From NCBI GenBank assembly GCA_022616535.1, contig JAKEEM010000030.1, positions 1 through 35,990 on the forward strand: a stretch of DNA of 35,990 nucleotides. The letters run 5' to 3'. Shown here piece after piece: positions 1 through 35,990 of the stretch. Position 1 is the stretch's first letter. Each line of letters opens with the position of its first letter. The DNA comes from Chlorobiota bacterium. GTDB lineage: Bacteria; Bacteroidota; Ignavibacteria; Tepidaquicellales; OLB5. A model generated the notes under the pieces. The model searched no databases and was not told the DNA's origin. It saw only the letters and a list, made by a program, of their open reading frames with translations. Position numbers and translations under genes: made by a program.

Positions 1-43
1 AACAAAAATTTAGCAAAAATACAAATTCTTTTTCAAAAATGAA
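1..43. repeat. Left copy of a ~43-bp direct repeat
   Basis: This stretch matches 1611-1654 at nearly every base; the differences are one length change in an A-run and a few substitutions. The right copy lies 31-74 bases upstream of the propeller gene that starts at 1580. The left copy lies downstream of that gene, so by analogy it would be the upstream region of another minus-strand gene just left of the window. That last step is inference. Confidence 0.75.
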
Positions 44-68
44 CCATATAACTTTATAAACTTACATC

Positions 69-1580
69 TTATTTAATCAAAACCATCTTTCTTGTATTCA
101 CTAAATTCCCATCAACATACAACGAATAAAAATATACCCCCGAGGCAAGACCATTTCCATCAAATTTGTATTCAAACATGCCCGGGTTAAGGACAAAATC
201 AGTTAGTGGTGTGCTGACTTCTTCACCTGCAGTATCGAACACTTTTAAAGTTACTCTGCTTTGTTTCGGAACCGAAAATCTTATAATCGTGATAGGATTA
301 AATGGGTTTGGGTAGTTTTGAGATAATGAAAATTCTTTTGGAATCCCGGTGTTATTGTTTGATATTCCAACAGGGTTACCGTTCGGGTTGCGCTTGTAAT
401 ATATTTCAGGGTTCCCGTCACGATAATCGTACCAAACAACATGCACATTTGAACCGGCAACAGCTAAATTATTGCCACTTGAAACAGCCGGATTATTCGT
501 CAGTCTCGTATCTTCTTCCCAGCTTAAACCCCCATCAGATGAACGCTTGTAATATATCTCCTTATTCCCGTCACGGGTTTCCCACCATACTATATGTACG
601 TTCTGACTGTAAACCGATACAGAGGGGTGCTCTGAACCCGCAGGGTCATTTGTAAGCCGTGTGTCCGCACCCCAGCTTATACCTCCGTCTGTGGAGCGTT
701 TATAGTATATCTCCCCATTGCCGTGACGATGGTCTACCCAAGCAACACAAATATTCTGACCCGACACTGATATGCAAGGGTCCCAAGAATCGGAAGAATC
801 ACTGCTTAACATTATATCCGCACTCCAGTTTATCCCGCTGTCCGTAGAGCGTTTATAATAAGTCTTATTAGGTCCAGAACGGCTATCCCACCATACTACA
901 TGCACGACCTGACCGATAACTGCAACAGAAGGATAAATTGAGTTACCTGAAGCGTTTGTTAATCTTAATTCAGAACCCCAGTTGGTTCCTCCGTCTGCAG
1001 AGCGTTTATAATATATTTCATAGTTAACGTTACGATCATCATGCCATACTACGTGTACGGCTGAACCTGAAACAGCTACACAGGGACTCTCTGAATTAAA
1101 AAAATTATTTGTAAGCCTTAAATCTGCTCCCCAACTTGAGCCTCCATCAGTTGAACGTTTGTAATAGATCTCTCTGTTTGCGTCGCGTCTGTCCTCCCAA
1201 ACAACGTGCAATTGCAGACCTGATACTGATAAAGATGGAAGACTGGAAAAAGCAGTATCATTTGTCAACCGTGTATCGGTTCCCCAGCTGGTTCCCTCGT
1301 CAGTTGAACGTTTGTAATAGATTTCCGGGTTCCCTTGACGAAAGTCCCACCATACAACATGCACAAAGTTTCCACTTGTACCAATATTCCGTGCATTATT
1401 ATTCGAAGTGAAAGAAATAGCGGGGTCGTTCGTTAGGCGTACATCAGTCTGCCATTCAGGTAGTAGGTGCAGCCACTGCCAGTTTGAGTTTAAAACTTGT
1501 GAGTAACTTATACTAAAATTGCATAAAAATGTAAGGATAAATGTTTGGTAAAAGCAAAGCTTAATTGTATTTTTATACAT
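69..1580 (-). CDS. Secreted seven-bladed beta-propeller protein with Asp-box repeats and T9SS C-terminal sorting domain
   Basis: The 503-residue protein starts with a signal peptide (hydrophobic core about residues 9-26, ending near SYSQ). It then has six full repeats of about 51 residues and two half repeats that could close a seventh blade. Each repeat has the pattern VHVVWxDxRxGNxEIYYKRS followed by an Asp-box (STDGGxSWG) and then DxRLTN. Asp-boxes are typical of sialidase/BNR-type propellers, but the catalytic Arg triad and Asp of true sialidases were not recognised, so binding or an unknown activity is as likely as glycosidase activity. The last ~85 residues (from FSLSQNYPNPFNPIT to the end) form a type A T9SS sorting domain, implying export through the outer membrane and surface attachment or release. 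It is a paralogue of the gene at 2303-3748. No Shine-Dalgarno sequence precedes the ATG. Confidence is high for fold and export, low for function. Confidence 0.9.
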   Translation of the reverse strand: MYKNTIKLCFYQTFILTFLCNFSISYSQVLNSNWQWLHLLPEWQTDVRLTNDPAISFTSNNNARNIGTSGNFVHVVWWDFRQGNPEIYYKRSTDEGTSWGTDTRLTNDTAFSSLPSLSVSGLQLHVVWEDRRDANREIYYKRSTDGGSSWGADLRLTNNFFNSESPCVAVSGSAVHVVWHDDRNVNYEIYYKRSADGGTNWGSELRLTNASGNSIYPSVAVIGQVVHVVWWDSRSGPNKTYYKRSTDSGINWSADIMLSSDSSDSWDPCISVSGQNICVAWVDHRHGNGEIYYKRSTDGGISWGADTRLTNDPAGSEHPSVSVYSQNVHIVWWETRDGNKEIYYKRSSDGGLSWEEDTRLTNNPAVSSGNNLAVAGSNVHVVWYDYRDGNPEIYYKRNPNGNPVGISNNNTGIPKEFSLSQNYPNPFNPITIIRFSVPKQSRVTLKVFDTAGEEVSTPLTDFVLNPGMFEYKFDGNGLASGVYFYSLYVDGNLVNTRKMVLIK

Positions 1581-1610
1581 GGCTTTACGATTAATTTGTA
1601 GTTAATGATT

Positions 1611-1654
1611 AACAAAAAATTTAGCGAAAATACAAATTCTTTTTCGAAAAAGAA
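1611..1654 (-). promoter_or_regulatory. Upstream repeat with perfect 18-bp palindrome
   Basis: This is the right copy of the direct repeat at 1-43, 31 bases upstream of the propeller start codon. Positions 1637-1654 (ttctttttcgaaaaagaa) form a perfect 18-bp palindrome in this copy; in the left copy it is imperfect. On the minus strand TATTTTCG lies within the repeat and is one base off the Bacteroidota -7 element TAnnTTTG. A promoter/operator for this gene family is plausible but inferred. Confidence 0.45.
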
Positions 1655-1673
1655 ATGTTATATTCTTTTTAAA

Positions 1674-1750
1674 AAAACCCTTCTCAATTAAATTAAATCT
1701 GTTAATGATATGTCCCCGATTCATTAACCTGTTTCAAGAGAGAGGGTTTT
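1674..1750 (-). terminator. Nested inverted repeats, possible terminator or REP-like relic
   Basis: Inner arms gttaatga (1701-1708) and tcattaac (1721-1728) pair perfectly. They are enclosed by near-complementary outer arms, aaaacccttctc at 1674-1685 and gagagagggtttt at 1738-1750. Read on the minus strand, the outer stem ends in a run of T, so it could terminate transcription of the 1842-2207 gene. The loop carries tgtccccgat, which resembles REP-type hairpins seen near Y1 transposases; that resemblance is from memory. The rest of the gap 1581-1841 shows no convincing gene. Confidence 0.4.
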
Positions 1751-1841
1751 GTGTAAAGTTTAATTTAACTCATCGATGTATTTCGCTGCATATGTCCCAT
1801 TCATGTTTTGCAAAGTCACTTAATTGTAAAGAGATAATGAC

Positions 1842-2207
1842 TCACTTAAATGACATTGTAAATTGTATATCCTTACTAAAATGATTAAATTGCCCGTTAT
1901 CATTGACTCTGGCTACATATTCACCCGGACAACAGCCAAACTGGTTATACATTTCTTGTGTGGTTCTGTGATAATTGCCTGGCGAAGTTATATCATCTAA
2001 GCCGTTTATTGTTTCATATGTACTCCCTGAAATAGGCTTAACTTCAATACGTACACTACCTGCGCCATCCATGCTGGTAAAACTGAAACAATACTGGCAT
2101 GGTATACTAAAACCATAATCGGCTTTATCGGCAATCACCGTATCCGAAAAAAAGAATAGTGAAAATACCGCTAAAACCAGACCTATAGCTCCTGCTATCT
2201 TTTTCAT
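1842..2207 (-). CDS. Small secreted protein with CxxC and CC cysteines, unknown function
   Basis: The 121-residue product is not a family I recognise. It has a clear signal peptide (MKK, hydrophobic core residues 4-20, likely cleavage after about VIA at 24-26). The mature part is about 95 residues with four cysteines, at 37, 40 (CQYC), 92 and 93 (CCPGEY). The predicted strand-rich middle (SVRIEVKP, YVARVNDN) suggests a small beta-sandwich, perhaps stabilised by disulfides. It has no T9SS tail. It is one of the few genes in the window with a textbook Shine-Dalgarno sequence, AAGGAG seven bases before the ATG. It lies between two T9SS propeller paralogues on the same strand, but no functional tie can be shown. 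Confidence 0.75.
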   Translation of the reverse strand: MKKIAGAIGLVLAVFSLFFFSDTVIADKADYGFSIPCQYCFSFTSMDGAGSVRIEVKPISGSTYETINGLDDITSPGNYHRTTQEMYNQFGCCPGEYVARVNDNGQFNHFSKDIQFTMSFK

Positions 2208-2214
2208 TTTATTA

Positions 2215-2220
2215 CTCCTT
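2215..2220 (-). promoter_or_regulatory. Strong ribosome binding site
   Basis: The plus strand reads ctcctt, giving AAGGAG on the minus strand seven bases before the ATG at 2207. It fixes the start of the small secreted protein. Most other genes here lack such a site. Confidence 0.75.
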
Positions 2221-2302
2221 AATAATTAATTGTTATTTAATATTTTTTTTAATTTGAATGACTTCTCAAAAAATTGAAAATGAAAAAAATTAAAATAAAC
2301 TT

Positions 2303-3748
2303 TTATTTCAGCAGCATCATTTTTCTGCTTTTGATTAAGCTTCCGTTAACATATAATGAGTAAAAATAAACTCCGCCCGGAAAATTATCTGCCGACCAAT
2401 CAACTTCATATGTCCCTGCGTTTAACTGCTCGTTGACAAGCGCTGCGACTTCTCTTCCAAGAACATCGTAAATTTTTAGACTCGTAAAACTGTTAATTGA
2501 TAATTGAAAATGGATAATTGTGCTTGGGTTAAAGGGATTCGGATAATTTTGTGAAAGAGAAAATTCCTTCGGTATCTCAGAATTAATATTTATTATTCCA
2601 ACAGGATTACCGGTCGGATTGCGTTTGTAATATATCTCTCGGTTCCCGTCACGCAAATCAGTCCAAATCACATGAACAACCGACCCGGATACTGAAACGG
2701 AAGGGTAGTTTGATGCAGCAGAGTTATTCGTTAAACGTGTATCCGTTTCCCAGCTTAAACCGCCATCTGTCGAATGTTTGTAGTATATCTCATAGTTCCC
2801 GTCACGAAAGTCAACCCAAACCACATGAACAACTGAACCGGATACCGAAACGGAAGAAAACCATGAATTATTAGGAGCATTCGTCAAACGTGTATCCGTT
2901 TCCCAGCTTAAACCGCCATCTGTCGAATGTTTGTAGTATATCTCATAGTTCCCGTCACGATTGTCAAACCAAACTACATGCACAACTGAACCAGATACTG
3001 AAATGGAAGGGAGACCTGAAGCAGCAGGGTCATTCGTCAACCGTGCATCTACTCCCCAGCTTATGCCGTCGTCTGTGGACCGTTTGTAATATATCTCGGA
3101 TTGCCCGTGACGAAAATCATACCAAACCACATGAACAACTGAACCGGATACCGAAACGGAAGGCTCGAATGAATTAATGGAGTCATTTGTTAGCCTCGTA
3201 TCTACACTCCAACTTACACCCGCGTCTGTCGAACGTTTGTAGAATACCTCCCAGTCCCCGTCACTAAAATCTTGCCACACAACATGCACAAATGAGCCTG
3301 ATACTGAAACGGAAGAAAATTCTGATGCATCAAAGTTATTCGTTAGCCGTACGTCTGCACCCCAGCTTATGCCTCCGTCTGTTGAGCGTTTGTAGTATAT
3401 CTCGGAGGTCCCGTTTCGAAAGTCATGCCATGCAATATGAACAACTAATCCGGTTACTGAGATTGAAGGGTTACCTGAAGAAGCAGAATTATTAGTCAGT
3501 CGTGTATCTGCACCCCAGCTTATGCCTCCGTCTGTTGAGCGTCTGTAGTATATCTCAAAGTTCCCGTCACGATTGTCAAACCATACAAGATGTACAACCG
3601 AATCTCTTGCCGCTATACACCACGCACTATTAAAAGATGTATAAGATTCAGCAGGGTCGTTGGTTAAGCGTACATCCGGCTGCCACTGCGACTGTGAATC
3701 CGCCGTAAATAACAGGAGCGTAAAGAGCAAGGATAATTTGTTTTTCAT
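2303..3748 (-). CDS. Secreted seven-bladed beta-propeller protein with T9SS C-terminal sorting domain (paralogue of 69-1580)
   Basis: The 481-residue protein has a short signal peptide (MKNKLSLLFTLLLFTADSQSQ) and then directly enters the first half blade, DVRLTNDPAES. Six full ~51-residue repeats follow, each with an Asp-box (STDGGISWG or variants) and a VHVVWxDxRDGNxEIYYK strand pair. A last half repeat could close the propeller onto the N-terminal half blade. From FSLSQNYPNPFNPST to the C-terminus is a type A T9SS sorting domain. Blades five and six share 75 identical bases, a sign of recent duplication or gene conversion. No sialidase active site was recognised; glycan or protein binding at the cell surface is a guess from fold and export. 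It is divergent from the helix-turn-helix gene at 3870. Confidence 0.9.
   Translation of the reverse strand: MKNKLSLLFTLLLFTADSQSQWQPDVRLTNDPAESYTSFNSAWCIAARDSVVHLVWFDNRDGNFEIYYRRSTDGGISWGADTRLTNNSASSGNPSISVTGLVVHIAWHDFRNGTSEIYYKRSTDGGISWGADVRLTNNFDASEFSSVSVSGSFVHVVWQDFSDGDWEVFYKRSTDAGVSWSVDTRLTNDSINSFEPSVSVSGSVVHVVWYDFRHGQSEIYYKRSTDDGISWGVDARLTNDPAASGLPSISVSGSVVHVVWFDNRDGNYEIYYKHSTDGGLSWETDTRLTNAPNNSWFSSVSVSGSVVHVVWVDFRDGNYEIYYKHSTDGGLSWETDTRLTNNSAASNYPSVSVSGSVVHVIWTDLRDGNREIYYKRNPTGNPVGIININSEIPKEFSLSQNYPNPFNPSTIIHFQLSINSFTSLKIYDVLGREVAALVNEQLNAGTYEVDWSADNFPGGVYFYSLYVNGSLIKSRKMMLLK
2733..2960 (-). repeat. Two identical 75-bp segments inside the propeller gene
   Basis: Positions 2733-2807 and 2886-2960 are identical and start 153 bases (51 codons, one blade) apart. 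Both encode the stretch from DNFxIYYKHSTDGG-like strand through ETDTRL. Other blades of the gene are clearly less alike in DNA. Confidence 0.85.
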
Positions 3749-3869
3749 TTTTATAATTTCACCGGTATTTTCATAGATAAGTTATCTATCTTTATTGCAA
3801 ATTAGTATTGTTAATGTTATCTTTACAAACTAAATTTCTTAACTTTATCCCATATTATTTTAAAGATAA
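3749..3869. promoter_or_regulatory. Divergent intergenic region with repeated TTATCT/AGATAA elements
   Basis: This 121-base gap separates the propeller gene (minus) from the helix-turn-helix gene (plus). It has an inverted repeat, agataa-g-ttatct, near 3775-3787, another ttatcttta near 3818-3826, and aaagataag just before the GTG start at 3870. Repeated half-sites between divergent genes suggest an operator; which protein binds is unknown. Confidence 0.35.
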
Positions 3870-5636
3870 GTGGCTAAAAATCAAAAACATACTACAATTG
3901 CCTCAATAAACTACCTTAATGAAATATCTGCATTTCCTGCTGAAATTAGAAGTGGTTACCTAAGCAAGCTGTTAAGAAGGGAGAATTCCGAGAGTCAAAA
4001 AAATGTTCGCCTTCTGAGAATAATTTACGGCTACGTAGAACAGGATAAAATTTCTAAGTGGGACTCTGCACAAATTTCCCGGACACTTGGTATAACTGAA
4101 GCAACTCTGTACAAACATAAATCCCGTCTTTTAAAAGGCCTCAGGGAGTTATTTTTTAACTGGAAGGAAGTTGAAAAGGAAATTGAAGAAAAATTCGACA
4201 AAGAAAAAGACTCGATTGAACTGATGCTTGAAAAAGCACGGAAAATGAAAGAGCTTGGTATGCTGCGTGAGGCAAAAATAACTTATGTAATACTGGAAAA
4301 AGAATTAAGACAAATTTCATTTGAAAATCCCGCCGGAAAATATTTGTTATTATCTGAAATATATGAATATATGACTTTTTATTATTACTATAGGAAAAAA
4401 AAGAAAAAAATTCTTCACTATACTTCCAGATTGAATGATATATTCAAAGTTGTTAAAGCACTTAATTTAAACCTTTCAGAGAAGGATGAAGCTTTATTTT
4501 CAATTAGGATATACTTTGGTAGACTTAATTGCAGTATGCTGGAATGGTATAAAAAAGTTAAAAACATAGGGATTTCAACACTTATGAAAAAAACTTACAT
4601 GCTCTGCAAGATATCAACTAATTATTCATACTTACTTAATATTATTTATAAAAAGGCTGGCCTAGAAACAACCTTAGGAAAATTTGATAAGGCAATCAAA
4701 CTATGCTTGGAAGGCAAGTCATTAGCAAAACGATTAAAACAGAAAACTGCATATTATTCGTTTGCTTCATTACTTCATTTCATTAATATTAGAATAAATC
4801 CTGCAAATGTTAAACTTTATGATAAGAACATATTAGTCTATTATCATCAAATAAAAAAAACAATGCCTTTAAACCCATGGACGCTTTATCTTGAAAATTC
4901 AATAATACTTCCTTATTACCCCGAAAAAAGAAAGGAAATTCTGGCTGTGTATCGCGAGCAGATTAACTCTAATATTTTACGTGGAGATTTCTCGGTCGCA
5001 GTATACTGGAAATTTGTACTCAGTTTGCAAATTTATAATAATAATATCTTTTCTTTTTTAAAACATTGTTCATATGGATATCTTGAATTGAGCAAAATTG
5101 ATGAAAACATACTTGATAATATTGAAAGAACTTGTGTCAATACTTTATGTTATCAAAAACAATTAAATGATGAAGCTTTTATATGGGATGTTTATATGCT
5201 TCAGCTCCTGGCTTTGTTTTTCAGCGAAAACAAATTTGATTATGACAGTGCTTTTCTCGTTATTAATAAAATAGCTCATCTTAAAAGATATAAAAAGAAA
5301 GTGTCAAACTTGAACACTTTTGAGCTTTTAAAGCTTGGATTTAAAATGCTCGAACACTCCGATGATGAAAAATACATGCTGAGTAAATATGAGCATAAAT
5401 TTAAAAAATTAATAGATGATTTTAAAAATAACCCTGCTGAATTTGGTCTGATTGATTATGCAATAATCTCATCGCTTGCAAGGAGATTAAAATCCAAAAG
5501 TATAACAAGTCTTGTAATCGACCTGTACAAATGGATTAACAAACACCACCCTGAAATAATTGCTCCGGTACTGCGTGAAATGGAGGAAAGGGAGCTAAAG
5601 GTTTATAAGTTGGTGGAGGAGGAAGAGGCTGCGTAA
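3870..5636 (+). CDS. Helix-turn-helix protein with long alpha-helical, TPR-like tail
   Basis: The 588-residue protein starts with GTG directly after an in-frame TAA, so it cannot start further upstream; the next ATG is near residue 119. Residues about 66-92 (SAQISRTLGITEATLYKHKSRL) resemble the helix-turn-helix of sigma-factor region 4 or LuxR-type regulators. Residues 100-125 are charged and coiled-coil-like. The remaining ~450 residues are lysine-rich and helical with loosely repeating units that could be TPR-like (for example LEKARKMKELGMLREAKITYVILEKEL). No sigma region 2, kinase or receiver domain is visible. It is a probable DNA-binding regulator with a protein-interaction tail. By eye its codon use is more AT-rich than that of the next gene. 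Its position opposite a T9SS propeller gene hints at, but does not prove, control of that family. Confidence 0.75.
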   Translation: MAKNQKHTTIASINYLNEISAFPAEIRSGYLSKLLRRENSESQKNVRLLRIIYGYVEQDKISKWDSAQISRTLGITEATLYKHKSRLLKGLRELFFNWKEVEKEIEEKFDKEKDSIELMLEKARKMKELGMLREAKITYVILEKELRQISFENPAGKYLLLSEIYEYMTFYYYYRKKKKKILHYTSRLNDIFKVVKALNLNLSEKDEALFSIRIYFGRLNCSMLEWYKKVKNIGISTLMKKTYMLCKISTNYSYLLNIIYKKAGLETTLGKFDKAIKLCLEGKSLAKRLKQKTAYYSFASLLHFINIRINPANVKLYDKNILVYYHQIKKTMPLNPWTLYLENSIILPYYPEKRKEILAVYREQINSNILRGDFSVAVYWKFVLSLQIYNNNIFSFLKHCSYGYLELSKIDENILDNIERTCVNTLCYQKQLNDEAFIWDVYMLQLLALFFSENKFDYDSAFLVINKIAHLKRYKKKVSNLNTFELLKLGFKMLEHSDDEKYMLSKYEHKFKKLIDDFKNNPAEFGLIDYAIISSLARRLKSKSITSLVIDLYKWINKHHPEIIAPVLREMEERELKVYKLVEEEEAA

Positions 5637-5751
5637 ACGTTAACTTTTACATCAAAATATATGGGTGGTAACATTGCATGGAAAGTTTTCAGTCATAATG
5701 AGTTCAAGGTTTACGAACATAATTTATTTAGTTTTTAAGGTACATATTAAT

Positions 5752-5775
5752 TAAAATCATTTCGATGTGATTTTA
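5752..5775 (+). other. Hairpin taaaatca/tgatttta after the HTH gene
   Basis: Eight-base perfect arms at 5752-5759 and 5768-5775 enclose an eight-base loop. It lies 115 bases after the stop of the regulator and is A/T-only except for one pair. A weak terminator is possible, but no long T-run follows. Confidence 0.3.
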
Positions 5776-5835
5776 GTTCCTGTAAACCCATAAAAAAAAT
5801 TTAATTTAGCACTATACTTTTTCTAAATTTATTAT

Positions 5836-5843
5836 TACATTTG
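5836..5843 (+). promoter_or_regulatory. Candidate Bacteroidota -7 element TACATTTG
   Basis: An exact match to TAnnTTTG lies 29 bases before the macroglobulin ATG. No convincing TTTG element is found about 20 bases upstream, so the call rests on one box. Confidence 0.4.
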
Positions 5844-5872
5844 GCTAAGCGGTTCTAAAAAATACTTGAGCC

Positions 5873-8800
5873 ATGAAAAGGTCCTTTTTACCCAATGCCC
5901 TTCTTCTCACAACTGTAGCTCTGAATTTCTTCTGCATAAATCTTCATTCACAGGATAGTGAGGATTATAAAGAAACCTATAAAAATTATTTCCCCGATTT
6001 CACGATAACCTCACCGGCATTCTACTACCTGCCAGGCGATACTGTTAAAATTAACCTCTACACACCGGGCATAAAAACTACTTCAGTGTTCACAGTAAAA
6101 GTTTATCGAATTTTAAATCCCGAGCAGTTTATAATCAGTCAACCCAACAGAAATACTTTTTCGGTGGTTGGTAAGGATAGCAGCAATCTCTTAAGTCTAC
6201 TCGAAGAAAAAGACACATTTACAAAGAAGATTCATCCTAAAAAGAAAAAAAATACTTTTGATGTAATTAAGCATATTCCTAAACAAAAGGGTGCTTATCT
6301 TGTTAGAATTTACCTTAGAAATAAAGTAGCCACTTGCGGCTTTTTTGTAACAGAGCTTGCTCTAATAACACGGTTTGCCCAAAGTTCGGTTTTAAATTAT
6401 ACTGCAAACAGGATTACAAGCGAGCCGGTCGACAGTGTAAGTCTTAGTCTTTACCTGAATAATCAAAAAATTGGAAATGCATTAACTTCCGGAGCATCTA
6501 ACAACTATTTATTAAGCTCAATAGATAAGGAAACAATATTCAAGCTTGGGAATATCCATCCTCTTATAATTGCGATAAAAAATAATGAAGTAGCTGTTTC
6601 AGACCCTTATTTTTATTTTTACGGAGGCAATCAAACCCGTTTTACTGCTTATATTGTAACAAGCCAGCCTGTTTACAGACCACCCGCTAAGATTGATTTT
6701 AAAATATCGGTCAGAGAGCTTGCTTCAAGCGGTTACACGGTATATGCTAATAAAGACATTATTGTTCATGTTAAAGATTCAAAAAAGAGTTCGATTTACC
6801 GAAAGCTTGCCAATACAGATGAATTCGGAAGCTTTTCAGACAGCATCAATATTGAAGGTGATGCAGCACTTGGCGATTACAAAATAATTGCAGAAATTAT
6901 CGAACAAACCGACAGCACCGATTCCGATAAAATGATTTACCAGAGCTTTGAGCAGGTCTTTGGGGTTGAAGAATACAAAAAACCTGAATACAAAGTGGAA
7001 ATAAAAACCGATAAAGAGCAGTACTCAAATAAAGAAAAAATTGAAATAGAGGTTCAGTCTGATTATTACTTTGGCAGCCCTGTGCAGGATGCGGAAGTAC
7101 ATTATAATATCTTTAAAAAGCCGCTCTACCGCCCCTGGTGGTACTACAGCGAATATAGATGGTTCTATGAATCCTATTATTCAACCCTTGGCAACCAGCC
7201 GAATTATTACAATTCGGTAAACATTTATCAGGGCAATGGCAAGCTTGATGAAAACGGGTATTTTAAAGCATCATATAAGATTAATGAGGATTTTAAAGAG
7301 GAAAGCGGTAATTACTCTTACGAAACCGATTACACTTATATTATTAACGTTTATGTAAAAGACAAGTCGAGACGTAATATACTTTCGACAAAATCAGTTA
7401 ATGTTACGCGATCAGATTATTTTATTAACGCTCAAACCGATAGATACGTCTGCAGGCCGGGTGAGAAAATCGGCTTAACCGTAAGAGCAAGGGATTTTTC
7501 CGATAAGCCGGTAGAAGCCGGTTTTACCGTTTCGATTAATCGTATAAGTTACGAAAAAAAGGTTAAGGTTACAAACTTTATAGGCACTGCTTATGGAAAG
7601 ACCTCCTTGACAGGTGATGCAGCTCTATTTCTTGATACTGAACCTGAGGGATATTATGAAATTGAAGTAACATCATTTGACTCAAAAAATACTAAGATAA
7701 CCGACAAAAAGGGAACATATGTATTTTCAGGGGACTTCAGCTGGTGGAACAGGCAAGCGGGAACAATTGAAATTATCCCGGAAAAAGATTCGTATAAACC
7801 AGGCGAAACTGCAAGAATTTTCACTGCCTTGGCGCATAATGACGTAAGTATACTAATAACGAATTATAACAAGAACATTGTATCATACCGTGTGGAAAAA
7901 GTAAGCGGCAATACTGCATTTATTGAGATTCCTGTTACTGAAAACTCAGCGCCAAATTTTTATTTCAATATATCCTATGTTAAAAACGGGAACTACTATT
8001 CCAATTCCCGCTCAATTGCAGTTATACCCGTAGTAAAATTTTTAAATGTTGAGCTTTCATCCGATAAGCCGGTTTATAAGCCGCGTGATGAGGGAACCAT
8101 CAGCATCACGGTTAGGGATAAATTCGGCAATCCGGTAAAAAACTCTGAGGTTACTCTAGGGATGATTGATGAGAGTATTTATGCAATAAAGCCGGAAAAC
8201 ATTCCCGATATACGCTCCGCATTTTATTCTCCGGCAGGAGATAATACAGCTGTAACATTTAACCACAATAATGTGTACAGATACAACATCGGCTCAACAT
8301 ATCTGAGTTTGTTTGAAATGTATGATTTTAAAACTTTCCCTACGGAAAAGCTCTGCAAAGTCACAGGAAAGCTTTATAATTCAAGAGGAGCACCTATTGA
8401 ATATGGGATTATTTTAGTAAATGACGCATACTATGCATCCGTATCAAATAAAAACGGTGAGTTTGAATTCATAATACCAGAAGGAAACTACAAGATTTCA
8501 GTTGTGTTTGGGTGGGAACAAATCGAAGGACATATCGATATTAAAACAGAACGGTATAAGTCAAACTTTATTGAGATAAAATGCGGGTTAAGCGGAATAT
8601 TTTCTGCAATTTATAACTATGAAGATATAGAAGTTAAGGATAGAGATTTTGTCAATATTAAACCTGTAACTGATACCATTGAGGTCGTTGAAAAAAGAAG
8701 TGTACTCTCCCCTGACCAGTCCGGGAAAATTATAGGAACTGAATTCCTGGTCATTGATAACACAGGCATCCGCGGAATTGAAAATATTACAGCAAAAACC

Positions 8801-11095
8801 AGCGGAATTATTACAGATGAGGAAGGTAATATCATAAACATTCGTGGGGGCAGAACATATGAAACGGCTATTGAAGAGAGAACTGAAAAAGAAGATTATA
8901 TTGAAGCAATACCCCGAACCGATTTCCGTGATGCAATTTTGTGGCTGCCGGCAGTTTATACGGATGAAAATGGAAATGCGCAGGTTAAGGTCAAATTCCC
9001 TGATAATCTCACAACCTGGCGAGTTACTGCCAGGGTTATAACAAAAAATACCGAGGTAGGACAGAACACCTATTCAGTAATTGAACGTAAGGATTTAATA
9101 ATCCGGGTAGAGGTTCCGAGATTCTTCCAGCAAAATGATGAGGTTACAGTATCAACCATTATTCACAACTACTTAAACGAGGATAAAAAAACCAAAGTCT
9201 CGCTTAGACTCGATAATCTAATGCTTGCGGCATCATCTCCCTACGAGAAGGAGATACTTCTTGGAAAAAACGAAGAAAGAAGAATCGACTGGAAAGTTAA
9301 GGTATTAAATCCAGTAGGTGTAGGTAATGTTTATGCATCAGCTCTCACAAATGAAGAATCAGATGCTATGGAGCAGTTCATTCCTATTCAGCCATTCGGC
9401 TTAAAGGTTAATAAATACAATGCATATGATTTCTCCAAAACATCAGGGATTATCACCAAAACAATCGAAATCCCCGAACACACGGATACAAGAAGCGCAA
9501 GCTTAAAGCTTGGTGTTTCACCGTCTCTAGCATCAAGTCTTCTTGGAAGTCTTGAGTACTTAATCGGCTATCCTTACGGCTGTATTGAGCAAACAATGAG
9601 CCGGTTTATGCCTACAGTTATCGCTGCAAATACACTTAAAGAAATTAACGCTCCCGAGGACCCGTATTTTAAACAGCAGATTCCTAAAATGGTTAAAAAC
9701 GGCTTCCAAAAAATCTTTTCAATGCAGAAAAACGACGGCGGCTGGGGCTGGTGGACCAATGACGGCTCAGACCCGTATATGAGCGCTTATGTATTATACA
9801 GTCTGACACTTGCTAAAGAAAACGGTTATAATTTTAAGGATTATAATATCAAAGAAAAAGATTACAAAAATGCGGTGAATTTCGCTGTAAAATCACTTAA
9901 GAATAAAAAACTTGACTTAGCAACACGAGCGTTCATTACCTATGTTATATCAAATATCTCAGTAAGCGATACTGCGTTGGCACTGGTAGCAGCCAAACAA
10001 TTTAAAAAATTCGAAAGGAAGGAAACTTCTTCACTTGTAAAAGCGTGGCTTTCGATGGCGGCTGGTAAACTCGGCAGAGAGGAAACACAAAGAAAGTACA
10101 TATCCGATGTTATGCGTGAAGTTAATTTTACCGATGAGGGGGGCGCATACTGGGGCGGGAAAATCAAGCGCTACAAATGGCAGGATGATTACATTATTAC
10201 TACATCCATGGTAATCAAGGGCCTGCTGGCCGATGCCCAGAGTGCATCAGAAAACAAGGACTACATTGAAAAGGCGGTTAATTGGTTGTTGACTCAGAAA
10301 CGGGGAAACTCCTGGGGCAATACTTTACAGAATGCGTTTATTGTTTATTGCTTGAGCGATTATATCAAAAAATATAATGAGCTCGAACCGGATTATACGC
10401 TTAAAATCTACGTTAACAATAAGCCTGCTGCTGAAAAGCATATAACAAAAGATGATGTATTCAGAAAAGAAGAACGCTTTTTCGTAACCGGGGATATGCT
10501 GAAATCAGGTGAAAATAAAATTACAATTGAAAAATCCGGTGCCGGCAAGACTTACCTAACAACGGCTTTAACTTACTATGAATATGACACCAGAAAAACC
10601 ATCGAAGAAACGGTAAATGGTTTCGATATTGAGCGTAAGTATTTCACACTCAAAAAAGTTTACAGCAAAAAGAAGGGAATCTATACTTACAAAAAAAGAG
10701 AATATAAAGGTGTCATAAAATCAGGAGAGGAGCTTCTTGTAAAGATTAAGGTTTACCCGAATGAAAACTCTGGCGCATATTTTATGCTTGAGGAGCCCAT
10801 ACCCGCCGGATGCGAATATATCAAAGAGGACTGGGCATATGCTATTGATGGTGAAAACAGCTACAACGGAAAATCAACCGGCTTATGGAATTGGTGGTAT
10901 GCAGATAAGGAGCTACGTGATAACAGGATTGTTTTCTTTGCGCCATATCTTGGCTCTGGTGAATATGAGTTTTCATATCTTTTAAGGGCTCAGATTCCCG
11001 GGATTTATAACATAATGCCCTCCAGGGGGATGCTTATGTATTATCCGGAGGTAAACGGCTCAAGTGATAATTCAACTTTAAGAATCGAGGAATGA
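5873..11095 (+). CDS. Giant alpha-2-macroglobulin family protein with thioester, carboxypeptidase-regulatory-like domain and plug-like segment
   Basis: The 1740-residue protein has a signal peptide (residues 1 to about 26). An MG2 domain begins near residue 257 (FTAYIVTSQPVYRPP). Residues about 830-905 form a carboxypeptidase-regulatory-like beta-sandwich (VTGKLYNSRGAPIEYG). Residues about 945-1000 resemble a TonB-receptor plug, with GIRGIENITAKTSGI followed by IRGGRTYE at 990-997. The A2M domain follows near 1020 (DAILWLPAVYTDENGNAQ). The thioester motif GCIEQ has Cys1237 and Gln1240, and NDGGWGWW near 1287 marks the alpha/alpha-toroid thioester domain. Bacterial macroglobulins are thought to trap proteases in the periplasm or at the surface. 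No lipobox is seen, unlike many relatives, and no PbpC-type penicillin-binding protein is adjacent. The stop at 11095 is followed by a non-coding stretch and a tRNA, so it appears monocistronic. Confidence 0.93.
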   Translation: MKRSFLPNALLLTTVALNFFCINLHSQDSEDYKETYKNYFPDFTITSPAFYYLPGDTVKINLYTPGIKTTSVFTVKVYRILNPEQFIISQPNRNTFSVVGKDSSNLLSLLEEKDTFTKKIHPKKKKNTFDVIKHIPKQKGAYLVRIYLRNKVATCGFFVTELALITRFAQSSVLNYTANRITSEPVDSVSLSLYLNNQKIGNALTSGASNNYLLSSIDKETIFKLGNIHPLIIAIKNNEVAVSDPYFYFYGGNQTRFTAYIVTSQPVYRPPAKIDFKISVRELASSGYTVYANKDIIVHVKDSKKSSIYRKLANTDEFGSFSDSINIEGDAALGDYKIIAEIIEQTDSTDSDKMIYQSFEQVFGVEEYKKPEYKVEIKTDKEQYSNKEKIEIEVQSDYYFGSPVQDAEVHYNIFKKPLYRPWWYYSEYRWFYESYYSTLGNQPNYYNSVNIYQGNGKLDENGYFKASYKINEDFKEESGNYSYETDYTYIINVYVKDKSRRNILSTKSVNVTRSDYFINAQTDRYVCRPGEKIGLTVRARDFSDKPVEAGFTVSINRISYEKKVKVTNFIGTAYGKTSLTGDAALFLDTEPEGYYEIEVTSFDSKNTKITDKKGTYVFSGDFSWWNRQAGTIEIIPEKDSYKPGETARIFTALAHNDVSILITNYNKNIVSYRVEKVSGNTAFIEIPVTENSAPNFYFNISYVKNGNYYSNSRSIAVIPVVKFLNVELSSDKPVYKPRDEGTISITVRDKFGNPVKNSEVTLGMIDESIYAIKPENIPDIRSAFYSPAGDNTAVTFNHNNVYRYNIGSTYLSLFEMYDFKTFPTEKLCKVTGKLYNSRGAPIEYGIILVNDAYYASVSNKNGEFEFIIPEGNYKISVVFGWEQIEGHIDIKTERYKSNFIEIKCGLSGIFSAIYNYEDIEVKDRDFVNIKPVTDTIEVVEKRSVLSPDQSGKIIGTEFLVIDNTGIRGIENITAKTSGIITDEEGNIINIRGGRTYETAIEERTEKEDYIEAIPRTDFRDAILWLPAVYTDENGNAQVKVKFPDNLTTWRVTARVITKNTEVGQNTYSVIERKDLIIRVEVPRFFQQNDEVTVSTIIHNYLNEDKKTKVSLRLDNLMLAASSPYEKEILLGKNEERRIDWKVKVLNPVGVGNVYASALTNEESDAMEQFIPIQPFGLKVNKYNAYDFSKTSGIITKTIEIPEHTDTRSASLKLGVSPSLASSLLGSLEYLIGYPYGCIEQTMSRFMPTVIAANTLKEINAPEDPYFKQQIPKMVKNGFQKIFSMQKNDGGWGWWTNDGSDPYMSAYVLYSLTLAKENGYNFKDYNIKEKDYKNAVNFAVKSLKNKKLDLATRAFITYVISNISVSDTALALVAAKQFKKFERKETSSLVKAWLSMAAGKLGREETQRKYISDVMREVNFTDEGGAYWGGKIKRYKWQDDYIITTSMVIKGLLADAQSASENKDYIEKAVNWLLTQKRGNSWGNTLQNAFIVYCLSDYIKKYNELEPDYTLKIYVNNKPAAEKHITKDDVFRKEERFFVTGDMLKSGENKITIEKSGAGKTYLTTALTYYEYDTRKTIEETVNGFDIERKYFTLKKVYSKKKGIYTYKKREYKGVIKSGEELLVKIKVYPNENSGAYFMLEEPIPAGCEYIKEDWAYAIDGENSYNGKSTGLWNWWYADKELRDNRIVFFAPYLGSGEYEFSYLLRAQIPGIYNIMPSRGMLMYYPEVNGSSDNSTLRIEE

Positions 11096-11291
11096 AATTT
11101 AAGTCACTAAAGAGGTCACCAAATATATTTCAAGGGTTGAAAAACGATTAAATTAACTCAGAATTGAGAAAAATGATGCATTTATCTCCTGCTTGGGGCA
11201 CGCCAGTAAAATCAAGATTTTCGGAGTGTTTTCAACAAAATCAAACTGGAATTTGCGGTTGAGAGTCTTAAAAGGGTAGCTGAAAATTTCG
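11096..11291. other. Intergenic stretch, nothing recognised
   Basis: The 463-base gap between the macroglobulin and the phosphatase holds the tRNA-Pro and its partial repeat. In the part before the tRNA I see no open frame of useful length, no strong hairpin and no RNA I recognise. The part from 11413 to 11558 is AT-rich and presumably holds the promoter of the next gene. Confidence 0.5.
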
Positions 11292-11367
11292 TCGGGATGG
11301 CAGGATTCGAACCTGCGGTCTCCTGCTCCCAAAGCAGGCGCGATAAACCGGGCTACGCTACATCCCG
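11292..11367 (-). tRNA. tRNA-Pro (anticodon UGG)
   Basis: The minus strand folds into a full cloverleaf. The acceptor stem is CGGGATG/CATCCCG with discriminator A at 11292. The anticodon arm is CCTGC-TTTGGGA-GCAGG, giving anticodon TGG, and the T arm is GCAGG-TTCGAAT-CCTGC. The C1-G72 pair is typical of bacterial tRNA-Pro. The 3' CCA is not encoded, so it must be added by the CCA-adding enzyme. Confidence 0.95.
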
Positions 11368-11384
11368 AAAACAGGCGGAGTTTA

Positions 11385-11412
11385 TCCCGCTATACAGCGG
11401 GACTACATCCCG
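11385..11412 (-). repeat. Hairpin plus duplicate of the first 10 bases of tRNA-Pro
   Basis: Positions 11403-11412 (ctacatcccg) repeat 11358-11367, the 5' end of the tRNA, 45 bases upstream of the tRNA on its own strand. Next to it, tcccgct-atac-agcggga (11385-11402) forms a perfect 7-bp hairpin. It could be a duplication relic, part of the tRNA leader, or the scar of an integration event. No integrase is nearby. Confidence 0.6.
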
Positions 11413-11558
11413 TAAACACTAAAACACAAAGATGCCCAAATTTCTGCCAAAAATCAATTTAATAAATCCAGCATACTCTTTCAATTATAGTCAGGACAGG
11501 CATTTAAATAAAATTTAACATCAAAATTTAATATATTTATGATTCAATATTCCAAAAA

Positions 11559-14087
11559 ATGACGGATATATCTACTCCCAAATTAATAGTTTCATATTTT
11601 GTCAGATTTCTCGGAATCTTCCTCGTCATATTCACTCTTATGGCTGCATATCTTGGTTTCAGCTCTGTTATCAACATTAACAGGGAAGGAACAACAGGAA
11701 TGAGAATTACATCAGCCGAAGACCCTATTTACCTGATTATTTCGAATATAACCGAAGACTATCCCGCGTATAATTCAGGATTAATGAATGGAGATACAAT
11801 AATTAAAATAAACGGTATTCCGGTAAGTGATAAGGAAGCAATTAAAAGGGAAATTGCTAAAAAAGATATTGGAAGCAGAGCTGTTTACACCATTAAGCGC
11901 GGTGATTTTATAAAAGATTATCCAATGCAGTATGTCTCATTAGCACAGCTTGAAAAATTAATTGTCTTCTTATTCAGAACTATCCCAGTCACACTGCTTT
12001 TTGCTTACTTGATTGTGGGATTATGGGGAATATTTAAAAGTCCATATGCTAACGAAACAATTTTAATTGCAATGTTTTGTTTTTGCTTCGGCTCATTTAT
12101 GTATGCGACAGTTCAAACGGGAACCGACCCGGAAAACTTCGTCAGGAAATATCTCTATTTCGATTCACTTCGCGAGTTTGTCTCCTACATAATGTGGCTC
12201 GGCTCGAGCTTCTGGATGCTGCTGTTTGCGGTTTTCCCGAAAAAAATAAGGTTTTATGAGAACCACAAGATAATATCATTACTGTTTATATTTTTGCTTC
12301 CAATCATTGTAATAATGATGTCGCTTATGAGTGTGGATAACAATACCCTAAACATTTTAGTAATAACGCTTATGTTTATCAATATGTCAGTAGGCATTAT
12401 ACTGCTGACCAGAAATTCAAGAATTGCGACAACTGCTTTGGAAAAAAGACAAATCCGCCTGATGCTCTTCGGGATAAAGTACGGAGCAATTTCAATTGGC
12501 ATCGGCTGGCTGATTGTGTTATTTACACAGTTTATTTTCTCCGAACAAATAAGCGATAATGTTGTTATAATAAGCTTTATAATATTTTTAATTTGCGAAA
12601 TCGGCGGCCTAATAATTCCTTTCACATTCCTCAATTCATTTTTCCAAAACAAGCTTCTTGAAACCGAAAGTGCGCTTAAAAGACGGGTCAGGTATGTGGG
12701 GGTTACAATCGGGCTACTAGGAGTATATTTGTTTGCGATTTTCCTGCTTGGCAGACTTTCCATAAGCATCTTTGAAATTAAAGACCCGACGGTCATAATA
12801 GTAATGGTGCTTCTGCTTTCGCTTACATTTACACCTATAAATAAACGGTTGTTGAAATGGATTGACGAAACTTTTTACCCTGAAAAAACCAAATACGCGA
12901 ATTCCTTCAAGGAATTTATGCACAGAATTTCCGGACAGATTGAATCAGGGGAATTGCTCAGTGAGCTAAGCAGATGGGTTCAGAAAACAACGGGAATTGT
13001 TCCCGTTATCCCATTTGCATTAGGAAATGAGCTCGCTCTGCAGATCCCCTTCAGGCATGATGAATCGGACAGCGTTATTCATAGGATAAGAAGCGGCAGT
13101 AAATTTTTCTGGGACGAAATCTCCGAGCGTTCAAGAATCACCGTTGATGAAAACGAAATCGAATGGGTGCGTGAAAACGAAATTTCTGTTACAATTCCGA
13201 TGATTTCACAGGGTGAGCTGGTTGGCGTGCTGAATCTGGGCAAAAAGCTGAACGATGAGGATTTCACCGCCGAGGATTTGGATATTCTCTCACAGGCATC
13301 GAATCAGGCGGCTTTAGCCCTGCAAAACCTGAAGCTGCAGTCAGCTTATATTGAAAAAAAACGTATGGATAAAGAGCTTGAAATGGCTCGAAATATTCAG
13401 AGAAGACTGATGCCGCAGGAAATACCTGTTGTAAGGGGACTTGAAATTTACGGCGAATCACGTCCCTGCAAAGAAGTTGCAGGAGATTATTACGATATTA
13501 TAAATACCGAAGACGGCTATACCATAATGGTTATAGCGGACGTTAGCGGCAAAGGGGCGGGTGCGGCTATGATTATGGCTAATCTTCAGGCATCGATTAG
13601 AGTGGGAATTGAAATAAGCGAAGACTTTACCGATTTCATTTACAGAATCAACAACCATATTTACAGAAGCACATCGCCTTCTGAGTTCATTACGTTTTTT
13701 ATGGGAATCTGGGAGCCGAAATCAAAAACTCTGCACTACATTAATGCGGGACATAACCCCGCAATCTTAATCAACAGGGAAAACAATATTAAAGCACTAA
13801 GTGCAACGGGATTAATTCTCGGCATCCTGCCTGACCAAAAATACGAAAGAGCTTCGGTAATGATTGAAGACGGCTCCCTGCTTGCAATCTTTACGGACGG
13901 TCTTGAGGAAGCTTTGAACCGCAGAAACGAACTTTTCTCACAGGAAAGAATTATCCAATGCCTGATGAGCAGCAAGCATCTAGGTCCAAGAGAAATAATC
14001 AAAAGTGTTAATACCAGGGTTATTGAGTTTTGCGAGGGCAATCCATTGCATGACGATTTAACTATGATTGTGGCAAAGTCAGTTTAA
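11559..14087 (+). CDS. PDZ / multi-pass membrane / GAF / PP2C-type serine phosphatase (RsbU/SpoIIE family)
   Basis: The 842-residue sensor phosphatase has a first membrane helix at about 13-33 and an extracytoplasmic PDZ domain at about 45-127 (GLMNGDTIIKINGIPVS). A block of about seven hydrophobic helices lies between 132 and 420. A GAF-like domain follows at about 450-590 (VTIPMISQGELVGVLNLGKK) and a C-terminal PP2C/SpoIIE domain at about 600-842. Metal-binding acidic residues are visible in GDYYD, IADVSGKG (Asp661), FTDGLEEA and HDDLTM. The family dephosphorylates anti-anti-sigma (STAS) proteins in partner-switching pathways; no RsbV- or RsbW-like partner is in the window. The ATG at 11559 directly precedes the first helix. 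The stop overlaps the convergent DUF971 gene by four bases. Confidence 0.92.
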   Translation: MTDISTPKLIVSYFVRFLGIFLVIFTLMAAYLGFSSVININREGTTGMRITSAEDPIYLIISNITEDYPAYNSGLMNGDTIIKINGIPVSDKEAIKREIAKKDIGSRAVYTIKRGDFIKDYPMQYVSLAQLEKLIVFLFRTIPVTLLFAYLIVGLWGIFKSPYANETILIAMFCFCFGSFMYATVQTGTDPENFVRKYLYFDSLREFVSYIMWLGSSFWMLLFAVFPKKIRFYENHKIISLLFIFLLPIIVIMMSLMSVDNNTLNILVITLMFINMSVGIILLTRNSRIATTALEKRQIRLMLFGIKYGAISIGIGWLIVLFTQFIFSEQISDNVVIISFIIFLICEIGGLIIPFTFLNSFFQNKLLETESALKRRVRYVGVTIGLLGVYLFAIFLLGRLSISIFEIKDPTVIIVMVLLLSLTFTPINKRLLKWIDETFYPEKTKYANSFKEFMHRISGQIESGELLSELSRWVQKTTGIVPVIPFALGNELALQIPFRHDESDSVIHRIRSGSKFFWDEISERSRITVDENEIEWVRENEISVTIPMISQGELVGVLNLGKKLNDEDFTAEDLDILSQASNQAALALQNLKLQSAYIEKKRMDKELEMARNIQRRLMPQEIPVVRGLEIYGESRPCKEVAGDYYDIINTEDGYTIMVIADVSGKGAGAAMIMANLQASIRVGIEISEDFTDFIYRINNHIYRSTSPSEFITFFMGIWEPKSKTLHYINAGHNPAILINRENNIKALSATGLILGILPDQKYERASVMIEDGSLLAIFTDGLEEALNRRNELFSQERIIQCLMSSKHLGPREIIKSVNTRVIEFCEGNPLHDDLTMIVAKSV

Positions 14088-14374
14088 TATTTCCCCTCCT
14101 TCAGCTTCTCATAAGTGTAAATTCCCGTGTTATGGCCGTCCCGCCAATATAGCTGGATTGCATACGTTCCGACCGGCTTTATATCCGTTAGAGTAGTCTG
14201 CGCCGCTGAAACCAAAGGGAGATAGCCGGAGCTTCTGCTGTTTCTTTCATCAGTGCACACGGCACAGGGACAGTTTTTCCTCAAGTTCGCAAGCAAGAGC
14301 AGACTCTCGCTGTTATCCTCCCAAATAATGTGCAGGTACCTTTTATCCTTAACGGTAATTTTCTGCGGTGTCAT
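14084..14374 (-). CDS. DUF971 domain protein (GBBH-like N-terminal domain)
   Basis: The 96-residue single-domain protein starts ITVKDKRYLHIIWEDNSES and contains CPCAVCTDE, whose cysteines are typical zinc or iron-sulfur ligands of this fold, and LYWRDGHNTGIYTYEKL near the end. The same domain occurs at the N-terminus of gamma-butyrobetaine hydroxylase and at the C-terminus of some Mrp/ApbC iron-sulfur carriers. The standalone form has no settled role. It is ten bases from fbp on the same strand and probably cotranscribed in the order radA, fbp, DUF971. The stop codon overlaps that of the convergent phosphatase gene. Confidence 0.88.
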   Translation of the reverse strand: MTPQKITVKDKRYLHIIWEDNSESLLLLANLRKNCPCAVCTDERNSRSSGYLPLVSAAQTTLTDIKPVGTYAIQLYWRDGHNTGIYTYEKLKEGKY

Positions 14375-14384
14375 TTAATCCTGC

Positions 14385-15401
14385 TTAATCGGTGCTAGCG
14401 AGAAATTTCTCCGCTTCCAAAACATCCAGCTCGCTTCCTATGAATAACGGTGTCTTCTGATGCAAATCCAGAGGCGGTATATCAAGAATTCTCTCTTTAC
14501 CATCAGAAGCTCTGCCTCCACCCTGCTCAACAATATAAGCCAAGGGATTTGCCTCGTATAATAATCTAAGCTTGCCGCGCGTATTTTTCTTATCTCGGGG
14601 GTACATAAATATTCCACCATACAGTAAGTTTCTGTGGAAATCCGCCACAAGCGAGCCAACATATCTTGCCGAATAAGGTCTGCCTTTTTCCTTGTCTTCA
14701 CACTTTAAGCTGTCAACATATTTTTGCAGATTTTTATCCCATTTTGTATAATTCCCTTCATTCACGCTGTATGTTTTGGATTTTTTCGGAATCTTAATAT
14801 TTTCGTAAAACAAAAGAAACTCACCCACTGTCGGGTCTAAAGTAAAACCGTGAACGCCCTGTCCAGTTGAATAAACCATAATAGTGCTTGAGCCGTAAAT
14901 TATGTAGCCTGCGGCAACCTGATTAGAACCTTTCTGCAGGCAGTCCTCAAGCGTACCGGGACCGGATTTGGAAATCCGTTTATAAATGGAAAAAATAGTT
15001 CCGATACTGATGTTTGCATCTATATTCGATGATCCGTCAAGCGGGTCGAAGTGGCAAATATATTTGCTCATAGGTCTGGAGCCCATATATTTTTCGTCAA
15101 CCGGGATAAAATTCTCGCTCTCCTCCGATGCAATTGCGCACAAGTGTCCGCTAACTTCCATTGCTCTTACCAATGTATCATGAGCAAATTCATCAAGCTT
15201 TTTAACATCCTCGCCGTGAATGTTTTCATTACCGGTGAAACCAAGAATGTCGATGAGCCCCGCTCGGTTTACTTCAAGCGAAATCAGCTTGCAGGCAAGC
15301 GCGATATCTGCAAGCAGGTCGGAAAGCTGCCCGGTCGCCTCGGGGAACTTCCGCTCCTGTTCAATAATATGCCTGTATAATGTTACAAATTTTTTATTCA
15401 T
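14385..15401 (-). CDS. fbp: Fructose-1,6-bisphosphatase class I
   Basis: The 338-residue enzyme hydrolyses fructose 1,6-bisphosphate to fructose 6-phosphate in gluconeogenesis. The class I metal-binding signature [10 protein letters not shown] lies at 119-128, preceded by ASEESE around 91-96. [19 protein letters not shown] and [15 protein letters not shown] match the phosphate-binding and C-terminal substrate regions. Length is normal for the family. The ATG at 15401 lies one base after the radA stop, so the two genes are translationally close. The conserved core is intact. Confidence 0.96.
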
Positions 15402-15402
15402 A

Positions 15403-16770
15403 TCACAATATCATTTTCACTGCATCGTGGATTGTTTCAACGGGAATATACTCAAGCACACCGTTTTGCTTAAAGTTTTTTAAGTTGCTTTTCGGCAGAA
15501 CGATTTTCTTAAAGCCGAGTTTTGCGGCTTCCTGTATTCTTCTATCTGCAAAGCTGATGGTTCTGATTTCTCCGCCTAAGCCGATTTCACCAAGCAGAAG
15601 CATATCTGATTCTATTGGGCTGTCCTTAAAGCTTGAGCAAATGCTCATCGCCGCGGCGAGGTCAATCGAGGGTTCCTCGATTTTAATTCCCCCTGCAATG
15701 TTCAAAAACACATCGAACTTGGAAAGGTGAATGCCTATTTTCTTTTCCAAAACCGCAATTAATATTGCAAGCCGTTTATAATCGAAACCAGTGGCAGTTC
15801 TTTGGGGAACCGAATAACCCGACGATGAAACAAGCGCCTGGACTTCGATTAAAATCGGCCGCGTTCCCTCCATGCTTGCTGAGACGGAGCTTCCTGCAAT
15901 TCCTTTGCTGCGCTCGGAGAGAAATACCTCCGATGGGTTTTTCACTTCAACAAGTCCCGCGCCGGTCATCTCGAAAATTCCGATTTCGTTTGTCGAGCCG
16001 AAACGGTTTTTAATCGCCCTGAGCACTCTGTAAGCATGCGTCCTTTCGCCCTCGAACTGCAGAACGGTATCAACCATATGCTCAAGGACTTTGGGACCTG
16101 CGATAACGCCTTCTTTTGTTATATGCCCGATTAAGAAAAATGAAATATTTTTTGCCTTCGCAATTTGTATTACCGCGGCGGTTGATTCCCTTAGCTGTGA
16201 AATGCTGCCCGGACTTGATTCAAGCTCGCTTCTGTATACGGTTTGAATCGAATCTATTATGACAATATCGGGATTAAGTTTATCAATAACTACGGCAATT
16301 ATTTCAAGGCTTGTTTCGGCGAGGATGTAAAAATCATCATGGGCAAAGCCGAGCCGTTCGCAGCGGAGCTTAATTTGTTTTGGAGACTCCTCACCGCTTA
16401 CGTACAGTATCGACTTGGTTTTAATTTTATCAGCCAATTGCATCATAAGGGTAGATTTTCCAATACCAGGGTCGCCGCCCACCAAAATTACAGAACCTGC
16501 AACGATGCCTCCGCCCAGCACCCTGTCAAGCTCAGTGATTGCTGTCTTCGTCCGTTTATCTTCTTTAACATCTATTTCCGATACTTTCGAAAGATTTGTA
16601 AGTTTAAAATCAGCTAAATCCTTTGACCTGCCGGAGATTCTCCGCTTATCGGTGTTGACTATTTCCTCAACAAATGAATTCCATGAACTGCACTCGGGGC
16701 ATTTTCCGAGCCACCTCAGGGAAGAATAGCCGCAGTTCTGGCAAACGTATTTTGTAACTGGTTTAGGCAT
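15403..16770 (-). CDS. radA: DNA repair protein RadA (Sms)
   Basis: The 455-residue protein is a RecA-like ATPase that helps branch migration during recombination. It has the N-terminal C4 zinc finger (Cys10, Cys13, Cys24, Cys27), Walker [10 protein letters not shown] at 98-106, a Walker [10 protein letters not shown], the RadA-specific KNRFGSTNE motif, and a C-terminal Lon-like domain ([18 protein letters not shown]). Length is normal. It is divergent from ispF across 119 bases. A purine-rich GGAGGA lies about 21 bases before the ATG, too far for normal use as a ribosome site. Confidence 0.96.
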
Positions 16771-16877
16771 TGAAAAACAAAATTAATTAATTCCTCCAAT
16801 AATTACTAACATTTAATAATCCCCTATATTTAAACTTAGAGATAAAATCAGCTCTAAAATCATTGGATTTATAATGA

Positions 16878-16885
16878 TATATTTG
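16878..16885 (+). promoter_or_regulatory. Candidate -7 element TATATTTG just before ispF
   Basis: An exact TAnnTTTG match ends five bases before the ispF ATG. If used, transcription would begin at or next to the A of the start codon, giving a leaderless mRNA. No clear -33 box is seen. Confidence 0.4.
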
Positions 16886-16889
16886 GAAT

Positions 16890-17357
16890 ATGAGAATCGG
16901 ATTTGGCTATGATGTACATAAATTTGCAAAAGGGAGAAAACTTATTTTAGGGGGAGTAAACATCCCTTATTCTAAAGGGCTCACGGGACATTCGGACGCC
17001 GATGTTTTGCTCCACTCAATTTGCGATGCGCTTTTGGGTGCGGCGGGATTGAGAGATATAGGGCATTACTTTCCGAACAAAGACCCAAAGTGGAAAAACA
17101 TATCAAGCTTAATCCTGCTTGAAAAATGCGGCGGATTTCTTAAAAAAAACGGGTTAAAGATTGTAAATATCGATTCGACAATTCTGCTTGAGGAGCCGAA
17201 GATTAGTCCCTCCGTAAACAAAATGAAATCAAACATTTCCAAAACATTAAAGATTAAGCCCTCGCAAGTTTCTATCAAATCAACAACCTCAGAGGGGCTT
17301 GGTTTTGTTGGAAGCAAAAAAGGATGCTCGTCATACACAATCTGCCTGCTAAAATAA
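16890..17357 (+). CDS. ispF: 2-C-methyl-D-erythritol 2,4-cyclodiphosphate synthase
   Basis: The 155-residue enzyme of the MEP isoprenoid pathway converts CDP-ME 2-phosphate to MEcPP with release of CMP. Zinc ligands Asp8, His10 (GYDVH) and His42 are present, with the substrate motif TGHSDADVLLH at 32-42, the DIGHYFPNKD loop, and the C-terminal TTSEGLGFVG that marks the family. Length is standard. lnt follows six bases after the stop. No other MEP gene is in the window. Confidence 0.97.
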   Translation: MRIGFGYDVHKFAKGRKLILGGVNIPYSKGLTGHSDADVLLHSICDALLGAAGLRDIGHYFPNKDPKWKNISSLILLEKCGGFLKKNGLKIVNIDSTILLEEPKISPSVNKMKSNISKTLKIKPSQVSIKSTTSEGLGFVGSKKGCSSYTICLLK

Positions 17358-17363
17358 TCCTGC

Positions 17364-19043
17364 TTGAATATTTTCGTAAAAAATAAAAAGTTAAGAATTT
17401 TTTTAATTTGTCTGCTGTGCGGTGTGCTTCTCGGCTTATCCTTTCCGCCGTTTAACAAGTGGTTTTTTGTGTATTTTGGTGTATTGCTTCTGCTCTATCT
17501 TATATTCAGTTCAAGCAGATTGAGGCAAGCATTTCTAAGGGCATATTTTGCATTACTTGTATTTAACGAGATAACGCTGTATTGGATTTCCGGATGGCAC
17601 AGCGATGACATTTTCCTGAAAATAGGGGGAGTTGCTACGGTGCTTGTCCACCCTTTGCTTTTTATGATACCTGTTTTGACAATATACGGCATTTCGCGAT
17701 ATAAAAAAGAACTCGCGCTTATTCTTTTCTCATTTATCTGGGTTGGGTTTGAGTATTATCACAACGTTTGGCAGCTTTCTTTCCCCTGGCTTGAGCTCGG
17801 CAATACGGAAACTTACAACCTAAACCGAATCCAGTATATTGAGTTCACCGGTGTCCATGGAATATCTTTTTTAATCTGCATCATTAGCAGCTTGATGTAT
17901 TTTTTAATTGAAAGAATTTACAATAAAAAGTGGCGTATTACTTCAAAACAGGCTATACTCTATTATTTTGTGTTAATGATTTTAATTTTATTCCCGAATT
18001 TTTATTCATACCACAGGTTAAAACAGGATAACTCGAAATACTTTCAAACTATGGATTCCTCCAAAATTATAAATGCGTGCGTAGTTCAAACCAATACAGA
18101 CCCGTTCAAAAAATGGAGCGGGAATCATGACCAGCTGATTGACTCATACATTGCAAAGCTCAACGTTGGTATGAAATACAATCCCGATATGATGGTTCTT
18201 CATGAAACAGCTGCTCCATACTATTTTTTGGAGGACTATAATTTTCTGAAATCAAAACGATTTTTTGATTTTGTCGATTCCAGCAGAAAATATCTCGTTA
18301 TGGGAATTCCGCATATTGAATATTATAAAGACTCCGCATTTGTGCCAAAGGATGCTAAGAAAATGAGTATCTCCGGAAGATTTTACGATACATATAATTC
18401 TGTAATAATGATAGAGCCTGGAAAAAACAGAAAGGATTTGACCATTCACAAGAAATCTAAGCTTGTTCCTTTCAGCGAAAGGGTGCCATACCAGGAAACG
18501 TTGACTTTTTTAAGGGACTGGATTAAATGGGGTGTGGGAATAAGCAGCTGGCAAATAGGAAAAGATGAAACAATTTTCACAATCAAAGACTCAAACCTTA
18601 ATACAAAGTTTGCATCACTAATTTGTTTTGAATCTGTTTTCAGCGAGTATGTCAGCAAATCCGTAAACAACAGGGCGGGGTTTTTGGTTATAGTAACAAA
18701 TGACGGTTGGTTTGGGCATACATCGGGACCAGTTCAGCATGAAAAATATGCAGTTCTAAGAGCAATTGAAAACAGGAAATGGATTGTTCGGTGCGCTCAA
18801 ACAGGAATTTCATGCTTTATTGACCCGCTCGGAAATGCATATGACGAAATCCCCTACGGAACGGAAGGAATCATAGACAGAAACATCATAGCAAATGATG
18901 AGAAAACGTTTTATTCATCAAATGGAGATATAATTGGAATTATAAGTCACTATGGAGGGATAATTAGTCTAGTGTTCTGTATCGGATTTTATATTTATAA
19001 GAGAATAAACAAAAAAAAGCTTAACTTCCTTTCAGATGATTAA
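17364..19043 (+). CDS. lnt: Apolipoprotein N-acyltransferase
   Basis: The 559-residue inner-membrane enzyme adds the third acyl chain to lipoproteins, making them competent for Lol sorting. The N-terminal half has about six membrane helices. The nitrilase-like half has the Glu-Lys-Cys triad: Glu281 (VLHETAAP), Lys364 (KSKLVPFSE) and Cys421 (LICFESVFSEY). A last membrane helix lies near 533-550. It uses a TTG start at 17364, six bases after the ispF stop, and the two genes are probably one transcript. It is somewhat longer than the E. coli enzyme. The stop overlaps the convergent SPOR gene by four bases. Confidence 0.95.
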   Translation: MNIFVKNKKLRIFLICLLCGVLLGLSFPPFNKWFFVYFGVLLLLYLIFSSSRLRQAFLRAYFALLVFNEITLYWISGWHSDDIFLKIGGVATVLVHPLLFMIPVLTIYGISRYKKELALILFSFIWVGFEYYHNVWQLSFPWLELGNTETYNLNRIQYIEFTGVHGISFLICIISSLMYFLIERIYNKKWRITSKQAILYYFVLMILILFPNFYSYHRLKQDNSKYFQTMDSSKIINACVVQTNTDPFKKWSGNHDQLIDSYIAKLNVGMKYNPDMMVLHETAAPYYFLEDYNFLKSKRFFDFVDSSRKYLVMGIPHIEYYKDSAFVPKDAKKMSISGRFYDTYNSVIMIEPGKNRKDLTIHKKSKLVPFSERVPYQETLTFLRDWIKWGVGISSWQIGKDETIFTIKDSNLNTKFASLICFESVFSEYVSKSVNNRAGFLVIVTNDGWFGHTSGPVQHEKYAVLRAIENRKWIVRCAQTGISCFIDPLGNAYDEIPYGTEGIIDRNIIANDEKTFYSSNGDIIGIISHYGGIISLVFCIGFYIYKRINKKKLNFLSDD

Positions 19044-20704
19044 CCCTTCTTTTTTAATTCCACAGCTTTGGCTCTTGCTTCATCGATTGATGAAAACTCG
19101 CCGAATCTTACTCTGTACCATACGCCTTTTTCACCCAAATCGACTCTGACAATGCTTCCTTTTACTCCGGGAATTAATGATTCCAATGTACCTACCCTTT
19201 TGCTTGCCTTTGCTTCGGAATCCCATGCCGATTCCTGAATCGTAAATTTGCCGTTTTCAAGCTGAATGTAAACGACTTTATTTTTCTCATCAAACCAGCC
19301 CAGTCCGTTTTTGACCAGTCCCTGCATATTTGACTGGGTATTCGGCTGTGTTGCCGGCGCCTGCTGCTGGGGCGGCTGAGACTGAATCTGGTTGCTCATT
19401 TTCTGGACATTCTGCTCAACCTGTTTTGGTTCTTCCTGCTTCGAATGTTCCTGCTGAATCTGTTGTGTTTGCTGGGTGTTGTCCTCCGTATTTGTTGTTG
19501 TATGAGGCGAATTAGTTTCGGATACGGCATTGTTTCCGTCATTCAAAGTGTTAAGAGATGCTTTGTTTTCCGGGCTCGGTTCCTCATTAGTTATTGTGCC
19601 TGATTCCTCTTCAATCTGCTCTGTGTTATCTGTTTCCCTCGGTGTGAAGAATATCTTATAAAAAACAGGCGAGAAAATCAAAAGGAGCAAAACGATTGAG
19701 AAGAAAAGTATAAATGTAGTAACATAAATCTTTAATTTTGATTTATACTCAGCTTCCTTTGTCGCCTGATAAAGCAGCTCGTACTCGTAAGACATTGTCT
19801 GCGTATCGGCAATATTAGGTTCGCTGTCCTTATACCATATATAATATGAATTATCACCGGCTCTTTTTTCAAAGCCATCCACTTTTCCGCTGCCGTTTGT
19901 AAGACTCGTGGTTTCTAAAGGACTCTTATAACCCGCTTCTTTACCATTATCCTGGGTTAGTTCCTTATGCAGTTCAATTGCAGCGGGCGGAATCACCGTT
20001 TCAGCGGGAGGTGGAACGAATGGTGTTTCTTCTTTTTTCTCATCCTTAACAGTGAAATAATCCGAAAAAGATTTTTGAGAGGGCTGTTCAATTTCCTCGT
20101 TTTCAATTACTTCGGCTTCACTGCCTTGGGATTTATCAAAAGGATGACCGGTTTGGTTTTCTTCTTCCGGTGTTTCATCAGATTTATATTCCTCTGCAGG
20201 TTTATTTTCCTCTGCAGGTTTATTTTCCTCTGCAGGTCTATATACCTCTGCTGGTTTATATTCCTCTACGGGAGCAATTATTTTTTGCAGCATTTCATCT
20301 CTTTTCCGGTTCAATTCTTCTTCAACATTAAGCCTTTCCCCGGCTGATGATTCAATCTGCGGATCTTCTTTCTTTAGAGTTTCCGCTTCAATTGTGCTCT
20401 GGCTTAAGACAGTTTCCGGCTCAACGGTTCTGAAAGCTTCAAATTTGACTTCGTCAACATCTTCCTGCAAAGTCGATACCGGAATAAATTCAACTGTTTT
20501 TTTGTAGCTGCTCACATCTTCGCTTATATTTTTGCCGTTACTGTATTTAACAATGAACTCCCCTAAATTTGTAATATCTGCAATGTTATCGTCAGCCACG
20601 CCCTGAATTATGCTTTCGAAAATATCATTATAAAGATTTTCAGCTTCAAAATCCGTTAGCTTGAAATACTTTATTATTTTATCTACAACTTCTGCCTTTA
20701 ACAT
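19040..20704 (-). CDS. HU-like domain / single membrane helix / SPOR domain protein
   Basis: The 554-residue protein begins with about 75 residues resembling HU/IHF (VVDKIIKYFKLTDFEAENL ending in LGEFIVKYSNG) but without the DNA-clamping RNPxTG arm. A long acidic, proline-rich stretch follows, with hexapeptide repeats (PAEENK) at about 148-177. One membrane helix lies at about 335-350, then a Gln/Asn-rich linker, and a C-terminal SPOR-type domain at about 475-554. SPOR domains bind denuded septal peptidoglycan. The order predicts a cytoplasmic HU-like head and a periplasmic SPOR tail. Similar HU/SPOR proteins occur in Bacteroidota, but their role is unsettled. It lies nine bases after a separate HU gene, and the two are probably cotranscribed. 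Confidence 0.85.
   Translation of the reverse strand: MLKAEVVDKIIKYFKLTDFEAENLYNDIFESIIQGVADDNIADITNLGEFIVKYSNGKNISEDVSSYKKTVEFIPVSTLQEDVDEVKFEAFRTVEPETVLSQSTIEAETLKKEDPQIESSAGERLNVEEELNRKRDEMLQKIIAPVEEYKPAEVYRPAEENKPAEENKPAEEYKSDETPEEENQTGHPFDKSQGSEAEVIENEEIEQPSQKSFSDYFTVKDEKKEETPFVPPPAETVIPPAAIELHKELTQDNGKEAGYKSPLETTSLTNGSGKVDGFEKRAGDNSYYIWYKDSEPNIADTQTMSYEYELLYQATKEAEYKSKLKIYVTTFILFFSIVLLLLIFSPVFYKIFFTPRETDNTEQIEEESGTITNEEPSPENKASLNTLNDGNNAVSETNSPHTTTNTEDNTQQTQQIQQEHSKQEEPKQVEQNVQKMSNQIQSQPPQQQAPATQPNTQSNMQGLVKNGLGWFDEKNKVVYIQLENGKFTIQESAWDSEAKASKRVGTLESLIPGVKGSIVRVDLGEKGVWYRVRFGEFSSIDEARAKAVELKKKG
20183..20272 (-). repeat. Five tandem 18-bp repeats coding for PAEENK-type hexapeptides
   Basis: Five consecutive 18-base units (consensus tttattttcctctgcagg on the plus strand) run through the linker of the SPOR protein. 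Units two and three are identical. The unit keeps the reading frame, so copy-number change would lengthen or shorten the linker without breaking the gene. Confidence 0.85.
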
Positions 20705-20713
20705 ATCTTTAAA

Positions 20714-20995
20714 CTACCCGGAATCTTTATTAATGTTCTCAAGAAACTTCTTATCCGGAATAAACATTATTTGATTTCGGCTTGATGGAAAAATTTCTCC
20801 GAATTTCATGTATGAATCACTCTGGTTTTCTTTTTGCTGAACCATAAATTCACCAAAATTTTCAACCTTAGCTGTTCCGTCTTTTTTAAGCTTTTCAGTA
20901 AGCCGCTCGACAAGAATGCTTATAATCATCTCGGCCCTGCCGGTTGTAATATCGTGATTCACCGCAAGCTTGTTAATTAAATCGACAGTATTCAT
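20714..20995 (-). CDS. HU/IHF-family DNA-binding protein, small
   Basis: The 93-residue protein has the HU fold pattern: helices DLINKLAVNHDITTGRAEM and ISILVERLTEKL, the KVENFGEFMV turn, and the closing IMFIPDKKFLENIN. The canonical RNPxTG arm tip is missing; the arm region reads SDSYMKFGEIFPSSRN, so DNA binding may be altered. It is slightly longer than typical HU. It sits nine bases upstream of the HU-SPOR gene and shares its GEF motif, suggesting that the two HU folds could pair. The gap 20996-21216 upstream is AT-rich; the only structure I noted there is a small inverted repeat gttcta/tagaac near 21063-21085. Confidence 0.82.
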   Translation of the reverse strand: MNTVDLINKLAVNHDITTGRAEMIISILVERLTEKLKKDGTAKVENFGEFMVQQKENQSDSYMKFGEIFPSSRNQIMFIPDKKFLENINKDSG

Positions 20996-21216
20996 TAAAT
21001 ATCACTTGTTAAAATATAACTATAGCTTATTAAAATAGCCCTTTTGAACAAATTAAGCAATAGTTCTAGATATGACTTTTAGAACCAGCATTATGAAAGA
21101 TTATAAACCTTTACTTTAAAATAAATTGCATAATTGCACTAATATAGCGATTTATTTTTGAAAGTCCAAAATTTTAAGCGTTTTTAAATAAAAATGACAA
21201 GATTAATAAAATGATT

Positions 21217-22638
21217 TCAATCCTGGTAGTTTAATCTTACAGGCTTGTTTGTCCTCAACCTGAATCCTAAAAGCCGAAGCTCAGATGTATTAATAAGGTT
21301 CTCCGGGAAATATGTGCCTTTGGGCTTGCCAAATACTTTTACCTTATCAACTTTCTTATCAGTAAAATAAAGTATAATCACTTCGCCGTCAGAGCGGTTT
21401 GCCCCGTTTGGACTTGCACCATCATACACATAATAAATGCTTGCAGCATTAGTATCGACCTGGATAAAATTAATTTCATTATTCAAAAACTTCATATGCA
21501 TAAAGACACCCGAAATTTGGTCGAAACGCTCATTATAATTTTCATTTGGCTGAATTGCAAAGGCGCTTTTGCTTACGTATATATCGTCAATATCTTCCTT
21601 AAAAAAGGCGTAAATTGTATCTCCCGTAACCTGCATGTCCTCCTTCCACACAACGGGCTCTTTCGAAAGTGAAATTACCCCTCCCTTGCCAGATTTATCC
21701 CTGAAATAATAACCAATCTGAGAAGATGAAAGAAAATCATTCCTTATGGTTTTAACACTGTCATGAGCAATGTAGTGTTCGGGTTCGTTCCTGAATGATT
21801 CCATTTTCCGGCTGAAAATAAAAGTAGTATCGGTTTTTCCGTCTTTGGTCTCAATTTGTACAAGTCTTGCATTTCCTTTTACAAATGAATAATTAGTCTT
21901 TTCGTAATTTTCAGCATAGTCGCCGTACACAATCGCATTTTTATTCAAAAAATTTATTTTAACATTATCTTCACCGATTGATTTTTTTTCAAGCTCATAA
22001 TAAGTAGCTTTATCGGAGGTGATGACTGTTGAATCGCTTTCGATTTTTACATTTCCGTTTGCGGTTGAAATCCCGATTAATTTTTCATAAACAAGACTAT
22101 CACAGTAAATAACCGATGAATCGCTTACGACCTTAACATCGCCCCTGGCGTATGATTTTTGAACTGCGCGGTAATAGTCAAGCACATCGGAAGTTATTGT
22201 GTATGTTTTGTTATCCGTAACGCTGACATTCCCTTTAAAATTGGCTAAATCATGGTTAAACTGGTAAATTCCGAAATTGGCTTTAATTGTTGTTCTTGGG
22301 TCGGTTAAAGTCGCCCCGTTGGGACAAACCACCCTTGCCTCGCTTCCGTAATATATACCGTTCGGAGCGTAGATAGTCAGCGTATCTTTCACGACCTTCA
22401 CACTACTGTAAAGCTCGGCTTTGTTCTGGTTAAAATACTGAATAACCCTTCCGCATGTAATTTTAACATTGTTATGAGTTAATGACACATTGCCTATTGC
22501 TTCCCTGACCTGCTCTCCGTTTATTGTTTTGCCTATGAGACTATCTGCGTAGTTTAACGTAATCTTATCCTGAGAATAAATTTTTAAACTTAGAATTATT
22601 AGCGATACTAAAATTATTTGGTATTTGAGCTTTGACAT
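21217..22638 (-). CDS. OstA-like / LptA-type lipopolysaccharide transport protein
   Basis: The 473-residue protein has an N-terminal signal segment (KLKYQIILVSLIILSLKIYSQ) and many short repeating beta-strands of the kind YxGDVKVVSDSSVIYCDSLVYE and NGNVKIESDSTVITSDKATYYE. These make up the beta-jellyroll of the OstA/LptA family that bridges periplasmic LPS transport. It is much longer than E. coli LptA, as in the OstA-like proteins of Bacteroidota. It lies seven bases after lptC, which supports the role. No outer-membrane barrel of full LptD length is evident, so a separate LptD is expected elsewhere. Confidence 0.87.
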   Translation of the reverse strand: MSKLKYQIILVSLIILSLKIYSQDKITLNYADSLIGKTINGEQVREAIGNVSLTHNNVKITCGRVIQYFNQNKAELYSSVKVVKDTLTIYAPNGIYYGSEARVVCPNGATLTDPRTTIKANFGIYQFNHDLANFKGNVSVTDNKTYTITSDVLDYYRAVQKSYARGDVKVVSDSSVIYCDSLVYEKLIGISTANGNVKIESDSTVITSDKATYYELEKKSIGEDNVKINFLNKNAIVYGDYAENYEKTNYSFVKGNARLVQIETKDGKTDTTFIFSRKMESFRNEPEHYIAHDSVKTIRNDFLSSSQIGYYFRDKSGKGGVISLSKEPVVWKEDMQVTGDTIYAFFKEDIDDIYVSKSAFAIQPNENYNERFDQISGVFMHMKFLNNEINFIQVDTNAASIYYVYDGASPNGANRSDGEVIILYFTDKKVDKVKVFGKPKGTYFPENLINTSELRLLGFRLRTNKPVRLNYQD

Positions 22639-22645
22639 TCGAGCC

Positions 22646-23158
22646 TTATTTCTGAACCTCTCCGCTTACCTTGTAAATAATGTAATTCTTGAGGCTTTGG
22701 TCGGCTTCAAAGCCGTAGCCTTTGATATCATCGGTTTTAGTTGTAATGTGAACAAAATCATCTGATTTTATTCTCTGAGTTTTGTTTACCCAGTACAGTC
22801 TCTCGGTTATTAAAACCGAACCGTCTTCCGATACCATCCTGACACTGTCGTAAACCTCAACATCCTTCGTATTATCAAATATTTTGCCTCGTTTGCCGGT
22901 TAATGTTGAGCTGAATACGCCGTTTTTGTAAAAATCAACCTTGGCGCTGCCATCGATAAGAGTATAATTGAATTTTGAAAAAACGCGAATCCTTCCTGCA
23001 GTTAAAACCGCTTTGACTATGCCTGAATCGGAAAATGTTACAGTTGTGTTGAAGCTTTCCTGTGAGGGTATGCTGTCGGTTGAGCCAATTTCAGTTTTAG
23101 GGGGCTCGAATTTATCGCTGGAGCAGGCGGTGAACAATAAACAATTAACAATAAGCAA
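22646..23158 (-). CDS. lptC: LptC-like LPS export lipoprotein
   Basis: The 170-residue product (from the TTG at 23158) has a lipobox-like LFTAC, then a beta-rich domain (SGIVKAVLTAGRIRVFSKF, DSVRMVSEDGSVLITERLYW) matching the YrbK/LptC family, which passes LPS from the LptBFG complex to LptA. The TTG start leaves no basic residue before the hydrophobic core. The open frame runs upstream to a stop at 23212-23214 and encodes KVIKSQLAFSIA just before the TTG, a better signal-peptide n-region but without ATG, GTG or TTG. The true start is therefore uncertain. It lies between kdsD/kpsF and the OstA-like gene, the usual LPS-transport neighbourhood. Confidence 0.82.
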   Translation of the reverse strand: MLIVNCLLFTACSSDKFEPPKTEIGSTDSIPSQESFNTTVTFSDSGIVKAVLTAGRIRVFSKFNYTLIDGSAKVDFYKNGVFSSTLTGKRGKIFDNTKDVEVYDSVRMVSEDGSVLITERLYWVNKTQRIKSDDFVHITTKTDDIKGYGFEADQSLKNYIIYKVSGEVQK

Positions 23159-23287
23159 TAGGCAATAGAAAAAGCCAGCTGTGACTTTATAACCTTTATA
23201 ATAATTATAACTTACGCTTATTGACTTATTGTTTATTCTCTTATCGTTTATTGTTTTTATTGTTAACTGGCAGATTGTCTATTGTTA
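23131..23287. repeat. AT-rich attgtt/aacaat inverted and direct repeat tract
   Basis: Plus-strand 23132-23167 is a run of aacaataaacaatt-type units. From 23218 to 23287 the complementary ttattgtttatt units recur several times. The left arm lies inside the start of lptC and encodes part of its hydrophobic signal; the right arm reaches the kpsF stop. The arms could pair imperfectly in RNA. Confidence 0.6.
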
Positions 23288-24253
23288 ACCCAGTCCTGCT
23301 TTCACCAAGTCGTGCATATGAACAACGCCTTTGGGAATTTTCTTTTTATCAACAATAATAAGCTGTGTAATTGCATATTTTTCCATAAGCTCAAGTGCCG
23401 TTTCGCCAAGCATGTTTTCATTTATTGTCTTAGGGTTTTTATTCATAATGTCGCCTGCGTTTATATCTGAAACATTTTCATACTTCTGAAGCGTTCTTCT
23501 GATATCGCCGTCTGTAATAATACCTTTAAGCTTGCCGCTTTTATCGACCACACAGGTGCATCCAAGCCGCTTTGATGAAATCTCAAAAACAATATCTTTG
23601 AACAACGCATTTTCCTTGACTTTTGGAACTCCCTCTCGTCCAACCATTAAATCATTAACTCTTAAAAAAAGCTTTTTGCCAAGCACTCCCCCCGGGTGAA
23701 GCATTGCAAATTCTTCCTTTGTAAAATCTTTCTTTTTCAAAAGGGCTATTGCAAGTGCATCACCAATTACAAGTGCTGCAGTTGTCGATGTTGTCGGAGC
23801 TAAATTAAATGGGCAGGCTTCCTGTTCAACTGATGCATCGATAATAACATCCGAAAGGGATTTGAGCTTTGAATCTACGTCACCCACAATTGAAATTACT
23901 TTTACGTCAAACTGGTTAATTGCAAGCAGAAGCTGGATAAGCTCGTCAGTATCACCTGATTTTGATATGCATATAACAACATCACCTTTACGAATCATTC
24001 CCATATCCCCGTGGAAAGAATCAGCCGAATGCATAAAAATTGCAGGGGTTCCTGTCGAGTTTAAGGTTGCTACTATTTTCTGCGCTATTATACCGGACTT
24101 GCCCAGACCCGTAACTATTACCCTGCCTTTGCATCTGTATATTATATCAATTGCTTCTGAAAAATTCCCGTCCAGCCTTTTTTCTAAGCTGCTTAATGCC
24201 TTTCTTTCCAGCTGTATAACCCTTTTCGCATCGGAAATTACCTTATTTTTCAC
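23285..24253 (-). CDS. kdsD: Arabinose-5-phosphate isomerase, KpsF/GutQ (KdsD) family
   Basis: The 322-residue enzyme interconverts ribulose 5-phosphate and arabinose 5-phosphate, the first step to Kdo. An N-terminal SIS domain (GRVIVTGLGKSGIIAQKIVATLNSTG broken over residues about 44-70, then SKSGDT and PTTSTTAALVIGDALA) is followed by two CBS motifs (about 205-322). Length is normal. The start is GTG at 24253; no in-frame ATG lies just upstream. It is divergent from the RlmD-type gene. Position before lptC fits the classic kds-lpt order, though kdsC and lptB are absent here. Confidence 0.94.
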   Translation of the reverse strand: MKNKVISDAKRVIQLERKALSSLEKRLDGNFSEAIDIIYRCKGRVIVTGLGKSGIIAQKIVATLNSTGTPAIFMHSADSFHGDMGMIRKGDVVICISKSGDTDELIQLLLAINQFDVKVISIVGDVDSKLKSLSDVIIDASVEQEACPFNLAPTTSTTAALVIGDALAIALLKKKDFTKEEFAMLHPGGVLGKKLFLRVNDLMVGREGVPKVKENALFKDIVFEISSKRLGCTCVVDKSGKLKGIITDGDIRRTLQKYENVSDINAGDIMNKNPKTINENMLGETALELMEKYAITQLIIVDKKKIPKGVVHMHDLVKAGLG

Positions 24254-24290
24254 AGGAATAATGAAATTTATTTATTTGCCTGGAGATAAT

Positions 24291-24298
24291 TATATTTG
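24291..24298 (+). promoter_or_regulatory. Candidate -7 element TATATTTG before the rRNA methyltransferase gene
   Basis: An exact TAnnTTTG match lies 41 bases before the ATG at 24340. A TTTG at 24275-24278 is upstream, but the 12-base gap is shorter than the usual spacing. Confidence 0.4.
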
Positions 24299-24339
24299 TA
24301 CATTATAATGAAATTAGATTTTTAATTAAAGTTATTTAG

Positions 24340-25746
24340 ATGGATAAACCCCAGTCGGGTGATATTGTTGAAGTTCAAATCGAGGATATTGGCTTTGAGG
24401 GCAATGGAATAGGGAGAATAAACAGCGATTTTGTGCTATTTATACCCAATACAGTTCCCGGCGATATTATAAAAGCAAAAATACGTAAAGTAAAGAAAAA
24501 ATTTGCTTTAGCAAAAACAGAGGAAATTCTTGTAAATTCGCCGGTAAGAACTAAGCCCGAATGCAGCCATTTCGGAAGCTGCAACGGCTGCAAATTACAG
24601 AATATCGATTATTACCACCAGCTTAACATTAAAAAAAGAAACGTTACAAGCTCTTTCGAAAAAATCGGGGTCTTTCAGGGATTAACGATACCAGATGTAA
24701 TCGGCTCGGATAATATTTACTATTATAGAAACAAACTTGAGTTTTCATTCTCTAATAACAAATGGCTTAGTGAAGAAGACTTTGGCAAAAATACCGGTAA
24801 TTCCTTTGCGCTCGGTTATCATATGCCGGGATTTATCGATAAAGTTCTGGACATTGAAAAATGCCACCTGCAATCTGAGATATCAAATAGAATTCTAAAC
24901 CTTACAAGGGATTTCTTTAAAACAAAAAAAGAAAGCATCTATTCCACCAAAACCAGCTCAGGTTATTTAAGATACGTAATAATTAGGCAATCGGCAAATA
25001 TAAATGACGCGATGGTTAATCTTATTACTCTGCAGGAGAAAAAAGAAATTATAAATAAGTATGCACAAAAGATTAAAAATGAAATTCCAGAGATTACAAC
25101 TCTTGTAAATTCAATATCAACTTCAAAAGCTCAGGTGGCAAAATCAGAATATTCAATCATAATTTTCGGCAAGGGGTATATCGAAGAAACAATTGGAAAG
25201 TATAAATTTAAAATTACACCAAGCTCATTTTTTCAAACCAATACAAAGCAATGTGAAAAGCTTTTTAATACTGTGGTTGAATTTGCTGATTTCTCAAAAA
25301 ATGAAAATGTTCTAGACCTATACTGCGGATGCGGAGCGATTTCTCTTTACATATCTGGATACGTTAATAAAGTTTTTGGAGTTGAGCTGAGTGAAGAGTC
25401 AATTAAAATCGCCAAAGAAAATTCAAGCTTAAATAATATTAATAATTGCGAGTTTACATCTTATGATGTTAAAGAATTTTTAAAAAATTTAATAAATAAA
25501 AATGAAGAGAAATACGATACAATCATTTTAGACCCGCCGAGAAGCGGAATCCATCCCAAATCAGCAGAGTATTTATTAAGATATGAACCTAAAAAAATTA
25601 TTTATGTTTCATGCAACCCGACCACACAGGCGAGGGATATTAAGCTGCTTTCTGAAAAATATGAAATCACAAAAATTCAGCCGGTTGATATGTTTCCCCA
25701 TACTTTCCATATTGAAAATGTTGTGAGGTTAGACTTGAAAAATTAG
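24340..25746 (+). CDS. rlmD: 23S rRNA (uracil-5-)-methyltransferase, RlmD/RumA family
   Basis: The 468-residue protein has an N-terminal TRAM domain (residues about 5-64, EVQIEDIGFEGNGIGRI) for RNA binding. Iron-sulfur cysteines Cys75, Cys81, Cys84 and Cys175 follow. The SAM-binding motif LDLYCGCGAISLY is near 325, DPPRSGIHPK is near 405, and the catalytic Cys425 is in YVSCNPTT. A C-terminal HIENVVRL carries the general-base Glu. It methylates C5 of a uridine in 23S rRNA or tRNA; RlmD, RlmCD and TrmA cannot be told apart with certainty by motif alone. It appears monocistronic and convergent with the DUF885 gene. Confidence 0.93.
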   Translation: MDKPQSGDIVEVQIEDIGFEGNGIGRINSDFVLFIPNTVPGDIIKAKIRKVKKKFALAKTEEILVNSPVRTKPECSHFGSCNGCKLQNIDYYHQLNIKKRNVTSSFEKIGVFQGLTIPDVIGSDNIYYYRNKLEFSFSNNKWLSEEDFGKNTGNSFALGYHMPGFIDKVLDIEKCHLQSEISNRILNLTRDFFKTKKESIYSTKTSSGYLRYVIIRQSANINDAMVNLITLQEKKEIINKYAQKIKNEIPEITTLVNSISTSKAQVAKSEYSIIIFGKGYIEETIGKYKFKITPSSFFQTNTKQCEKLFNTVVEFADFSKNENVLDLYCGCGAISLYISGYVNKVFGVELSEESIKIAKENSSLNNINNCEFTSYDVKEFLKNLINKNEEKYDTIILDPPRSGIHPKSAEYLLRYEPKKIIYVSCNPTTQARDIKLLSEKYEITKIQPVDMFPHTFHIENVVRLDLKN

Positions 25747-25819
25747 CCGATGCATATTGGACAAATCTAATGGGATACTGAAATTAAACGGAATTAAGAC
25801 GTCTTAGCGGAGCTTCCTT

Positions 25820-26962
25820 TTACAAAACTTCCTTCCAGATATTTTTATCCTCCAATAATATCTCCCTCATCAATGGAACAGGCGGCATACCGTTATTTAT
25901 AAAATTATCATTGAATTTCTTTAGTGTGTAGCTTGAACCTTCCTGTTTTTTATAATCCTCCCTCAGCTTCAAAATCATTAACTTGCCGAGCGTATAATAT
26001 AAGTAACCCGGGTCATAAGTTCCTCTAATTGCTTCCTGCCGTGCGGGTTTTTCTTCATAATAGCAGTTTTCCATGAAAAATTTTGTCGCATCATCAACGC
26101 TCATCCCCAGGCAATGCATTTTAACCGATACACATAACCGGCACAGTCTTAGAAGTGACTCATCCAGCTGTGCTAGGCGGTATTTAGCAGCAATTATTGA
26201 ATCCTTGTCTGAGCCGTAGCCTTCATCGATTATCATTTTCTCGGTGTAATGCGCCCACCCTTCAGTAAAAACATAGCTTCCAAAAATCTTTTTAACCTTG
26301 CTTGCATCGGATGAGTTTAAGTGCAGAAATTGCAGGTAATGTCCCGGGTAAGCTTCGTGAATCGAAACAATATCGGTAGTGTAATAATTAAACGCAGTCA
26401 GCCATTCATCCTTTTGTTTTGCGGTCCAGTTATCCTCTACGGGAGTTATGTAATAATACGCCTCCGTAGCCTTCGTTTCGTATGGACCAGGCGTATCCAT
26501 AGAAGCGAAGCTCGTTGCTCTAGCAAACTGAGGCGTTTCTTCAACTTTTACCCTTACATCGTAGGGCACTGTTACGATTTTTTTATCAATCAGAAATTGC
26601 CTTATTGCCTCAAGATTTTTTCTTGCATCGGGGATTAAGCTCGGTGCAGATGGATGGTCTTTCTTAATATCTTCATAGACTTCAACAGGCTTTTTGTTCG
26701 GATTAATTTTCTTGGCAGTTTCATCGAAAAGTTTTTGTTCTTCACGAAGCTGCTTCATACCGATTTCAAGTATTTTTTCAGGCTCAATGTATATCATTTC
26801 ACCCTCGAGCATTTTCCGGTAATTTTCTCTGCCAAGTGTAAAGTTCATATTCGCTTTGGGGAGTTTTTCTTTTTCAAGCCAGTCCGCATAAGCATTTATC
26901 TCACTGATGGCTTTTTTCATTTGTTCCCTTAAACTCAGACATAAGCTTCCCATCTTTAACAT
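25820..26962 (-). CDS. DUF885 family protein, C-terminal part (frameshifted from 26901-27581)
   Basis: The 380-codon frame holds the C-terminal two thirds of a DUF885 protein. Helices beginning MKKAISEINAYADWLEKEKL are followed by GRENYRKML. The hallmark metal-site motif HEAYPGH is at about 26339-26359, FTEGWAHYTEKM lies after it, and the end is GMPPVPLMREIL. DUF885 resembles M32-like zinc peptidases; its natural substrate is unknown. The first residues of the open frame (MLKMGSLCLSLREQ) look like out-of-frame translation of the N-terminal part, so this is probably not an independent gene. Both frames together span about 587 codons, the normal family length. Confidence 0.85.
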   Translation of the reverse strand: MLKMGSLCLSLREQMKKAISEINAYADWLEKEKLPKANMNFTLGRENYRKMLEGEMIYIEPEKILEIGMKQLREEQKLFDETAKKINPNKKPVEVYEDIKKDHPSAPSLIPDARKNLEAIRQFLIDKKIVTVPYDVRVKVEETPQFARATSFASMDTPGPYETKATEAYYYITPVEDNWTAKQKDEWLTAFNYYTTDIVSIHEAYPGHYLQFLHLNSSDASKVKKIFGSYVFTEGWAHYTEKMIIDEGYGSDKDSIIAAKYRLAQLDESLLRLCRLCVSVKMHCLGMSVDDATKFFMENCYYEEKPARQEAIRGTYDPGYLYYTLGKLMILKLREDYKKQEGSSYTLKKFNDNFINNGMPPVPLMREILLEDKNIWKEVL

Positions 26963-27581
26963 CCATAAATGCCAAAAGCAAATCCTTTCCCAAAAAATCC
27001 GAAGTCCCCTTTGCCATTAATATTGCCGTTTCTACATATGATTTTGGCAGAGAATCATTCAAATTCTTTCTTGCATTTTCATAAACTTTTACGGCTTCTT
27101 TTTCAATAGAAATGATTGATTTCAGCCTATCCTCAAGAGGTGCAAAATTCCTTTTAATATAAATATCCACACCGATTACTCCGGCATATGACATGGGATT
27201 TTTTCTGTATCCGTCCCTGACCTCAAAATCAAATATATCCCCTTTGATTGAATTAAGCAGTATTTTATAATCATAATGAACTTTGGGACTCAACGATAAA
27301 GTATCTATTGCGAGCAGTTCTTTTTCGAATTTTTTGAGCCTGTTAATCTCACCGTTAACTGATTCCAGGCTGTAATCGGTGAGCTTGCCGTCATACTCAT
27401 GCAGCCCCAGACTTGTTCCATACTGTGGTCTCCAAGCAAGATAGCCCTTGATAAACTCGTCTGAAAGCTTAATAAATAATGAATCACTTTTCCCGCTCAT
27501 AGTATTTTCATTTTGATTTTTAGTGCAGCCGGTTAATTGCAGCAATAATAAAACAATAAAAAAAATTTTTAGGTTATTCAT
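26901..27581 (-). CDS. DUF885 family lipoprotein, N-terminal part (frameshifted)
   Basis: The frame starts at the ATG at 27581 with MNNLKIFFIVLLLLQLTGC, a lipoprotein signal with lipobox LTGC; GGAG lies seven bases upstream as a modest ribosome site. Residues after the signal (SDEFIKGYLAWRPQYGTSLGLHEYDGKLTDYS) match the start of DUF885 proteins. The frame stays collinear to about DVKDGKLMSEFKG and then ends in a short unrelated tail (TNEKSHQ). The continuation lies in the +1 frame from a run of six A residues (minus strand) at 26912-26917. It is either a broken gene or an indel in the assembly. No start further upstream is needed. Confidence 0.82.
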   Translation of the reverse strand: MNNLKIFFIVLLLLQLTGCTKNQNENTMSGKSDSLFIKLSDEFIKGYLAWRPQYGTSLGLHEYDGKLTDYSLESVNGEINRLKKFEKELLAIDTLSLSPKVHYDYKILLNSIKGDIFDFEVRDGYRKNPMSYAGVIGVDIYIKRNFAPLEDRLKSIISIEKEAVKVYENARKNLNDSLPKSYVETAILMAKGTSDFLGKDLLLAFMDVKDGKLMSEFKGTNEKSHQ

Positions 27582-27596
27582 AATATTACTCCGAAA

Positions 27597-27628
27597 ATTT
27601 AAAAGCCCGCTAAATATAGAGGGCTTTT
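27597..27628 (-). terminator. Intrinsic terminator after the OppD-type ATPase gene
   Basis: Perfect 8-bp arms aaaagccc (27601-27608) and gggctttt (27621-27628) are followed on the minus strand by TTTTAAATTTT. It lies 26 bases after the stop at 27655. Confidence 0.8.
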
Positions 27629-27654
27629 GCAAAATAATATTTTTATAATTAAAA

Positions 27655-28704
27655 CTACGCTGCTTCGTGCGGAACCTTTTCCCCTTCTCTTTCCCTCCTC
27701 ACTTGGATATCTTTCCAGTAGTGGCATGCAACCGTGTGCATTTGGTTTGTGCCGCCCACCTGCTCAAGGGGAGGCTCAACATTCCAGCACTTGCTATCGG
27801 CAGTATATATTTTACTATCAACATATGAGCACCTTGTACAGAAATGGCATCCCACAGGATAATTTGTTGCAGCAGGAACATTGCCCTCTATGGTCGCCAG
27901 TCTGTCCTTTCCCTTATTAAGCTTGGGAATTGAGTTTAACAGCCCCAATGTATACGGGTGTTTTGGGTTATAAAATATTTCATCAGATATTGAATACTCC
28001 ACAACTTTGGAAGCATACATGACAGAAACTCTTTTAGAAACTTCCGCAATTACACCCAAATCATGAGTAATTATAATCATACCCATTCCAAGTGTATCCT
28101 GAAGCTTTTTAATCAGCTCAAGTATCTGTGCCTGAACAGTAACATCAAGAGCCGTTGTCGGCTCATCTGCTATCAGAATCTCAGGGTTGCACGAAAGCGC
28201 CATTGCAATCATAACTCTTTGCCTCAACCCGCCGGAAAGCTGATGGGGATAGTCCCTGTATCTCTGCTCAGGCGATGGGATGCCGACAAGCCTAAGCATT
28301 TCAATTGCCCTGTTTTTTGCTTCTTCCTTTGATACTTTTTGGTGAAGAATTACTGCCTCATCAATCTGTTCTCCGCAAGTAAAAACGGGGTTAAGTGATG
28401 TCATCGGCTCCTGGAAAATCATCGCTATATCGTTACCGCGAATATCCTGCATCTGTCTTTCGGTATTTTTAACCAAATTTTCTCCTTTAAATAAGATTTC
28501 GCCCCCTACAATTTTACCCGGAGGATCGGGAATCAAACGCATAATTGAAAGCGCTGAAACACTCTTTCCGCAACCGGACTCGCCGACCAGTCCGAGCGTC
28601 TCGCCCTTGTCAAGGTCATATGAAACATCATCGACAGCTTTGGCGATACCGTCATCAGTATAAAAGAAAGTCTTGATATTTTTAACTTCTAATAGCTTTG
28701 CCAT
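27655..28704 (-). CDS. Oligopeptide/dipeptide ABC transporter ATP-binding protein (OppD/DppD type)
   Basis: The 349-residue ATPase has Walker A GESGCGKS, a Q-loop [10 protein letters not shown], signature LSGGLRQRV, Walker [16 protein letters not shown] and switch His in [10 protein letters not shown]. The C-terminal oligo/dipeptide extension is present ([24 protein letters not shown]), with cysteines that in relatives may bind iron-sulfur. Such subunits drive import of peptides or nickel together with two permeases and a second ATPase, none of which is in the window. An own terminator follows, so it is either monocistronic or the last gene of a short unit. Confidence 0.92.
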
Positions 28705-28834
28705 AATGTTACGATTATATTATCCTTGTGTGATTTAAGTTCTTGTTTAAATACCTTTAATAAAGCATATTTATCCCACAGGTTTCCAGCAAATTAGTGA
28801 AAAATAATTAATAAAATAAAGGGATTTAAAAAAA

Positions 28835-30196
28835 TTATTTAAAAAACCCCTTAATCTCCTCTAAAAACTTATCCTGCAATGATTCTGCTTCTTTTAAAGT
28901 CTTTGCTTCAGTAATTATCCTTATTATTGGCTCGGTGTTGGATTTACGGAAATTCACCCAGCTTGATTCAAAATCGATTCTAAGCCCGTCTTCGGTATTC
29001 TGTAGAAAATTCATATACCTGCTTTTTAAAAAGCCTATAATTGTATCGGGATTTGCACTTGAAAGCCCGATTTTACTTTTTTTGATGTAATACTGGGGCA
29101 AAGATTTTTTATAATCCGATACCCTGCCCTTAAATTCTGCAAATTCGCTTAATAAGAGCGCAATCCCGGCAAGTGCGTCTCTGCTGTAATGAATTTCGGG
29201 AACAATCACTCCACCGCTTCCCTCACCGCCTATTACAGCATTAACTTCGAGCATTTTCTTAATCACATTAATCTCCCCCACAGGTGATTTATACAGTTTT
29301 CCATCTAATGAGCTAACAACATCATCAACTGAGCGTGAAGTGGAAAAATTAACCACTGCTAACCTTTTTTTTGGTTTGGTTAATGAGAGAACACGCTTTA
29401 TGGCTGTGGTAACAGTGTTCTCTTCTCCAAACGGCTCGCCTTTTTCTGTAATAATAACAAGACGGTCACCGTCAGGGTCGACTACAATTCCCAAATCAGC
29501 CCTTTTTTTCTTAACCTCTTTGCAGGTTTTTTTTAGATTTTCAGGAACCGGCTCCGGGTCGCGTGTGAATACTCCGCTCGAGTTACAGTCAATTTTGTGA
29601 ACCTTACAGCCGAGTTCCTTAAGCATCTCAGGAACAATATTAGAACCGGATGAATTAACACAATCAGCAACAACTTTGAATTTCCTTTTTCTGATTTTTT
29701 TCAGGTTGACGTATTTACTGCTTAAAATCTTCTTAATATGGTGATCAGAAAAAGAAGGATAGTATTCAACCTGTTTTACTTTTTCAACCGGGATATAGCT
29801 GTTTTCAGTGCCCAAAAAACTTAAAAACGAACTGTTTTCCTCGGCATCAAAGAAAATCCCTTTGCTGTTAATAAACTTCATTCCGTTCCACTGCTGCGGA
29901 TTATGGGAAGCTGTAATGGAAATTCCGCCCTGAGCTTTTAACGATTCAACGGCAAAAGTTATTGCGGGAGTAGGAGCAATTCCGATATTGATTACCTCAC
30001 AGCCGTTAAATAACAATGTTGATTCAACTATCTTTTCAATTAAATCCCCATTTAAGCGCCCGTCTCTGCCAATGACAACCCTTTTTCTGCCGATATAGCT
30101 AGCAAATGCAGTTGTGAACTTTACAATATGCTCAGGGGTAAGTGATTCACCGAAGATTCCTCTTATTCCTGATATCGATATTATTGGTTCTTTCAT
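28835..30196 (-). CDS. glmM: Phosphoglucosamine mutase / phosphomannomutase family protein
   Basis: The 453-residue enzyme of the alpha-D-phosphohexomutase family has the phosphoserine loop TASHNPQQWNG (about 100-110), the metal loop DPDGDRL, the sugar-binding loop GGEGSGGVI, and the phosphate-binding loop RKSNTEPIIRI near the end. The loop set resembles the GlmM type common in archaea and Bacteroidota, which converts glucosamine 6-phosphate to glucosamine 1-phosphate for UDP-GlcNAc, peptidoglycan and LPS. Phosphomannomutase activity cannot be excluded. It stands alone on the minus strand between the E1 gene terminator and the ABC gene. The 5' flank has no ribosome site. Confidence 0.88.
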   Translation of the reverse strand: MKEPIISISGIRGIFGESLTPEHIVKFTTAFASYIGRKRVVIGRDGRLNGDLIEKIVESTLLFNGCEVINIGIAPTPAITFAVESLKAQGGISITASHNPQQWNGMKFINSKGIFFDAEENSSFLSFLGTENSYIPVEKVKQVEYYPSFSDHHIKKILSSKYVNLKKIRKRKFKVVADCVNSSGSNIVPEMLKELGCKVHKIDCNSSGVFTRDPEPVPENLKKTCKEVKKKRADLGIVVDPDGDRLVIITEKGEPFGEENTVTTAIKRVLSLTKPKKRLAVVNFSTSRSVDDVVSSLDGKLYKSPVGEINVIKKMLEVNAVIGGEGSGGVIVPEIHYSRDALAGIALLLSEFAEFKGRVSDYKKSLPQYYIKKSKIGLSSANPDTIIGFLKSRYMNFLQNTEDGLRIDFESSWVNFRKSNTEPIIRIITEAKTLKEAESLQDKFLEEIKGFFK

Positions 30197-30210
30197 AATC
30201 TATACTCAAT

Positions 30211-30241
30211 AAAAAAGGTGCAAAGTTTTAACTTCACACCT
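30211..30241 (-). terminator. Intrinsic terminator after the E1 gene
   Basis: aggtgcaaagtt and aacttcacacct pair with two mismatches (30216-30241). On the minus strand the hairpin is followed by T6 from 30216 down. It lies 40 bases after the E1 stop. Confidence 0.7.
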
Positions 30242-30280
30242 CTTTTCAATTTACTATTTCACTATTTCGCTGTATTGCTA

Positions 30281-32377
30281 TTAAAAAGCAAGCATTTCCT
30301 CAGCAGCTTTAAGTATCCAGCTGTCCTGCGGAAGCGCAGTGCTCTCAAGATGGAATGGAATATGGACATGTAAACCTGCAACTCTTTTTACAGGTGCATC
30401 AAGATATTCAAAAGCTTTTTCAGCAATCTCGGCAGCTATTTCAGCTCCAAAGCCCATAAATTTTGTATCCTCATAAAATACAATAACTTTCCCGGTCTTC
30501 TTAACTGAATTAAGAATTGTTTCAGTATCTAATGGAACAATTGTTCTAATATCAATAACCTCCACTCCGTATCCTTTTTTCTCCATTTCCCGTGATGCTT
30601 TGAGAGCTTTTTCAACCATTGCACCGTAAGTAACAATAGTTAAATCATCGCCTTCTTTCTTAACCGCCGCTTTGCCAAATGGCAGGTAGTAATCCGCATC
30701 CGGCTCAGGTGATTTAGCGTACCCCTGTCTGTATAAGAATTTATGCTCCATAAACATTACAGGGTCATTAAGCTGGCAAGCTGTTTTTAACAGACCTTTT
30801 GCATCGGCTGCATTTGAGGGCAAAGCAATATATAAACCGGGACATTTTGCAAAAATCGCTTCAATGTTTTGCGAGTGATAGTGTCCGCCGCCAATGTAAC
30901 CCCCCACTGCAACCCTGATTGTAACAGGACACTCAAAAGCGCCGTTTGAACGGTAACGGTACATTACAAGCTCATCTCTGATTTGCATCATTGCGGGCCA
31001 AATATAATCAGCAAATTGGATTTCAACCACAGGTTTCAATCCGCTTAATGCAGCACCAACAGCAGTTCCAACTATTGAGGCTTCTGCTAAAGGTGAGTTA
31101 AAGCATCTTTTTATGCCAAACTTATTTGAAAGCCCCTTTGTAGCAGTAAACACTCCGCCTTTGTTATCCTGAACATCTTCGCCGTAAACAATCATATTCG
31201 GATTTTTTTCCATCTCCTCATGCAAAGCGTGGTTTATTGCATCTACCATTACTATAGGTACCCCGCTTGGAGTAGTTGCTTCATAATTTATCTTCGTTTG
31301 TTCGTCTGTAGGGCAGAATAAGTTTTCCTCAACCGTTGATGCATCCGGGCCCGGTTCTGCATAAGCTTCATCTGCACTTTTTACTACAAGCTCGTTTATG
31401 TCTTTTCTTATATTTTCAATTTTCTCTTTTGTGAGAATACCCCTGGTAAGGAGTTCTCCTTCAAATTTCGTAATAGGGTCATTCTCCTTGTCTTTGGCAA
31501 TTTCTTCCTTCGTTCTGTATTTTTCATGTGCGTCAGATGCCGAGTGTGAACGAAGTCTCACCACATCAGCATATATGAACGAAGGACCCTCTCCGCTTCT
31601 TGCAAGTCTAACCGCTTCCTTGGCAGTTGCATAGCTTTCAAGGAAATCAGTGCCGTCTATATGGAACCTGTGCAGTCCTTCAAAACCGGCGACAACTTTA
31701 TAAACAGAACCGCCGGCTGTCTGCTGCTCAATCGGAACGGATATAGCAAACTTGTTATTCTGAATACAGAAAATTGTTGGCAGCTTAGCCCTTGCTGCCC
31801 AATTGATGGATTCAAAAAACTCGCCTTCGGAGGTAGAACCCTCCCCGCCGCCAACGTAAGAGACCTCATCGGTTCCCCTGTAAACGCAGCTCATTGCAGC
31901 TCCAACCGCCTGCAGATACTGTGAACCTGTCGGAGAAGATGCGGTCGGCATTCTCAGCTCTTTGCTTCCCAGGTGCATCGGCATCTGGCGTCCGCCAGTA
32001 AATGAATCAGATGCGCGGCCCATAATATGCCTGAAGATGTCCTTAGGAGTTATTCCAAGCGCAGTTCCAATTGCATTATCCCTGTAATAAGTAAAGAACC
32101 AGTCTTTTCCGCCTTCCATTGCCATAGCGCAGGCAACCTGAACAGCTTCATGGCCTGAGCCTGAAATTAAAAATGTGGCTTTCCCCTGTTTTATTAATGT
32201 ATCTATTCTATCATCGGTAAATCTCGAAAGGAGCATTGATTTATATGCATGAACCATCTGCTCATTGCCTAAGCCGTGATTTTTTTCGGTTTCCTTTAAA
32301 AAATCGTATTTTACACCGTCCTTCGAAATTCCGTTTGTTGATTTAGTCTTTTTTTCGGCTGCAGTTTTCTCCGCCAT
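30281..32377 (-). CDS. 2-oxoacid dehydrogenase E1, fused alpha and beta subunits
   Basis: The 698-residue protein joins an E1-alpha half (about 30-345) to an E1-beta half (about 365-698). The alpha half has the thiamine-diphosphate motif GGEGSTSEGEF ending in CIQNN, with GEG in place of GDG, a variant I recall from similar fused enzymes. The beta half has YGEDVQDNKGGVF, VEIQFADYIWPAM and VIDIRTIVPLD. It decarboxylates pyruvate or a branched-chain 2-oxoacid and passes the acyl group to lipoyl-E2. Substrate cannot be decided from sequence alone. The N-terminal 25 residues (AEKTAAEKKTKSTNG) are a Lys/Ala-rich extension. E2 and E3 are not in the window. A weak AAGGA ribosome site precedes the ATG. 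Confidence 0.93.
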   Translation of the reverse strand: MAEKTAAEKKTKSTNGISKDGVKYDFLKETEKNHGLGNEQMVHAYKSMLLSRFTDDRIDTLIKQGKATFLISGSGHEAVQVACAMAMEGGKDWFFTYYRDNAIGTALGITPKDIFRHIMGRASDSFTGGRQMPMHLGSKELRMPTASSPTGSQYLQAVGAAMSCVYRGTDEVSYVGGGEGSTSEGEFFESINWAARAKLPTIFCIQNNKFAISVPIEQQTAGGSVYKVVAGFEGLHRFHIDGTDFLESYATAKEAVRLARSGEGPSFIYADVVRLRSHSASDAHEKYRTKEEIAKDKENDPITKFEGELLTRGILTKEKIENIRKDINELVVKSADEAYAEPGPDASTVEENLFCPTDEQTKINYEATTPSGVPIVMVDAINHALHEEMEKNPNMIVYGEDVQDNKGGVFTATKGLSNKFGIKRCFNSPLAEASIVGTAVGAALSGLKPVVEIQFADYIWPAMMQIRDELVMYRYRSNGAFECPVTIRVAVGGYIGGGHYHSQNIEAIFAKCPGLYIALPSNAADAKGLLKTACQLNDPVMFMEHKFLYRQGYAKSPEPDADYYLPFGKAAVKKEGDDLTIVTYGAMVEKALKASREMEKKGYGVEVIDIRTIVPLDTETILNSVKKTGKVIVFYEDTKFMGFGAEIAAEIAEKAFEYLDAPVKRVAGLHVHIPFHLESTALPQDSWILKAAEEMLAF

Positions 32378-32457
32378 TTTGATAAAATCCTTCTTTAAGT
32401 GAAAATGATAATTTATTATTTAAAACACATCAGAATGTAAAAAAATCCACAAGATTA

Positions 32458-32465
32458 CAAATATA
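32458..32465 (-). promoter_or_regulatory. Candidate -7 element TATATTTG (minus strand) before the E1 gene
   Basis: The plus strand reads caaatata, an exact reverse match to TAnnTTTG, 80 bases before the E1 start. No -33 box was recognised. Confidence 0.35.
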
Positions 32466-32511
32466 GGGATTTTAAAAATATGATAAAAGGGCTGAAATGG
32501 GGGAATTTTTA

Positions 32512-34230
32512 CTATTTTTCTGACTTAAACTGAACGGCTTTAAACTCCGCAAACAAATGCTTAACCTTATTTCGCTGGTATTTGCCGGTTGAGGTTACGG
32601 GAATTGAGTCGGAAAATACCACGGCTTTGGGAGCCTTGTAAAATGGAAGCTTTTCTCGGCATTTTTTTATAATTACAGATTTCAGTTCATCGGTTGGGTT
32701 TTGTCCGTCTTTAAGCAAAACCAAAGCGCCGACCTCCTCACCGTACCAGTCGTTATCAAATCCAACTGCTATACCTGCTTTAACCTCGGGCAGGCTCATC
32801 AAAACCTCATCTATTTCAAGCGGTGCGATATTTACCCCGCCCCTTATGATAAGCTCTTTAATCCTGCCTGTAATAAAGAAATACTTATTCCCTTTCTCAT
32901 CGTTAATATAAAAGCCCTCGTCCCCGCTTCTGAACCAGCCGAACTCAAATGTTTTATCGTTTGCTTCGGGATTTTGGTCGTAATACTTCATCACGTTGTG
33001 TCCGCGTATTACAATTTCGCCTCTTGCGTTTTCGGACAGTGATTCTCCTTTATCGCTTTGTATATCCATCTCATTGGGCTCAATTGCAATCCCGATTGAA
33101 GGGAAGCCATAATCATTAAGCCACTTTTTATGTTCCGCCTCGGGTAAATCAATCGGAATGTAACATGAGTAGCAGGTCGTTTCCGAGAGTCCGTACCCGT
33201 GAACGATTTTCAATCCGAACATATTTTCAAACTTCGAAACAAGCTCGCACGTCAAAGGACCTGCACCACAAATGATATGCCTGAAACGCGTCAGAGTTGG
33301 AACATTACTTTGTCTGCCATCAAAATCGTGGCACAAAAACTGCAGTAGAGTAGGCACGACACTTACTATCTGCACATTTTCATTTAATAGCAGATTGAAA
33401 AACTTGTGTGTGTGGAATCTCTGTGCTAAGACGAGTCTACCACCGGCATACATCGGGATAACAATCGTAACAATGGTTCCGTTAACGTGATGGATTGGTA
33501 AAACGCACATCATTACCTCCCCTTTATCGATTTTATGCCATTTGGCAATTCCGTCGGCGTCGACCATTAGGTTGTACTGAGTCAGCACAACCCCTTTGGG
33601 CAGTCCTGTAGTACCGGAAGTGTAGACAATCAATGCCTCGGTTTCCTGATAAACTTTCTCATCCGGCTCAAAATTGGGTGACTGTTTTTCAATTGCATTT
33701 TCGTAGACATCGATATCCTTGGGAGTATTTTTATCATTCAATCCGTGAACAAATAATTTTTTTAAAGCGGGCAAATCATTTTTATATGAGATAATTTTGT
33801 CAAGATACTCATGCTTTACAAATGCAAGCTTTGTGCCTGAGCTTTCGAGTATGTATTTTATTCGTTCCGGCTCCTCGTTTATATTGATCGGCACAACAGT
33901 TGCACCCAAACACCACGCCGCAAAATACTGAATAACAGTATTAATATGGTTATGCGAAACGGTTGCAATTCTGTCTTCAACTCCAATGCCATTTGATTTC
34001 AGCAAATTTGCAGTGCGGTAAACCTTATCCGCAAATTTCGCATATGTCAAATGGATTTTCTCACCGCTATCAGGATAAAACACAACATAAACGTCATCCG
34101 GCTGTGCATGAGCCCTGTACTGCAAAAGCTCAAATATATTCCTGTATTTAACAAGGTAACTATTTGGCGGAATACCCCTTACAAAATGAGCATCGTAAAT
34201 TTTTTGTTTTGTCTGGTCGGATAATTCCAC
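32512..34230 (-). CDS. AMP-forming acyl-CoA synthetase / ligase
   Basis: This adenylate-forming enzyme activates a carboxylic acid with ATP and transfers it to CoA. It shows the P-loop-like YTSGTTGLPKG, the YGLSETTCYSC core motif, WFRSGDEGF, the hinge GRIKELIIRGGVNIAP, and the A10 lysine in TSTGKYQRNK. Substrate (fatty or aromatic acid) is undetermined. I chose the GTG at 34230. The longer frame begins with TTG at 34272, but its first 14 codons are translated from a REP-like inverted repeat and give SSLLRGRGNDKK, a known artefact of such repeats. No ribosome site helps decide. It is convergent with nothing and sits 134 bases from the E1 gene. Confidence 0.9.
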   Translation of the reverse strand: MELSDQTKQKIYDAHFVRGIPPNSYLVKYRNIFELLQYRAHAQPDDVYVVFYPDSGEKIHLTYAKFADKVYRTANLLKSNGIGVEDRIATVSHNHINTVIQYFAAWCLGATVVPININEEPERIKYILESSGTKLAFVKHEYLDKIISYKNDLPALKKLFVHGLNDKNTPKDIDVYENAIEKQSPNFEPDEKVYQETEALIVYTSGTTGLPKGVVLTQYNLMVDADGIAKWHKIDKGEVMMCVLPIHHVNGTIVTIVIPMYAGGRLVLAQRFHTHKFFNLLLNENVQIVSVVPTLLQFLCHDFDGRQSNVPTLTRFRHIICGAGPLTCELVSKFENMFGLKIVHGYGLSETTCYSCYIPIDLPEAEHKKWLNDYGFPSIGIAIEPNEMDIQSDKGESLSENARGEIVIRGHNVMKYYDQNPEANDKTFEFGWFRSGDEGFYINDEKGNKYFFITGRIKELIIRGGVNIAPLEIDEVLMSLPEVKAGIAVGFDNDWYGEEVGALVLLKDGQNPTDELKSVIIKKCREKLPFYKAPKAVVFSDSIPVTSTGKYQRNKVKHLFAEFKAVQFKSEK

Positions 34231-34239
34231 TTTCTTGTC

Positions 34240-34281
34240 ATTCCCGCGACCACGAAGTAGCGACGAAGTCAAAGCGGGAAT
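34240..34281. repeat. REP-like hairpin attcccgc/gcgggaat
   Basis: Perfect 8-bp arms at 34240-34247 and 34274-34281 enclose 26 bases containing two cgaag units. The element is of the widespread kind that reads gcgggaatccag at one end. It sits directly upstream of, or within, the annotated 5' end of the synthetase gene. Confidence 0.75.
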
Positions 34282-34330
34282 CCAGTAAATTTACACATTA
34301 AGCAACAAAAATAAAATTATCCACAAAAAC

Positions 34331-34357
34331 AAAAAAGGGCTATTTAAAACAGCCCTT
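34331..34357 (-). terminator. Intrinsic terminator after the MNT gene
   Basis: Arms aagggct (34335-34341) and agccctt (34351-34357) form a hairpin. The A-run at 34331-34336 gives T-residues after it on the minus strand. It lies 24 bases past the stop at 34382. Confidence 0.82.
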
Positions 34358-34381
34358 AATAATAATTTTTCAAATTCTCTT

Positions 34382-34672
34382 TCAGACATAATGAAGTTCT
34401 TTTTCTACATATGTCAAATATTTCGGTTTAATTGCTTTGCGTGATACCAAATCGACTTTTTCATTCAAAATATTTTCTAATTCCTCAGCAAGCATTACAA
34501 AATCCAATCCAATTGGTTCAGAAAACTCAACCATAATATCAACATCGCTTTCGGGTCTTTGCTCATTTTTAACATATGAACCAAACACTCCTATCTTGCT
34601 AACTTTATATTTAGTGGCAAGCGAAGGTTTCGCTTTCTTTATTTTTGATATTATATCACTTAAATTTGACAT
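34382..34672 (-). CDS. MNT-type minimal nucleotidyltransferase, orphan
   Basis: The 96-residue protein starts at MSNLSDII; a 13-residue upstream extension from 34711 would overlap the previous terminator and is unlikely. The nucleotidyltransferase signature GVFGSYVKNEQRPESDVDI holds Gly31-Ser32 and the metal-binding Asp43 and Asp45, with Asp69 in KVDLVSRKA as the probable third acid. MNT proteins usually act as antitoxins of HEPN toxins by adding AMP groups. No HEPN gene adjoins: a terminator follows and a decayed gene precedes. It may be an orphan antitoxin or a remnant of a lost pair. Confidence 0.85.
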   Translation of the reverse strand: MSNLSDIISKIKKAKPSLATKYKVSKIGVFGSYVKNEQRPESDVDIMVEFSEPIGLDFVMLAEELENILNEKVDLVSRKAIKPKYLTYVEKELHYV

Positions 34673-34709
34673 TTTTATTAATGTTAAATATATAATAATG
34701 TCATAAAAC

Positions 34710-34732
34710 AAAAAAGGCTGTTATAAACAGCC
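34710..34732 (-). terminator. Intrinsic terminator after the T9SS-tail remnant
   Basis: Arms ggctgtt (34716-34722) and aacagcc (34726-34732) with loop ata are followed on the minus strand by T6. It lies 25 bases past the stop at 34757. Confidence 0.8.
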
Positions 34733-34756
34733 ATTTAATGATGCAAGATAAAAAAA

Positions 34757-35078
34757 TTATTTAATTAAAACCATTTTCTTAGTTTGTTGGTAATCTCCCG
34801 ATTGAAGTCTGTAAAAATATACACCGCTCGTCAGGTTTGAGCCGTCAAAATCCGCTTCATACGTGCCGGGTTTTAGCTGCTCATTAACAAGTATCATCAC
34901 TTCCTCACCCCGCATATTATATACAATTAATTTCACGTTTGACGTTTGACCTTTCACGCTTGCAGGTATATCAAATCTGATTTTAGTTGTTGGGTTGAAA
35001 GGGATTTGGATAGTTTTGGGAAAGGGAAAACATATTCGGTATATTGGCAGGAGGCAGGCAGGAGTCACAATCCCACTT
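34757..35078 (-). pseudogene. Remnant of a T9SS-secreted protein: C-terminal sorting domain only, frameshifted
   Basis: One frame carries PTTKIRFDIP through GVYFYRLQSGDYQQTKKMVLIK, the last ~75 residues of a T9SS sorting domain. The conserved start of the domain, FSLSQNYPNPF, is in a different frame, and the two join at the T-run read from 34998-35000, where one base too many is present. Upstream the FSLSQ frame runs only about 17 codons, to a stop at 35079-35081. No propeller or catalytic part is left, so this is the tail of a lost gene. An alternative open frame from 35110 exists but its N-terminus has no family resemblance. Confidence 0.75.
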
Positions 35079-35137
35079 TCAAACCGTCTTCGGACGGAAT
35101 TTAAATCCACCTGGGTGGTATTTTTTAAAAATCAAAT

Positions 35138-35190
35138 AGTAAAAAGTAAAGAGTAAAATAAAAGCAAAAAGTAAAAAATAAATAAATAAT
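35138..35190. repeat. Low-complexity agtaaaa tract
   Basis: Repeated units of the type agtaaaa, aaaaagtaaa and aaataaata fill this stretch between the decayed T9SS gene and the terminators of hmgA. I see no gene in it. Confidence 0.65.
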
Positions 35191-35238
35191 TGTAGGGGCA
35201 AGAGCTTGCCTGCCCACTGGCATGGTCACTCGCCAGAT

Positions 35239-35268
35239 AAAAAAATGACCCGCCAGCTGGCAGGGTCA
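35239..35268 (-). terminator. Second terminator hairpin downstream of hmgA
   Basis: tgaccc-gccag and ctggc-a-gggtca (35246-35268) are nearly perfectly self-complementary with one bulged base. Seven A residues at 35239-35245 give T7 after the stem on the minus strand. Confidence 0.75.
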
Positions 35269-35290
35269 AATATTTATAGAAAAGCGGACG

Positions 35291-35317
35291 ACAAAAATAA
35301 TGACCCCGTCGGGGTCA
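35291..35317 (-). terminator. First terminator hairpin downstream of hmgA
   Basis: tgacccc-gtc-ggggtca (35301-35317) is a perfect 7-bp stem. On the minus strand it is followed by TTATTTTTGT. It lies 64 bases after the hmgA stop. Confidence 0.75.
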
Positions 35318-35380
35318 CATAATTATAAACCGTGTTTTGCTTTTCACTCCCAATTCGGCAATCTGAAATCCGAAATGTTT

Positions 35381-35990
35381 TTACTCTATTTCCGCTTCAT
35401 GCCCTTCTTCGTTCCATGTATAGGGATAGTTGGCAGCATCATAATCCTTCGCATAGGTCGTCAGCTTAAGCGCGTGGAAGGTATCGAGCATAACGGCAAG
35501 TTCAAGCGTTTCCTTTTTGCCGATTGACGCTTCTGCAGTTCCGGGATGCGGACCGTGCGGTATTCCCCCCGGGTGCAGTGTAAATGACGCAATATCAACT
35601 CCCTTGCGTGACATAAAGTTACCTTCAACATAATAAAGAACCTCATCGCTATCAATGTTACTGTGGTTGTAAGGAGCCGGAATTGCTTCAGGGTGGTAAT
35701 CAAATAGCCTTGGACAGAATGAACATACGACAAAGTTGGTGCCTTCAAACGTCTGGTGAACGGGCGGCGGCTGGTGGATTTTGCCTGTAATCGGCATAAA
35801 GTCATTAATATTAAATATCCACGGATAAAAATATCCATCCCACCCAACTACATCAAGCGGGTGGAAATTATAATAATAATTATGAAGTTTGTTGAACTTT
35901 TTAATCTTTAGCAAAAACTCACCCTTCTGGTCCATGGTGATTAATTCCTGCGGAACACGGAAATCACGCTCGCAAAAAGGCGAGTGTTCC
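35381..35990 (-). CDS. hmgA: Homogentisate 1,2-dioxygenase, C-terminal part (gene continues past window edge)
   Basis: The frame stays open to 35990, so the start is outside the window; the internal ATG at 35935 is not the start, because EHSPFCERDFRVPQEL upstream is conserved family sequence. The ~202 residues seen include HPLDVVGWDGYFYPW, PPPVHQTFEG, and the iron-binding region HSNIDSDE, with His and Glu ligands, followed by the third His in GGIPHGPHPG. The enzyme opens the homogentisate ring to maleylacetoacetate in tyrosine and phenylalanine breakdown. Tandem terminators follow the stop. No other gene of the pathway is visible. Confidence 0.93.
   Translation of the reverse strand, partial: EHSPFCERDFRVPQELITMDQKGEFLLKIKKFNKLHNYYYNFHPLDVVGWDGYFYPWIFNINDFMPITGKIHQPPPVHQTFEGTNFVVCSFCPRLFDYHPEAIPAPYNHSNIDSDEVLYYVEGNFMSRKGVDIASFTLHPGGIPHGPHPGTAEASIGKKETLELAVMLDTFHALKLTTYAKDYDAANYPYTWNEEGHEAEIE

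Follow-up and report, generated by a model that had tools for sequence, protein, structure and literature searches.

A fragment of a TonB-dependent receptor plug at the bait site of a Bacteroidota alpha-2-macroglobulin

What bacterial alpha-2-macroglobulins (A2Ms) guard against is an unsettled question. In a 35,990-nucleotide stretch of a Chlorobiota genome (contig JAKEEM010000030.1; hereafter the window), a gene for such a protease trap encodes, within the chain, modules of the type found at the N-terminus of TonB-dependent outer-membrane receptors. An earlier note on this DNA had read them as a receptor-type handle by which the trap could dock on an outer-membrane transporter. The locus raises the questions of where these modules came from and what they would do inside an A2M.

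The A2M open reading frame (positions 5873–11095, + strand) encodes 1740 residues. Pfam detects (main-domain E-values 1e-14 to 1e-25) MG2, the bait-region domain A2M_BRD (PF07703; residues 632–771, positions 7766–8185, +), the A2M domain (residues 1022–1111), TED_complement and bMG10, in the order of type I bacterial A2Ms. The thioester motif GCIEQ (CxEQ) occurs in the TED at residues 1236–1240 (9578–9592, +), and the top Foldseek matches for the protein model were C3, C5, A2M and ECAM. The protein is a secreted type I (thioester) A2M and, as its N-terminal segment resembles a signal peptide and has no typical lipobox, probably a periplasmic one.

Ahead of the A2M domain lies a CarboxypepD_reg-like β-sandwich (residues 828–919, positions 8354–8629, +), placed by the earlier note from residue 830 on. 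In a search with the whole protein, PF13715 matched residues 830–895, and PF13620 matched residues 830–878 with an E-value of 1e-6 and 29.5 bits, just below its cut-off of 32.3 bits. The Pfam search that the note had proposed thus recovered the sandwich; the Pfam Plug model, its other target, found no match in the window protein. In the AlphaFold2 model, residues from about 827 to 914 form a β-sandwich with high confidence (pLDDT mostly between 80 and 94), and CarboxypepD_reg models match 37 of 41 related bait segments, with a best E-value of 4.5e-18. Among the genomes of the order, nearly all orthologues of the window A2M carry the sandwich and most lack a plug; a second A2M of the window's own genome (G000:C35) likewise has the sandwich and no plug. 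Because it is found in these plug-less proteins, the sandwich is, by sequence comparison, the A2M family's own, and in the window protein the plug fragment alone was captured; joint capture of the two was ruled out there on the same grounds. The window protein does have the Bacteroidota-type CarboxypepD_reg N-terminal extension seen in TonB-dependent receptors, but here it belongs to the A2M family. The earlier note had taken the two modules as a receptor signature; their order is as it said, and in this protein they were not captured together.

The segment that follows is a genuine piece of receptor. Residues 933–1000 (8669–8872, +) are 67% identical (E-value 7e-21) to the TonB box and plug of a 971-residue receptor encoded in the same genome (G000:C11), which a search of that genome with this region returned alongside A2Ms, the aligned pair being DTIEVVEKRSVLSPDQSGKIIGTEFLVIDNTGIRGIENITAKTSGIITDEEGNIINIRGGRTYETAI in the A2M and EEVLVIAKRNTLSPDQSGKIIGTEFIETTGIRGIENIASKTAGVVQDEDGAHINIRGGRDNETAV in the receptor. 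In the latter, CarboxypepD_reg, the TonB box and the plug follow one another at the start of the reading frame, and the plug scores above the Pfam cut-off. The plug-like stretch was first noticed at about residues 945–1000; it in fact begins near residue 933 and includes a TonB-box-like motif, DTIEVVEKR (residues 934–942, positions 8672–8698, +), which aligns with EEVLVIAKR of the receptor. Against a profile built from 30 such receptors the window fragment scored 78 bits, compared with a maximum of 8.6 bits among 2540 shuffled linkers, and its orthologues in two genomes of a sister genus (G003 and G010) scored 107–112 bits. Pfam Plug itself matches 2 of the 41 members of the relatives' alignment. 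The fragment spans about positions 4–70 of a 123-position plug profile and ends after RGGR..ETAI, which makes it an N-terminal half that lacks the rest of a complete plug. There is no C-terminal β-barrel in the protein, and A2M domains follow directly, as the earlier note had described: receptor-type modules inside an A2M, sandwich before plug, and no barrel. The structure prediction it had called for gave a divided answer, confident for the family sandwich and disordered for the plug part, with pLDDT below 50 in both the window protein and the G010 orthologue, though this disorder may partly reflect a thin alignment over the plug. A search of solved structures with the insert alone returned nothing significant.

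To place the insert within the A2M fold, we aligned a region profile of 487 positions, built from 38 A2Ms, with known structures. The bait-region domain ends in DESIYAI, the first half of MG6, and aligns with MG5/MG6-beta of complement C5 and with ECAM residues 685–912; the stretch DESIYAIK...FF falls on the end of C5 MG6-beta. Downstream, RTDFRDAILW, in the second half of MG6 and the start of the PF00207 A2M domain (residues 1015–1111, positions 8915–9205, +), falls on the C5 alpha-chain half after C5a and on TETVRKYFPETWIWD of human A2M, and the insert lies before TETVRKYFPETW of the human protein. For E. coli A2M, the alignment in the same profile extends as far as residue 912 of the 4rtd chain, and its A2M domain resumes near residue 953. 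Between these anchors, complement proteins have the anaphylatoxin (ANA) domain and A2Ms the bait region, which is disordered in the E. coli protein (PMC4498604). In A2M relatives from Acidobacteria, Spirochaetes, Planctomycetes, KSB1 and others, this site is occupied by just a short segment. Since the anchors flank the ANA/bait site and other phyla are short there, sandwich and plug fragment are one large bait-site insert (about residues 788–1014, positions 8234–8914, +). Cut short, predicted to be disordered and placed between the two MG6 halves, the plug fragment is most likely bait rather than a handle for docking.

Relatives repeat the architecture, a recurrence that the earlier note had named as support for its idea, both in the G003 and G010 orthologues and across Bacteroidota. 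Within the order, whose named members are Ignavibacteria genomes from metagenomes, 41 of 44 genomes match a query of plug plus A2M, and most orthologues retain only the sandwich and a charged linker. In the G003 and G010 proteins, the family's sandwich is followed by a second one of TonB type and by a longer plug fragment reaching IIIDGVVTNNPL; here, joint capture of TonB-type sandwich and plug does fit. In these two proteins (loci L038 and L039), two CarboxypepD_reg-type sandwiches stand in tandem; the second, TonB-type one is only 51% identical between the two species, compared with 88% for the plug fragments. In G034, of another family, IEQSGKIITQQEIENSGIRGITDLVSKTSGVVQDERGGQINV is joined to SGVINVTT, a plug with its middle deleted. 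Other pieces are found in G018 (INIRGGRTNETIVIVDGEVV), G033 (QSGRVVTEKFSAEYGNVLSGVIDV), G043 (SPDQSGRIINSEF) and G017 (NLRGGRTDESEIVNDG), and because the same-genus pairs G018/G033 and G017/G043 keep different pieces, turnover of plug pieces is fast. One genome titled Armatimonadetes SJ842 (G056; loci L046 and L255) has an A2M bait that holds MEMRGGRVAEAAPM; it was placed in the window's class, and its title is probably wrong.

For the phylum as a whole, 247 genomes were drawn, yielding 88 A2M places and 85 bait segments that were scored. CarboxypepD_reg models match 16 of the 85, Pfam Plug 10 (best E-value 4e-15), the SusC model TIGR04056 17 (best 9e-65) and the SusC signature 11. Several Bacteroidia A2Ms of about 2000 residues (L167, L183 and L184) have a sandwich, an LEEVVVTGYG box and a complete SusC-type plug. 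Counted across all loci, 26 of the 186 bait segments outscore every one of 3720 shuffles with one of two plug profiles; in the ADAGV-type A2M subfamily, none of 18 bait segments does so. Three further Bacteroidia baits (L163, L175 and L177) present the receptor order in reverse, with plug pieces such as GKVAGVRIRG and MVIRGVAAPA before the TonB-box motif LEEVVVTGYK, as if these bait regions were collecting scrambled receptor motifs.

How often were plugs captured? A single clade (100/100) unites the A2M scaffolds of the window, G003 and G010. In the protein tree, the G003 and G010 plugs nest among the receptors of their own genus, and a single origin is rejected both for these with the window plug (AU p 0.036) and for all three with that of G034 (AU p 0.023). 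In the DNA tree, the window, G003 and G010 plugs are joined (81/99, not starred), and one origin of all four is not rejected (p 0.38); both trees assign the G034 plug to a different receptor clade (99/99 and 100/99). These trees point to at least two captures in the order, two being well supported and three possible. For the SusC-type A2M plugs of Bacteroidia, one origin is not rejected (p 0.34), and six of them group in a clade (96/87); the SusC type represents yet another donor. Synonymous sites are saturated between A2M and resident receptor plugs (pS 0.74–0.79), which rules out a recent gene conversion between them.

We compared rates of non-synonymous and synonymous change in two species pairs by simple Nei–Gojobori estimates on stretches that are short (60 and 68 codons). 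For the A2M plug fragment, the G003–G010 pair gives an omega of 0.055 (dN 0.056, dS 1.03), compared with 0.048 for MG7/CUB, 0.062 for the TED and C-terminus, 0.087 for the family's sandwich and 0.173 for the second one, of TonB type. Between two Bacteroidia species of one genus, omega is 0.148 for the A2M plug, 0.104 for the A2M domain and 0.31 for the TonB box and linker. Where a plug piece is present, these codon comparisons show it to be held by purifying selection at the protein level, strongly so between G003 and G010.

The gene neighbourhood offers no conserved partner for this A2M. No penicillin-binding protein gene lies beside it in the window; adjacency of pbpC (PBP1C) to a bacterial A2M gene has been reported to be frequent, though not universal (PMC3328433). 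Immediately upstream is a 588-residue, GTG-start reading frame (3870–5636, +) with no Pfam match at 1e-4, and downstream is a gene (11559–14087, +) for a protein with an unusual combination of PDZ, GAF and SpoIIE phosphatase domains. Further upstream, two BNR-repeat proteins (69–1580 and 2303–3748, both −) have type IX secretion tails (Por_Secre_tail). The window's A2M paralogue occurs only in its own genome and in the two genomes of the sister genus (G003:C23 and G010:C171), and the three loci have no neighbour genes in common. This rarity, with the unshared neighbours, suggests horizontal transfer or mobile placement of the paralogue.

To account for the architecture, the donor family, the position, the recurrence and the purifying selection, we favour, with some reserve, an enlarged bait: the family's sandwich plus about 68 captured receptor residues, with the plug fragment serving as bait or part of it. 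The TonB box and N-terminal plug half would have been taken from a resident TonB-dependent receptor, probably by recombination, a route suggested by the abundance of receptors as donors (11–45 plug matches per genome) and by the upstream CarboxypepD_reg that they share with these A2Ms. Without its other half and the barrel, the fragment would be flexible; a protease cutting it would release the trap, the molecule would collapse and the CIEQ thioester would bond the protease. Human A2M remains functional when its bait is replaced by Gly-Gly-Ser, and substrate sequences inserted there decide which protease is trapped (PMC8267569); because the bait is exchangeable in this way, a flexible half-plug at the site is best read as bait. 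We infer both the cutting of the segment as bait and its retention because proteases attacking receptor plugs are caught by it. Some points sit uneasily with this explanation: many orthologues have lost or scrambled their plug pieces, so that no specific sequence is essential to the family, and protein-level constraint this strong is unusual for a merely cleavable bait and could indicate a binding role, with TonB or with a receptor barrel.

Such a role is the core of two rival explanations. In the first, the CarboxypepD_reg domain would be kept, together with the TonB-box-like stretch, to bind the C-terminal domain of TonB, so that the trap would be held at the Ton machinery or mechanically triggered by it. 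The CarboxypepD_reg extension found in Bacteroidetes transporters is reported to be implicated in the interaction with TonB, and PorE has it as well (PMC12204202); in the window protein, this domain and the retained DTIEVVEKR are all that speaks for a binding role, and a TonB-box-like motif occurs in many baits, even where the plug is gone (L134, L155, L159, L161, L163, L177, L181 and L189). However, in receptors the motif comes directly behind the sandwich, and truncated captures would retain it in any case; the TonB box and linker are also the least constrained part (omega 0.31 in Bacteroidia; 63% identity between G003 and G010), whereas the plug core is constrained, and a clear TonB box is missing from most Ignavibacteria orthologues. 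We consider Ton coupling improbable. Docking of the plug fragment on an outer-membrane transporter or barrel, as first suggested, could appeal to the genuine plug homology and to the complete SusC-type plugs of L167, L183 and L184, but it fares worse still: the window protein has only the N-terminal half, predicted to be disordered and sitting in the bait region, and a receptor barrel is already occupied by its own plug. We regard a docking handle as very unlikely.

Another explanation denies the sequence any specific role. If baits tolerate any flexible sequence, the shared CarboxypepD_reg and the supply of receptor genes would make receptor N-termini the likeliest donors, and fragments would erode after insertion, as the differing pieces within genera (G017 and G043, G018 and G033) and the internal deletion in G034 would lead one to expect. 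We consider neutral insertion improbable: the omegas of 0.055 (at dS about 1) and 0.148 are a mark of protein-level selection that already strains it, and in the 85 phylum segments no domain family recurs at the bait site beyond CarboxypepD-like or A2M-type sandwiches and receptor pieces. A misjoin in a metagenome-assembled genome is hardly credible, even for a draft of 77 contigs, given the open frame, the same architecture in G003, G010 and single-contig Bacteroidia genomes (G170 and G220), and the saturated synonymous divergence from the resident receptor.

Returning to the enlarged bait, its conservation and repeated receptor source suggest that the sequence itself matters, as a decoy of a protease target or as a contact for TonB. 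The data suggest a bait built from the cell's own receptors and perhaps imitating them, an arrangement that recurs in Bacteroidota and is preserved by selection. An integrated version, possible but speculative, holds that Bacteroidota A2M baits were repeatedly made from the plug and TonB box of their own receptors, so that proteases of competitors, predators or hosts that attack or enter through these receptors would be covalently trapped. If the bait is a copy of the receptor gate, it would name a class of attacker, proteases acting at TonB-dependent receptors, and make it testable. The findings also describe a natural exchange of bait cassettes, recurrent throughout the phylum and under selection, and they caution that a 'plug' annotation does not always denote a transporter. 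In the open-access literature that we searched, no paper describes an A2M with a TonB plug; the architecture may well be on record in domain databases already, since 10 of the 85 segments match Pfam Plug.

Among known systems, the closest are the type I bacterial A2Ms (E. coli YfhM/ECAM and Salmonella A2M), which share the MG domains, the bait-region domain, the CxEQ motif in the TED, the C-terminal MG domain and a bait between MG halves; the window protein differs in its bait, enlarged by a sandwich and a plug fragment, and in having no visible lipobox and no adjacent penicillin-binding protein gene. Complement C3, C4 and C5 also have an extra domain at the same place between the MG6 halves, as judged by alignment, and its removal by proteolysis activates the molecule; the window insert, a β-sandwich and plug fragment, is unrelated to this ANA domain. 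TonB-dependent receptors of the Ignavibacteria RGGR type (G000:C11) and of the SusC/RagA type (TIGR04056) share the TonB box, the plug sequence and the preceding CarboxypepD_reg; unlike them, the window A2M has no β-barrel and embeds these elements in a protease trap, with the plug incomplete in the window protein and its Ignavibacteria relatives. PorE and other Bacteroidetes proteins that have borrowed a CarboxypepD_reg domain (PMC12204202) similarly place a receptor-type N-terminal domain in another envelope protein, but have neither plug nor A2M. Lastly, the engineered 'tabula rasa' human A2M (PMC8267569) shows that the bait can be exchanged like a cassette and that its sequence determines the protease caught; there the exchange was made in the laboratory, whereas here it is natural.
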